Assembly: GCA_016000045.1 (NCBI GenBank) | Contig: JAECQY010000011.1 | Coordinates: 1-54,114 of the forward strand | DNA: 54,114 bases | Direction of reading: 5' to 3' | Source of the DNA: Myxococcaceae bacterium | GTDB lineage: Bacteria; Myxococcota; UBA727; JABDBI01 | Shown: positions 1 through 54,114 of the stretch, piece after piece | Numbering within the stretch: position 1 is the stretch's first letter | Layout of the letters: each line of letters opens with the position of its first letter | Made by a program: the position numbers and the translations under genes | Notes under the pieces: model-generated | The model's database searches: none | Seen by the model: only the letters and a program-made list of their open reading frames with translations | What the model was told of the DNA's origin: nothing

Positions 1-57
1 CATACAATCCATGCGAACCACCGAACACCCACATCCACAAACATACAATCCATGCGA
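1..57. repeat. two direct copies of a 16-nt sequence
   Basis: The 16-mer CATACAATCCATGCGA occurs at 1-16 and again at 42-57, a 41-nt period. A weak third match lies at 86-102. The array may continue to the left of the window. The intervening sequence is C/A-rich and not conserved, so this does not look like CRISPR. No function can be assigned. Confidence 0.4.
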
Positions 58-130
58 GCTACCACGTCCCCAAACACACGATGAGATACAAATCATGGAA
101 CCACAACGATCGGATGTATTTTCTCTAACC

Positions 131-379
131 CAGCCCAGCGTCTGTTGCTTTCAGCAACCTCCTCTGGCTGGGCTGTGGCACCTAAGCCCCTCACGGGGCA
201 TTATCAGCCGAGATCGGCTGATGGAGAATACGCCATCACTGCGGCTGCCATGATTCGGATTGTATCGAATCAGGCTGGATGGATCGATTTGGGACGCCCT
301 GTATTCGCCTGGGCCGGCTTGAGCCGGCCCTTAAAACCATGGAACGGCAACGCTCTCCCGAACACGGTTCGGGGTAGAG
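131..379 (-). other. hairpin-rich non-coding region, possible structured RNA
   Basis: About 250 nt without a credible gene carry six strong stems. They are 131-139 with 167-175 (9 bp, enclosing a 6-bp hairpin 144-149/153-158), 186-190 with 195-199, 203-210 with 215-222, 251-257 with 266-272, 311-318 with 323-330 (8 bp, all G/C), and 357-363 with 367-373 extended by 353-356/376-379. On the minus strand the 186-199 hairpin closes with GTGA, a GNRA-type loop, which favours that strand as the sense one. The region lies just downstream of VR1 in the retroelement. I do not recognise a known RNA family. It could instead be a cluster of terminators or palindromic repeats. Confidence 0.4.
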
Positions 380-437
380 GAAATCCTTTATAAATCAAAG
401 CACGAGGTGATTGATTAAAAATAAAAAGTAAAAAAAT

Positions 438-539
438 CCCGTCTTCAACGCACGCAGCGAACATAGCCTGTACCGCCGATGCTAACCGTGTTGACGCTGC
501 CATTACTGAAATCCACGCTCCACGCATTGGACGGGGACG
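438..539 (-). repeat. DGR variable repeat VR1
   Basis: This 102-nt segment matches the template repeat at 2429-2530 except at 13 positions. Twelve are T on the plus strand of TR (adenine on the coding strand) changed to C or A. The thirteenth, at 441, is a G in both VRs and A in TR and lies at the downstream (IMH) end. VR1 encodes the last residues of the upstream-starting target, where TR-encoded Asn codons become Ser, Asp, Val and Gly. The downstream flank (GACGGGATTTTTT on the minus strand) is shared with VR2 but not with TR. Confidence 0.95.
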
Positions 540-930
540 GTTGATAAACAGTCGACGACCAAAAATAGTTCGCTGGCGTTCCCGGAAAAGCCGTCAGATC
601 AATGGTGGCTCCTGAACTCACAGTCACGTCGACTAAAGTAGAAAGCTCCTTGATGGTCGGCATCCGCCAAGAGCCAGCGGCTTGACTCCCAATGACCAAC
701 TGAGCGCAATAGGCCTGCGCCGAACCGGCCGCAGCCGATGCGCTCCAAGTTCCTGTGCTATAAGCTCGCTGCCAAATAAGACCTGTCACGGTATCTTTGA
801 CCTGGGTGCTTCCGGCTGTCAGTGTCGATCCGGTTTCGTCCGTATAGCGACCCACCGGTGCACTCCCAAGCAAGCTTTGCGCCAAAAGAACCAGCATCAT
901 GGCCACGCTAAGATTTATTTTTAATGGCAT
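445..930 (-). CDS. DGR target protein 1: secreted DUF1566 (Lcl-like, C-type-lectin-fold) protein
   Basis: A 161-residue protein with an N-terminal signal peptide (hydrophobic stretch about residues 8-22) followed directly by a DUF1566 domain. The domain shows GLIWQR, WRMPTIKEL, a WSSTVY segment and the terminal YVRCVR. The last ~30 residues are encoded by VR1 and are the part being diversified, so this is probably an exported ligand-binding protein. I chose the ATG at 930 because AAGGA lies 7 nt upstream. The in-frame ATG at 936 would leave only one base. The start overlaps the RT 3' end by 23 nt, suggesting coupled translation. DUF1566 is an established DGR target domain, for example in Legionella. 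The ligand is unknown. Confidence 0.9.
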   Translation of the reverse strand: MPLKINLSVAMMLVLLAQSLLGSAPVGRYTDETGSTLTAGSTQVKDTVTGLIWQRAYSTGTWSASAAAGSAQAYCAQLVIGSQAAGSWRMPTIKELSTLVDVTVSSGATIDLTAFPGTPANYFWSSTVYQPSPSNAWSVDFSNGSVNTVSIGGTGYVRCVR

Positions 931-2416
931 CCTCATTTCCTTTTCGTTGAGGCTTCAACCAACGCACCAACGCGCGGGCTCGAATTCGCCCAAACGGAGT
1001 TGGCATTTCCAAGGCCAGAGCCACTGGCAACCCTTTTTGAAACGCTACATCCAACAGGCTTTGTAAACGCCGATACAAAACGCCCACGCGAAGCCGTCGA
1101 CCTTTTCGATGATTAGGAGTGGGTAACCCCAAGCGTTCCCGATCTTGAAAGCGAGGAACTTCTGCGTAGCGACCTACCTTGACCACTAAAACACTTTTTT
1201 TGAGACCTTCCTGCAAACGATCCACCTGATCACGCCAACAAGCATCTATCTTAAAAAATGGAAAGCGCGGTTCAAAGCCCAGCGGAGACTTAAAATGAAA
1301 CCGAGAAATCGTATGTTTTTGCCAAAGCCGCTTCAAGGCCGAACGACTGTCTGAGTGCACCAGGTGCCCATGATAGCTCATCCAAGTCGCTCGCAAGCGT
1401 TTAACTGCCTCCGATTGAATGGGCCAAGAGTCAAAACCTCTTAAACGTGAGCCCCGTAAAGGCTCCTCCAACTCTGCGAGGCGACGATCGGCCTGCTGTA
1501 AAACGCGGCGGCGCGAAAGAACGTAGTTAGGCCGAACGATATAGCCGACAAAGTCAACTCCCTCGCTCACCGGCCGCACAAGGGCGTCTTCATGTGCCAC
1601 AAGATGCAGGCGTTCTGCTAAAAACTTTCGAATGGATTCTTCCAAAGAACGAAGCTTTTGAGCCGATAAATCTAAGATCACCCAGTCGTCCACGTAGCGC
1701 ACATAGTGTCGTACTCCTAACGTACATTTCACAAACTGATCTAAGGCGTTTAGATACACGTTGCCAAAGAATTGGCTTGTCAAGTTGCCAATCGGCAACC
1801 CTCGATCGGGGCCTGAAGCGCCTAAACGCTTGTGCTGTGGAACGCGTTCAAAACGTTCTCGAGGCCCTACTCGTTGAGCCAAAGGAACTGGATCGTGATT
1901 CACAATTGTTCGAACCAAGGATCGAATGGATTCTGCATGTTCCATCGAACCCAGCTTTTTATCTAACAGACTCAGAAGCGTCGGCCGATGAATTGATGGA
2001 AAAAAAGCACGAACGTCCATTTTTAAAGCGTAGGCGCGTACTTTTCCTCCACGAGTCAGATGACGCATCTTTTGCTGAAGAGCATGCATGGCCGCGTGCG
2101 TACCCTTTCCAACGCGGCAGGCATAAGAGTCTGAAATAAAACTTTTCTCAAAAATCGGCTCCAGTTGAGCATGAAGCAGGTGATGAACCACTCGGTCTCT
2201 AAAGTCAGCAGCGTGTATCTCGCGATACTTGGGGCGGTCGGTCACAAACACCGTTCCGGGACCCGGAAGGTATCCTGAGTGAAGGCGTTTGGTTAAATCA
2301 AACACTCTCTCTCCATAGCGCATTCGAAACAAAATGGCATCGAGCCTCCCACGCTTGCGTTTCATGCAAGCCTGAGCGGCACGGTGCACATCCTCATACG
2401 AAGGCCATGAACTCAT
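908..2416 (-). CDS. DGR reverse transcriptase with extra C-terminal domain
   Basis: A 502-residue reverse transcriptase that copies the TR transcript into mutagenised cDNA. Visible motifs are KMDVRAFFP (131-140, catalytic Asp), the DGR-type GLPIGNLTSQ (206-215) and YVRYVDDW (238-245, catalytic Asp pair), followed by GYIVRPNY and a WMSYHGHL thumb motif. DGR RTs are usually about 300-400 residues. Here residues ~395-490 form an additional domain resembling MutS domain I: VLVVKVGRYAEV, then GVLYRRLQSLLDVAFQKGLP, then GRIRARALVRW. The start is ATG 2416 preceded by GGGAG; upstream in-frame codons merely read through TR. The stop lies inside the target 1 gene. Confidence 0.95.
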   Translation of the reverse strand: MSSWPSYEDVHRAAQACMKRKRGRLDAILFRMRYGERVFDLTKRLHSGYLPGPGTVFVTDRPKYREIHAADFRDRVVHHLLHAQLEPIFEKSFISDSYACRVGKGTHAAMHALQQKMRHLTRGGKVRAYALKMDVRAFFPSIHRPTLLSLLDKKLGSMEHAESIRSLVRTIVNHDPVPLAQRVGPRERFERVPQHKRLGASGPDRGLPIGNLTSQFFGNVYLNALDQFVKCTLGVRHYVRYVDDWVILDLSAQKLRSLEESIRKFLAERLHLVAHEDALVRPVSEGVDFVGYIVRPNYVLSRRRVLQQADRRLAELEEPLRGSRLRGFDSWPIQSEAVKRLRATWMSYHGHLVHSDSRSALKRLWQKHTISRFHFKSPLGFEPRFPFFKIDACWRDQVDRLQEGLKKSVLVVKVGRYAEVPRFQDRERLGLPTPNHRKGRRLRVGVLYRRLQSLLDVAFQKGLPVALALEMPTPFGRIRARALVRWLKPQRKGNEDAIKNKS

Positions 2417-2428
2417 ACTTTTGTTTCT

Positions 2429-2530
2429 CCCATCTTCAACGCACGCAGCGAACATAGTTTGTATTGCTGATGTTATTCGTGTTGACGTTGCCATTATTGA
2501 AATTCACGTTCCACGCATTGGACGGGGACG
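2429..2530 (-). repeat. DGR template repeat TR
   Basis: This 102-nt non-coding copy sits between avd and the RT gene. Read in the frame used by the targets, it gives an Asn-rich sequence built of AAY codons (for example NVNFNNGNVN), as expected of an adenine-rich template whose A residues are randomised. It differs from VR1 at 12 and from VR2 at 19 coding-strand adenines and at no other internal base. Its 3' end, GATGGGAG, replaces the GACGGGAT of the VRs, the expected IMH* versus IMH distinction. The same 3' end supplies the ribosome-binding site of the RT gene 12 nt away. Confidence 0.96.
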
Positions 2531-2557
2531 CCATTCGTTCGCGTGAGTTGCTTTTGC

Positions 2558-2653
2558 GCAGAGGTTTTTGAACAACCTCTGCTAGCCACACGGTGTCTTG
2601 TCAACAAGCGAACCGTTTGGCGCTTTTTTTTGCCAAGAACCCGGGTTCCTGGC
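2558..2653 (-). other. hairpin cluster in the avd-TR spacer (likely part of the DGR RNA)
   Basis: The 160-nt spacer between avd and TR has no gene but contains strong stems: 2558-2566 with 2574-2582 (9 bp), 2617-2621 with 2632-2636, and a nearly perfect palindrome at 2632-2653 centred on GAACCCGGGTTC. The last two exclude each other. In the well-studied Bordetella phage DGR, RNA flanking TR is needed for priming and binding by RT-Avd. By analogy this spacer may be the 5' part of that RNA. No experimental support is visible here. Confidence 0.45.
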
Positions 2654-2690
2654 GAACCCACCGCACGGGATCGAATAAGCACGCCCTTTT

Positions 2691-3086
2691 TCATACCGAC
2701 TTTTGCAAACCGGCACTGGAAGGTTCTGGCTTTGACATTTTCAGTTTCTTCCGCCAACCCACTGCCTGCCGAGTTAAGTCTATCACCTGCTTCATGATCA
2801 ACATAAATTCATTAAACGACGAAAATGCTTTTACCTCCTTGCCCACATTCATTAATAGCCTCATTGTCTCAACTTCTTCACAAAGCCTTGTCACTTTCTG
2901 TACGCGCTCCTCCGGCCGCATCGCTTCGCTGATGAGAATTAGAACGCTCAGCGCTTGATTTCGTAACTGCGTCCCTAATACGTAGCGATGGTATTGAGGA
3001 AATCCACGAACTACTAAATCCAATTTAACCACCAAGTCAATTGCCGTTCGATAGATCGGCAAACTTTCGTAATAACTCTTATCCAC
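2691..3086 (-). CDS. avd: Avd-family DGR accessory protein (four-helix bundle)
   Basis: A 131-residue, mostly helical basic protein of the Avd/S23-like four-helix-bundle family. In characterised DGRs it forms a barrel-shaped pentamer that binds the RT and template RNA and is needed for retrohoming. It begins SYYESLPIYRTAIDLVV and has the family's YRYVLGTQLRNQALSV segment and the helix RLCEEVETMRLLMNVG. Length matches the family (about 120-130). The start is GTG 3086, 10-12 nt after a strong GGGAGAAAGA ribosome-binding site, the same site type used by the RT and target 2 genes. It lies 37 nt after VR2 and upstream of TR, the classical target-avd-TR-RT order. Confidence 0.9.
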   Translation of the reverse strand: MDKSYYESLPIYRTAIDLVVKLDLVVRGFPQYHRYVLGTQLRNQALSVLILISEAMRPEERVQKVTRLCEEVETMRLLMNVGKEVKAFSSFNEFMLIMKQVIDLTRQAVGWRKKLKMSKPEPSSAGLQKSV

Positions 3087-3123
3087 TCTTTCTCCCTTCG
3101 GTTCTTAGTAAAAAGTAAAAAAT

Positions 3124-3225
3124 CCCGTCTTCAACGCACGCAGCGAACATAGCCTGCACCGCTGATGCTACCCGTGCCGACGTGGCCAGCATCGAAATAC
3201 ACGCGCCACGCAACGGACGGGGACG
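3124..3225 (-). repeat. DGR variable repeat VR2
   Basis: This 102-nt repeat forms the 3' end of the longer target gene. Against TR it has 19 substitutions, all at coding-strand adenines (plus-strand T to C, G or A), plus the fixed boundary difference at 3127 shared with VR1. TR-encoded Asn positions become Val, Arg, Tyr, Asp, Ala, His and Gly. VR1 and VR2 differ from each other, so both have been rewritten independently. Confidence 0.95.
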
Positions 3226-4477
3226 GCGCATAGACCGTTGAGGTCCAGTAAGAACTAGATTGCGTCCCAGGAAAGGTCGTTGTGTCAATCGAAGGGCTGC
3301 TGGTCGTGTAGTCCACCAAGGTCTGCAGTTCAATGCGTGTTGGTAGGCGCCAATGGTTGAATCCACCGGTTGCTTGGCTCGCACAATAAGCCTGAGCCGA
3401 TCCAGCGGCTGCAAAAGCGCTCCAAGGATAAGCGCCCGTGCTCCCCGTCTGTTGCCAACGTAGGCCAGTATACGAATCTGTCACAACGCCATTCGACACG
3501 GAATAGCGTCCACCTTGATTCGCTAGGTTGGCGTATACCCCTATGATTTGAGCCCATTGAGACCACTCTGAGCCTTGAGGGATCGTACAACTTAACGATG
3601 GGCTCAGGCTGAGAGTTGAGCTTGAAGAAAGTGGTAGACTCAGTGATAGACTCTCGGTCAGACTATTCGTCCAAGAATTTCCAGGACTTAAGCTACTGGA
3701 AACACTCAAATCGTGCGAATCACTTTGGCTCAAACGAAGGGTCCGACTCTTTGTTCGCGTTGACGGAGCCGAGAAAGACCCGGTTTCACTCTGAGCGATC
3801 GTTAGGCTCGGCTTCGTGAGCGTATCGCTGCTAGACACACTGCAAGTTAAAGTACTGGACTCACTCAAATAACCCGAGTCACTTTGGCTCAAACGAGGGG
3901 TCCCACTCTTTGTTCGCGTTGACGAAGCCAAAAAAGACTCGGTTTCATTCTGAGCCCTCGTTGGACTCAGCTTCGTGAGAGTATTGCTGCTAGACACACT
4001 GCAGGTTGCGGTACGAGGGTAAGCCAGCATCGCGAAGTTTTCATCATACACACTCGTTTTACCCGTCCAGTCGGCGTAAATATTCAAAAGCACAATATGG
4101 CTTCGGGTGATTTCAGACGCGTGACCCTCAGGCAAACGGGTCTGATTCGCGAAAAAGGGCACCATAGCCCCCTCCGACGAACTGATATTGCAGCTCACTC
4201 GCTCTAACATCGTGTTCAGATACAGCGAACAGTTAGCCACAAAAGTCCCGGTATAGTCCGGCTGCGCTTTGATTTGAGGCGATAGAGCTTCTAAAACGCC
4301 CCGAACACCCTGCCCGGACAGCACTTCCGCGTCAACCTGAGTCAACGAGCGATTCTCAAACAATTGCGCCCAAGGGTCTGGAATCGTGTTGTTAACCCAA
4401 GTAAGGTTCATTTGGACAGCCCAACTCGAGAAAGCCATAAACCCAAAACACCCCAAAAACAGGATTTTACAACGCAT
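3131..4477 (-). CDS. DGR target protein 2: secreted Ser/Thr-rich protein with C-terminal DUF1566 domain
   Basis: A 448-residue exported protein. It has a signal peptide at residues 1-20 and a Cys-containing N-terminal domain (about 25-155). Two tandem 53-residue Ser/Thr-rich repeats follow (159-211 and 212-263, each starting CSVSSS), then a Ser/Leu stretch (264-296). A C-terminal DUF1566 domain (about 325-448) contains GLRWQQ, HWRLPTRIEL and a YWTSTVY segment. The final ~30 residues are VR2. The layout suggests a surface stalk presenting a diversified binding tip. The ATG at 4477 follows GGGAGAAAGAA. The start overlaps the end of the upstream membrane-protein gene by 11 nt. Confidence 0.88.
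   Translation of the reverse strand: MRCKILFLGCFGFMAFSSWAVQMNLTWVNNTIPDPWAQLFENRSLTQVDAEVLSGQGVRGVLEALSPQIKAQPDYTGTFVANCSLYLNTMLERVSCNISSSEGAMVPFFANQTRLPEGHASEITRSHIVLLNIYADWTGKTSVYDENFAMLAYPRTATCSVSSSNTLTKLSPTRAQNETESFLASSTRTKSGTPRLSQSDSGYLSESSTLTCSVSSSDTLTKPSLTIAQSETGSFSAPSTRTKSRTLRLSQSDSHDLSVSSSLSPGNSWTNSLTESLSLSLPLSSSSTLSLSPSLSCTIPQGSEWSQWAQIIGVYANLANQGGRYSVSNGVVTDSYTGLRWQQTGSTGAYPWSAFAAAGSAQAYCASQATGGFNHWRLPTRIELQTLVDYTTSSPSIDTTTFPGTQSSSYWTSTVYAPSPSVAWRVYFDAGHVGTGSISGAGYVRCVR
3686..4003 (-). repeat. tandem 159-nt repeat inside target 2
   Basis: Two adjacent copies (4003-3845 and 3844-3686) encode 53-residue Ser/Thr-rich units. Both carry conserved CSVSSS, SSTRTKS and RLSQSDS blocks, with scattered substitutions between copies. 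The copies stay in frame, so unit number could vary by slippage or recombination and change stalk length. Confidence 0.8.
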
Positions 4478-5951
4478 TTCTTTCTCCCGTGGAATCCAAA
4501 CCCAAAGCTTGCGAGATCTCTTCTGCCAGATTTAACTTGCCGTTGATTTGCGTTCTTTGAAGCTCGTAGTGTTCAGACGTACTCCGCCTTGTAAATGGCA
4601 ATTCTAAGGGCTCCGGTATTTCTCGAATCGTCGGCTTTTCAAATGATAGCTTTAAAGGTTTCGGCAGGGCTTGAATGGCTGGAATCGTGCTCGTGGAGCT
4701 GCTGGCAGAACTGGATCTCGAAGAACTCCGGGATTCTAGTTCCACGCCTCCTGAGAGGCCCAACAAATCCAATGGCAAATCCATAGAAGGCTCCTCGAGG
4801 AGGGGCTTCGTCAATGAAGCAGGCTCGGGCAGAGGCTTTTTGACGAACACGCCATCGTACACGTTTTTGACTCGCAGGCCAATATCAAACAAGGTCTTCA
4901 CCATCATCAAGTATTCGGTCGCCACCACAACCCATTGCGTGACGGATCGAACTTGTTGCTGCGTTTCCTCGGAAGCTGCAACAGAAGCAATCGCTTGCGT
5001 GGTCAGCGCTAAAGCTTGCAAGCCAGCTATGCCGCTAAAGAAATATTGGACATGGGGGTTGCGATTCGGACGTAGCCCAATTTGACTGAGCGCATACGCA
5101 TCGTACACCCCTGCCGCAACCCACAAAAGCCGGCTGCAATCGGCTTGCAGAGACTGATACGATTTGAGAACCCCCACCGTAACGGAAGTGAAAAGCTCCG
5201 CGATAATATAGCCTTGGCGCGCCGGACCATAGGTATCAAAAAGCTCGCCATATCGATCAACCCAACCGCTGCCTGGCCAAACATCGACCCACTCTCGCTC
5301 TTCGATTTCCCAGTGCGCCCTAAAGAACCAGGGCAAGGTAGGCACTCCGGCCGCACCGACTCCCACCAAGGTTGCGATCAGCGAACAAGCGCCAAGGGTT
5401 TTTTGAGAAGCATCTCCTTGCCGCATGAGCGAGACCGAAGAGGTCGTAGTCGGAGAGATCAAGAATAAAACGGGCAAGATCAAGCTGCCCGGCAGATGAG
5501 CTTGGAAAACTCCGATCCGATAAGCAACGGCTCCCCAAACACTTGAAATGCCGAGCAACAGCGCCCAGTTCCCTAAAACGGCTCCTGCATGGTACTGCAG
5601 ATCATCCGAACCCAGCGCGATCCGGGTCGGGCTGTCCTGCCAATCCAAAGCTCCTGTCTGTGCAGGCAAACGATCATCGCAGGCCAGAATGCCGAGCGTC
5701 AAACCTGTCCGAGCATTTTGAGCGACTTGAGTCAGCCCTACGGCCGTCACGGTGCCCAGCAAAGTCGAAACCGCAGCCCCCGTTTTGGCCGATTCTGTCA
5801 CCTGCGGAGGAATGGCAGGCGGTGGTAAATCCAAGTGATTTCGAGCAACCACCTCCCACATGGGAAAAGGCTCTGCACAAGGCAGTGGTTCAGCCAGAGA
5901 ATAGGCAACCTGTAGGCTGGCCAATGCAGAGAAAAAGAGGCCGTATTTCAT
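4467..5951 (-). CDS. polytopic membrane protein with Ser-rich tail, upstream of DGR target 2
   Basis: A 494-residue protein I do not recognise. It has an N-terminal signal-like segment (MKYGLFFSALASLQVAYSLA), several hydrophobic stretches (for example around LLGTVTAVGL, LILPVLFLIS and SLIATLVGVGAAGV), and a non-membrane C-terminal third rich in Pro and Ser with an RSSSRSSSASSSTST run. The ATG at 5951 was preferred over an in-frame TTG 21 nt earlier because it begins the signal sequence. Its 3' end overlaps target 2 by 11 nt, so the two are probably translated together. A role as membrane partner of the diversified protein is plausible but unproven. Confidence 0.75.
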   Translation of the reverse strand: MKYGLFFSALASLQVAYSLAEPLPCAEPFPMWEVVARNHLDLPPPAIPPQVTESAKTGAAVSTLLGTVTAVGLTQVAQNARTGLTLGILACDDRLPAQTGALDWQDSPTRIALGSDDLQYHAGAVLGNWALLLGISSVWGAVAYRIGVFQAHLPGSLILPVLFLISPTTTSSVSLMRQGDASQKTLGACSLIATLVGVGAAGVPTLPWFFRAHWEIEEREWVDVWPGSGWVDRYGELFDTYGPARQGYIIAELFTSVTVGVLKSYQSLQADCSRLLWVAAGVYDAYALSQIGLRPNRNPHVQYFFSGIAGLQALALTTQAIASVAASEETQQQVRSVTQWVVVATEYLMMVKTLFDIGLRVKNVYDGVFVKKPLPEPASLTKPLLEEPSMDLPLDLLGLSGGVELESRSSSRSSSASSSTSTIPAIQALPKPLKLSFEKPTIREIPEPLELPFTRRSTSEHYELQRTQINGKLNLAEEISQALGLDSTGERNAL

Positions 5952-6077
5952 TCCATAATCCCATTCGAGCAATCAATGGGGGGTTTTTAGCATCTGAAAG
6001 ACTCGAGTGCAAGTTGAGGCAAACTTCGAAGTCTCATCGCCCTGCCGTTCTCAGGCCTATTAAGCCCGGATACTCGA

Positions 6078-6106
6078 TTGATTAATCGGCGCAAGCATGA
6101 GAGAAT
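6078..6106 (+). promoter_or_regulatory. promoter of the first AAA/PD-(D/E)XK copy
   Basis: TTGATT at 6078-6083, a 17-nt spacer and GAGAAT at 6101-6106. The ATG follows only 8 nt later with no Shine-Dalgarno sequence, so transcription should start at or beside the start codon. The same arrangement precedes the two paralogues. Confidence 0.6.
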
Positions 6107-6114
6107 AAGGCCCT

Positions 6115-7767
6115 ATGCGCTACGCGATTGGCATCGATGACTTTAAGCAACTCAGAACTTCGCTGGATGACACAGGAACCCCGCTTTTCTATTGTGATAA
6201 AAGTCTTTTTATTCGCGACGTCATCCGAGACGGCTCTGCGGTTCTTTTACTGCCCAGACCCCGGCGTTTTGGCAAATCGTTGAACCTCTCCATGCTCAAG
6301 TATTTTATGGGCAGCGAAGAACCTTTGTTTGACGGCCTAGCGATCGAACAATATCCCGAGATTTTAGCCGGCTGGCGCGGTAAATTCCCCGTGGTCATGT
6401 TAGGGTTCAAGGGCCTCAAAGCCGACACCTTTGAAAATTTACAAGCTTCTTTGAAGACCTGCATACTCGATTGCTTCGAACAGTTTGCTTATTTGAGTGA
6501 CTCTAAAGAATTGAGCGACTTGCAGCATCGGAAACTAGCTCCCTTCTTGAATGGGAGTTTGGATGCCATTCAGCTGACGAATTCACTGAAATATCTGACG
6601 GAGTTTTTGGAAAAGCACCACGGTCAAAAAGTCTGGGTGCTGATCGACGAGTACGACACGCCCTTGCAACATGCGTACTTAAATGGGTTTTTTCCGGAAG
6701 CGGTGGCGTTGTTTAAGCAAGTCCTGGGAGCGGTCCTCAAATCCAATACGTCTTTATACAAGGCGGTGATCACCGGCATTACGCGGATTTCCAAAGAAAG
6801 CTTGTTTTCAGACCTGAATAACATTCGAGTTTATGACATTACCCAAAACGCTTATGCAAATTATTTTGGCTTTACGGAAGAAGAAGTAGAAGCCGTTTGT
6901 CCATCGGAGCATTTGTCGGAGCTGAAATCCTGGTACAACGGTTATTCGTTTGGGAAGAACCGCCTGACCATCTATAATCCTTGGTCAGTCTTAAACTTCT
7001 TGAGCAACGATTTTGATTTAAAGCCCTATTGGATCAACACGTCTGGGAATGATTTGATCCAAGATTGCTTAACGGCCGATAAATTGCCGGATGTACACAA
7101 ACTCATCCAACGGGAGAGTATCGGTATTCCCCTTGAGCCATACACGGTCATGAGCGACCTGAGAGAAAACGCTTATTCGTTTTGGAATCTATTGTTTATT
7201 TCGGGTTACTTAACGCTGGATGCGGAAGGCAAGATGATGATCCCGAACCGAGAGGTGACCTATTTCTTTGAAAAGACGGTGACTGCTTGGTTTGGGGGTA
7301 GGCAAAAAGAGCGTTTCTTAAACGAACTCTTAGAAGATTTGATTTGGGGAAATGCTCTTGAGCTGCAAAGTAAATTGCAACAGTTGATTTTGGAAACCCT
7401 GAGTTTCCATGATGTCACCGAACGCAAACAAGAATCGTTTTACCACGGTTTCTTGCTAGGCATGACGCTGGGTCTGCGGGGCCGTTACATCGTCAAGTCG
7501 AATCGAGAAAGCGGCTACGGGCGTTATGACTTGGGGTTGTACCCCCTAAACCCTCAGAAAGACCCAGGGATTTTGATCGAAGTCAAAATGGGCCTAGAGG
7601 CCTCGGCAGGCTTAGAGCAGATTGAAGAGAAAGCCTACTATCAAGACTTACAAACGGCCGGTTGTTCCAAGATCCAGACTTACTCGATTGCGTTCGATGG
7701 CAAACGCGTGAGCAGTTTGTACGCATGCAAAGGCAGCGATAGAGTGTTGCACCCACTCCAGAGTTAA
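6115..7767 (+). CDS. AAA-ATPase-like / PD-(D/E)XK nuclease-domain protein, copy 1
   Basis: A 550-residue protein of the AAA-ATPase_like (PF09820) plus DUF1703-type PD-(D/E)XK (PF08011) family. It shows Walker A PRPRRFGKS at 47-55, Walker B VWVLIDEYD near 172-180, a YNGYSFG segment, and a C-terminal nuclease-like core with YGRYDLGLYP and ILIEVKMG near 467-493. The family is widespread in multi-copy form. Its biological role is not established. Two further copies in this window (14384 and 26408) share long identical DNA blocks with it. Copy 1 differs from both around residues 116-165. Confidence 0.9.
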   Translation: MRYAIGIDDFKQLRTSLDDTGTPLFYCDKSLFIRDVIRDGSAVLLLPRPRRFGKSLNLSMLKYFMGSEEPLFDGLAIEQYPEILAGWRGKFPVVMLGFKGLKADTFENLQASLKTCILDCFEQFAYLSDSKELSDLQHRKLAPFLNGSLDAIQLTNSLKYLTEFLEKHHGQKVWVLIDEYDTPLQHAYLNGFFPEAVALFKQVLGAVLKSNTSLYKAVITGITRISKESLFSDLNNIRVYDITQNAYANYFGFTEEEVEAVCPSEHLSELKSWYNGYSFGKNRLTIYNPWSVLNFLSNDFDLKPYWINTSGNDLIQDCLTADKLPDVHKLIQRESIGIPLEPYTVMSDLRENAYSFWNLLFISGYLTLDAEGKMMIPNREVTYFFEKTVTAWFGGRQKERFLNELLEDLIWGNALELQSKLQQLILETLSFHDVTERKQESFYHGFLLGMTLGLRGRYIVKSNRESGYGRYDLGLYPLNPQKDPGILIEVKMGLEASAGLEQIEEKAYYQDLQTAGCSKIQTYSIAFDGKRVSSLYACKGSDRVLHPLQS

Positions 7768-7822
7768 TTTGAGCCTGAGGGCCTGTCAATCAAACTCGAT
7801 TGTGCTAGACTTCGAGCCTACT

Positions 7823-8656
7823 ATGTTCGGTCGCATTCTGGATGGAAAACGCATTGCAGAGTTTCATTTGCTGGAGCTTAAAAGTCGAATTGGCTCTGCG
7901 CCACAAAAACCCTGCCTCTGCGTGATTCGCGTTGGAAATAACCCTGCTTCCGAAGTCTATGTGGCTCGAAAAGTCAAAGCAGCCTTAGCTGTTGGCATTG
8001 AAAGTCGATCCATCCATCTTTCCGAATCGTCGTCTCAGGCCGATTTGATTCAAGAAATCAGCCTGGCCAACCAAGACTCGTCGATTCACGGCATTCTCGT
8101 CCAACTGCCCTTGCCGTCTCATCTATCCACCCAAACCATCCTTCAATCCATCAACCCACTCAAAGATGTAGACGGATTTCATCCAGAAAATTTTGGACTT
8201 CTCTCCCTGGGAGCTCCGCGTTTTGTGCCTTGCACTCCCAAAGGGTGCCTGGAACTTCTGAAAGCCATTCCGGTCGATTTACTCGGCAAACACGCCGTGG
8301 TGGTTGGCCGCAGCAACATTGTTGGCAAACCCATGGCTCAACTCCTTCTGAATTCGCAAGCGACGGTCACTGTTTGTCACAAAAATACGCTTAATCTCGC
8401 GTATTTTACCTCTCAAGCCGATGTCTTGATCGTGGCTTCGGGTGTGCCAGGCCTGATCGGGCCAAACCATGTTAAAGAGGGTGCGATTGTTCTCGACGTT
8501 GGTATCAACCGCCTCTCAGATGGAAAACTGGTAGGCGATGTGCATACGGAGCAAGTTCTGCCAAAAGTTTCCTGGATAACACCCGTACCGGGCGGTGTAG
8601 GTCCGATGACCGTCGCCATGCTGATGGAAAATACGTTTCGAGCCAGCCAGTTATAG
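7823..8656 (+). CDS. folD: bifunctional methylenetetrahydrofolate dehydrogenase/cyclohydrolase
   Basis: A 277-residue FolD, which interconverts 5,10-methylene-, methenyl- and 10-formyl-tetrahydrofolate in cytosolic one-carbon metabolism. It has the catalytic YVARK (Tyr46, Lys50), VQLPLP, KDVDGFHPEN, the NADP-binding VVGRSNIVGKPMA and the terminal PVPGGVGPMTVAML. The ATG at 7823 aligns with the family start; in-frame codons from 7769 have no FolD-like sequence. A TGCTAGACT extended -10 at 7804-7811 ends 11 nt before the ATG, giving at most a very short leader. It converges on the kinase gene and overlaps it by 6 nt. Confidence 0.95.
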   Translation: MFGRILDGKRIAEFHLLELKSRIGSAPQKPCLCVIRVGNNPASEVYVARKVKAALAVGIESRSIHLSESSSQADLIQEISLANQDSSIHGILVQLPLPSHLSTQTILQSINPLKDVDGFHPENFGLLSLGAPRFVPCTPKGCLELLKAIPVDLLGKHAVVVGRSNIVGKPMAQLLLNSQATVTVCHKNTLNLAYFTSQADVLIVASGVPGLIGPNHVKEGAIVLDVGINRLSDGKLVGDVHTEQVLPKVSWITPVPGGVGPMTVAMLMENTFRASQL

Positions 8657-9349
8657 AGCTTGATTTTCCCAGAGCTTTACCCCACCCGTAAGCCCAGCAA
8701 TGTTATGAGCCAGGATGACGTTGGGAGGCAGCTCAAAAGACACATTTTCCGCATTTCCTCCACCGATGTAGAGGCGGTCAAAATTGAAGATGGCGCTCAG
8801 CAAAACAATGGCCTCATGCAAATACTTGTTCCATTTCTTAACTCCGTGTTTCTCGAGAGCCTTTTTCCCCAGGCACTGCTCGTAAGTCTTCTCACCTCGA
8901 AAGGGGTGATGGCCCAACTCGAGATTGGGAATTAACACACCATTCATAAACAGAGCGGCTCCCATGCCCGTGCCCAAGGTGATGACCATCTCAAACCCTT
9001 TGCCGGAGACCAAACCATAGCCCTGAATATCTGCGTCATTGGCCACTCGTGCGGGCTTATGAGTCAATTTTTCCACTTCACTTTGCAAAGGAAAACCGAC
9101 CCAGTCTCCATCTAAATTAGGAGCCGTTCGCACAATGCCCGACTGAATCACCCCTGGAAAACCAACCGATACGCGATCATAGCCAGCCTGCATGCGAAAT
9201 AGCTTTTTCAGGCACTGCCAAACAGCTTCTGGGGTCGCTGGCCTGGGAGTTGCGGTTCGAGTCCGCTCGGAAACGGCCTCGCCTTTGGAATCAATTTGCA
9301 TCATTTTGATGCCGCTCCCACCAATATCAACAGCCAGTGTCCGGGTCAT
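8651..9349 (-). CDS. ppgK: ROK-family polyphosphate glucokinase-like kinase
   Basis: A 232-residue sugar kinase. It has the phosphate-binding DIGGSGIK (8-15), a VGFPGV loop, VANDADIQGYG with the catalytic Asp, TLGTGMGAALF and ELGHHPF. The short length, the lack of the ROK zinc-binding Cys cluster, and ELGHHPF followed by a KKWNKYL helix fit polyphosphate/ATP glucokinases better than ordinary ROK glucokinases. It probably makes glucose 6-phosphate, feeding the transketolase/RpiB branch encoded divergently next door. Whether polyphosphate or ATP is the donor cannot be read from the sequence. Confidence 0.8.
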   Translation of the reverse strand: MTRTLAVDIGGSGIKMMQIDSKGEAVSERTRTATPRPATPEAVWQCLKKLFRMQAGYDRVSVGFPGVIQSGIVRTAPNLDGDWVGFPLQSEVEKLTHKPARVANDADIQGYGLVSGKGFEMVITLGTGMGAALFMNGVLIPNLELGHHPFRGEKTYEQCLGKKALEKHGVKKWNKYLHEAIVLLSAIFNFDRLYIGGGNAENVSFELPPNVILAHNIAGLTGGVKLWENQAL

Positions 9350-9405
9350 CTGCCTAGGCTATCATAAATTTGTGTCTTACTCCATTTCTTGATACACCGA
9401 AGTGT

Positions 9406-11436
9406 ATGCAGGAAAAGCGCATCGGTATTTTAAACGCTCAAACCACCATTAATACACTCAGAACCTTGGCCATGGACGCCGTTCAAAAAGCCAACTCCGG
9501 GCACCCAGGAACGCCCATGGCGCTGGCTCCTGTTGCCTACTCTCTTTGGCAATATTGCTTGCAATACGACCCCGCCAACCCTACCTGGATCAATCGAGAT
9601 CGATTTGTCCTATCCAACGGACACGCTTCCATGCTCCTCTATGGCCTCCTGTATCTTGCCCAGGTTAAAGGCAGCGTTCGCTTGGAAGACATCCAACAAT
9701 TTCGGCAATTGGGCAGCCGATGCCCCGGGCACCCGGAGTACCTTCACACGGCAGGCGTGGAAGTCACCACCGGCCCCTTAGGTCAAGGGCTCGCCAACAG
9801 CGTAGGCATGGCCTTAGCAGCGCAGTGGAAAGCCGCGCGTTACAATAAGGCCGATTTCGAGCTCTTTAACTACCAAGTTTATGCAATTTGTGGCGATGGC
9901 TGCCTCATGGAAGGCATCAGCAGCGAAGCGGCTTCCCTCGCCGGTCACTTGCAACTTCCAAACTTGTGTTGGATTTACGATAACAACCACATCACCATCG
10001 AAGGCTCCACGAATCTCGCTTTTACGGAAGACGTCCAAAAGCGATTTGAATCGTACGGTTGGGTGGTTCGACACGTCGCGGACGCGAATAACCTGGAAGC
10101 TCTTCACCACAGCTTGACTCAAATCCGAAACGAAACGAAACCTTGTTTGCTGATCGTTGACAGCCAAATTGGCTACGGCGCTCCGCACAAGCAAAATACC
10201 GCGGCGGCTCACGGAGAGCCTTTGGGTCAAGAAGAAATCAAACTGACCAAAAAAGCTTACGGTTGGCCCGAGGAAGGCGCCTTTGAAGTTCCGAAAGAGG
10301 CTTTAGACGATTTTGCTCAAGGGCTCGGGGCCCGAGGACACGCTCAAACACAGGCCTGGGACGCGCTCAGAAGCGCCTACGCAAAAACATATCCCGAATT
10401 GGCTACCGAACTAAGCCTTTTGGAAAACCAGCAACTTCCAGCCGACTGGGATGCCAACTTGCCCATTTTTCCAGCCGATTCCCAAGGAATGGCAGGCCGC
10501 GCAGCGTCTTCGAAGGTTTTGAACGCCATCGCAAAACAAATACCTTGGTTTTTGGGCGGTTCTGCGGATTTAGCGCCTTCCACCAAGACTTGGATCGAAG
10601 CCAGTTCGCCCATCAGCACCGGTGCCTTTGAAGGTCGAAATCTTCATTTTGGAATCCGAGAGCACGCCATGGGCGCTATCCTCAATGGGCTCGCACTCTC
10701 ACACCTCTTGCCCTACGGGTCGACGTTCTTTACTTTCAGCGACTATCTGAAACCCAGTTTAAGACTCTCTGCACTGATGGGCCTGCCAGTCACCTATGTG
10801 TTTACGCACGATTCGATTGGCGTTGGAGAAGACGGCCCCACGCATCAGCCGATTGAGCACCTCATGGCTCTTCGAGCCATCCCCGGATTTACGGTTTTAA
10901 GACCCGCCGATGCGAACGAAGTGACCGAGGCCTGGCGCTCTATTTTGAGCGCGAGAGCCCCCACTGCCATCATTTTGACGCGACAAAATTTGCCTACACT
11001 GGATCGCTGCCGCTACGCCCCTGCCACTGGAGTTTCGCAAGGAGCCTATGTCTTAGCAGACTCCGAGAACCCACAAGTCATTTTGATGGGGACAGGCAGT
11101 GAAGTCTCTTTGTGCATTCAAGCCTTTGAAATACTCAAAACACAAGGGATCTCATCTCGGGTTGTCAGCATGCCCTCCTGGGAAATCTTTGCCCGGCAAC
11201 CCGCTGAGTATCGAGAATCAGTATTCCCGAGCGCTTTAAGAGCACGCGTTGCGGTGGAAGCCGGCGCCACTTTAGGCTGGGAGCGCTATGTCGGTTTAGA
11301 CGGAGCCATCTTAGGGATGCACGATTTTGGACAATCGGCTCCTGCTGACGTTTTGCAATCGCATTTTGGATTTACAGCCTCAAACATCGTGGAGCTTGCT
11401 CATGAGCAAATACGGAAACCTCGCCATCGCCTCTGA
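9406..11436 (+). CDS. tkt: transketolase
   Basis: A 676-residue thiamine-diphosphate enzyme moving two-carbon ketol units in the non-oxidative pentose phosphate pathway. It shows [10 protein letters not shown] near the N terminus, the ThDP/Mg motif GDGCLMEG, the central [11 protein letters not shown] with the catalytic Glu, and [16 protein letters not shown]. Length is normal. The ATG at 9406 was chosen over a TTG at 9370, whose extra residues are not transketolase-like. The 3' end overlaps rpiB by 35 nt, so the two pentose-phosphate enzymes are co-expressed. Confidence 0.96.
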
Positions 11437-11857
11437 TCACGCAGGATACCAACTCAAAGAACAGTTGATTGGCTTTTTGGCCAACGATGCTCATATTCTA
11501 GACCTCGGAACGGATCACACCGATGCCGTGGATTACCCCGATTTTGCCCTTAAATTGGGAAAAGCCATCCACGAAGAAAAAGCGCGTCGAGGTATTTTGA
11601 TTTGTGGAAGCGGCGTCGGTGCTTCGATGGCAGCCAATAAGATCTCAGGCATTCGAGCCGGTCTTTGCCACGATACTTACTCCGCACATCAGGGGGTTGA
11701 GCACGATCACATGAATGTACTGGTTTTGGGTGCTCGCGTGATTGGCCTTGAGCTTGCGAAGGAAGTGGTCACGAGATTTTTGAATGCCACCGAATCGCAA
11801 GATGAACGGCATTTAAGAAGGCTTCAAAAAATGACTCAATTAGAGAATCCAACTTAA
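11402..11857 (+). CDS. rpiB: ribose-5-phosphate isomerase B
   Basis: A 151-residue RpiB/LacAB-family isomerase interconverting ribose 5-phosphate and ribulose 5-phosphate. It has [29 protein letters not shown] with the catalytic Cys, and a [11 protein letters not shown] segment. The ATG at 11402 lies within the last codons of tkt. Together with tkt, and rpe at 40792, it covers much of the non-oxidative pentose phosphate pathway. Confidence 0.94.
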
Positions 11858-11871
11858 AAAGGCGAAAGCGT

Positions 11872-13206
11872 TTAAAATCCCGTTCCTGTCTCTTTCCAGG
11901 GATTCTTGAGCGGCTGCAACATTTTCTTCAAAAATGGAATATGAGGCTCGGTTTCAGCGCGTCCATGCTGAATGGCTCGCAGCAAGTCTTGAGGAGATGG
12001 AACGACCTTCATGGGCGATAACACCCGATGATACGCAATGACACAATCGGAGGCTTCGTACCCTTCTTTGCTGGTCTCAGCCGCGATCGCCATCATCGGA
12101 AGAAACATCCAATGACGCTTCCAATTCGGTGAAAACCCGTCCAGACTCAAGACAAAAGGATCCACCAACGAACGCCTGGCTTCCGCGGCTGGGAGATTGT
12201 CTGAAAACCCGCCATCCATCAAACGACTCACACCATGTTGGCGCATCATCTCACGCACCAAAGAAAGCATCGAAGCATCCTGAGGACATACCTCGTAGTG
12301 AAAAAGCCCTGGAACGGCGGCCGAGAATCCAACGGCGTCCAATACATCAAATTCGGCCGTCAGCTCATCGCCTCCCAAGTAAATCGCCTTCAGAGGCCGC
12401 TTAGCAAATTGAACCAGTGCTTTAACCAAGCTGGACTTTCGATTTCTGAGGGCTCGCTCTGGGTTAAACCACGGAACATCTAGGCCTCTCCATTGCGAAT
12501 CCGCGATCCCGGAAACAGCCACACGCAGGGGAATCGGCAGTTCTTTCAAAGCGAGAGTCCGCGGCTCTTGAGGCGATCGAAACGGTTCTCTCAAAACGTC
12601 TAAATTAAGCCGAAACGTCGCCGGAAAACCGAATTGGCTTCCCTCTAAAGTAGGAGAGATGAGACGATTCCATTGCAATCGACTCCCCATTCGTTTCATC
12701 TCTTCGAGATCAAACGAACGACGAAATGCTCGATAAAGGCCTAGGATAGCTCCCATCGAACTGCCTGCAATGGCATCCGGCCGAATCCCGGCTTCTTCCA
12801 AAGCCGCAAAAGCCCCGATGAAAACATAAGACGTCCCACCTCCGCCCGACAGCGCCAACCCCAATGGCCGTGTCTGAACCGCGGCGTCGAGCGAAGTTTC
12901 GGACATTCGCCCCCGATACAACAAAAGCAAACGCTCTCGCTCAGCGCTCAGAAGCGATTGGATTTGCCCAATCTGCCGTCCCCGAATCAGCGTTTCATAG
13001 AGGCGTGTACGAAACAGATCGGTCGCCGTTCCGATTGGGACCCAGCCACCGTCCCAAACTTGAGAGACCCGAGCCAAGGAAAGAGCCCACCGCAAAATAG
13101 CCTCTTCTGCATCGGTAATTCGGTAAACACCCTGGAGTTGTTCTCGAACAATTTGACATTCTAGATGGGCGAGCTGCTTGATAAAAGCCCTATTGTCTGT
13201 GGACAC
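11872..13206 (-). CDS. patatin-like phospholipase
   Basis: A 444-residue patatin-family lipid hydrolase. The core has the oxyanion loop LALSGGGGTSYVF (near residue 117), the nucleophile elbow GSSMG and the catalytic Asp in MDGGFSDN, forming the Ser-Asp dyad. A ~110-residue helical N-terminal region of unknown role precedes it. No signal peptide is seen, so it is probably cytoplasmic or membrane-associated. The GTG start at 13206 sits 6 nt after a TATAAC box, predicting leaderless mRNA from the divergent promoter shared with the next gene. Confidence 0.85.
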   Translation of the reverse strand: MSTDNRAFIKQLAHLECQIVREQLQGVYRITDAEEAILRWALSLARVSQVWDGGWVPIGTATDLFRTRLYETLIRGRQIGQIQSLLSAERERLLLLYRGRMSETSLDAAVQTRPLGLALSGGGGTSYVFIGAFAALEEAGIRPDAIAGSSMGAILGLYRAFRRSFDLEEMKRMGSRLQWNRLISPTLEGSQFGFPATFRLNLDVLREPFRSPQEPRTLALKELPIPLRVAVSGIADSQWRGLDVPWFNPERALRNRKSSLVKALVQFAKRPLKAIYLGGDELTAEFDVLDAVGFSAAVPGLFHYEVCPQDASMLSLVREMMRQHGVSRLMDGGFSDNLPAAEARRSLVDPFVLSLDGFSPNWKRHWMFLPMMAIAAETSKEGYEASDCVIAYHRVLSPMKVVPSPQDLLRAIQHGRAETEPHIPFLKKMLQPLKNPWKETGTGF

Positions 13207-13242
13207 CGCTTGGTTATAACGAACTTTGACTCATCATGACAA
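13193..13242. promoter_or_regulatory. bidirectional promoter with a shared palindromic -10
   Basis: The palindrome GTTATAAC at 13213-13220 provides TATAAC on both strands. Plus strand: TTGTCT (13193-13198), 16 nt, TATAAC, ATG 15 nt later. Minus strand: TTGTCA (13242-13237), 18 nt, TATAAC, GTG 6 nt later. The minus -35 overlaps the start codon of the plus-strand gene. Confidence 0.6.
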
Positions 13243-13604
13243 CCCTCTCTTTTCTTTCCTTTCTTGACTTAAGGGCTCTGAAAGGTCCAAACCGGGGTAT
13301 GCGTTATTCGATCCCAGAAGGTTATTGGCGCTTTGTCGGCCGATACGAATCTGGCTTCATCGCGGATGAACGTATCTTAAACCCCGAGCAACAAGAACGC
13401 TTTCTTCCATACAGCCCTAAACCAACCGTTCTTCGAGAAGGGCCTTTTATTCTGTTGGATGACCCGGAACTCTCAACCGCAGAAGGTTTCATTGCTTACA
13501 CCGGAAAAGAGGCTTATTGGCTAAATTTAAGCCAAGGGCTCAAGCAGTCCTTGAAGTCTCAAGATTTAATTGTTATCGGAAACACAACCTTGGAAGTTTT
13601 ATAA
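13236..13604 (+). CDS. small protein, possibly a divergent FHA-like domain
   Basis: A 122-residue cytoplasmic protein. The order GMRYSIPEG, WRFVGR, ILLDDPELSTAEGFI and a terminal DLIVIGNTTLEV resembles the beta-strand pattern of forkhead-associated domains (G-R, S-x-x-H-like turn, terminal strands). The canonical GR-S-H-N residues are not all present, so the assignment is tentative. It is 3 nt upstream of the DnaQ-like exonuclease gene and probably co-transcribed with it from the divergent promoter. Confidence 0.6.
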   Translation: MTTLSFLSFLDLRALKGPNRGMRYSIPEGYWRFVGRYESGFIADERILNPEQQERFLPYSPKPTVLREGPFILLDDPELSTAEGFIAYTGKEAYWLNLSQGLKQSLKSQDLIVIGNTTLEVL

Positions 13605-13607
13605 ATC

Positions 13608-14282
13608 ATGTCTCAAATGTCACTTTTCGAAAGCCTTTCAACCTCGAATTCGCCCGCACAAACGAGCCTCCCTTGGACTGATTTGCCCTTTTTGGTGGTC
13701 GATACCGAAACAACTGGGCTCGACCGAAATCAAAATCGCGTGATTGAGATTGCCTGGGTTTTCTTTGACAGCCGTCAAGAAATTCATGGAGAGGCTCGCT
13801 TTTGTCAGATTGATGAACCCGTTCCGGAACTCATCACCGGTCTGACCGGGATCAGCACCGACATGCTCACAGATCAACCCTACTTTGCGCAGCATGTGGA
13901 TGATTTTCTCGAATTTGCCTCGAAAGCCGCTTACATCGTCGCTTACAACGCAAGCTTTGATCGCGAATTTTTGGAAGCCGAATTTCGAAGAGCCAACCGC
14001 GAACTTCCGGCTTTCACCTGGGTGGATCCTTGTGTCTTTATTCGTGAATTTGACCGATATCAAAAGGGCAAAAAATTAACCGACGCCGCTTTACGCTGGG
14101 GGGTTCGTTTGGACGGTGCTCATCGCGCGCTAGCCGATGCTAAAGCAGCTGGGCATCTTTTGCTGAAACTCATGCCTCGTTTAAAAGCGAACTCCTTATC
14201 GGAGCTCATCACTTTGCAAAACGCCTGGCAAATCGATCAAGAGCGACAATACCAAGCTTACGCGGCTCGAAAAGCAAAATAG
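13608..14282 (+). CDS. DnaQ-like 3'-5' exonuclease (DEDDh family)
   Basis: A 224-residue exonuclease of the DNA polymerase III epsilon/RNase T fold. Exo I is VDTETTG, Exo II is YNASFDREFL and Exo III is HRALADAKAAG with the His-Asp pair, giving the complete DEDDh set. It could be the proofreading subunit or a stand-alone repair/RNA exonuclease. Nothing in the context decides. An N-terminal 20-residue tail (MSQMSLFESLS) is not part of the fold; such QxSLF-like peptides can bind the sliding clamp. Confidence 0.85.
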   Translation: MSQMSLFESLSTSNSPAQTSLPWTDLPFLVVDTETTGLDRNQNRVIEIAWVFFDSRQEIHGEARFCQIDEPVPELITGLTGISTDMLTDQPYFAQHVDDFLEFASKAAYIVAYNASFDREFLEAEFRRANRELPAFTWVDPCVFIREFDRYQKGKKLTDAALRWGVRLDGAHRALADAKAAGHLLLKLMPRLKANSLSELITLQNAWQIDQERQYQAYAARKAK

Positions 14283-14346
14283 CCGTCCGAAGATACGCGT
14301 CCAAGAATGGTGTTTTTTCAGCATTGCAAACTCGGACTTTTGTCGA

Positions 14347-14375
14347 TTGCTTAATCGGCCGAGGCATGAGAGAAT
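14347..14375 (+). promoter_or_regulatory. promoter of the second AAA/PD-(D/E)XK copy
   Basis: TTGCTT (14347-14352), 17 nt, GAGAAT (14370-14375), then 8 nt (ending GCCTCT) to the ATG. Same geometry as copies 1 and 3, no Shine-Dalgarno sequence. Confidence 0.6.
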
Positions 14376-14383
14376 GAGCCTCT

Positions 14384-16024
14384 ATGCGTTATGCGATTGG
14401 CATCGATGATTTTCAGCAACTGAGAACTTCGCTGGATGATACCGGAACCCCGCTTTTTTACTGCGATAAAAGCCTTTTTATTCGCGACGTCATCCGAGAC
14501 GGTTCTTCGGTTCTTCTATTGCCCAGACCCCGACGTTTTGGGAAGTCGTTGAACCTCTCCATGCTCAAGTATTTTATGGGCAGTGATGAGCCTTTGTTTG
14601 AGGGTCTTGCCATTGAGCAGTACCCAGAAATTTTGGCAGGGTGGCGCGGTAAATTCCCGGTGGTGACGCTAGGATTTAAAGGCTTAAAAGCAGATACTTT
14701 TGGCGATCTGCAGGCTTCTTTAAAAGGATTGATTGCAAGCTGTTTTAGAGACTACGAGTACTTGACGGAGTCTGTTCAACTGTCTGATCTGAGCAAAAAA
14801 AGCATCTTGCCGTATTTTAGCCGCGACTTTCCCACCATCGATCTAGGCCCTTCCTTGATGCATCTCACCAAGCTTCTTGAGAAACACCACGGTCAAAAAG
14901 TTTGGGTGCTGATCGATGAGTATGACACGCCCTTGCAACATGCGTACTTAAATGGGTTTTTTCCGGAAGCGGTGGCGTTGTTTAAGCAAGTCCTGGGAGC
15001 GGTCCTCAAATCCAATACGTCTTTATACAAGGCGGTGATCACCGGCATTACGCGGATTTCCAAAGAAAGCTTGTTTTCAGACCTGAATAACATTCGAGTT
15101 TATGACATTACCCAAAACGCTTATGCAAATTATTTTGGCTTTACGGAAGAAGAAGTAGAAGCCGTTTGTCCATCGGAGCATTTGTCGGAGCTGAAATCCT
15201 GGTACAACGGTTATTCGTTTGGGAAGAACCGCCTGACCATCTATAATCCTTGGTCAGTCTTAAACTTCTTGAGCAACGATTTTGATTTAAAGCCCTATTG
15301 GGTCAACACGTCTGGAAATGATTTGATCCAAGATTGCTTAACGGCCGATAAATTGCCGGATGTTCGCAAGCTCATTCAAGGGGAGAGCATTGATATCCCA
15401 ATTGAGCCGCACACGGTGATGAGCGACCTGAGAGAAAACGCTTATTCGTTTTGGAATCTGTTGTTTGTTTCGGGCTATCTAACCTTGGATGCGGAAGGCA
15501 AGATGATGATCCCGAATCGAGAGGTGGCCTATTTTTTCGAGAAAATGGTCACTTCGTGGTTTGGGGGCAAGCAACGGGATCTTTTTCTGGTCTATTTGTT
15601 GAATGATTTGATTCAGGGCAACGCCATCAATTTGCAAAAGCGATTGCAGCAATTGATTTTAGAATCGATGAGCTTTTATGACGTCAGCGAAACCAATCAA
15701 GAGTCGTTCTATCATGGCTTCTTGCTGGGTATCACGTTGGGTCTGCGAGGGCGCTACACGGTCAAATCGAATCGAGAAAGCGGCTACGGGCGCTATGACT
15801 TGGGGCTGTACCCCCTAAACGCTCAGAAAGATCCGGGTATTTTGATCGAAGTCAAAATGGGCCTAGAGGCCTCGGCAGGCTTGGAGCAGGTTGAAGAAAA
15901 AGCCTACTATCAAGACTTACAAACGGCCGGTTGTTCGAAAATCCAGACTTACTCGATTGCGTTCGATGGGAAACACGTGAGCAGTCAGTATCGTGCATTC
16001 ATCTGCGAACAGCAAACGTTTTAA
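14384..16024 (+). CDS. AAA-ATPase-like / PD-(D/E)XK nuclease-domain protein, copy 2
   Basis: A 546-residue paralogue of the proteins at 6115 and 26408, with the same Walker A PRPRRFGKS, Walker B LIDEYD and nuclease core YGRYDLGLYP/ILIEVKMG. DNA at 14924-15301 is identical to copy 1 (6655-7032). About 14701-15049 is instead almost identical to copy 3. A segment around residues 388-430 (TSWFGGKQRDLFL) is unique. The C terminus ends differently from the other copies (SSQYRAFICEQQTF). The pattern indicates recombination among copies. Confidence 0.9.
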   Translation: MRYAIGIDDFQQLRTSLDDTGTPLFYCDKSLFIRDVIRDGSSVLLLPRPRRFGKSLNLSMLKYFMGSDEPLFEGLAIEQYPEILAGWRGKFPVVTLGFKGLKADTFGDLQASLKGLIASCFRDYEYLTESVQLSDLSKKSILPYFSRDFPTIDLGPSLMHLTKLLEKHHGQKVWVLIDEYDTPLQHAYLNGFFPEAVALFKQVLGAVLKSNTSLYKAVITGITRISKESLFSDLNNIRVYDITQNAYANYFGFTEEEVEAVCPSEHLSELKSWYNGYSFGKNRLTIYNPWSVLNFLSNDFDLKPYWVNTSGNDLIQDCLTADKLPDVRKLIQGESIDIPIEPHTVMSDLRENAYSFWNLLFVSGYLTLDAEGKMMIPNREVAYFFEKMVTSWFGGKQRDLFLVYLLNDLIQGNAINLQKRLQQLILESMSFYDVSETNQESFYHGFLLGITLGLRGRYTVKSNRESGYGRYDLGLYPLNAQKDPGILIEVKMGLEASAGLEQVEEKAYYQDLQTAGCSKIQTYSIAFDGKHVSSQYRAFICEQQTF

Positions 16025-16159
16025 GTCTTATGCCGACTCAACTGTGACACCGAGTTCCAAAGCTCGCGAGGTGTTGAAAACAGCACGCGACCCTGTGTGC
16101 CGCAAGAAATCTTGCAGAGTTCATTGATATGGTGGGTGCTTGCTTGTTACTGTGTCATC

Positions 16160-18094
16160 ATGATTCGATGGATTGCTGTCTTATTGGTCTCTAGCTGTAT
16201 TTCTTGTTCCTCAAATAAGTCGAGTTCATCGACCGAAAGCTCAAAGCCCAATTATTGGTCTTTATACAATCCTGCGTCTCAACAATCGATTTTATGGGGG
16301 AGCGATATCAGCAACGAAGCTTTTGTGAATGCTTGGCTTGAAGAGGGGTTATTGAGTCAAGAAGACAACCAATTGACAGGTCCAATCCAAAGCATCGGGC
16401 AGACCAACTGGGAGGCTGGGATGGCATACTTGCAGTCCACTGCTTTCAAGAGTCAATTGCCTACGATCACTTCCTACACCTGTTACGATAGCAACCAGCA
16501 AGATTCTTTTGGAAACTACCTCAATCGAAACTGTATCCCAGTTGTGGGCTCTAAAAACTTTTTTCAATGCACAGTCTACGCTCAAAATACGTGTCCTACC
16601 TGCTCTCAAACGCTTCAACCGATCACTCAGACTTGCTTGATCAACCCAACCAAACCGGGAGGAGGTGTCTGCAGTCAAGGAGAACTGCCCTCAGGGTGTG
16701 ACCAACCAGGGCCCAACTGCAACCCCTGCACAACTTCCAACGTGTTTGCAGGTTCTTGTACGATTCAAAATCAGACCCAGCAAAGCGGGCATGACCCCGT
16801 TTCTTCTGGGCCCTTTGTCGACGCTTGTTATCTGGATGGGGAAGGCCCAAATCCCGCTGTCCAACACAGTTCTGGATTTTATTGCTTAGGCTGGAAAGCA
16901 ACGACTTACGACCTTCGTAAAGTGAATCTTCAGATGAAAAACCTTTATGGGAATAACGAGATTATGGGTTGCATGTCCCCAGGTACGGCGATGAGCGCGA
17001 ATACGCGCTGGGGAGGACTTGGGATTGGTTCTTCTTGCGTTGCCGAAGATCCAGGCTTCCCGAACACCGGGGAGACAGCCATTTTGTTGCCGACTTATTT
17101 GGATCCCGTGATTTTATTTTCCAATCCTTTCAGCAATGACAACCTGAGTGGGATCCTCAACCCTTCTCAGAGCACGACTTACCCGAATGTGCCTTTTCCG
17201 CCCACTGGAATGGAAAATCAGTACTCGATTTACTCTGCTTGGGTGGGATTTTGCCAGCAAAACCCCAAATTCTGCCAAGCTCCAGCACTTGGAACGAGCA
17301 CCTCAGGCTTAGCGCACCTCGTAGGCCAGGCGGGTCCGGTCTCGACCTCAGACTATGTGCTGGTTTTAAAAAAGAATAATCCAAAATCCTATTACACTTG
17401 GCAATACGATGATGGAGCCGGAACCCTTGTTTGCCAAGATCCAACCAGTCAAGTTTTGGCCTATTTCTGTGCGGGCACTCAGCTCAGTTCAAGCGCTGCA
17501 AAAGCCGTTTTCGCGAATGCTTCCGCTTCTCGACGCAGCTCGCGCTTTGCAGCGGTTAATAATTGCCCCTACGATATCTGGGTACAAATGAAATCGGCAC
17601 CGGCTCCTGCCAATATTTGCCTATCATCGTTCGCTGTAAACGATGGGAGCGATTGCTTGCAAAAAATCTCTCCAGGAGGCACCTACGTGTACGATACGCC
17701 AGAGGCGGGTAAGCAAAGTGTGAATCTTTGGTCCAAAACAGGCTGCGATGCGACTGGGTTTAACTGCATAACGGGGGAAACAGGCGACAACAATGGTCAT
17801 GAACGTTCATACGGTTCACAGCCCGATCTTGAGACAAAAGTGGAAGCTTCGTTTGGGTGCACGCTACCCCAGGCTCAACGCAATGGCTGCCAACAAGCAG
17901 GAGGGAAAGCATTGATTCCAGCCACTTTCTACGACATTACCTTTGTGGATGGCTATACCAGGCCCGTTTCATTTCAAATGATTCCAGGTCCAGAAGATTT
18001 GACAAATTCAAACTGCATGACACCTTCCTCTCCCAAAATCGACATCCGCGAATGCCCGATCGAAGCCGATCTCTCAACCAGGCCTTTTCCTTAA
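16160..18094 (+). CDS. lipoprotein with C-terminal thaumatin-like domain
   Basis: A 644-residue exported protein. MIRWIAVLLVSSC gives a lipoprotein signal with the lipid-accepting Cys at 13, followed by a Ser-rich spacer. The middle (about 30-440) is Cys-rich and unrecognised. From about residue 466 the sequence reads NNCPYDIWVQ, SPGGTYVY, SKTGCDATGFNCITGETGD and FYDITFVDGYTRPVSF, the characteristic order of thaumatin/PR-5 proteins. Plant members bind or cleave beta-glucans. The role in bacteria is unknown, and cell-surface glycan binding is inference. The ATG at 16160 was chosen because it starts the signal peptide. A TGTTACTGT extended -10-like element ends 6 nt before it. Confidence 0.75.
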   Translation: MIRWIAVLLVSSCISCSSNKSSSSTESSKPNYWSLYNPASQQSILWGSDISNEAFVNAWLEEGLLSQEDNQLTGPIQSIGQTNWEAGMAYLQSTAFKSQLPTITSYTCYDSNQQDSFGNYLNRNCIPVVGSKNFFQCTVYAQNTCPTCSQTLQPITQTCLINPTKPGGGVCSQGELPSGCDQPGPNCNPCTTSNVFAGSCTIQNQTQQSGHDPVSSGPFVDACYLDGEGPNPAVQHSSGFYCLGWKATTYDLRKVNLQMKNLYGNNEIMGCMSPGTAMSANTRWGGLGIGSSCVAEDPGFPNTGETAILLPTYLDPVILFSNPFSNDNLSGILNPSQSTTYPNVPFPPTGMENQYSIYSAWVGFCQQNPKFCQAPALGTSTSGLAHLVGQAGPVSTSDYVLVLKKNNPKSYYTWQYDDGAGTLVCQDPTSQVLAYFCAGTQLSSSAAKAVFANASASRRSSRFAAVNNCPYDIWVQMKSAPAPANICLSSFAVNDGSDCLQKISPGGTYVYDTPEAGKQSVNLWSKTGCDATGFNCITGETGDNNGHERSYGSQPDLETKVEASFGCTLPQAQRNGCQQAGGKALIPATFYDITFVDGYTRPVSFQMIPGPEDLTNSNCMTPSSPKIDIRECPIEADLSTRPFP

Positions 18095-18144
18095 AGGCCC
18101 TCTCTAGTCAATTCGCTTAAAATCGATTATCACACCGCAGAATC

Positions 18145-18873
18145 ATGCAAATTGCGCTTTGCCAGTTCAATCCAGTCGTTGGAGCGATTCGTGAAAATGC
18201 GGAGCGCTTGTTGTCGTGGGCCCATCGAGCCCTTCAACAAGAAGCTGAGTTGGTGGTGTTTCCGGAACTGGCTTTGTGCGGTTACCCGCCCAAAGATTTG
18301 GTTTTTTTACCGGATTTCCATCAAGCGGTGCAATCTGCTCTCAAGAGCTTGGCAGAACGCTTGCCCTTGCCGGCGATTCTAGGCGCACCAACGCCGAAAC
18401 GTTGCAATGCTGCCTATTTTTGTTTTCAAGGTGAGGCAAAACCCATCGCCTTCAAACGATTGCTACCGAATTATCAAGTTTTTGATGAGGCTCGCTACTT
18501 TGTAGCCGGATCTGCTCAGCAAACAGCTCCTTTTAGCTGGAAGGGCAAACGCTTGGGTGTTCATATCTGCGAAGATGCTTGGTCTGAAGTGATAGGCTAC
18601 TCAGAAAACCCGCTGCAAGACTTGGCTCTCCAAAACTGCGACGCATGGATTCATCTCTGTGCGTCTCCCTATGAAACCGGGAAACCCGCATTTCGCCAAG
18701 AGCTGTTTCGAAAATTAGCGATTCAGTATGCAAAGCCGTTCGCCGTCGCAGGACAGGTCGGCGGAAACGATGGGCTGATTTTTGATGGGGGTTCCATGGT
18801 TTTTGGAGCTTCGGGGCAAATTCTTTGGATGGCTCAACCTTTTGAAGAGCATCTAGGGGTGTTTTCATGCTGA
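18145..18873 (+). CDS. glutamine amidohydrolase (nitrilase) part of NAD synthetase
   Basis: A 242-residue nitrilase-superfamily domain with the Glu-Lys-Cys triad: VVFPELALCGY (Glu), FKRLLPNYQVFDE (Lys) and VHICEDAW (Cys). This matches the glutaminase half of glutamine-dependent NAD synthetases, which supplies ammonia to the synthetase half. That half is the next gene, overlapping by ATGCTGA. In most bacteria the two halves are one ~540-residue chain. Here they are separate ORFs summing to 535 residues. Confidence 0.9.
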   Translation: MQIALCQFNPVVGAIRENAERLLSWAHRALQQEAELVVFPELALCGYPPKDLVFLPDFHQAVQSALKSLAERLPLPAILGAPTPKRCNAAYFCFQGEAKPIAFKRLLPNYQVFDEARYFVAGSAQQTAPFSWKGKRLGVHICEDAWSEVIGYSENPLQDLALQNCDAWIHLCASPYETGKPAFRQELFRKLAIQYAKPFAVAGQVGGNDGLIFDGGSMVFGASGQILWMAQPFEEHLGVFSC

Positions 18874-19748
18874 TTAGAGCTTTGCTTATGGGGATCCGGG
18901 ATTTTGTCTCCAAAACGAAATCTCCGGGCGTGATTGTGGGCCTGTCGGGAGGCATTGATTCGGCAGTGGTTGGCACGCTCGCGGTACGTGCATTGGGCTG
19001 TGATCGGGTTTTAGGCGTTCGTTTGCCCAGCCGATTTTCTTCTGAGCACTCTTTAGAAGATGCCCAAGAGCTGGCCGATAATTTGGGAATCCAATTGAAA
19101 ACGATTTCCATCGAAGAGACGGTTCATTCTCTCAGACAAGTCCTGGGGCTGAAAAGCAACCTAAGCGACCAAAATTTGCAGGCACGTGTTCGTGGAATCA
19201 TTTTAATGGCGCTGGCCAACGAAACCGGTCGCCTACTCCTTTCCACCAGCAATAAAAGCGAACTCGCGATGGGCTATGGAACGCTCTACGGTGATTTGTG
19301 CGGCGCGCTCATGCCGATCGGAGATCTCTACAAAACAAAAGTATGGAAAATCGCCCGAGCCCTCAATCTCGAGAAAAACGATATTCCAGAGCGGAGCATT
19401 CTGAAGGCTCCAAGCGCAGAATTGGATGAGAATCAGTTGGACCAAGATTCTCTGCCCCCTTATTCGCGCTTGGATATCATTCTGGAACGCTATCTAGACC
19501 GTTATGAATCTTGCGAACAAATTGAACGGGAAACTCACTTTTCCAAAACTGAAATTGAACAGACCATCGATCAAGTGCATCGAATGGAGTTTAAGAGGAA
19601 ACAGGCGCCACCCATTTTGATGGTGTCTCCGGGTGTGTTTGGCGAAGCCAGGCGTTGGCCGATAGTAGGTCATCTGCAAAACCATAAGCTCGCATCACCA
19701 ACGATTCGTCTCCCTGAGATTGCCACGCCGCGGAACTCCTCCCAGTGA
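18867..19748 (+). CDS. nadE: NAD synthetase, ammonia-ligase part
   Basis: A 293-residue synthetase domain that amidates nicotinic acid adenine dinucleotide to NAD. It has the PP-loop GLSGGIDSAVVG, LSTSNKSELAMGYGTLYGD and GDLYKTKVWKIARAL, all typical of NadE. The start ATG overlaps the TGA of the nitrilase-domain gene, so reinitiation on one mRNA would produce both chains. The N-terminal ALLMGIRDFV aligns with the linker that joins the halves in fused enzymes. Either a genuine gene split or a frameshift could explain the arrangement. Confidence 0.9.
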   Translation: MLIRALLMGIRDFVSKTKSPGVIVGLSGGIDSAVVGTLAVRALGCDRVLGVRLPSRFSSEHSLEDAQELADNLGIQLKTISIEETVHSLRQVLGLKSNLSDQNLQARVRGIILMALANETGRLLLSTSNKSELAMGYGTLYGDLCGALMPIGDLYKTKVWKIARALNLEKNDIPERSILKAPSAELDENQLDQDSLPPYSRLDIILERYLDRYESCEQIERETHFSKTEIEQTIDQVHRMEFKRKQAPPILMVSPGVFGEARRWPIVGHLQNHKLASPTIRLPEIATPRNSSQ

Positions 19749-19762
19749 CGCGTGACATACCC

Positions 19763-19891
19763 CTATAGCCGATCTGTACTCTTCAGCAGCTCACGGTACT
19801 GATTGCTGACGCGCTTGCTATTAAAAGCAATTGAGTAAGCTTGTATCTTGGAACAACCCGCCGTTTGTAGATCTTGATAATACGCTTTTAC
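19763..19891 (-). pseudogene. remnant of a further AAA/PD-(D/E)XK copy (C-terminal end only)
   Basis: On the minus strand, 19891 down to 19763 encodes AYYQDLQTAGCSKI, then AYSIAFNSKRVS and NQYRELLKSTDRL before a TAG. This matches the C terminus of the three intact copies (AYYQDLQTAGCSKI, YSIAFDGKRVS). Upstream of 19891 the homology stops. Only about 42 codons remain, antisense to the surrounding genes. It shows that a copy once existed here and was deleted. Confidence 0.85.
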
Positions 19892-19971
19892 AAGACAAAA
19901 TATTCCCACTCATTGAGACGATTTCAAAGCGGGCTAGCAGATCCGAGGCGAATTTGCTACAAGGCTCTCTT

Positions 19972-20229
19972 ATGAATCTTAAATCCGAGGCTCACCTCCT
20001 CAAACCAGTCGTTCAGGTAGGAAAAAATGGCATCACAGAAGCTGTTTTATCCGAAATCGACGCTGCATTGAAAGCCCATGAACTGATCAAGGTTAAATTT
20101 CAAGGAGCCGCTCTTTCGGTTTTAAAAGAAGATCTGTCCCCTTGGATCCAAGCGTTGAGCGCACAGCATATCAACACGCAAGGCCATATTGTGACACTTT
20201 ATCGAAAGCAGCCCAAGAAGAAAGCATGA
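19972..20229 (+). CDS. CRM-domain RNA-binding protein (YhbY-like)
   Basis: An 85-residue CRM-domain protein. It has LKSEAHLLKPVVQVGKNGIT with the GxxG loop (VGKNG), ALKAHELIKVKF and a terminal HIVTLYRK, the usual full length for YhbY. YhbY-type proteins associate with pre-50S ribosomes. I chose the ATG at 19972. The in-frame ORF can be extended to 19831, but that extension runs across the nuclease-gene remnant on the other strand and is not CRM-like. The stop overlaps the lipB start (ATGA). Confidence 0.88.
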   Translation: MNLKSEAHLLKPVVQVGKNGITEAVLSEIDAALKAHELIKVKFQGAALSVLKEDLSPWIQALSAQHINTQGHIVTLYRKQPKKKA

Positions 20230-20876
20230 AGACTCGATTTCTAGGCTACCAGGTCCCCTATGCCGAAGGCATGCGGATTATGCGGGAGGCCATTGACCAA
20301 ATCGAGGTCGAAGGAAATCAGCTCCTTCTTCTTGAACATCGAGATACGATCACCTATACCCGTCAGCACGGCCTCAAGCACGTGTTTCGCACCCAAGAAG
20401 AGCTGGCTCAGCTCGGTATTGATTTATTTGAAACCGATCGAGGCGGCGATGTCACCTTTCATGGAACAGGCCAATTGGTTGGATACCCTATCCTAAAACT
20501 CTCACCGAACTGGGGCGTGGTGGATTACATTCGAGCTCTAGAATCCGCTTTAGTCAAGACCTGCCAGACCCTGGGTGTTTCAGGAGCTCATTGTTTGCCC
20601 GGTAAAACCGGTGTTTGGGTCAACAACCAGAAACTGGCAGCGATTGGCGTCGGAGTCTCTCAGCAAGTCACGCGTCACGGGTTCGCCCTGAACGTCTCAA
20701 CTCATCTCGAACGCTTTACAAGCCATATGACTCCTTGCGGCCTCGAAGGCCATGGGGTTACTAGCTTAGAACGCGAGCTCAATTCAAGCGTGTCGATTTC
20801 CCAAGTACTCGAAATTTGGAAGACTGCGGAGACTTTGAGCAGTCTCTTGGCATTTTCAGGGAATCTGCTAAGATAG
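20226..20876 (+). CDS. lipB: octanoyl-[ACP]:protein N-octanoyltransferase
   Basis: A 216-residue LipB that moves octanoyl groups from acyl carrier protein to lipoyl domains. Family motifs are RGGDVTFHGTGQLVGYPI, the catalytic Lys in QKLAAIG and the catalytic Cys in MTPCGLEG. The usual GPGQ is GTGQ here, a mild variation. The start ATG overlaps the stop of the CRM gene, so translation is coupled. No lipA is present in the window. Confidence 0.94.
   Translation: MKTRFLGYQVPYAEGMRIMREAIDQIEVEGNQLLLLEHRDTITYTRQHGLKHVFRTQEELAQLGIDLFETDRGGDVTFHGTGQLVGYPILKLSPNWGVVDYIRALESALVKTCQTLGVSGAHCLPGKTGVWVNNQKLAAIGVGVSQQVTRHGFALNVSTHLERFTSHMTPCGLEGHGVTSLERELNSSVSISQVLEIWKTAETLSSLLAFSGNLLR
20847..20874 (+). 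promoter_or_regulatory. promoter of rpmE
   Basis: TTGGCA (20847-20852), 16 nt, then an extended -10 TGCTAAGAT (hexamer 20869-20874) inside the end of lipB. The rpmE ATG follows 9 nt later without a Shine-Dalgarno sequence, again suggesting a nearly leaderless mRNA. Confidence 0.5.
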
Positions 20877-20883
20877 GCCCATC

Positions 20884-21084
20884 ATGAAACAAAACGCTCA
20901 TCCAGACTACAGTGCGGTTACGATTGCATGCGCTTGCGGAGCCAAGTACGAAACCCGTTCCACCAAGAACTACAACATCGATATTTGTTCGGCTTGCCAT
21001 CCGCATTTTACCGGTAAGTCTAAGGTTTTAGATACAGAAGGTCGTGTGGATCGATTCCTTAGGAAGTATCAAACCAAAAAATAA
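20884..21084 (+). CDS. rpmE: 50S ribosomal protein L31, zinc-binding form
   Basis: A 66-residue L31 with the four-Cys (C+) zinc site: two Cys in ACACGAKY and two in CSACHPHFTGKSK. The zinc form is normally the one used under zinc-replete conditions. It begins the rpmE-DUF1385-prfA cluster, an order seen in other bacteria. Confidence 0.95.
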   Translation: MKQNAHPDYSAVTIACACGAKYETRSTKNYNIDICSACHPHFTGKSKVLDTEGRVDRFLRKYQTKK

Positions 21085-21085
21085 C

Positions 21086-22138
21086 ATGCTTTCGCAAATC
21101 CTTTTCATGGTAACCAAACCTTTGGTCGGTGGGCAAGCAGTGGTGGAAGGCGTCATGATGCGCTCTCCTAATAGTTTTGCCGTTGCGGTTCGCAGACCCG
21201 ACCACTCGATTGTTGTGCGAGAACGCCAGTGGTTGTCTTTTTCTGAAAAGCTACCGTTCTTGCGTTGGCCTCTTCTCAGAGGAGCCACTTTGTTGATTGA
21301 AAGCCTGTACAACGGTTTAAGCGCTTTGCAATTCTCAGCCGAGCAAGCTTTGGAAAAGGATCCTCTCACACGCCCCGCCATAGTTGAACCAAGCAAGAAA
21401 ATGGATTGGGCTTTGATGAGCACGATGGCTTTCAGTCTGACTCTGGGCTTGGCTCTTTTTAAAGGCGTTCCTCATGTGATCGCCTTCTTGCTGGGAGAGC
21501 TTTTCGGGCAGAATGGCGAAAGTGCCCTTCCCGTTACCTCCGTTTGGTTTCACTTGGTCGATGGCTGCATCAAAATGTCCTTATTTGTCGCCTACATTGC
21601 CGCCATCTCAAGATTGAAAGACGTCAAACGAATTTTTATGTACCATGGAGCCGAGCACAAAGCGGTTCACGCATTTGAAAAAGATCTGAACCTGACCGTT
21701 GCCAATACGCGAATTCAACCCACAGCCCACCCACGCTGCGGTACCAGTTTGATTCTCTTGGTCATTGCCGTCTCGATTGTCGTATTTGCGTTTACGCTGC
21801 CTTTTGTTCCTCCTGTCACCGATAACAAGTTGGGAACAAACTTGTTCTTGATGATTCTGAAAATTCCTCTCATGCTGCCCATCGCAGGAATTGCCTACGA
21901 ATTCCAAAGAGCCGCTGCGCGAGATCCCAAAAACTTTTGGGTGAAGCTGTTTATCACTCCTGGTATGCTCATGCAGCGTTTGACCACCCGTGAGCCAACA
22001 GACGATCAAATGGAGATTGCTTTGGCGGCATTGAAAAAAACGCTTTGGCGCGAACAAAATATCCAAGGATCGGATTGCTTAGACCAAATCGAAGTTTATC
22101 GTAACTTTGAAGAACTCAGCGCTGCTCTTGCTTCATGA
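21086..22138 (+). CDS. DUF1385 (YqhQ-like) integral membrane protein
   Basis: A 350-residue polytopic protein with the DUF1385 signatures GGQAVVEGVMMR, HGAEHKAVHAFE and HPRCGTSLI, which place conserved His/Glu/Cys residues as a possible metal site. Several transmembrane segments lie between residues ~110 and 270. Function is unknown. The gene is typically linked to rpmE and prfA, as here. The ATG at 21086 is one base after the rpmE stop. Confidence 0.88.
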   Translation: MLSQILFMVTKPLVGGQAVVEGVMMRSPNSFAVAVRRPDHSIVVRERQWLSFSEKLPFLRWPLLRGATLLIESLYNGLSALQFSAEQALEKDPLTRPAIVEPSKKMDWALMSTMAFSLTLGLALFKGVPHVIAFLLGELFGQNGESALPVTSVWFHLVDGCIKMSLFVAYIAAISRLKDVKRIFMYHGAEHKAVHAFEKDLNLTVANTRIQPTAHPRCGTSLILLVIAVSIVVFAFTLPFVPPVTDNKLGTNLFLMILKIPLMLPIAGIAYEFQRAAARDPKNFWVKLFITPGMLMQRLTTREPTDDQMEIALAALKKTLWREQNIQGSDCLDQIEVYRNFEELSAALAS

Positions 22139-22254
22139 TTGAGTTGATTTACCCCATTTTTGCTTTTGTCATGGTCATTTGCATCCCTTCTGGGGTTGCG
22201 GTTTGGGCAATTTACCGAACTTGGAAGAAAGATAAGAAATGCTCGACAAACTAG
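22135..22254 (+). CDS. 39-residue single-pass membrane peptide
   Basis: A small ORF starting with the ATGA that overlaps the stop of the DUF1385 gene and ending inside prfA. It encodes MIELIYPIFAFVMVICIPSG, then VAVWAIYRTWKKDKKCSTN: one hydrophobic helix followed by a Lys-rich cytoplasmic tail. The overlap at both ends suggests coupled translation. It could also be chance coding in the 100-nt gap. Confidence 0.5.
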   Translation: MIELIYPIFAFVMVICIPSGVAVWAIYRTWKKDKKCSTN

Positions 22255-23300
22255 AAGAAATGACCAAACGCCACGCCGTTTTAATGGAACAGCTGGCGAA
22301 TCCAAGTCTAAAGCCTGCTGAATTGCAGACGATCAACAAAGAACGGACTCAGCTTGAACCCCTTGTCGAAGCTTACGAACGACTCAAACTCTTACACGTT
22401 GAACTGGAAGGAAACCAACTGCTCCTTCAAGATGCGGACCCGGATATCCGGGACATGGCACGAGAAGAAATCGGTGAGTTAAACGAATCCGTCGCTCATT
22501 TGGAAGGCGAAATCAAAATCTTACTCTTGCCCAAAGATCCCAACGATCAAAAAAACGTCATCGTTGAGATTCGAGCAGGCACCGGTGGAGACGAAGCGGC
22601 GCTTTTTGCCGGCCAGCTTTTCCACATGTATTCACGCTTCGCTGAAAGAATGCGTTGGAAAGTCGAACTCATGAGCCTTTCGGATGGCTCAAAAGGCGGC
22701 TATAAAGAAGTCATTGCCATGCTCAGCGGCGATCAAGTTTACGCCTGGATGAAATTTGAGGCCGGAGTGCACCGCGTGCAACGAGTTCCAGAAACAGAGA
22801 CCCAAGGTCGAATTCACACCTCTGCCTGCAGCGTAGCGATTTTACCAGAAGCGGAAGAAGTGGATATTCAAATCGAAGAAAAAGATATCCGAGTCGACGT
22901 ATTTCGCGCGGGAGGCCCCGGAGGCCAGTCGGTCAATACCACCGACTCAGCCGTGCGAATCACGCATATCGCTACGGGCCTCGTCGTGCAGTGTCAGGAT
23001 GAAAAGAGTCAGCTTAAAAATAAAAACAAAGCCATGAAAGTTTTGCGTGCACGGCTTTATGAAGCGAAGCAAAGAGAAGTGGACCGAGAACGAGCCGAAG
23101 AACGAAAAGCGATGGTCAAAAGCGGAGACCGTTCCGACAAGATTCGAACCTATAACTTCCCTCAAGACCGCTGCACCGACCACCGCGTCGGAGTCACCGT
23201 GCATAATCTCCCGAAGCTTTTTGCCGGCGAATTAAACGAGCTCCTGAGCCAGGTACGTGCGCACTTTCAGGCACAGCAGCTTTCGGGCAGCGCTTCTTAA
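22239..23300 (+). CDS. prfA: peptide chain release factor 1
   Basis: A 353-residue class-I release factor recognising UAA/UAG. It has the stop-codon-reading region HRVQRVPETETQGRIHTS (the PxT tripeptide is PET) and the catalytic GGQ in AGGPGGQSVNTTDSAVR, whose Gln is normally methylated by PrmC. RF1 identity is favoured over RF2 by the PxT motif and the lack of a frameshift site. It overlaps the small membrane ORF by 16 nt. Confidence 0.95.
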   Translation: MLDKLEEMTKRHAVLMEQLANPSLKPAELQTINKERTQLEPLVEAYERLKLLHVELEGNQLLLQDADPDIRDMAREEIGELNESVAHLEGEIKILLLPKDPNDQKNVIVEIRAGTGGDEAALFAGQLFHMYSRFAERMRWKVELMSLSDGSKGGYKEVIAMLSGDQVYAWMKFEAGVHRVQRVPETETQGRIHTSACSVAILPEAEEVDIQIEEKDIRVDVFRAGGPGGQSVNTTDSAVRITHIATGLVVQCQDEKSQLKNKNKAMKVLRARLYEAKQREVDRERAEERKAMVKSGDRSDKIRTYNFPQDRCTDHRVGVTVHNLPKLFAGELNELLSQVRAHFQAQQLSGSAS

Positions 23301-23332
23301 ACCCGAAAAAGCAACTGCCTGCAAAGCAAATA

Positions 23333-23641
23333 TTAGAAGCATTTTTCATCTTTTACTATAAACTGCTTAATGTAATTTTTGACTCCATTTTTCACATGAA
23401 TTAGCAAGACAAAACAACCATCTGGGTCCAGCACAAAACCTACATCATCTCGGTCTGGTTTGAAATTTTCATACGCTAAAATAACTCGATCGACCGCTTT
23501 AAGTTTAATGATTTCCTTGCCTGATTTTGATCTTACCTTGATGCCTGAGGCAATCTCCATCAATTTTTCAGGCACTATGTAATCCGCTCTAACCATCGGA
23601 ACAAACAAAACCAGAAAAAAAAGCAGTAAATAGATTCTCAT
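23333..23641 (-). CDS. small secreted protein of unknown function
   Basis: A 102-residue protein with a clear signal peptide (MRIYLLLFFLVLFVPMVRA) and a short basic, beta-rich body. Two Cys (DPDGCFVLL and the penultimate residue) could form a disulphide. I do not recognise a family. It lies 18 nt downstream of epmA on the same strand and may be at the end of that operon. Confidence 0.6.
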   Translation of the reverse strand: MRIYLLLFFLVLFVPMVRADYIVPEKLMEIASGIKVRSKSGKEIIKLKAVDRVILAYENFKPDRDDVGFVLDPDGCFVLLIHVKNGVKNYIKQFIVKDEKCF

Positions 23642-23659
23642 AGAAACCTCGCAGCTTAG

Positions 23660-24631
23660 TTAATCAAGATTGCAGCCATCGTTCTCACAGTCACCCATGC
23701 CAAAACATCCATTAGCCCTGCTATTCGTTTTTAACAATTCCGTCACATCCGAAACACTTTTTGCATCGCACGCAACCATGAGAAGCCGATCAAAGCCCAC
23801 GGCAATCCCCGCCGTGACTGGCATCGAAGCAAGCTCTTCAAGAAATTCATGATCTAATTCAGGGCTTCGTTTGCCAAGACTTTCACGGATCTGCTGCTCT
23901 TCTTGAAATCGCCTTCTTTGCTCTTGAGGGTCTGTTAACTCGAGAAAGGCATTCGCTAGTTCAACTTGCTGGTAGTAAATTTCAAACCGCTCTGCAAAGC
24001 AAGGGTCGTCCGCGCAATAGGCTGAAAGCGCCGCCATGGAACGAGGCCAACGGGTCACCACACAAGGAGTCTCTTGACCAATTTGGGGCTCAATCTGAGC
24101 CCACATCACTTGATGAAAAGCATCCGAAAAATCCGCCTCAGGTCTTAGCGCAAAACCTTTTTCGGTGACTTTCTGTGGCAGATTGGCTTCTTCAATCGAG
24201 CGTCTTAAATCGATTCCGACATGCTTTTGCCAAAGTTCTTGAAGCGATACGACCTCGAAAGGTCGATGAAACTTTTCCGGTGCTAATCTACGAAATAGCT
24301 CCTCACAATCAGCAACCAAGTCCATCAGACTGGCATGCGTTCGGTACCATTCCAAAAGTGTGAACTCACGCAAGTGCAGCTGTCCTTCTGACTCATCGCG
24401 AAATACATGCCCGAGTTCGTAGATTTTATCGTAACCTCTGGCTAAGAGACGTTTTAGGTATAATTCTGGGCTTGTTCTTAATTGCTCATCTTGAACCCAA
24501 ATCGGGTCGATAAAAGCCTCCACCGCATTCGCTCGAATCAATACCGGAGAATCTACCTCTAGAAATCCCTGTTCGTCGAAATAGTGCCGAACGATTTTCT
24601 TAGCTTGATGCCGTCTTGTTAAGCGATTCAA
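23660..24631 (-). CDS. epmA: EpmA-type lysine--tRNA-ligase-like protein (EF-P lysylation)
   Basis: A 323-residue class-II aminoacyl-tRNA-synthetase paralogue lacking the anticodon-binding domain, matching EpmA/GenX, which attaches beta-lysine to elongation factor P. It shows motif 2 (ELGHVFRDE, LREFTLLEWYR) and motif 3 (GIAVGFDRLLM). The start is TTG at 24631, overlapping the M23 peptidase stop as TTGA. The C terminus carries an unusual Cys-containing tail (NGCFGMGDCENDGCNLD). Neither efp nor epmB is in the window. Confidence 0.88.
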   Translation of the reverse strand: MNRLTRRHQAKKIVRHYFDEQGFLEVDSPVLIRANAVEAFIDPIWVQDEQLRTSPELYLKRLLARGYDKIYELGHVFRDESEGQLHLREFTLLEWYRTHASLMDLVADCEELFRRLAPEKFHRPFEVVSLQELWQKHVGIDLRRSIEEANLPQKVTEKGFALRPEADFSDAFHQVMWAQIEPQIGQETPCVVTRWPRSMAALSAYCADDPCFAERFEIYYQQVELANAFLELTDPQEQRRRFQEEQQIRESLGKRSPELDHEFLEELASMPVTAGIAVGFDRLLMVACDAKSVSDVTELLKTNSRANGCFGMGDCENDGCNLD

Positions 24632-25875
24632 CTTCTTTCAAGCTCTTGTAGAAAAGGTTTGATTTTGGCGAGATAGTTTGGAAGCACACGATTGGGAAGC
24701 GGCTGACCCGCTGGGAAGCGTTGTTTGCCTGGATCGATGTAATTTTTATTGAGCATCATGCCGAAATGCAGGTGCGGACCTGTACTGCGACCGGTGGTCC
24801 CAACGTATCCGATGATCTGCTTTTGTTTGACACTCGCTCCTGCTCGAATTCCAGGCGCAATCCGAGAAGCGTGAAAATATTCCGTGACATAGCCTCCACG
24901 GTGTCGAATCCGAACCATCCGACCGGCGGTCGGGCTGTAGCGAGCTTCAAGAACCGTGCCATCAGCAATGGACCAAAACGGCGTCCCCGTAGGTGCCCCA
25001 TAATCCACGCCGTTGTGCTTTTTCTGCCGCATGAGCACAGGATGAAAACGCTGACCAAACCGAGACGTAATGCGCGCCAGAGCCATAGGAGCTTTCAAAA
25101 AGCCTTTCTCAACGGATTGGCCCTGCTCATCAAAAAAGCCGCGGTGTTTTAAGTCATCCGATTGATAATGAAACCCACGGAACAAACGACCTCGATTGTT
25201 GTACTGAGCGGCTAAAAGGTTTCCGTAACCGATCCATTTTCCATCCGCGTATCGGCTTTCAACAATTAACTTAAACGTATCGCCACGCTGAGCGTCTCGA
25301 TAGAAGTCCAGCTGCCAACCAAATAGTTCCGAGAACTGATTCACCAGTCCCGCATCCCCACCCGCAGCCAAAATTCCTTCATACAAACTATTGGAAATCT
25401 TACCGCTCAGAATCGCTTGCTTTTGCGAAACAGGTGTTTGATGTCGATTGAAATGAGTCAGCCCTTCTGATTTAAAAACTTCAAAACGAATGGGCACTCC
25501 ATGAGAGTCTTTCTGAATCAGCTCAAATCGAGAGAACGGATGCCAATTCTCCAAGAGGCTAAAAGGACGCTCGATCACAAAAACATCGCCCGATCGAACT
25601 TTTTTCATGTCCACATCGGGCTTCAAAGCCTCGACGATTTCCTGAATTTCTTGGCTAGATAAACCCTGACGAATCAATGCCTGCGATAGAGTTTCTCGAG
25701 CAAGCAATCGATCGGTCGTTCGCGTCCAAATGGGGGTGTGAAAAGCCCCCTCTTGTGGAGCTTCTAACTCTTCGTCACTTAAGCCCTGTCGCTGCCAACT
25801 GAAATAAAAGCCAACAGCCAATGAAACCACGAAAAGCACAAGGCCTAAGGGCAAAAACAAGCGGTTTTTCTTCAC
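24628..25875 (-). CDS. membrane-anchored M23 family metallopeptidase
   Basis: A 415-residue envelope protein with an N-terminal transmembrane anchor (about residues 5-25), a middle region with a LysM/SH3-like feel (KVRSGDVFVIERPF), and a C-terminal LytM/M23 domain. The zinc ligands are visible in HNGVDYGAPTG and GPHLHFGM, so it is probably an active cell-wall endopeptidase (MepM-like) facing the periplasm. Start is GTG 25875 after AGGGAG. It overlaps epmA by 4 nt. Confidence 0.9.
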   Translation of the reverse strand: MKKNRLFLPLGLVLFVVSLAVGFYFSWQRQGLSDEELEAPQEGAFHTPIWTRTTDRLLARETLSQALIRQGLSSQEIQEIVEALKPDVDMKKVRSGDVFVIERPFSLLENWHPFSRFELIQKDSHGVPIRFEVFKSEGLTHFNRHQTPVSQKQAILSGKISNSLYEGILAAGGDAGLVNQFSELFGWQLDFYRDAQRGDTFKLIVESRYADGKWIGYGNLLAAQYNNRGRLFRGFHYQSDDLKHRGFFDEQGQSVEKGFLKAPMALARITSRFGQRFHPVLMRQKKHNGVDYGAPTGTPFWSIADGTVLEARYSPTAGRMVRIRHRGGYVTEYFHASRIAPGIRAGASVKQKQIIGYVGTTGRSTGPHLHFGMMLNKNYIDPGKQRFPAGQPLPNRVLPNYLAKIKPFLQELERS

Positions 25876-25921
25876 GCAATCTCCCTTAAGTCAAATAGCC
25901 TATTGTATACAGTTTGTACGA

Positions 25922-26245
25922 TTATGCAAGCAAAGACTGAAGCTTAAGCGCAAGCCCCATATCTCCCTGCACTTTTATTTTTCCTTGCATGAACGCCATC
26001 GTAGGATTCATTTTTCCTGTAGCAATCGCTACCCAGTCTTCTCCTTTGGGAACACAGATCACGCATTGAGCGGCTTCGTCCTGATGGGTTTCATGGATCC
26101 AGTCGCTTTGTTTCGTGAGATCAACATGCCATTTCCCACCCTCTTCACCGCCGATATCAAACAAATAGCTCGCGTTCATTCTTTGGGCTTTCTCAAGCGT
26201 CAGTCGTTGTTTCATATCGTCAAAAATTTGCGCAATGGTTGGCAT
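25922..26245 (-). CDS. SCP2 sterol-binding-domain protein
   Basis: A 107-residue SCP-2 domain protein. It has a typical pattern of strands, GGKWHVDLTK, AQCVICVPKGEDW, GKMNPTMAFMQGKIKVQGD and a final ALKLQSLL helix. Such domains bind lipids or acyl-CoA. The ATG at 26245 follows GGAGG by 5 nt, a strong Shine-Dalgarno sequence, so the longer in-frame reading to 26293 is rejected. Confidence 0.88.
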   Translation of the reverse strand: MPTIAQIFDDMKQRLTLEKAQRMNASYLFDIGGEEGGKWHVDLTKQSDWIHETHQDEAAQCVICVPKGEDWVAIATGKMNPTMAFMQGKIKVQGDMGLALKLQSLLA

Positions 26246-26370
26246 AGGATCCTCCAAAAGCGATCGTTTAGCACGAGGCCGGTCAGAGCTCAAGCAACGC
26301 GCTAGGACAATTGCAAAGTCGGATGTTTCAGGTGTGCGGCCGGGCCCATAGGCGACACTCAGACACTCGA

Positions 26371-26399
26371 TTGATTAATCCGTTAGAGGGTGAGACAAT
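26371..26399 (+). promoter_or_regulatory. promoter of the third AAA/PD-(D/E)XK copy
   Basis: TTGATT (26371-26376), 17 nt, GACAAT (26394-26399), 8 nt to ATG 26408. Similarity to the copy 2 upstream region extends further, to an ATTGCAAA-TCGGA block near 26309. Confidence 0.6.
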
Positions 26400-26407
26400 C
26401 GGCCTCT

Positions 26408-28033
26408 ATGCGCTACGCGATTGGCATTGATGACTTTAAGCAACTCAGAACTTCGCTAGACTCTAAGGGCAATCGCAGCTTTTATTGTGATAAATCTCTT
26501 TTCATTCGTGATGTCATAGACGACGGCTCTGCGGTTCTTTTACTGCCCAGACCTCGACGTTTTGGCAAATCATTGAACCTATCCATGCTCAAGTATTTTA
26601 TGGGCAGCGATGAGCCTTTGTTTGAGGGTCTTGCCATTGAGCAGTACCCAGAAATTTTGGCGGGGTGGCGCGGTAAATTCCCGGTCGTGATGTTGGGATT
26701 TAAGGGGTTAAAAGCGGATACTTTTGGCGATCTGCAGGCTTCTTTGAAAGGATTGATTGCAAGCTGTTTTAGAGACTACGAGTACTTGACGGAGTCTGAT
26801 CAACTGTCTGATCTGAGCAAAAAAAGCATCTTGCCGTATTTTAGCCGCGACTTTCCCACCATCGATCTAGGCCCTTCCTTGATGCATCTCACCAAGCTTC
26901 TTGAGAAACACCACGGTCAAAAAGTTTGGGTGCTGATCGATGAGTATGACACGCCCTTGCAACATGCGTACTTAAATGGGTTTTTTCCGGAAGCGGTGGC
27001 GTTGTTTAAGCAAGTCCTGGGAGCGGTCCTCAAATCCAATACGTCTTTATACAAGGCGGTGATCACCGGTATCACTCGGAGTTTCAAAGAAAGCCTGTCT
27101 CCAGACCTCAATAACATTCGAGTTTATGATATTACCCAAAACGCTTATGCAAATTATTTCGGCTTTACGGAAGAAGAAGTGGGGGCGGTTTGCCCAGCAG
27201 AACATTTGCAGGAGCTCAAGTCTTGGTATAACGGTTATCACTTTGGAAAAAGTCGGTTAACGATTTATAACCCATGGTCGATTTTAAATTTTTTGAGCAA
27301 CCATTTTGATTTAAGGCCCTACTGGATCAATACGTCCAGCAACGACTTGATTCAAGATTGCCTGACAGCCGATAAATTGCCAGATGCACACAAACTCATC
27401 CAACGGGATAGCATTGATATCCCGATTGAGCCCCACACGGTAATGAGCGACCTGAGAGAAAACGCTTATTCGTTTTGGAATCTGTTGTTTATCTCAGGCT
27501 ATTTGACCCTGGATGCGGAAGGCAAGATGATGATTCCGAATCGAGAGGTCGCTTATTTCTTTGAAAAGACGGTGACTGCTTGGTTTGGCGGCAAGCAAAA
27601 AGAGCGTTTCTTAAACGAATTCTTGGAAGATTTGATTTGGGGAAATGCTCTTGAGCTGCAAAGTAAATTGCAACAGTTGATTTTGGAAACCCTGAGTTTC
27701 CATGATGTCACCGAACGCAAACAAGAATCGTTTTACCATGGTTTCTTGCTAGGCATGACGCTCGGTCTTCGAGGCCGTTACACGGTCAAGTCGAATCGAG
27801 AAAGCGGCTACGGGCGCTATGACTTGGGGCTGTACCCCCTAAACCCTCTGAAAGACCCGGGGATTTTGATCGAAGTCAAAATGGGCCTGGATGCAGCAGC
27901 CGGCTTGGAGCAGGTTGAAGAGAAAGCGTACTATCAAGACTTACAAACGGCCGGCTGTTCCAAGATTCAGACTTACTCGATTGCGTTTGATGGCAAACGG
28001 GTGAGCAGTTTGTACGCATGCAAAGGGCACTAA
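26408..28033 (+). CDS. AAA-ATPase-like / PD-(D/E)XK nuclease-domain protein, copy 3
   Basis: A 541-residue paralogue of the proteins at 6115 and 14384, with Walker A PRPRRFGKS, Walker B LIDEYD and the nuclease core YGRYDLGLYP/ILIEVKMG. Its first half matches copy 2 almost exactly, its 3' third (27598-27760) matches copy 1, and its middle (EHLQELKSWYNGYHFGKSR) is the most diverged of the three. The start is set at 26408 by the shared promoter and by identity with the other copies. An in-frame extension to 26390 would lie inside the promoter. Confidence 0.9.
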   Translation: MRYAIGIDDFKQLRTSLDSKGNRSFYCDKSLFIRDVIDDGSAVLLLPRPRRFGKSLNLSMLKYFMGSDEPLFEGLAIEQYPEILAGWRGKFPVVMLGFKGLKADTFGDLQASLKGLIASCFRDYEYLTESDQLSDLSKKSILPYFSRDFPTIDLGPSLMHLTKLLEKHHGQKVWVLIDEYDTPLQHAYLNGFFPEAVALFKQVLGAVLKSNTSLYKAVITGITRSFKESLSPDLNNIRVYDITQNAYANYFGFTEEEVGAVCPAEHLQELKSWYNGYHFGKSRLTIYNPWSILNFLSNHFDLRPYWINTSSNDLIQDCLTADKLPDAHKLIQRDSIDIPIEPHTVMSDLRENAYSFWNLLFISGYLTLDAEGKMMIPNREVAYFFEKTVTAWFGGKQKERFLNEFLEDLIWGNALELQSKLQQLILETLSFHDVTERKQESFYHGFLLGMTLGLRGRYTVKSNRESGYGRYDLGLYPLNPLKDPGILIEVKMGLDAAAGLEQVEEKAYYQDLQTAGCSKIQTYSIAFDGKRVSSLYACKGH

Positions 28034-28101
28034 CCGGGCACCTAGAGCGGTCACTGACTTTGCGATTGCCTTGCCAACCTATCTATGCGAATGAAGTGGG
28101 G

Positions 28102-28741
28102 ATGCCTACCCTTTTGTTTTTCGCCCTCTTCATGGCATTCGGCTGCGCTCATGATAAAATGGTTTCTGTGCAACCATCGAAACCCATCGAAGTCCTGAGT
28201 CTGTCCCAAATCGGCCAGGAAAATCACCATCTGATTGGGCACTTTAAACTTCAGGCGACCGGACTGAAACGCTTTTGGGGCAGCTTCGAATTTGATGTCG
28301 TTGCTCAAGATCCGCATTATCTCTATCTGGCAGTCGACTCTTTTTTCCGGCAACCTGCCCAAATTGTACGTTACAACGGAATCTCTCCTCCAGGCTCCTC
28401 GAAGCATGACCTTCAAAAAGCCTTAAACCTTCCCATTGAAGCCAGCGAGTTGGTCGACATCTTTCTCAGACGAATCGGCACCGACCTTGAATGGGCTGAA
28501 GCTCGTCGTGAATCCGGCCGCATCCAGATTCCCCTCCCGAATCAACAAAATTTGTGGATTGAACTGGAACAAAATGGAAGCCTTCGAAAACGCACGCTGA
28601 CAAAAGGCAAAGACCATCTTGTCTATTCAGTGACCTACACGCGCTATCCGTTTGAATTTGAACTTGAAGTTAGCTACCAAAATCAGATTCATAAGGCTAT
28701 TTTGAGCAGTCACGATGCCAAACTGAACCAAGGTCCCATAG

Positions 28742-28764
<23 letters not shown>
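28102..28764 (+). CDS. putative outer-membrane lipoprotein (LolB-like outline)
   Basis: A 220-residue lipoprotein. The signal [15 protein letters not shown] has its lipobox Cys at 15. The body is beta-rich ([47 protein letters not shown]), reminiscent of the LolA/LolB or DUF4292 fold, but I cannot confirm this. A GGGG precedes ATG 28102. Its end overlaps oppD by 23 nt, so it is in the same operon as the two ABC ATPases. Confidence 0.7.
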
Positions 28765-29698
<934 letters not shown>

Positions 29699-29707
29699 GA
29701 ACTTTTT

Positions 29708-30649
29708 ATGTTGACTGTCACGGATCTCAAAATGCATTTCTCGACACAGGGCAAACGCGTCCAAGCTTTAGATGGCGTCAGTTTCAGCATCGCGAAAGGA
29801 GAAACATTGGGGCTGGTGGGTGAATCGGGATGCGGAAAATCCACGCTGGGCAGAACTCTTCTTCGACTCTATGAGCCTAGCTCTGGCAAGATTGAATTTC
29901 AGGGTCAGGATATTACTCATTTAAGAGCGGGCCAACTCCGATCGTTTCGACGGAACATGCAGATTATCTTTCAGGATCCTTACGCTTCGCTGAACCCTCG
30001 AATGACCATTGGCAACATCATTGGCGAAGCCTTGGAAATCCATGCCTTATTTCCCAATCGATCCGAGCGCCTTCATCGAATCGAAGAGCTCATCCAGACG
30101 GTTGGACTTCGACCAGAAGCCATGAACCGGTATCCTCATGAGTTCTCGGGAGGCCAACGTCAACGCATTGGAATCGCGCGAGCGCTCGCGGTTGAGCCCG
30201 AATTCATCGTATGCGATGAACCGGTATCCGCCCTGGACGTTTCGATCCAAGCGCAAATCGTCAATCTTCTTCAAGATCTTCAAGAACAGCTCCAGCTCAC
30301 GTATCTCTTTATTGCCCACGACCTTATGATCGTTCGGCACATCTCAACCCGCATTGCCGTCATGTATTTGGGTAGCTTGGTTGAAATTGGGCCGGCTCGT
30401 GAAATCTACGAGTCCCCCAAGCACCCCTATACCCAAGCCTTACTCAGTGCGGTACCGATTCCAGACCCCTCAGCAAAACGAAAGCGGATTCGCCTGGAAG
30501 GGGAAATCCCCAGCCCATTAAGTCCCCCCTCTGGCTGCAAATTCCATCCACGTTGCCCTCAAGCGATGGCTATCTGTGCAACCAAAGTCCCCACGCTCCT
30601 TTCTACCCGTTCAGATCGACAAATCGCTTGCCATCTATACACTTCCTAG
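29708..30649 (+). CDS. oligopeptide/dipeptide ABC transporter ATPase (OppF/DppF type)
   Basis: A 313-residue partner ATPase. It has Walker [13 protein letters not shown]-loop FQDPYASLNP, signature FSGGQRQRIGIARAL and Walker B VCDEPVSALD. The Cys-containing C-terminal extension (GCKFHPRCPQAMAIC) is typical of OppF/DppF. It starts 9 nt after oppD, forming a compact ATPase pair. Confidence 0.92.
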   Translation: MLTVTDLKMHFSTQGKRVQALDGVSFSIAKGETLGLVGESGCGKSTLGRTLLRLYEPSSGKIEFQGQDITHLRAGQLRSFRRNMQIIFQDPYASLNPRMTIGNIIGEALEIHALFPNRSERLHRIEELIQTVGLRPEAMNRYPHEFSGGQRQRIGIARALAVEPEFIVCDEPVSALDVSIQAQIVNLLQDLQEQLQLTYLFIAHDLMIVRHISTRIAVMYLGSLVEIGPAREIYESPKHPYTQALLSAVPIPDPSAKRKRIRLEGEIPSPLSPPSGCKFHPRCPQAMAICATKVPTLLSTRSDRQIACHLYTS

Positions 30650-30673
30650 TGTGAATCTGATACAAAGCTCTTT

Positions 30674-31261
30674 GTGTTCAAAGCGATTTGCCTGCTGGTC
30701 TTTTTAATGTGGTTTGTTCCATGGGTTGGGCTTTTGAAGCTAGGCTTCGTTCTTTACCGACCTTATGAGTCCAATGGCCAAGATCGGTATTGGCGAATGA
30801 CGGGTCCTATGTTTAGCACCTGGACGCCGGAAGATCGAATTCCCAAAAGCTGCAAGCATGCCCTGATTCTGCAAGAAGATCAAAATTTTTACAAACATCC
30901 AGGATTTGATCTCCAAAATATTCAGCAAGCTTTAGAGCACAACCGAAAGATCGATCACGTGGTACTCGGAGCCAGCACTCTCACCCAACAACTTGTCAAA
31001 AACTTGTTTCTATCACGAGAAAAGAGTTACCTGAGAAAAGCACGGGAACTCATCGGAGCCATCCTGCTCGATCGCATGGTCAGCAAGCCAGATCAACTCA
31101 CCTGGTACTTCAATGTTGTTGAATTTGGCCCACGCATCTACGGCATTCAAGATGCGTCTCGTACTTACTTTCACAAAAGCCCTGCCCAACTGAGCACAGC
31201 AGACTGCAAAGCGCTTGTCTCCCTGCTCCCCGCCCCCGTTCAACGCTCTCAAAAGCTTTAA
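30674..31261 (+). CDS. mtgA: monofunctional peptidoglycan transglycosylase
   Basis: A 195-residue GT51 glycosyltransferase that polymerises lipid II glycan strands at the cytoplasmic membrane. It has one N-terminal membrane helix (about 4-26), the catalytic Glu in ILQEDQNFYKHPGFD, then GASTLTQQLVKNLFLS and KARELIGAILLDR. No transpeptidase domain follows, so it is the MtgA type rather than a class A PBP. Start is GTG 30674. The 3' end overlaps the convergent outer-membrane gene by 4 nt. Confidence 0.9.
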   Translation: MFKAICLLVFLMWFVPWVGLLKLGFVLYRPYESNGQDRYWRMTGPMFSTWTPEDRIPKSCKHALILQEDQNFYKHPGFDLQNIQQALEHNRKIDHVVLGASTLTQQLVKNLFLSREKSYLRKARELIGAILLDRMVSKPDQLTWYFNVVEFGPRIYGIQDASRTYFHKSPAQLSTADCKALVSLLPAPVQRSQKL

Positions 31262-32907
31262 AACGCTATTCCAGCCAATACTTGCAAAGACGAAGCCAAT
31301 CGAGCAGTCCCAAAGTCTGTGTAGAGAGTTCCTGGAACTTGGCTTGTGCTATGGTTGAGCCCCGAGAAAGGCACCAGCAAACCGTATTGCAGCCGTGCAA
31401 AAAGGCCGTACTCCGATTGATAAGTAGCGGATGCGTCAAACTCAAGGCCAAGCAAACGACTCTGGCCCGGGGTAGATTCCGCAAAATGGCTAAATGAAGA
31501 AATCACGTCAAGCCTTAAACCAAACGATTTGTTCAAATCGTAAGCGATGTGAGGCCTCAGGTAGAATGCATCCGTAATCGTCCCGATCACCTCTCGAAAC
31601 AGAATCATATCCACTTGATAAGCGGGGTTGAAGCGAAAATTATTCAGGGTGGTATCGCTTCCACCAAATTGCGAGCCGTCTGCATCGCCTTTTTGCGTCG
31701 TTTGCTTCAAGCCAGGTCGAGCGCCCATACCGTAAGCTCTGTCTCCAGAGGCCCATCCGGCATCCAAACCAAGGCCTAGCTTATTGGCCATCAAACCGTA
31801 GCGCGACCGAAACGCAATGCCTCCTTGCAAAATCGTGAGCGGGGTTGATTGATTCGGATCTGCCCAAAGACCGGTTGAATTCTTAATGCCTCCGATCATC
31901 CCAACCGCTTCCGCTTCCATGTGAAGCGTATTCCAGTAATAATCGGCCCAAAGCGAGGCAGAGCCAACACGTGAGTCACGCGTTTGAATTTGATCCTTCA
32001 GCCATGCATTTTTTTGCATCCGGTAAGAAGCCAAGGCTCCATAATTCAGAACCCAACGTTTATCTTGAATCAAGGCCTCAAGATCCGATTGTTTGTCTAT
32101 TTTGGCAAAACTCATCAAAAACGTGTATGTTGCCACAGAGGGATCGAGGCTGTAACGTTGCCCCCACTCGGTGTTTTGATAGGGGACTCCGGCATCGCCC
32201 AGAGAACCCGTACCACCACCACGCTGAATGGGTGAAACGGTTGAAACCAAAAAACCCGGCGTCAAATAGTGGCCCCACACTTGGGTCGTAAACAAAAGAC
32301 CGTCCACATTATCGCCATAGTCGTTGGTCATGGAATTTCCACTGTTGTACAACAGACCCATCCCGAAATGCATGGGCATTCGTCCAAAACGAAACTGCCC
32401 AACCGGGTTGTCGATTTCAGCCCAAACCCGTTTGATATTCAGATAATGATTCGGAAGCTCAAACTGCGTCGCCGTTAAGAACGAGTCCGGGTAGCTTGCA
32501 CTCCCGCTAAGCCCTGCGGAATGCCCTAGGACGAGATTATCGAAAATATCGAATGTTCCTTTGATGCGAATATCTTCATTCACATGAATCGTTGGGTCTA
32601 GCCTGAGGCGCAGGTCTCCGGAAAGAAGGCTGCTAGGGCGATCATTCGAATTCTTCCCTGCGTTCTCAGCGCTATGATAGGAAGACGGCACCGGACAGTG
32701 AGAGGTTCCCTGGCCCATTCGAGTTCCTACCGGCAAACGATCCATCGGGATATAGGTCCCAAGATCGCAGCGGTTTAAATAATTCATCCGGGCTCGAAAA
32801 TACCCATTCAACTCAAAGAAACTTTGCTTGGATACAGATTCTTCTTTCCAATCTTCTGCGAAGGAATTGAGAGACAGAGCAAAAAAAACAAAAAAAATTC
32901 GTCTCAT
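31258..32907 (-). CDS. outer-membrane beta-barrel protein, TIGR04551-like
   Basis: A 549-residue exported protein (signal peptide about 1-17, ending NSFA). It has many alternating-residue strands and a terminal aromatic (VLAGIAF), as in outer-membrane barrels. The segments LRLRLDPTIHVNEDIRIKG, FDNLVLG, FGRMPMHFGMGLL and DYGDNVDGLLF match my recollection of the TIGR04551 family, known mainly from Myxococcota and relatives. Substrate unknown. The gene is divergent from the sigma factor. Confidence 0.75.
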   Translation of the reverse strand: MRRIFFVFFALSLNSFAEDWKEESVSKQSFFELNGYFRARMNYLNRCDLGTYIPMDRLPVGTRMGQGTSHCPVPSSYHSAENAGKNSNDRPSSLLSGDLRLRLDPTIHVNEDIRIKGTFDIFDNLVLGHSAGLSGSASYPDSFLTATQFELPNHYLNIKRVWAEIDNPVGQFRFGRMPMHFGMGLLYNSGNSMTNDYGDNVDGLLFTTQVWGHYLTPGFLVSTVSPIQRGGGTGSLGDAGVPYQNTEWGQRYSLDPSVATYTFLMSFAKIDKQSDLEALIQDKRWVLNYGALASYRMQKNAWLKDQIQTRDSRVGSASLWADYYWNTLHMEAEAVGMIGGIKNSTGLWADPNQSTPLTILQGGIAFRSRYGLMANKLGLGLDAGWASGDRAYGMGARPGLKQTTQKGDADGSQFGGSDTTLNNFRFNPAYQVDMILFREVIGTITDAFYLRPHIAYDLNKSFGLRLDVISSFSHFAESTPGQSRLLGLEFDASATYQSEYGLFARLQYGLLVPFSGLNHSTSQVPGTLYTDFGTARLASSLQVLAGIAF

Positions 32908-32993
32908 ACCGATCTATCGGCTAACGTTTCACGCAACCTTTGTCAAATCCACACGAAACTCTCTCGGTAGCCAATCAAAACGGGAGAGATGCG

Positions 32994-33698
32994 ATGCTTA
33001 GAGATCCGCAAATGCTATTGTCTTATCGAAACGGAGAAGAATCCGCTTTTTTGGCGCTCTACGAAAAATATGCCTGCTCGTTGCATCGCTTTCTTCAAAG
33101 CGGATTTAATTTTTCAAGCCAAGGCAAAATGTGTCGCTTCCGCGGAGCCGATAACGGCTTAGACGCAGAATCACTGGTTCAAGAAACATTTGCCCGTGCT
33201 TTTGCCAAGACAACACGCGAGCATTACGATGGTGTGAGGCCTTTTCAAACCTATCTATTCTCGATTGCCAAAAACCTCGTTCTTCGTGAAAGCCTTCAAC
33301 GAAATCGAATGATTTCCACCGAATGGATGGATGAAGCGGAAAATGGAGAGAGTCTCTTTACCGGGGCACTCGATAGCGACATTGGGATCAGCCCTGAAAA
33401 ACACGTTGAGAACGAACAACTGAAAAACATTATGCAAGCCTTCATTAATCGACTGGACGCTGAGGAGAAGGCGTTTTTCTCGATCCGCTTTGTCCAAGGC
33501 CTGACTCAAGAAAGCACTGCCGATCGCATGGGAACAACTCGTGCACGAATCAAGCTGCTCGAAAAAAATATGCGCAAGCGTTTTCTTGAAACGCTCCGTA
33601 AAAATGGATACCTCACGAGCTATTCCCCCAATCCACGCTGGAAGCGCGTGGAAAAATTGCCCTACGAACTTGAAACCCAACGAGCCGCTTGTTGGTGA
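32994..33698 (+). CDS. RNA polymerase sigma-70 family factor (ECF-like)
   Basis: A 234-residue sigma factor with region 2 (FLALYEKYACSLHRFL, ESLVQETFARAFAKT, FQTYLFSIAKNLV) and region 4 (FFSIRFVQGLTQESTADRMG, ARIKLLEKNMRKRFL). The spacing and the lack of region 3 are ECF-like. About 30 residues with two short inserts separate the helices of region 2, longer than usual. The ATG at 32994 is preceded by GGGAGAG. No anti-sigma gene is adjacent. Confidence 0.88.
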   Translation: MLRDPQMLLSYRNGEESAFLALYEKYACSLHRFLQSGFNFSSQGKMCRFRGADNGLDAESLVQETFARAFAKTTREHYDGVRPFQTYLFSIAKNLVLRESLQRNRMISTEWMDEAENGESLFTGALDSDIGISPEKHVENEQLKNIMQAFINRLDAEEKAFFSIRFVQGLTQESTADRMGTTRARIKLLEKNMRKRFLETLRKNGYLTSYSPNPRWKRVEKLPYELETQRAACW

Positions 33699-34531
33699 AA
33701 AGCTTGGCGGATCGATAGGAGATCCGAAGCGCGTTCACCCGCGTCCAAACGACTGAGCAAGAGAATATAAATGGCTTGAGATTCGGGATCCAACCACACA
33801 CTCGTTCCGGTAAAACCCAAATGGCCCACCGAACGAACAGACAAGACTCCAATCGTGGATCCCGTTTCGCTGGGTTTATCAAAACCCAGTGCACGCAAAC
33901 CAGGCTCGTTTGCGAAGCTTTGAATCTCCAACTCGAGCAAAGAATGAGGCCTGTGCAAACAGCCTAATAGAAATTGCGCTCGCTGCTCGACGCCTAAGAG
34001 AGTTCCAAACAGACCCGCATGCCCTGCAACACCGCCCAGCGCTCGGCACCGCGGATCGAAAACAGGTTCAGGCCCTCCAAAATGCAACTGCGGAAAGCAA
34101 AGGAGCTGGTCCAGCTTTCGGCCCAAGCGCTGCTCAAGCAAATCTCCAAGCGCGATAAAACCGATATCGGAGTAAACGGTTTGCGTTCGAGGAGGGTATT
34201 TTAGCGGAATTTGATAGACATCTTCCCTCTGAGCAATCTCGACAAACGGCGGTAACCCTGCTTGATGCGCCAACACATCACGAACACGAACGCCTGGCCA
34301 AGCGCTCCAGGGTTCTTCGTCCAATAACAACCGATCGGTAATAACAGCCTGAGCAGCCAAAACAGTCGTGCACAAAATCTTGGTTAGACTCGCCAAATCG
34401 AATAAGGTGTCCCGATCGGCCTCACCGCCATAGAGCTCGATTCGTCCTTTGGGGCAAGACACAAGCGCCGCTGCTTTTTGGGTAAAGCCCTCGGCAATCG
34501 CGTTCTCCAAAACCGTTTCCAAATCATGCAT
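33662..34531 (-). CDS. beta-lactamase-fold serine hydrolase
   Basis: A 289-residue class C beta-lactamase/penicillin-binding-like hydrolase (PF00144 type). It shows the SxxK nucleophile SLTK in FDLASLTKIL, the YxN-equivalent YSDIGF and a C-terminal HLGFTGTSVW strand. No signal peptide is evident, so it is probably a cytoplasmic esterase or peptidase rather than a resistance enzyme. It converges on the sigma-factor gene with a 37-nt 3' overlap. Confidence 0.85.
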   Translation of the reverse strand: MHDLETVLENAIAEGFTQKAAALVSCPKGRIELYGGEADRDTLFDLASLTKILCTTVLAAQAVITDRLLLDEEPWSAWPGVRVRDVLAHQAGLPPFVEIAQREDVYQIPLKYPPRTQTVYSDIGFIALGDLLEQRLGRKLDQLLCFPQLHFGGPEPVFDPRCRALGGVAGHAGLFGTLLGVEQRAQFLLGCLHRPHSLLELEIQSFANEPGLRALGFDKPSETGSTIGVLSVRSVGHLGFTGTSVWLDPESQAIYILLLSRLDAGERASDLLSIRQAFHQQAARWVSSS

Positions 34532-34621
34532 ATTGGCAAATTCCTTGATTATATTTTCAAGAACAATTCTTCATAATGTAGGTGTTTGGGGAAAACCCTG
34601 TTGGTCTCAACTCCTCTTTCG

Positions 34622-36127
34622 TCATTCCCATTCTATGGTCGCCGGAGGTTTGGAACTAATATCGTAGACGACGCGCGTAATCCCAGCGACCTCATTCATG
34701 ATGCGGTTTGAGATTCGTGCCAGCACTTCACGAGGCAAGTACGCCCAGTCTGCGGTCATTCCATCTTCGCTTTCAATGCATCGCACGCAAATCGTTTCGC
34801 CGTAGCTCCGGGCATCGCCCATCACGCCTACGCTTCGAACCGGCAGTAAAACGGCAAAAAATTGCCAATAGCCTCCGCGGATTTCTTCTCGAACAATCCA
34901 ATCGGCCTGAGCGAGCAATTCACAACGCTCGGGCGTTACTTCGCCTAAAATACGGACTGCCAAGCCTGGACCTGGAAAAGGCTGACGATTGACCCAATAT
35001 TCCGAAAGCCCCAAAAGCTTGCCCAACTCTCGCACCTCATCTTTAAAAAGACTTCGCAACGGCTCCAAAAGTTTCAAATTCATCTTCTCGGGCAGCCCAC
35101 CTACATTGTGATGACTCTTGATGACAGCACTCGGCCCTCCGTAAGTCGATTGAGACTCAATGACGTCAGGATAGAGCGTTCCCTGCCCCAAGAAAAGCGC
35201 TCTGGGGTATTTCTTGGCTTCTTCATCAAACACCTCAATAAACGTTCGGCCAATGATCTTGCGCTTCTGTTCTGGATCTGTGACTCCTTTGAGAGCGGTA
35301 AAAAATCGGTCGCGCGCATCGACCATATGAGGCTTGAGAGCTTCGATTTCGGAGATTTCTCCGATTCGATGCAATCCATGGTTTACGTAGATGGAGATGA
35401 GCTGATCTCCAATCGCATTCTGAAGCAACTTGGCTGCGACAGAGGAATCGACGCCTCCCGACAACGCCATGATCACCTGGTCATCGCCCACTTGGTTTCG
35501 AATGCGCTCAACTTCCTCGTTTAAGAAATCCTGAAGCGTGTAGTCCCCTTTCAAGCCTGCTATCCGAAACAGAAAGTTCGCTATGATCTGTTTACCTGGC
35601 TGGGAATGCGTCACTTCCGGATGGAATTGAACTCCAAAAATCGCTCGTTCCTTCGCAGCCACGACCGCATAGGGACAAGTAGGCGTTTGACCCAAGACTT
35701 CAAAGCCTTGTGGCAGATCAGAAACTTGGTCCCCATGGCTCATCCAAACTTCTGAAACCGCTTCAATGCCTTCCAAAAGAGCATGTGGGCGAAGGATGCT
35801 GAGCGAAGTCGAGCCAAATTCCCGCTTACCACAGCTTTTGACAACTCCTCCTAAAGCGGTTGCGGTCGCTTGCAACCCGTAACAGATACCCAGAACTGGC
35901 AAACCCAACTCTAAGAGACCCCTGGGGACAACAGGCGCATTTTCTTCGTAGACACTGGCAGGACCGCCCGATAAAATCAGCGCTTGCGGGTTTTTGTCCA
36001 AAATCTGCTCCAAAGAAACCGTACAAGGGACAATTTCTGAATAAACCCGCAACTCTCGACAACGACGAGCAATCAGTTGAGTGGTCTGGGATCCAAAATC
36101 CAATATGAGTACTTTTTGAGAAGACAT
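34622..36127 (-). CDS. guaA: GMP synthase (glutamine-hydrolysing)
   Basis: A 501-residue GuaA converting XMP to GMP. The N-terminal class-I amidotransferase has LSGGPASVY, GICYGLQ (catalytic Cys82) and HPEVTHS. The ATP-pyrophosphatase domain has ALSGGVDSSVAA, and the C-terminal dimerisation domain ends TIEWE. All expected parts are present. The ATG at 36127 gives the family N terminus; the 17 extra in-frame residues upstream are not conserved-looking. guaB is not nearby. Confidence 0.96.
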   Translation of the reverse strand: MSSQKVLILDFGSQTTQLIARRCRELRVYSEIVPCTVSLEQILDKNPQALILSGGPASVYEENAPVVPRGLLELGLPVLGICYGLQATATALGGVVKSCGKREFGSTSLSILRPHALLEGIEAVSEVWMSHGDQVSDLPQGFEVLGQTPTCPYAVVAAKERAIFGVQFHPEVTHSQPGKQIIANFLFRIAGLKGDYTLQDFLNEEVERIRNQVGDDQVIMALSGGVDSSVAAKLLQNAIGDQLISIYVNHGLHRIGEISEIEALKPHMVDARDRFFTALKGVTDPEQKRKIIGRTFIEVFDEEAKKYPRALFLGQGTLYPDVIESQSTYGGPSAVIKSHHNVGGLPEKMNLKLLEPLRSLFKDEVRELGKLLGLSEYWVNRQPFPGPGLAVRILGEVTPERCELLAQADWIVREEIRGGYWQFFAVLLPVRSVGVMGDARSYGETICVRCIESEDGMTADWAYLPREVLARISNRIMNEVAGITRVVYDISSKPPATIEWE

Positions 36128-36516
36128 GTCTGCTGGGGCCTCTAACATTGATCCGATTCCCGTACAATGCGCGGCCACTTTGGCGTTGTTGAACGGATTC
36201 GAGCAAATTCGGGTTCAAGACAAAAGACTCTCCTTGATCAACTTCGCGATAAAGTTCTTGGTACTTCCCGCACGGGCTTCCGTAAAAGCTTCTGCAACAT
36301 TCCAGCGGCTAATGGCACAAACCATGTTGAAGTGTTTAATGATTGAGCCGGCTGACATAGGAACAGACATGGGGTCAACCTGAATTATATCTCCTGGTTC
36401 TGCTCCTAAAGCCTTTGACCTCTCTTTGATCGAGGCCGCGCACGATCTCCGCGGCTATCCACACTCTCGCTCGTTCAGACTCTTCTTACTTATAGAGTGT
36501 TCACGACAAAATGGAG
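36128..36516. other. 389-nt intergenic region
   Basis: The region lies between guaA and a minus-strand AAA-like gene. It contains one short minus-strand ORF (36370-36215) and a GGGGTCAACCTGAATTAT stretch at 36371-36388, but no clear promoter, terminator or RNA gene that I can support. Confidence 0.4.
36215..36370 (-). CDS. possible 51-residue protein, unknown
   Basis: A short ORF encoding MSVPMSAGSIIKHF, then NMVCAISRWNVAEAFTEARA and ending KLIKESLLS. Composition is protein-like (a plausible amphipathic helix), but no ribosome-binding site or family is evident. It may be a gene remnant. Confidence 0.25.
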   Translation of the reverse strand: MSVPMSAGSIIKHFNMVCAISRWNVAEAFTEARAGSTKNFIAKLIKESLLS

Positions 36517-38481
36517 TCATTCGGCCTTGATACACAACACAAAATCAAAGCCTCTAGGAGAGATATAGCTCGGAAATGGCGCTTGTTTAAAATCCAAAAC
36601 CTTGCGGTCGTTCGACTCACACATCGAACCAACTCGCATGTAGCTGCCCGGATGGTGATCCGTAAACTTCGCAAACTGAATCCAATGATCCAGAATTCCG
36701 CTTTCAGAAATATCTGTGTTTTGATAGCGACGATAGTTCTGGCACGAAGGCTCTAAAAAGCCCTCCACCAAAGCGCCTAAGCTTCCACCAAACAAGGTTT
36801 TGTCGAACCAACACAGACGCTCTAACCCACTCCAATTCCCAAAATTCCTTCGGATTGCTCTCAATTCCGTGCTGTAATCGACCCCTGCCATCGACGCAAA
36901 ATCAGCCACTGAAAGACCTTCCATCGACGTAGCTCTCAGCGAACTGGAGTCCTTGTAGTGCTGATGAACAGTTTGAAACAGTCCCCTATCACCCGTCAAG
37001 ATCGCCATTTGCAGCAAATTAAAATTCCACTGGTTCGAAAAGGGCTCGAGTGGATATTTTCCCAAAAGCGGCTTTAATTGAGCGCTATCTTTCCGGGCAA
37101 TCGCTTCAAAAATTTGGGCCACGCCATCTAAGTGTTTTAATTCAGGCAGCCCCTTCTTCGTGAGTAAAGCTTCTAAAAAGTTCCCATAAGCACGTGCAAT
37201 TTCTCGATTCGGAATCTTTAAATCACAAACGATACCGCTCGTCTCCTCCTCCAGCTGGCAATCCACGACCGTCAGATAACCGGCGTATAAAAGCAAAGGC
37301 CATAAAGCTTTCGGATTTTGTTCAAATTTAAAAAAATCAATATTCTTATCAAAGCTCTTACGAATAACTTCCCGGCTTCGAAGCTTGGCCAGATCCTCCT
37401 GGATATCCTCGCTCACTAAAGCGCGATCAATCAACTGAGTACTTCCTGAAGCAACCCAGTAAGTTTCCAACTTGCCATTCTTAAGATAGAGAATAATCGA
37501 CCAAGGATTGTAAATCGTAATGCCACCAATATTGTAACCATTGTACCATTCTTTCACTTCTGCCTTGTTATCCCTCTGTGCCTTCACCAAAAGCTCATCG
37601 ACCTCTTCTTCTGTAAAACCGTAGTAAGGGGAATAGCGATTCGAGAAGAGGCTATCTTCGAAAAAGTTGTTCATGCCGGAAAAAAGATTCACTCCACCGA
37701 CCCGAAGAACACCGGTCAAGATGGCTCTCTCTAGGTGAGGATTGCCTTTCAACGTTGGAGTGAGAATACTCCTAAGCAGTTCGATCGCTTCTTGAGCATA
37801 ACCCTTTGTAGAGGCCACATTGATCGGCGTATCGTATTCGTCAATCAGAAGGTAAATCCTCTTCCCATGGTGCTGATGGAGCCAACTCATCAGAGTCTTG
37901 AGCGATTGTCTCAGCCCAATGGTTGGACTCTCAATCACTTTTTCTCGAATTTTCTCTAAAAAATCAGCTTGCTTTCTTCGGGAAGATTCCCACCAGTCTG
38001 AAATTTGATCCAGATACCGATACTCTGCGAATAAACGCACGATTGCCGATTCTAAATCGGCTTGCATCTGGGAGTAGGTTGTTCCCTGAACATCCTGAAA
38101 ATTGAGCAAGAGGGTGGGATATCGGCCCTGATATTGCTCAATGAAACCCGGCTCTCTGGAAATCTTCAGATTTTCAAAAAGACGTTTATGAGGCTGCGGC
38201 TCTAATCTTCGACCTTCCGCATTCATTTCTTCTTTAAAAAAGTATTTTAGCATGTCCATATTGGTGGACTTACCCCAACGCCTAGGACGCGTAATCAAGA
38301 TCACTTTTTCTTGTTGAGTTAATAGATCTTTGATCAATAGCGTCTTATCCACAAAGAACTTATTATCATCGGTCAACTCTTCAAAGGTCTCGGTTGCGAC
38401 ATAAGACTTAGAATGCGCTTCAAGCCCAAGAACAGAGAAACTCGCTGAAACAAATAGCGCAATTAAAATCGAATTCTTCAC
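36517..38481 (-). CDS. secreted-type AAA-ATPase-like protein with ankyrin-like C terminus
   Basis: A 654-residue diverged relative of the AAA/PD-(D/E)XK copies. The N terminus is a typical Sec signal peptide (MKNSILIALFVSASFSVLG), unexpected for an ATPase. The AAA-like part has FVDKTLLIKDLL, Walker A TRPRRWGKS (near 63-71), Walker B YLLIDEYDTPI and YNGYNIGG. The PD-(D/E)XK core of the other copies is not visible. Residues ~500-560 instead resemble one or two ankyrin repeats (NLLQMAILTGDRGLF, GLSVADFASMAG). It may act outside the cytoplasm, but localisation is inference. Confidence 0.8.
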   Translation of the reverse strand: MKNSILIALFVSASFSVLGLEAHSKSYVATETFEELTDDNKFFVDKTLLIKDLLTQQEKVILITRPRRWGKSTNMDMLKYFFKEEMNAEGRRLEPQPHKRLFENLKISREPGFIEQYQGRYPTLLLNFQDVQGTTYSQMQADLESAIVRLFAEYRYLDQISDWWESSRRKQADFLEKIREKVIESPTIGLRQSLKTLMSWLHQHHGKRIYLLIDEYDTPINVASTKGYAQEAIELLRSILTPTLKGNPHLERAILTGVLRVGGVNLFSGMNNFFEDSLFSNRYSPYYGFTEEEVDELLVKAQRDNKAEVKEWYNGYNIGGITIYNPWSIILYLKNGKLETYWVASGSTQLIDRALVSEDIQEDLAKLRSREVIRKSFDKNIDFFKFEQNPKALWPLLLYAGYLTVVDCQLEEETSGIVCDLKIPNREIARAYGNFLEALLTKKGLPELKHLDGVAQIFEAIARKDSAQLKPLLGKYPLEPFSNQWNFNLLQMAILTGDRGLFQTVHQHYKDSSSLRATSMEGLSVADFASMAGVDYSTELRAIRRNFGNWSGLERLCWFDKTLFGGSLGALVEGFLEPSCQNYRRYQNTDISESGILDHWIQFAKFTDHHPGSYMRVGSMCESNDRKVLDFKQAPFPSYISPRGFDFVLCIKAE

Positions 38482-38831
38482 AGCAATCTCCGCTCAAACC
38501 AAAACTGATTTGGACAATTGTATTCTACACACGCGTTTAACTTTGGCAAGTGTCCTGGTTCAATACAATTGAGACTGGAAGGGCTCACTTGAATACCTAA
38601 ACCCTGTAGAAAATGTTGGGACGTTTGTAAACCAATCTCCTCATGAGGCTGGCTTGAATCTGCCGGATTAGAAAAGACCTTTGCAGAGCTACTGGATCAT
38701 TTGCATCCAAGGGACTCCTTTTGGCTTGTGTTCCTAACTCCCAACAGTCCCATCTAATCTATTCAGCGAACAGGTACCACCGGAACTCGAAGAGATTCTT
38801 GAAGGAAGAGTCGACTAAACAGGCATCTGCC
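38482..38831. other. 350-nt intergenic region with one inverted repeat
   Basis: No gene-like ORF. A 10-bp inverted repeat, CAATTGTATT at 38515-38524 and AATACAATTG at 38562-38571, lies upstream of the minus-strand AAA-like gene and could be an operator. Nothing else is supported. Confidence 0.4.
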
Positions 38832-39191
38832 CTAACTCTGCTTTGGGATCAGCACCATTTGATTTTCAAACCCAACTAAGACCGGGCGGGCTTCTTTGCT
38901 TAAAGTCTCCAACAAGACCTTCAGTTTCCGGTGTACCATCCGATGGCACGTGTCCAAAACAGCACTGGCATCAACCAATCGACCATCGCAGACATTGACG
39001 GAACCGAGGTTCTCCGTATAAGACTTGGCGCAGTTTTCTAAGCGCAATTCAAATCGATGCTCCACACATCCCCCCTCGTATGCAACATCGATTTCTAATT
39101 GATCGTGTGCTGGATTGTAGTAAACCTCTACGACCTCAAGGGCTCGCATCGAATAAGAAAAAAGCAAACTGATAAACCACAACGCTTTCAT
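38832..39191 (-). CDS. small secreted protein of unknown function
   Basis: A 119-residue protein with a signal peptide (MKALWFISLLFSYSMRA) and four Cys (GGCVEH, LENCAK, VNVCDG, LDTCHR), probably two periplasmic disulphides. I do not recognise a family. The ATG at 39191 begins the signal peptide. The long in-frame extension to 39428 runs antisense through glpA and is rejected. Confidence 0.65.
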   Translation of the reverse strand: MKALWFISLLFSYSMRALEVVEVYYNPAHDQLEIDVAYEGGCVEHRFELRLENCAKSYTENLGSVNVCDGRLVDASAVLDTCHRMVHRKLKVLLETLSKEARPVLVGFENQMVLIPKQS

Positions 39192-39234
39192 CGCAAACCT
39201 CACGTTTCTTGATTTCGGTTGCCCGTCACAAAAG

Positions 39235-39263
39235 TTGCTTTTTTTAAGCCAACAAAATAGAAA
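39235..39263 (+). promoter_or_regulatory. candidate promoter of the glycerol-3-phosphate dehydrogenase gene
   Basis: TTGCTT (39235-39240), 17 nt, TAGAAA (39258-39263), with the ATG 9 nt later. The -10 is weak, but the geometry repeats that of the other short-leader promoters. GAAAGAAG at 39260-39267 could alternatively serve as a ribosome-binding site. Confidence 0.35.
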
Positions 39264-39272
39264 GAAGCCTGT

Positions 39273-40757
39273 ATGAGTGCGAGCGTTCACGATGTCATTG
39301 TAATCGGCGGAGGTATTAACGGGGTCGGCATTGCTCGAGATTGCGCATTGCGAGGCATTAAAACCCTCCTCGTCGAAAAGCATGATTTTGCCAAAGGCGC
39401 TTCTGGAAACAATACCGGCATGATCCATGGCGGAATCCGTTACATGCGCTACGACGTTGGCACTACCCGATCAAGCTGCCGAGATTCGGGCTACATCCAA
39501 AGAATCGCCGGTCATCTGTTGCATCGCGTCCCATTTTTGTTTCCTGTCCTTAAAAATGACTTGGGAGGATCTTTTTTGCTCGAAGGGGCTGAAATTTTTT
39601 TTGAAGCCTACGACCGCTTTCAGCCTCTCAAAAACGGAAAAAAACACACGCGACTAAGCAAGGAAGAAGCCTTGTTCTTGGAACCCGGCTTAAGCGATCA
39701 AATATTAGGAGCCGTAACGCTGGATGAATGGGCCATCGACTCGTACCGCCTCGTGGTTGAGAATGCTGTGGATGCTCAGTTAGCCGGCGCAACCGTCCGC
39801 AATTATTGTGAATTCACACGATTTCTTCGAACCCGCACCCATCGAATCGCTGGCATTGAACTATTCGATCACGTTACTCAGCGCACCGAACACCATGAAG
39901 CCCAATGGGTCATCAATGCAACAGGCGCTTGGGGAGCTGAGCTCTCCACACAGACACAAACGCCTTATCGCCTCAGGCCCAGCAAAGGCGTTCACATTGT
40001 CTATCCCCATCGCATTTCCAATTATGGACTCATCATGAGAGCCATTGATGGGCGCCAAATGTTTTTTCTGCCGCACGACCATGCTACCTGGATCGGTACC
40101 ACCGACGATGATTACTACGGAAACCTCGATTCGCTACCGATTTTAGAAGATGAAATCCGTTACCTCATCGAATCCGCTCGTTCCATATTCCCCAGCATCG
40201 ACCAATACACGCCTGATCACGCGTACGCAGGAGTCCGCCCAACTTTGTACGAGTGGGGCAGAAATGAAGACGAGCTGAGTCGAGAACACCTGATCATTGA
40301 TCACGATAACGGCGTTTTGTCGATTGCAGGCGGCAAGCTTGCTTCTTATCGAGAATTATCGGAAGAGGTCACGAATCTTTTAGCCCAGCGTTTAGACATC
40401 AAAACACCTTGTGAAACCCATACACGCCCCTTGCCTGGCTTTCATCCTCGACCTTCCACCGAAGAAGTCTGCTTATGCGAAAACATCAGCAAAGAACAAC
40501 TAGAGTACAGCATCACGCATGAATTGGTGCAACACTTAAGCGATCTCCGAGGCCGTTGCCATTTGGGTCAAGGAGCTTGTGGGGGAGCCCACTGTGCAAG
40601 GCGAGCCGCCCAAATTTTTGCCGAAGCCAAAGGTCTTTCGGGACAATCCCAACGTGAAGAACTCGAACGGTTTCATCAACTTTGCTCTTTGGAAAGGAAA
40701 CCCGCGCTCATCGCAAACAACCGGGCTCGGGAAGAACTTCGACACATGCTTAGCTGA
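39273..40757 (+). CDS. glpA: glycerol-3-phosphate dehydrogenase, GlpA type
   Basis: A 494-residue FAD enzyme oxidising glycerol 3-phosphate to dihydroxyacetone phosphate. It has the FAD-binding VIGGGINGVGIARD, SGNNTGMIHGGIRYM, and RLRPSKGVHIVYP. The C terminus adds a BFD-like [2Fe-2S] domain (CLCENISKEQLEYSI, GRCHLGQGACGGAHC), which distinguishes GlpA from the aerobic GlpD. GlpB and GlpC partners, normally needed by GlpA, are not in the window, so electron transfer may run through another acceptor. Confidence 0.88.
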   Translation: MSASVHDVIVIGGGINGVGIARDCALRGIKTLLVEKHDFAKGASGNNTGMIHGGIRYMRYDVGTTRSSCRDSGYIQRIAGHLLHRVPFLFPVLKNDLGGSFLLEGAEIFFEAYDRFQPLKNGKKHTRLSKEEALFLEPGLSDQILGAVTLDEWAIDSYRLVVENAVDAQLAGATVRNYCEFTRFLRTRTHRIAGIELFDHVTQRTEHHEAQWVINATGAWGAELSTQTQTPYRLRPSKGVHIVYPHRISNYGLIMRAIDGRQMFFLPHDHATWIGTTDDDYYGNLDSLPILEDEIRYLIESARSIFPSIDQYTPDHAYAGVRPTLYEWGRNEDELSREHLIIDHDNGVLSIAGGKLASYRELSEEVTNLLAQRLDIKTPCETHTRPLPGFHPRPSTEEVCLCENISKEQLEYSITHELVQHLSDLRGRCHLGQGACGGAHCARRAAQIFAEAKGLSGQSQREELERFHQLCSLERKPALIANNRAREELRHMLS

Positions 40758-40782
40758 CGGGCTCTGAAAACGGTGCTATTTT
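40754..40782 (+). promoter_or_regulatory. promoter of rpe
   Basis: CTGACG (40754-40759), 17 nt, extended -10 TGCTATTTT (hexamer 40777-40782), then 9 nt to the rpe ATG. No Shine-Dalgarno sequence. Confidence 0.45.
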
Positions 40783-40791
40783 GGAAGCTGT

Positions 40792-41421
40792 ATGGTATTG
40801 ATTGCACCCTCTATTCTATCCGCTGATTGGGCACGCTTGGAACAGGAAGTGAGAGCCGTTGAACAGGCCGGTGCGGATTGGATTCATTTGGATGTCATGG
40901 ACGGCCATTTTGTCCCCAATCTCAGTTTTGGGCCCAAGATGGTCAGCTCGGTTCGAAAATTGACCCGACGATTCTTAGACGTTCATTTGATGATTGAACA
41001 CCCTGAAAACTGGCTGGAACACTACGCGGAGGCTGGCGCGGATCAGATTACCGTTCACGTAGAAGCTTGCACCCACTTACAACGAACTCTGGCTCACATT
41101 AAAAGTCTTGGCAAAAAAGCGGGCGTCGCTTTAAATCCAGCCACGTCCGAAAGCGTTTTGGATTACGTTTGGCCTTACCTCGATTGCGTTCTCGTCATGA
41201 CGGTCAATCCGGGTTTTGGTGGACAGTCTTTTTTGCCCGAATCCGTCGAAAAAATTCACCGCATTAAACAAAAAAGCAATTGTTGGGTTGAAGTGGATGG
41301 AGGCATCAATGCTCAGACCGCATCAAGGGTCGTCCAAGCTGGAGCCGATATTTTAGTGGCGGGCTCAGCCGTATTTGAGTCTTCAAACTATTCTCAAGCA
41401 ATTTCGAAGCTGAGGTCTTGA
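40792..41421 (+). CDS. rpe: ribulose-phosphate 3-epimerase
   Basis: A 209-residue TIM-barrel epimerase linking ribulose 5-phosphate and xylulose 5-phosphate. It shows PSILSADWARL, HLDVMDGHFVPNLSFGP with the catalytic Asp, DVHLMIEHPE, MTVNPGFGGQSF and VDGGINAQTA. It complements tkt and rpiB in the same window. It is followed 51 nt later by dnaK. Confidence 0.96.
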   Translation: MVLIAPSILSADWARLEQEVRAVEQAGADWIHLDVMDGHFVPNLSFGPKMVSSVRKLTRRFLDVHLMIEHPENWLEHYAEAGADQITVHVEACTHLQRTLAHIKSLGKKAGVALNPATSESVLDYVWPYLDCVLVMTVNPGFGGQSFLPESVEKIHRIKQKSNCWVEVDGGINAQTASRVVQAGADILVAGSAVFESSNYSQAISKLRS

Positions 41422-41472
41422 CTCAAAGCCATGGCTGCTTACCTTGTTCAAGCGACAAGGAGTTCTATTTTT

Positions 41473-43344
41473 ATGGGAAAAATTATTGGTATTGACTTAG
41501 GAACCACCAATTCAGTGGTAGCAATCATGGAGGGCGGTGAGCCCAAAGTCATTGCCAACGAAGAAGGCGCGCGCACCACCCCTTCGGTTGTAGCCTATAC
41601 CCGAGACGGTGAAATTTTGGTGGGACAAGCGGCCAAGCGTCAAGCGATCACCAATCCGGAAAACACGATTTTTTCGGCCAAGCGCTTCATTGGACATCGA
41701 TTCGATGAAAGCCAAGCTGAAATCCAAAAACATCCCTTTCATTGCATCCGAACCGACAACGGAGACATCGGATTCAAAGTCCAAGATAAATCCGTCACCC
41801 CTCCGGAAGTATCGGCCAAAGTTCTTCAAAAACTGAAACGAGCGGCAGAAGCTTACTTGGGCCAAGAAGTCACCGAAGCGGTGATCACCGTTCCAGCCTA
41901 TTTTAACGATGCCCAACGCCAAGCCACACGAGACGCTGGTAAAATTGCCGGTCTTGAAGTCAAGCGCATTGTCAACGAACCGACCGCAGCCGCACTGGCT
42001 TACGGCATGGACAAGAAAACCGAAGAAAAAATTGCGGTCTACGACTTAGGCGGCGGAACTTTCGATATTTCCATTTTGGAAGTCAGCCAGAACGTTGTGG
42101 AAGTGATTTCAACGAACGGTGATACGCATTTGGGTGGCGATGACTTCGACAACATGGTGATTGAATACTTAATGGCGGAGTTTAAAAAAGAATCGGGCAT
42201 TGACATTTCCAAAGATAAAATGGTCATACAACGCCTGAAAGAAGCGGCAGAAAAAGCCAAAATTGAGCTTTCTAATGTCAAGGAAACGGAAATCAGCTTG
42301 CCATTCTTGACTGCCGATGCCTCGGGCCCCAAGCACATGAGCCATCGCATGACTCGAGCCAAACTCGAGCAGTTGCTTGAGCCTGCAATCCAAAAGACAC
42401 TGGTGCCTCTCAAGCAAGCTTTGGCAGATGCTAAGCTCAATGTGGCTGATATCAACGAAGTGGTTCTGGTCGGAGGCTCTACCCGCATCCCCAGAGTCCA
42501 AGAGTTGGTGAAGAACTTCTTTGGGAAAGAGCCCAATCGTTCGGTCAATCCAGACGAAGTGGTGGCTTTAGGAGCAGCCGTTCAAGCCAGTGTTTTGGCC
42601 GGTGATGTCAAAGACATGTTGCTGTTAGACGTAACCCCACTCAGCTTAGGAATCGAAACTCTCGGCGGGGTAACCACTGTCTTGATCCCCAGAAACACCA
42701 CCATTCCGACGAAGAAGTCCGAAGTCTTTTCAACGGCGGCTGATAATCAAACTTCCGTGGAAGTCCACTGCTTGCAAGGTGAGCGGGATATGGCCCGAGA
42801 TAACCGAACCTTGGGTCGCTTTCATTTAGAAGGCATCCCACCCGCCCCTCGCGGAATGCCTCAGATCGAAGTCACTTTTGACATTGATGCAAACGGGATT
42901 GTGCATGTATCGGCCAAAGATCGAGCGACAAACAAAGAGCAGCGCATCACCATCACGGCAAGCTCGGGTCTGTCTGACGCCGAAATCAATCGCATGGTTC
43001 AAGACGCTGAAAGCCATGCTGAAGATGACAAACAACGCCGCGAAGTGATCGAAGAGCGAAATAAGTTGGATAGCATGATTTACAGCGTGGAAAAGATGAT
43101 CACAGATAACAAAGACAAACTGTCTGCTGAAATCACGGGTCCCGTAGAAGCCGCTCTGGTAGATGCTAAGACCAAGTTGGATTCCCAAGATGCCAGCGAA
43201 CTTAAAGCGGCGTTGACTGCATTGACCACCGCGAGCCATCAAGTAGCCGAAGAACTCTACAAAAACGGTGGATCCTCGACTGTAGAAGAACCGAAGCCCG
43301 ATGACGGTGCGAAGGTCGTTGAAGCCGAGTTTGAAGAAAACTAG
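41473..43344 (+). CDS. dnaK: molecular chaperone DnaK (Hsp70)
   Basis: A 623-residue Hsp70 with the ATPase motifs [24 protein letters not shown] and [11 protein letters not shown], the linker [15 protein letters not shown], a substrate-binding domain and an acidic tail ending VVEAEFEEN. The start at 41473 is fixed by AAGGAG 7-8 nt upstream. The in-frame ATG at 41431 would add 14 non-conserved residues. grpE and dnaJ are not adjacent. I found no convincing CIRCE or sigma-32 site upstream. Confidence 0.97.
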
Positions 43345-43349
43345 CTTGT

Positions 43350-43378
43350 ATGGCCCGACTGCGTTCGGGCCATTTTTA
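43350..43378 (+). terminator. rho-independent terminator after dnaK
   Basis: A 9-bp stem, ATGGCCCGA (43350-43358) with TCGGGCCAT (43365-43373), 6-nt loop, followed by TTTTT. It closes the rpe-dnaK unit. Confidence 0.85.
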
Positions 43379-43443
43379 AATCATTGATTCGCCATCTTGC
43401 GGCCCCCTAGCATAGGACTCATTTTTAAGCTATAAGGAAAGGC

Positions 43444-44226
43444 ATGATTTTAAGCAGCAAGCAGCTCGAAGAACTAGAGCATCTGCACGATAGCGTCGCA
43501 GATTTTGATGACGACTCCAACGTAGGTGGAGATAACGAAGAGTTTGACGAAGCCTCCGAAGGGGCTCTTGCCTGGCGCAGAGGGATGCTTGAACGAGCAA
43601 CCGCTACCGTTCGAAAGTACGAGAAAAATCCCCTCAACAGCGCAGAAAATTACGCGGTAGGCTCTCTCGTATTTGACACGCAAAATCAACGTTTTGCCCG
43701 CATTCGAGAGAGTTCATCGGCTCAAGCAACACTCGTCTATGTTTCGGGAGGGGAAGCCATTTTAAAGGGAAGCATCCTTGAAGTCACCCAGTCGCTTAAA
43801 CCGATGCCGAGTCTGAGCAAAAAGAAAACCGAAACCAAAGCAGCGAAAGCGCCTGCGGTTAAATCAGTCCCCGCAAAGGCTTTGATAAAGAGCAGCGAAA
43901 AGCCCCCTCACAAAAAAGACAAAGCGGTAGCCTCGACTAAAGCTCCGTCAATTCCAGTGACGCCAGCTAAAAAAATCGCGAAGCCTGTATCGGCTAAAAA
44001 GAAGCCCGTCAAAGAGACTCCGAAAAAACCGGCTAAAAAAATCGTAGCGATTCAAAAGAGTGCTCCGAAAAAACCAGCAACCGAAAAACCGAGCGATACG
44101 AATGGATTTATCAAGAAAAACTACAAAAAAATGAGCAACAAAGAATTATCAGAACTTACAGGTCTTTCCGAGCATACGATTCGGAGAAAGCTGGGTGAAT
44201 GGGGTTTAAAACGCCTTAGCAAGTGA
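43444..44226 (+). CDS. histone H1-like Lys/Ala/Pro-rich protein with C-terminal HTH
   Basis: A 260-residue protein in three parts. There is an acidic N-terminal domain with a small folded region (residues 1-115, ending GSILEVTQ). A disordered basic linker (about 120-220) follows, with KKPAKK, AKKIAKP and SAPKKPA repeats like eukaryotic H1 tails. A short C-terminal helix-turn-helix (NKELSELTGLSEHTIRRKLG) ends the protein. Nucleoid or DNA-bridging activity is likely, but the exact role is unknown. Its stop overlaps the GTG of rlmB. Confidence 0.7.
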   Translation: MILSSKQLEELEHLHDSVADFDDDSNVGGDNEEFDEASEGALAWRRGMLERATATVRKYEKNPLNSAENYAVGSLVFDTQNQRFARIRESSSAQATLVYVSGGEAILKGSILEVTQSLKPMPSLSKKKTETKAAKAPAVKSVPAKALIKSSEKPPHKKDKAVASTKAPSIPVTPAKKIAKPVSAKKKPVKETPKKPAKKIVAIQKSAPKKPATEKPSDTNGFIKKNYKKMSNKELSELTGLSEHTIRRKLGEWGLKRLSK

Positions 44227-44993
44227 GTTTTTTTGAAAAAATCAAAATACAAAAGGATGCATTCTTAGTGAAAGATACTATCTTTGGAGCACATGCCGTT
44301 TTAGGGGTGCTCCTACATCAGCCCAAGCGAGCTATTCAGCTCCTGTGTCTTGAAAAAAGCGCGCATGTCGAAATTATGGCTGTTGCAAACCGTCTAGGTC
44401 TTCCTATTCGGACTTGGAACAAGGCCCAGTTTCAAGAGCAATTGGGCCACGAAGCCGTACATCAAGGGCTTGCGCTGCAAGTGCGTGAATTTCCCTACGT
44501 AGAGCTGGAAGATGCGTTGCGTGGGCGCCCAAAACTCTGCGTGGTACTCGACAGCATCGAAGATCCTCGCAACTTGGGTCGTGCTGCTCGTTCTGCTTTT
44601 GCCATGGGTGCTGAATTATTGGTCATTCCCAAAGATCGAGCCGTACAAGTCACCAGTTCAGCTGAGAAAGCCTCGGTCGGAACGCTGTCACGGATTCCGG
44701 TGGCGCGCGTCACCAACCTCAATCGCGCACTCGATAAAATGCGAGACGCTGGGCTTTGGATTATTGGAACCAGCGATCAAGCCAAGCTCAAACCCTGGAA
44801 GTGCGATCTCACCAAGCCCATCGCTTTAGTGGTTGGCAATGAAGAAAAAGGCATTCGAAAACAAGTGCTGGAACATTGTGATGAGATTATCCAAATCCCT
44901 ATGGCAAGCAAGGATATGAGCTTGAATGCTGCCGATGCAGCGACGGTTATGCTCTACGAAGCACTCCGACAACGTCAAGGAGCGTCTGCTTAA
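44223..44993 (+). CDS. rlmB: 23S rRNA 2'-O-methyltransferase RlmB-like (SpoU family)
   Basis: A 256-residue SPOUT methyltransferase. It has an N-terminal RNA-binding SpoU_sub_bind region (IFGAHAVLGVLL) and the three knot motifs: LDSIEDPRNLGRAARSA, VVGNEEKGIRKQVLEHCDEIIQIPM and SLNAADAATVMLYEA. Most like RlmB, which methylates G2251 of 23S rRNA; TrmH-type tRNA activity cannot be excluded. GTG 44223 overlaps the preceding stop. A deleted duplicate of this gene is at 45731. Confidence 0.88.
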   Translation: MSFFEKIKIQKDAFLVKDTIFGAHAVLGVLLHQPKRAIQLLCLEKSAHVEIMAVANRLGLPIRTWNKAQFQEQLGHEAVHQGLALQVREFPYVELEDALRGRPKLCVVLDSIEDPRNLGRAARSAFAMGAELLVIPKDRAVQVTSSAEKASVGTLSRIPVARVTNLNRALDKMRDAGLWIIGTSDQAKLKPWKCDLTKPIALVVGNEEKGIRKQVLEHCDEIIQIPMASKDMSLNAADAATVMLYEALRQRQGASA

Positions 44994-45057
44994 AAGTGTT
45001 TAAACCATTTCAAACCGGAACCACTCTAGCAAGAATCTCCTCCTGCTCGGTTACCTA

Positions 45058-45579
45058 TTAAAGAAAGCTGCACTTAGAAACGCGTTTTGCAAGCTTCAAA
45101 GCATTGCCAGGCCAACGCAATAGAGCGTCTACATTTTTTTTCGCTTCTGGATGAAGGCTTTGATGTGCAGGAGAACCCGGGCAAAAATATTTCTGAAAAC
45201 GTGCAACATACAAAATAGTAATTGCATCACAAACGTCATTTTCAGTCGCAATCTGCATCATTTTAGTAGAAAAAGCTTTGAGCTCTGCTTCCTGCCATGA
45301 AGAATGAGCGATTGATGCATATGGCGGTTCCTCACTCTCCTTCAGATCTATCAATTGACTCAAATAATACCTTTGCAGATGCTCAAGCGCTCCTAACCTA
45401 TCTCCGGATCTATCTCGAGGGGCTATAGATTTTTCTGCGATATCTTCATCGGAAAAACGAGTCGGAGCGCAATGAGGTAGAGCCGCTAGATCAAGAACTT
45501 CGTTGGGTACCTCAAAGGCTTCGACGATAGCTGGAGCACAAACTAATCCAATGACCAATGAATAGAGATATTTTTTCAT
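45058..45579 (-). CDS. secreted protein of unknown function
   Basis: A 173-residue exported protein (signal MKKYLYSLVIGLVCAPAIVEA) with four Cys in the mature part and a mostly helical composition. A strong ribosome-binding site (AAGGAG, 7 nt before ATG 45579) supports expression. It sits between rlmB and the rlmB remnant, on the opposite strand, so it may have arrived with the rearrangement that duplicated rlmB. No family recognised. Confidence 0.65.
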   Translation of the reverse strand: MKKYLYSLVIGLVCAPAIVEAFEVPNEVLDLAALPHCAPTRFSDEDIAEKSIAPRDRSGDRLGALEHLQRYYLSQLIDLKESEEPPYASIAHSSWQEAELKAFSTKMMQIATENDVCDAITILYVARFQKYFCPGSPAHQSLHPEAKKNVDALLRWPGNALKLAKRVSKCSFL

Positions 45580-45730
45580 TTTTTTCTCCTTAGGAAAGCT
45601 CTAACCAGATAGCATGTCTCTCAATAGTTGCGTAATTAAATGTGGGCCACAAGATTAGATATCCCGCATGATAACAAATTTTCAGAAAGAAGTTCCCTTC
45701 CTTGAGCAGCAATTCCCGTCAAAATAAGTT

Positions 45731-45888
45731 ATGTCGTTTAGACGCGCTATAATCAATCAAGTGAGTTTTTTTGAAAAAATCAAAATACAAAAGGATGCGA
45801 TTATTGGAACCAGCGATCAAGCCAAGCTCAAACCCTGGAAGTGCGATCTCAGCAAGCCCATCGCTTTAGTGGTTGGCAGCGCTGGAAC
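45731..45888 (+). pseudogene. internally deleted duplicate of rlmB
   Basis: 45761-45798 repeats the first bases of rlmB (SFFEKIKIQKDA), then jumps to a copy of rlmB 44757-44837 (IIGTSDQAKLKPWK, then PIALVVG), removing about 490 nt. The junction shows a short GGA/GAT-type microhomology. Upstream, 45740-45760 still resembles the end of the preceding HTH gene. The catalytic motifs 1 and 3 are missing, so it cannot be functional. The few differences from rlmB suggest a fairly recent event. Confidence 0.85.
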
Positions 45889-45920
45889 TCAGAAAAGACG
45901 ATTTACGTCTATTCTGGATG

Positions 45921-45945
45921 TAAAAAAGGGCCTTTCGGCCCTTTA
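45921..45945 (-). terminator. rho-independent terminator of the ribosomal protein operon
   Basis: Stem AAAGGGCC (45925-45932) with GGCCCTTT (45937-45944). On the minus strand the loop is GAAA and a TTTTTT run follows. It lies 23 nt after rplO, ending the operon where secY would normally follow. Confidence 0.88.
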
Positions 45946-45967
45946 ATCCATCAAACAAGCGGGGTTT

Positions 45968-46435
45968 TTAAGCCACAACTTCGACGCTACCGCCTTTTTC
46001 TCGCACCTTCGCAATCGCCGATTCGGAAGCGGCGTGAACCTTCAGTGTCAAGGCGTGTTCAATAGTACCTTGGCCTAAAAGCTTAATTTGGCAACGCATG
46101 TTAGGTGCCAAACCAGCGACCACTAAAGCAGCTTGATCAACAACCGCTCCAGCTTCAAAATGCCGATTCAAACGAGCCAAATTGACTGGATGATAGTCCT
46201 TACGGAAACCGTAGTTCGTAAATCCACGCTTAGGGGTACGTCGAGCTAAAGGATTTTGTCCCCCTTCAAACCCGATTCGGACATTACCGCTCTTACGAGC
46301 TTTCTGACCTTTGTGCCCACGACCGGATGTTTTACCATGACCGCTGCTTTCTCCGCGGCCCAAACGTTTGCGATTCTTGGTCGCCCCAATAGGAGCTACT
46401 AGATTATGCAGTCCTAAAAAATCTTTCGATGGCAT
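45968..46435 (-). CDS. rplO: 50S ribosomal protein L15
   Basis: A 155-residue L15 with KNRKRLGRGESSGHGKTSGRG at the N terminus (Gly/Lys-rich extension into the 50S core) and GFEGGQNPLARRTPKRGF. Start ATG overlaps the rpmD stop (TAATG). It is the last gene of the operon here; a terminator follows instead of secY. Confidence 0.95.
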   Translation of the reverse strand: MPSKDFLGLHNLVAPIGATKNRKRLGRGESSGHGKTSGRGHKGQKARKSGNVRIGFEGGQNPLARRTPKRGFTNYGFRKDYHPVNLARLNRHFEAGAVVDQAALVVAGLAPNMRCQIKLLGQGTIEHALTLKVHAASESAIAKVREKGGSVEVVA

Positions 46436-46662
46436 TATTCTGCTCTCCTTGAACGAGCACCCGTCAATGCAATTTGACCTTGTCGAACTTGAATATCGAC
46501 CAAATGCTGAACTCTCTGAATCATGCCTCGAATCGCTGGCGTGTCACGAAGTGTTCTTTCATCTCCAACGCGTTTCAACCCAAGACCTTGCAAAATAAGC
46601 TTTTGGGATTCGGGCTTCCCAGCCTGTCCCTTCAATTGTTTCACCCAAATATGCGTACTCAT
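46435..46662 (-). CDS. rpmD: 50S ribosomal protein L30
   Basis: A 75-residue L30 with [20 protein letters not shown] and [14 protein letters not shown]. About 15 residues longer than the usual bacterial protein at the C terminus. Overlaps rpsE by ATGA and rplO by one base. Confidence 0.93.
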
Positions 46663-47156
46663 ACAATCCCTCTGCGTCGCTCAGTTTCTTCACGCGTGCG
46701 AAGTGCGAGCAAACCCTCTAAAGTTGCTTTGACAACGTTATGGGGATTCTTACTCCCTAGCGACTTCGTCAAAATATCGTGAACTCCCGCCGCTTCTAAG
46801 ACCGCTCGAACCGTACTCCCCGCAATACAGCCGGTACCTTCGGAAGCGGGTCGCATCAAAACGCGTCCTGCACCAAAAACCCCTATCACCGGATGAGGAA
46901 TGCTAGCCCCCTTCAAAGAGACTCGGCGAACCGATTTACGGGCTTGTTCAGTACCTTTTCGGATGGCTTCTGGCACTTCGCCCGCTTTTCCGAATCCGAT
47001 ACCGACTCGACCTTTCCCATCTCCTACCACCACGAGGGCGCTAAATGAGAAACGACGACCTCCTTTTACCACTTTCGCAACGCGTCCAACGTGAACCACT
47101 TTTTCCGAAAGCTCACCGGATTCTTCATTATGATGCTGAGCCATTTTTTCTACCAT
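46659..47156 (-). CDS. rpsE: 30S ribosomal protein S5
   Basis: S5 of about 165 residues with the RNA-binding [20 protein letters not shown] and [14 protein letters not shown] motifs. The start is uncertain: a GTG at 47165 and ATGs at 47156 and 47144 are in frame. The ATG at 47156 has AAGGG about 8-10 nt upstream and is preferred. Confidence 0.94.
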
Positions 47157-47167
47157 TCCAAACACCC

Positions 47168-47557
47168 TTAAAAATTCAAACCCGCTTCACGAGCTCCGGA
47201 AGCTGCGGCAGCCACACGCCCACGATAGCGATAGCCATTGCGATCAAAAACTGCTTCGAGAACACCCTTCTCTTTCAAACGGTGCCCTAAAAGTCCACCG
47301 ACTTTGGATGCCGCATCCATCTTCTTAAGACCGGTCAAATCGGCCTTCAAAACCTTGTCAACCGTACTGGCGGCAGCCAAAGTTGTGCCCGACTCATCGT
47401 CAATTGCTTGAATGTAAAGATGTTTCGCGCTCTTAAAGACGGTTAAACGCGGACAAACAGCTGTTCCGTCCATCTTTTTGCGAACGCGTATTTTACGCCG
47501 TTCATGCAAAGCCTGCTTTAAATTTCGTTTACGTAAAGATTGAATCGTTGCTTTCAT
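47168..47557 (-). CDS. rplR: 50S ribosomal protein L18
   Basis: A 129-residue L18, binding 5S rRNA, with [35 protein letters not shown] and [20 protein letters not shown]. Slightly longer than typical because of the basic N terminus. One base separates it from rplF. Confidence 0.95.
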
Positions 47558-47558
47558 A

Positions 47559-48101
47559 CTACTTACCTGCTGACTTGCCTTCCTTACGCTTAATCACTTC
47601 ATCGGAGTAACGAATACCCTTTCCGCGATATGGCTCTGGTGGCCTAAAAGATCGAATTTTTGCGGCAGTTTCACCCAAAATTTCTTTGTTAATACTCTCT
47701 AGCTTGATGGAAGTCTTAGCCGCATCCGTATGGGCTGTCACTTCATCGGGGAGTTTAAACACCACGGGGTGTGAAAATCCAAGAGCTAAGTGAATCTCAC
47801 GGTCTTTGGCTTCTGCACGATAACCCACGCCTGTAATCGCGAGCTCTCGAACAAAGCCGTGGGTTACCCCATGAACCATGTTGCTGACCAAAGTACGAGA
47901 CAAGCCATGAATCGATTTTGATTCATTGGTATCGTCTTGACGAGTCACCAAAAGTTGAGCGTTTTCCTGGGTCACCGTCACGGCAGAATGCAACTCACGT
48001 TCCAACTGCCCTTTAGGTCCTTCTACTTTGATACGATGTCCCTGAATAAGCACTTTGACTTTTTCAGGAATTTCAATCGGTTGTTTTCCAATTCGAGACA
48101 T
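47559..48101 (-). CDS. rplF: 50S ribosomal protein L6
   Basis: A 180-residue L6 with the N-terminal SRIGKQPIEIPEKV, the inter-domain VTHGFVRELAITGVGYRA and the C-terminal signature FRPPEPYRGKGIRYSDE. Confidence 0.96.
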   Translation of the reverse strand: MSRIGKQPIEIPEKVKVLIQGHRIKVEGPKGQLERELHSAVTVTQENAQLLVTRQDDTNESKSIHGLSRTLVSNMVHGVTHGFVRELAITGVGYRAEAKDREIHLALGFSHPVVFKLPDEVTAHTDAAKTSIKLESINKEILGETAAKIRSFRPPEPYRGKGIRYSDEVIKRKEGKSAGK

Positions 48102-48108
48102 ATAACAC

Positions 48109-48492
48109 CTACCAAACTGTACAAATTACTTCGCCGCCTACTCCTTGTTTGCGAGCATCCGAGCCGGTCATTACCCCTCTGGAAGTCGAAACAATGGAGA
48201 TCCCTAGGCCGCCTCGAACGGATGGAATTTCCGATTTACCGGTATACACTCGAAGACCTGGCTTGCTAACTCTTTGCAGGCCTTCGATCACGGGAGCACC
48301 GTCTTCGTCGTACTTCAGCTTCACGACCAAATTTTGATCTTCTTGAGCAAAATCGGTAATGAAACCACGCGCTTTTAAAATGCCTAAAATGCTCTCACCC
48401 ATACGCGACGGCCTCAAACGGACGTCTGTCTTGCGCACCATCAATGCGTTTCGAATTCGAGCTAATAAATCACTAATCGGATCGGTCATCAT
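48109..48492 (-). CDS. rpsH: 30S ribosomal protein S8
   Basis: A 127-residue S8 with DPISDLLARIRNAL, LRVYTGKSEIPSVRGGLGIS and STSRGVMTGSDARK. It follows rplE directly by 8 nt. The S14 gene that normally lies between them is missing. Confidence 0.96.
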   Translation of the reverse strand: MMTDPISDLLARIRNALMVRKTDVRLRPSRMGESILGILKARGFITDFAQEDQNLVVKLKYDEDGAPVIEGLQRVSKPGLRVYTGKSEIPSVRGGLGISIVSTSRGVMTGSDARKQGVGGEVICTVW

Positions 48493-48500
48493 ATCTTTTT

Positions 48501-49037
48501 TTACTTCCTAAAGGGAACACCCAAATGTTTCAATAGGGCTTTACCTGCCTTATCGTCACCTGCTGAAGTTACCAGACTCACATTAAAACCTCGGATCTTA
48601 TCTACTTTATCGTAGTTAATTTCCGGAAAAATAATATGTTCCTTGACCCCTATTGAGCAATTGCCCTGCCCATCAAATTTACTGCCAATTCCTCGAAAGT
48701 CACGTACTCGAGGCAAAGCAATATTGACAAAACGATCCAGAAACTCCCACATGCGTTCACGGCGTAAAGTGACGGAAACACCAATGGGCAATCCTTGACG
48801 CAGTTTATAAGTTGCAATCGACTTCTTCGCTTTGGTAATCACAGCCTTTTGGCCTGAGATAGTTTCCAAAGCTTCTTTCCCAGCTTCAATTGCTTTTGGA
48901 TTCGCAACAGCCTCTCCAAGACCCATGTTTAGCACGATCTTTTGAAGCTTAGGCGTTTGCATGGGGTTTTTCAATTCAAGCTCTTTCATCAGAAGCGAGA
49001 CGAGCTCTTTATCATAATATTTCTTTAAGCGAGCCAT
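48501..49037 (-). CDS. rplE: 50S ribosomal protein L5
   Basis: A 178-residue L5 with [58 protein letters not shown] and [18 protein letters not shown]. Binds 5S rRNA and contacts the P-site tRNA. Full length. Confidence 0.96.
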
Positions 49038-49041
49038 CTTT

Positions 49042-49275
49042 CTATTCCTTTACCAACTTGACGTTCGAAACGTGAATCGTACCGAAATCATTGATAATTC
49101 CACCCTCTGGGTACTTTTTGCTTTTTTGCGGCTTGATATGGCGCTTGACGGGCGCTACATTCTCAATTTTGACGCGCTCACGTTCGCGATCCACTTCCAA
49201 AACCTTACCAATTTGACCTTTTCGATCTTTTGAGCCGGTGATCACTTGAACAGTATCGCCCTTTTTAATTTTCAT
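49042..49275 (-). CDS. rplX: 50S ribosomal protein L24 (short form)
   Basis: A 77-residue L24 with the KOW motif [20 protein letters not shown] and [19 protein letters not shown]. It is shorter than the usual ~100 residues, ending right after the core barrel. Start overlaps the stop of rplN by one base. Confidence 0.94.
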
Positions 49276-49643
49276 TACAGCACCTCCGGTGCCAAAGAAA
49301 CAATTTTCATAAAATTCTTACCACGCAGCTCACGTGCAACTGGACCAAAGATACGAGTCCCAATTGGCTCATCATCTTTGTTTATCAAAACAGCCGCACA
49401 GCTATCAAAGCGAATATACGTTCCATCCGATCTGGCAAGTTCTTTTGCAACTCGAACAACGACTGCTCGAACAACCGAACCTTTCTTCACTTTGGAAGTT
49501 GGACTTGCTTCTTTGACGCTGCCAACAAAAATATCACCAACAGATGCGTAGCGGCGATGGGAACCTCCCAAAACCTTGATACACATTACTTTTTTAGCAC
49601 CACTGTTATCGGCTACTTCCAATACGGATTGTGTCTGAATCAT
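49275..49643 (-). CDS. rplN: 50S ribosomal protein L14
   Basis: A 122-residue L14 with [19 protein letters not shown], the [11 protein letters not shown] segment and [20 protein letters not shown]. Length is standard. Confidence 0.97.
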
Positions 49644-49644
49644 C

Positions 49645-49899
49645 TTACGCCTCCACCGCCTGGACGACTTCTTTCAAACGCCAGCGCTTGGATTTTGAAA
49701 ACGGTCTCGATTCCACAATCGTTACCACATCCCCTTGCTGACAACGTTCTTGTTCATCGTGTGCGTGATACTGATCATTGCGCTTCAAGAATTTGTGATA
49801 TTTGGGGTGGCGAACCGTACGAGTTACTTCCACCGTGATGGTCTTACTCATCTTGGTGCTTGTCACTACGCCTTGCATGACACGCTTTTGCCTATCCAT
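49645..49899 (-). CDS. rpsQ: 30S ribosomal protein S17
   Basis: An 84-residue S17 with [35 protein letters not shown] and [13 protein letters not shown]. It overlaps the end of rpmC by 8 nt. Confidence 0.96.
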
Positions 49900-50056
49900 T
49901 ATTTTGCCTCTTCAAAGTTAAAATTCGTGCGATATCCCGGCGGGTTTTTTTTAAAGAGGCTGTATTGGTCAATCGGCCATTCTTCAAATCAAAACGCATC
50001 TCTAAAAGTTGCTTTCGAAGCTTTAATTCTTCGTGATTTATTTGCTCTTTCGTCAT
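49892..50056 (-). CDS. rpmC: 50S ribosomal protein L29
   Basis: A 54-residue L29 encoded between rplP and rpsQ. It reads MTKEQINHEELKLRKQLLEM, then RFDLKNGRLTNTASLKKTRR and [14 protein letters not shown], matching the two-helix L29 pattern with the conserved RF-x-x-x-xGxLxN and KxxRRDIARI. Its stop overlaps rpsQ; it starts one base after the rplP stop. Short but certain from context. Confidence 0.93.
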   Translation of the reverse strand: MTKEQINHEELKLRKQLLEMRFDLKNGRLTNTASLKKTRRDIARILTLKRQNNG

Positions 50057-50057
50057 T

Positions 50058-50474
50058 TTAAAGCTCCATCGATGCCATGATAATTTTTGTTGGGAAGGGT
50101 AACTTGGAAGCAGCTAACTGCATGGCCCTCGTGGCAACATCATCCGCAACACCTTCTATTTCGTACAAAATACGCCCTGGTTTGACAACCGCCACGTATC
50201 CCTCGACAGCGCCTTTTCCTTTACCCATTCGAACTTCTGCGGGCTTTTTGGTAACGGGCTTATCTGGAAAAACGCGGATCCAAATTTTACCGCCACGTTT
50301 GACATGACGCGTCAAGGCAATACGAGCTGCTTCAATTTGTCGCGCGGTCAACCAACCACGTCCGGTACACAATAATCCGACGGTACCGAACGAAAGAGTG
50401 GAGCCACCCTTCGAATCGCCACGGACGCGTCCTTTATGCTGCTTTCTAAATTTTGATCTTGCTGGTGATAACAT
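50058..50474 (-). CDS. rplP: 50S ribosomal protein L16
   Basis: A 138-residue L16 with [56 protein letters not shown] and [20 protein letters not shown]. Full length. Confidence 0.97.
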
Positions 50475-50489
50475 GACTCTTAAACACCC

Positions 50490-51128
50490 TTAATTACGAG
50501 ACGAAGTGAGTACTTCGCCTTTAAACAGCCAAACCTTACAGCCAATTTGTCCATAGGTCGTATGCGCTTCAGAAAATCCGTACTGAATGTCTGCACGCAA
50601 AGTATGCAAAGGAACTCGTCCTTCACGGTACCATTCTCTACGAGACATTTCAGCGCCGCCCAAGCGACCCGAAACCGCTACTCGAATTCCCTTAACCCCA
50701 AACTTCTGAGCGGTTTGCATAACTTTTTTCATGGCTCTTCGAAAAGCTACACGACGTTCCAATTGCTGAGCCACATTTTCAGCGATCAATTGGGCATCGA
50801 CTTCCGGTTTACGCACCTCATGAATGTTCAAAAAGACTTCGCTTTTCGATTTTTTTTGAAGATCGGCCTTGAGCTGCTCAATACCAGCTCCTTTCTTACC
50901 GATAATCAAACCAGGCCTTGCAGCGTAAACACTGATTTTACACTTACTGGCTGCACGCTCAATATCTACCCGACTAATACCTGCGGACTTATGCTGTTTT
51001 TTAATCAGCTCACGCATGTTCATGTCTTCTTTGAGCCACCCAGCATAACCGGCTTCACTAAACCATTTCGAATCCCAGGTCTTATTGATCCCAAGACGAA
51101 AACCTATTGGATTAACTTTCTGGCCCAT
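50490..51128 (-). CDS. rpsC: 30S ribosomal protein S3
   Basis: A 212-residue S3 with [20 protein letters not shown], the KH domain [17 protein letters not shown] and the C-terminal [20 protein letters not shown]-type segment (here [20 protein letters not shown]). Part of the mRNA entry site. Confidence 0.97.
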
Positions 51129-51130
51129 AC

Positions 51131-51523
51131 TTACTTGCCATCCCTTGTTGAAAGACGAACATCAATGTGCGTTGACTGTTTGCGAATCGGCGTTGCCCGT
51201 CCTTGAGCACGAGGCATAAAACGACGACCAATCTCCCCTTTGTGCACTTGTATCTCTTCCACCACCAAACTGTCTGCTTCAAATCCACGATTCACAGCGT
51301 TTGCCGCAGCGGACATTAACAATGCTCTCAAAGGCTCGCTGGCTGCGCGCTTTTGAAACGCCAAATGAACATAAGCATCGCCTAAATTCTGCCCACGAAC
51401 CAAATCTGCCACCACGCGCGCCTTACGTGCACTCGTTCTCAGCTTCCTCAAAGAAGCTGTGGCTACTTCCAGACTTCGAGCCTCTCGGCGTGCTTGTGCT
51501 TTTTTACGTTCTCTTGTTGCCAT
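51131..51523 (-). CDS. rplV: 50S ribosomal protein L22
   Basis: A 130-residue L22 with [20 protein letters not shown] and [20 protein letters not shown], the tunnel-lining beta-hairpin region. The N terminus has about 18 extra basic residues ([12 protein letters not shown]) relative to E. coli. Confidence 0.96.
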
Positions 51524-51526
51524 AAG

Positions 51527-51805
51527 TTAACCTTTTTTCACCTTTTTGTCGGTTGGATGCGTCACAAAATATCTTGTAGGCGCAAATTCCCCTAACTTAT
51601 GACCCACCATATTGTCCGTAATAAATACGGGAATAAATTTTTTACCGTTATGCACCGCAATGGTTCGACCAATGAAATCAGGCGTAATCGTCGAACGCCT
51701 CGACCAAGTCTTAATCACCTGTCTTGGATTGACTACCGCATCACCGGCTACTTTTTTCCACAAATGAGAGTCCACAAAGGGACCTTTTTTTAACGAGCGT
51801 GTCAT
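51527..51805 (-). CDS. rpsS: 30S ribosomal protein S19
   Basis: A 92-residue S19 with [39 protein letters not shown] and [14 protein letters not shown]. Standard length. Confidence 0.97.
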
Positions 51806-51807
51806 TC

Positions 51808-52629
51808 TTACTTCCTACGCTTCACAATCATGTTGTTGGTACGTTTATTGTTACGAGTACGATGACCCTTGGTTGGCTGACCCCATGGAGAAACAGGGTG
51901 TCGTCCACCTGATGTCCGACCCTCACCACCTCCGTGTGGATGGTCAACCGGGTTCATAGTAACCCCTCGATTATGAGGCTTCCTGCCCAACCAACGCTTA
52001 CGGCCTGCTTTACCCAAACGAATCAACTCATGCTCTACGTTGCCCACTTGTCCAATGGTTGCGGTACAATCAATCAACACCAACCGATTTTCACCGGAAG
52101 GAAGCCGAATGTTTGCATAGGCACCCTCTCGAGCCATAAGCTGAGCAACACCGCCCGCACTTCGAACCATTTGAGCGCCTTTTCCAGGTCGCAATTCGAT
52201 ATTGTGGATGCTGGTTCCAATCGGAATATTTTTAAGAGGCAAGCAGTTTCCTGGCTTGATGTCCGCTGTCGCACTTGCCAGGACTTGATCACCAACGGAA
52301 AGCCCGACTGGAGCTAGAATGTAGCTCTTGACGCCATCTGCATACTGCAAGAGCGCCAATCGCGCGCTTCGGTTGGGATCGTATTCGATCGCCTTCACCA
52401 CCGCTGGAACTTCTAATTTAGAGCGACTAAACTCAACATCTCGAAGTTTTCGTTTGTGAGCGCCCCCGCGAAAACGCACCGTAATGCGTCCCGTAGCGCC
52501 TCGCGCAGAAATCGCTTTACGTCCTTTGGTCAGACGCTTTTCGGGCTCTTTCTTTGTGATTTCTGAGAAATCAGAACCTGTTGTTAACCGACGAGCCGGA
52601 CTCGTAGGTTTATAGTATTTTATACCCAC
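51808..52629 (-). CDS. rplB: 50S ribosomal protein L2
   Basis: A 273-residue L2 with [35 protein letters not shown] and the peptidyl-transferase-centre signature [22 protein letters not shown] start at 52629 after AAGGGTAAAA. A 71-nt gap to rplW is the longest spacer inside the operon. Confidence 0.97.
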
Positions 52630-52700
52630 TTTTTTTTACCCTTCTAGCCCTAGCAACAAATTTTATCCCTAAAACTTGTTTTATCGGCTAAAACATGAAC

Positions 52701-53027
52701 CTACGCAGCAACCTGATCTTCTGAGATCATGGGTCCCTGCCAAACTCCAAATACGTCTAAATCAGAATCAGAGGAAAGCGTCAATACCGCTTTCTTCCAA
52801 TTCGACTGCTTTCCCATGGTGCGACCGACACGCTTTGTCTTACCACGATAGATCGCGGTGTTAACCGATTGGACTTTCACGCCAAACAAGCGCTGAGCAG
52901 CAGATTTGATCTGCTTTTTATTCGCCGCGCTTAAAACTTCCAAAGTCACCTGTCTGGAATTTTCTTTGAGAAAATTCGACTTTTCGGTCAAAACAGGTTT
53001 TCTTAAAATATCGTACTCTGTAATCAT
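52701..53027 (-). CDS. rplW: 50S ribosomal protein L23
   Basis: A 108-residue L23 with ILRKPVLTEKSNFLKEN, AANKKQIKSAAQRLFGVKVQ and TAIYRGKTKRVGRTMGK. Lies at the tunnel exit. Overlaps rplD by 4 nt. The C terminus is longer than usual by about ten residues. Confidence 0.95.
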   Translation of the reverse strand: MITEYDILRKPVLTEKSNFLKENSRQVTLEVLSAANKKQIKSAAQRLFGVKVQSVNTAIYRGKTKRVGRTMGKQSNWKKAVLTLSSDSDLDVFGVWQGPMISEDQVAA

Positions 53028-53641
53028 TGCATTCTCTCCTGCAAAGCCAAAACCGCTTTCTGAGTCATCATCAGAACAGGGTAGCGCAAAATGTCATAAA
53101 CATTGACGCCTGCTTCTTCAAGGTATTTTGAACGATCTAGATTCCGCATGCTGCGTTTCAAGAGATCATTTTCCAAATCCACCACCAAAGAACGTTCTGC
53201 AGAAAGACCTTTTAGAATCTGAGCTGCCTTTTTGGTTTTTGCTTCCGGTATCGGAAACTCGCTCAAAATTTTTAAATTGTTCTCTTTCAAACGTGCACTC
53301 AGGGCTACGGCAAGAGCCGCACGACGTTTGGCTTTAGGCATCTGGTACGAATAATCACGCGGCTTTGGAGCAAACGCAACTCCCCCACCAATTTGATGAG
53401 GACTTTTGAGCGAACCCTGACGCGCCATACCACGGCCCTTCTGTGGAGAAGGCTTCTTGGTCGTCCCGTTTACTTCTGCTTTGGTTAAAGCAGACTGGGT
53501 ACCCGCTCTTCGGCAAGCACGTTGCCAGTGAACGACTTCAGAAAGCAAATGCTTACGAATGGGTGCAGCGAAAACATCCGGGCTAAGCTCCATCGTTCCC
53601 ACTTTTTCATTGTTTAAATTGACTATATCGACTTGAGGCAT
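53024..53641 (-). CDS. rplD: 50S ribosomal protein L4
   Basis: A 205-residue L4 with GTQSALTKAEVNGTTKKPSP, QKGRGMARQGSLKSPHQIGG and an RDYSYQMPKAKRRAALAVAL segment. It follows rpsJ by 12 nt with its own AAGGA ribosome-binding site. The L3 gene that normally lies between rpsJ and rplD is absent. Confidence 0.96.
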   Translation of the reverse strand: MPQVDIVNLNNEKVGTMELSPDVFAAPIRKHLLSEVVHWQRACRRAGTQSALTKAEVNGTTKKPSPQKGRGMARQGSLKSPHQIGGGVAFAPKPRDYSYQMPKAKRRAALAVALSARLKENNLKILSEFPIPEAKTKKAAQILKGLSAERSLVVDLENDLLKRSMRNLDRSKYLEEAGVNVYDILRYPVLMMTQKAVLALQERMQ

Positions 53642-53653
53642 GTTCCTTACTTC

Positions 53654-53962
53654 CTAGCTTCGCAGCTCAACATCAACGCCGGCGGACAAATCCAACTTCA
53701 TCAGCGCATCCAAAGTAGCTTGAGTCGGGCCCAAAATTTCAAGTACACGCTTATGCGTACGAACCTCAAACTGTTCCCGAGACTTTTTGTCAATGAACGG
53801 ACTTCTTAATACCGTATAACCCGTAATCTTTGTAGGCAACGGAATCGGTCCTACGATTTTTGCTCCGGTACGGCGAGCGGTTCCTACAATCTCTTCTGCG
53901 GACTGATCCAACAGTTTATGATCGTACGCTTTTAAACGAATGCGAATCTTATTGGCCGACAT
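53654..53962 (-). CDS. rpsJ: 30S ribosomal protein S10
   Basis: A 102-residue S10 (also NusE) with [39 protein letters not shown] and [16 protein letters not shown]. It starts 6 nt after the tuf stop, so tuf and S10 are co-transcribed. Confidence 0.97.
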
Positions 53963-53968
53963 GACTTA

Positions 53969-54114
53969 CTACTCCAAAATCTCTGAGACAACGCCCGCGC
54001 CTACGGTATGACCGCCTTCACGAATCGCAAAACGAAGTTCTTTATCCATTGCAATCGGTGTGATCAAATCCACCGTGATGGTCACGTTATCACCCGGCAT
54101 AACCATTTCCGAGC
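53969..54114 (-). CDS. tuf: elongation factor Tu, C-terminal fragment (continues beyond window)
   Basis: The last 48 codons of EF-Tu: [40 protein letters not shown] and the final ILE before TAG. This is the beta-barrel domain 3. The 5' part lies beyond the right edge. tuf directly upstream of rpsJ is the common str-S10 arrangement. Confidence 0.96.

Follow-up and report, generated by a model that had tools for sequence, protein, structure and literature searches.

The locus described here was recognised from its letters alone as a diversity-generating retroelement (DGR) with one template and two targets, and it raises the question of whether such an element is genuine, whether it has been active, and how far the reach of a single template extends in the genome that carries it. 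The genome belongs to the Myxococcota and comprises 1.32 Mb on 11 contigs, with a completeness of 99.59%. The window is the whole stretch of 54,114 nt that was analysed, and beyond it the sequence examined in detail consists of the stretches around Lcl_C genes. Taken as a whole, we consider it very likely that this genome holds an intact DGR with six VRs of its template (TR-A), a second set of VRs lacking a template, and relics, with probable writing in trans, loss of components by fusion, fossil VRs and products that may act as surface binders.

On the minus strand the gene order is target 2, avd, TR, RT and target 1, which agrees with the arrangement given in the first-pass annotation (target-avd-TR-RT, with another target past the RT). 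The RT with the motif LPIGNLTSQ and the Avd protein named there were both found, at 908-2416 and as an Avd-like ORF at 2691-3086. The RT start was taken as the ATG at 2416, and the listed ORF reaching 2494 extends into the TR. The RT ORF, Avd ORF, TR and both local VRs are all intact, and the template copy has no ORF of its own. The features are as follows.

438..539, minus strand: VR1, the 3' end of target 1, with 12 changes at adenine sites and no other internal change; IMH GAAGACGGG
445..936, minus strand: target 1, 163 aa, a signal-like N-terminal segment and one Lcl_C (DUF1566) domain (E=6.5e-28)
908..2416, minus strand: DGR RT, 502 aa, an RT domain (LPIGNLTSQ, YVDD) and a C-terminal, apparently MutS domain I-like extension
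911..1255, minus strand: the apparently MutS_I-like C-terminal extension of the RT, in which the FxE-type motif is YAE
2429..2530, minus strand: TR-A, the template repeat, with 31 adenines in total and 28 within its mutable part, ending in IMH* GAAGATGGG
2691..3086, minus strand: Avd-like accessory protein, 131 aa
3124..3225, minus strand: VR2, the 3' end of target 2, with 19 changes at adenine sites and no other internal change; IMH GAAGACGGG
3131..4477, minus strand: target 2, 448 aa, of secreted type, a Ser-rich stalk followed by a C-terminal Lcl_C domain (E=2.1e-31)
4467..5972, minus strand: family X, located immediately upstream of target 2, about 494 aa, multi-helix, probably a membrane protein

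The locus is a genuine, intact DGR of the Myxococcota type. Careful realignment confirmed to the base that TR, VR1 and VR2 are 102-mers aligning without gaps, and the TR/VR homology continues one base more (103 nt; position 2428 is common to both). All internal differences fall on TR adenines, as had been claimed, both the 12 of VR1 (11 A>G, 1 A>T) and the 19 of VR2 (14 A>G, 3 A>C, 2 A>T), and no internal change at any other base was found. The chance of all differences landing on 31 adenines of 98 positions is 1.7e-7 for VR1 and 1.6e-12 for VR2. The sole non-adenine difference lies at position 99, where the TR has T and both VRs have C (GAAGATGGG and GAAGACGGG); this is the expected IMH*/IMH mismatch. 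Both VRs occupy the last codons of their Lcl_C target genes. According to the mechanism we propose, the TR transcript would be copied by the RT together with Avd, adenines would be miscopied during this step, and the mutated cDNA would overwrite the 3' end of any Lcl_C target gene terminating in a matching IMH.

The identity of the RT was examined by phylogeny, in which the protein groups with DGR RTs; the split between these and the group II intron RTs has 100/100 support. The best match among solved structures is 8ub7 (E=1e-39), presumably the Bordetella BPP-1 DGR RT. A group II intron RT or maturase was considered and rejected on the tree and on TIGR04416, whose 93 bits fall below its cut-off of 300. 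The Avd-like ORF matches NF033474 (E=4.5e-8) and bAvd (E=5.9e-8), both under the curated cut-offs, and lies between target and TR, as does the Avd-like ORF of L064, a Myxococcales genome compared below. The C-terminus of the RT appears to be MutS domain I-like: PF01624 matches the homologous extension of the L133 RT (34.1 bits, cut-off 20.6), and hhalign of the RT-extension family against the E. coli MutS N-terminus gave 61% (E=8e-5). The RT studied here gave no Pfam match for the MutS domain I part, even when the extension was searched alone.

How many genes the template has reached is a question for the whole genome. The two local targets counted in the first-pass annotation both stand, but the count was too low, since six VRs match TR-A genome-wide, four of them remote ones on two other contigs (C1 and C3). 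Each of the six makes up the final ~100 nt of a gene predicted to encode a secreted Lcl_C adhesin. Among them 26 of 31 adenine columns are variable, against 8 of 67 other columns (p=4.5e-12); the T/C difference at position 99 is present in five of the six, and the IMH adenines at 95, 96 and 98 are unchanged throughout. The sequence evidence shows the two local VRs and the four remote ones to be products of TR-A. When local targets are compared with remote ones, the non-adenine VR positions are 94-98% identical, whereas the adjoining domain is only 53-60% identical, and the remote VRs were therefore probably hit by retrohoming in trans. They carry 1-4 non-adenine differences each, a number that could be read as a rough clock since the last rewriting of each VR. 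It is quite unlikely that the remote VRs are instead passengers of target genes that were duplicated after diversification. Duplication of target families is evident, with type-a and type-b repeats 86-90% identical, but by itself it predicts equal similarity in the VR and in the adjoining domain, which the figures above contradict. Within-group pairs on C1 and C3 (framework 84-100%) tell less about trans writing as opposed to duplication. AT-rich inverted repeats, forming a possible stem-loop past the IMH, were found at some remote VRs and not at VR1.

Of the earlier proposal that the element is, or recently was, active, the comparisons support the part that concerns the past. VR1 and VR2 keep all non-adenine template bases while the remainder of their domains is only 56% identical, and the remote VRs at C3:53612 and C3:84368 differ at 17 sites within the VR next to 253 nt without a single difference; both observations argue for past activity, and the second for rewriting that was recent. 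A cassette that is complete yet no longer active, its VRs left over from past retrohoming, is unlikely in our view. The damage to two RT loci of this genome and the non-adenine differences collected by the remote VRs would fit such a state, but the intact RT, Avd, TR and local VRs, the absence of internal non-adenine changes in VR1 and VR2 amid dissimilar sequence, and the 17 differences beside an identical tract speak against it. It is highly improbable that the variation arose without reverse transcription, by gene conversion among paralogues or by diversifying selection. Paralogues are plentiful (162 domains) and the 253-nt tract hints at conversion between two of them; neither process, however, predicts that changes should be limited to the adenines of a single non-coding copy next to an RT gene, and precisely such a copy exists.

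The genome also contains a second RT locus on contig C1, without TR or Avd, and relics elsewhere, namely a truncated avd and a truncated RT. A second set of six VRs (B-type) is variable in 25 of 27 adenine columns against 4 of 39 others (p=6.5e-12), and five of them, aligned without gaps, share seven fixed non-adenine differences from TR-A. These common differences rule out B-type VRs as old TR-A copies, and the set shows adenine-targeted variation that stems from a different template. An inferred TR-B searched against the assembly retrieved no template, and the six conserved 3' ends found were those of the six B-type VRs only. A role of the first B-type VR as a TR found no support; it sits in a target ORF and has many non-adenine bases at variable columns. 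In both damaged RT loci, the second locus and a relic on contig C7, the target VR continues straight into the TR-type RT leader, and GATGGGAGAA precedes the RT in all three RT loci. From this direct joining we infer that the two loci probably lost avd and TR by fusion of a target VR with the TR/RT leader. It is somewhat unlikely, though to be taken seriously, that no fusion took place at all and that the living organism has an undamaged second locus, with a TR and an avd that fell into an assembly gap or were mis-assembled: several of the 11 contigs end in or beside Lcl_C genes, and repeats can collapse in assembly. The target-RT junction, within C1:171800-175300, is nevertheless internal to that contig, away from its ends, the C7 relic has the same kind of junction with a different sequence, and the assembly is nearly complete. 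A single genome thus contains an intact locus, one that lacks a TR, and relics.

The targets belong to a large repertoire, with about 160 Lcl_C domains in the genome and Lcl_C ORFs making up 8.3% of its bases, a large outlay on variable surface-type proteins in a Myxococcota lineage of unusually small genome; family members have 0-3 Lcl_C domains. The target proteins may well be variable surface ligand binders. Internal Lcl_C repeats contain VR-like, adenine-patterned variation without an IMH. Repeat identity is 86% in the neighbouring framework, 35% in adenine columns and 78% in other VR columns, internal and terminal copies being alike, and sister type-a repeats (90%/87%) serve as an internal control. 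Such internal repeats are probably duplicated and frozen products of earlier diversification, that is, fossil VRs. A wider scenario is possible, though we hold it only tentatively: terminal Lcl_C domains would be diversified by the DGR, duplicated inward into arrays, deprived of their IMH and frozen, and DGR loci would die by VR/TR recombination. If so, the generation, retention and loss of variants are all recorded in one 1.3-Mb genome. With the rough clock of non-adenine differences, the internal control and the three states of locus, the retention of useful DGR variants and the way in which DGRs die become testable questions.

Every element of this history has precedent in Treponema denticola, cyanobacteria or Thiohalocapsa, and the history is unusually readable here. 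BPP-1 and related phage DGRs have an RT of the same kind, Avd, a TR upstream of the RT, adenine-specific TR-to-VR changes, the IMH/IMH* mismatch and a VR at the target 3' end. Unlike them, the present DGR is cellular, its targets are Lcl_C instead of Mtd-type, its RT has the apparently MutS_I-like extension, and there are a second target past the RT and four remote VRs. The BPP-1 element has been reconstituted in a laboratory E. coli strain (PMC12875486). The Myxococcales genome L064 (JAJXUD010000113.1) shares the order target-avd-TR-RT-target, Lcl_C targets, the TR 3' end TTGARGATGGGA and a homologous RT C-terminal extension; its TR and VRs differ at 12-13 adenines and no other base. L064 and its relatives G029 and G043 have larger genomes and 4-20 Lcl_C domains. 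In T. denticola one TR and RT serve up to seven VRs, mostly remote, and strain SP32 has a leftover VR from a lost DGR type; the targets are TvpA-type, and the available portion of that report mentions no second RT locus such as the one here (PMC4891356). Thiohalocapsa PB-PSB1 has nine DGR loci, incomplete loci, decayed TR or RT, targets with several VRs, and trans diversification inferred from non-adenine matches to the TR of another locus, and its DGRs were shown to be active in metagenomes; its targets are conflict-system sensors, and its decay involves transposons and MITE-like arrays as against the apparent VR-TR fusion here (PMC10907252). Cyanobacterial DGRs have target paralogues dispersed in the genome, remote VRs and a degraded RT-only cassette, but their targets are the C-lectin domains of signalling proteins, and remote matches occur only at gene 3' ends, unlike the internal fossil VRs described above (PMC7517822). 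DGR surveys of metagenome contigs overlook remote targets (PMC8144416), and whole-genome cases reveal the reach of a single template.

Neither of two AlphaFold models, one for the Lcl_C domain of the target (pLDDT 61) and one for family X (pLDDT 63), had a PDB match with E <= 0.001, and both were too weak for locating the variable residues on a surface; phmmer of the Lcl_C domain against PDB gave chance matches only. Family X itself is present in 9-10 copies in the genome, some directly adjoining Lcl_C stalk genes.

The window cassette (DGR-A) lies on the minus strand, with the following parts:

438-539, minus: VR1, variable repeat of target 1, aligned without gaps to the template
908-2416, minus: RT, by domain match
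2429-2530, minus: template repeat (TR-A), aligned without gaps to VR1 and VR2
2691-3086, minus: Avd-like ORF, by profile matches
3124-3225, minus: VR2, variable repeat of target 2, aligned without gaps to the template

Base-by-base realignment returned the repeat coordinates of the first-pass annotation together with its 12 (VR1) and 19 (VR2) internal differences, every one at a template adenine, a restriction with chance probabilities of 1.7e-7 and 1.6e-12, respectively; position 99, in the conserved 3' end (IMH), is T>C in both. Its gene order was also right. The Avd-like ORF, the RT and both targets, each with a C-terminal Lcl_C domain (PF07603), were found. That the system is a DGR is supported by this adenine restriction, by the best solved match of the RT (8ub7, which we take to be the BPP-1 RT; E=1e-39, while a group II intron RT reaches 2e-10), and by a tree of phage, cyanobacterial and other DGR RTs with four group II intron RTs, where the two kinds are separated with 100/100 support and the window RT falls on the DGR side. 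A 22-nt direct repeat (91%; 1-22 and 42-63) marks the start of the contig.

Both window targets stand, but the earlier total of two does not, as TR-A matches four further VRs in the genome:

C1:226544: remote VR, 16 adenine changes from TR-A
C3:53602: remote VR, 14 adenine changes
C3:80695: remote VR, 21 adenine changes
C3:84358: remote VR, 17 adenine changes

Each forms the final ~100 nt of a large Lcl_C protein gene and has 1-4 non-adenine differences, IMH base included. The 99 changes pooled over these six A-type VRs are A>G 68, A>T 22 and A>C 9; codon positions 1 and 2 are changed alike (53/90 and 42/72), and three adenines at the IMH end are unchanged throughout. Between window and remote targets the domain sequence immediately preceding the VR shares 53-60% identity, whereas non-adenine VR positions are 94-98% and adenine positions 32-54% identical; for VR1 and VR2 the corresponding values are 56%, 100% (64/64) and 46%. 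Near-identical non-adenine positions beside divergent domains are evidence for writing in trans, and on sequence comparison a common template would explain this contrast of VR and flank, which duplication alone would not. C3:53612 and C3:84368 have final domains that are identical over the 253 nt directly upstream of the VR, and their VRs differ at 17 sites, 13 of them template adenines (Fisher 2e-10). This tract was recently homogenised or copied, the VRs having changed later or escaped, which we regard as evidence for recent rewriting.

A second RT locus, RT-B (C1:173268-174815, or L015:8268-9815), about 50-53% identical to RT-A, is flanked on both sides by Lcl_C targets and has no avd. Its 3' end GTCCGTTGCGCGCGTTGAGGATGGGA is common to six B-type VRs with at most one base changed, and in the assembly this end occurs solely at those six, TR-A and one A-type VR being three-mismatch matches. 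Five of them can be aligned gaplessly, and in these 25/27 TR-A-adenine columns vary against 4/39 other columns, so they are DGR products; since seven non-A differences from TR-A are fixed, they come from another template. No template was found in the assembly with the inferred TR-B as query. In DGR-A the TR end GATGGGAGAA directly precedes the RT start, and at both RT-B and a damaged cassette on contig C7 a target VR joins straight onto GATGGGAGAA and the RT start; the 3' flank of the other VRs in both sets differs. As a VR-GATGGGAGAA-RT junction is the remnant expected if VR and TR recombined and avd was lost, these two junctions suggest that RT-B may have lost its template, and avd too, by this route. 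The C7 relic keeps only an N-terminal RT piece (34 aligned residues) and, next to a second target, a truncated avd; another relic (C5:7512-9118) comprises a target and a truncated avd.

Genome-wide, Lcl_C gave 156 matches, or 162 domains lying in 65 ORFs that themselves cover 110 kb (8.3%), against 2 domains in the genus relative and 0-3 in family members, in none of which the same RT was found. Seven large proteins are built from type-a and type-b domains in alternation. Identity among type-b domains, whether internal or terminal, is 86% in the neighbouring framework, 35% at columns where TR-A has adenine and 78% at the remaining VR columns; the same comparison of type-a domains gives 90% and 87%. 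Internal type-b copies have an A-excess (5/6 at p<0.002, 1/6 at p=0.04) and 6-20 non-A differences, against 1-3 in terminal A-type copies of the same family. Because they lack stop and IMH, they are best read as frozen diversification products. Proteins of 1,700-1,985 aa with 10-12 Lcl_C domains match neither template (C9:59619-65573; C10:42966-48194; C4:131020-136242; C5:49781-54919). Contigs frequently end in or near Lcl_C genes (C3:1, C5:135247, C10:1, C11:1, ends of C4, C7 and C9), so the repeats interrupt the assembly and true copy numbers may be higher than counted.

DUF1566/Lcl_C is a frequent DGR target (PMC4159848, PMC6642488), and there is precedent for a single TR with seven VRs (PMC4891356), remote target paralogues (PMC7517822), multiple VRs within the same ORF (PMC6642488) and diversification in trans of incomplete loci (PMC10907252); the interest lies in finding these together with fossil repeats and fusion junctions. 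A Myxococcales contig (L064) has the gene order of the window cassette, target-avd-TR-RT-target, with 12-13 adenine differences between TR and VR over 80 nt and no other base changed, and two further genomes of the phylum have TR/VR pairs adjoining an RT of the same type, with Lcl_C targets. A Candidatus Saccharibacteria contig (0.9-Mb genome) carries a DGR (VR 5819-5943, TR 7848-7972) in which the RT is related (45% identity) and all 7 TR/VR differences fall at adenines.

A C-terminal RT extension is common to RT-A, RT-B and the RTs of L064, L133 and L135. That of L133 scores 34.1 bits with the Pfam model of MutS domain I, above its cut-off of 20.6, and an alignment of the extension family profile to E. 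coli MutS gave E=8e-5 at a probability of 61%. In the window this RT C-terminus (911-1255, minus) resembles MutS domain I, and relatives keep G-x-[FY]-x-E, the pattern of the MutS mismatch-recognition motif. MSL (PF01624) is already known as a DGR accessory (PMC10053308).

The host, a member of Myxococcota, has a 1.32-Mb genome (0.3 to 1.8 Mb among family members), from which a host-associated lifestyle could be guessed. Multi-helix family X (window 4467-5972, minus; no Pfam or PDB match) has 9-10 copies in the genome, often immediately adjoining Lcl_C stalk genes (further copies at C3:88823, C1:170434, C3:4431, C6:59921, C9:66158 and C5:59952); elsewhere it was found in only two members of the host's taxonomic family, where one copy also adjoins an Lcl_C gene (G006:C114). 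Several copies of a putative AAA-ATPase/PD-(D/E)XK family protein, judged by eye, lie near Lcl_C loci (window 6115-7767, plus; L101:4295-5938; L087:2822-4042).
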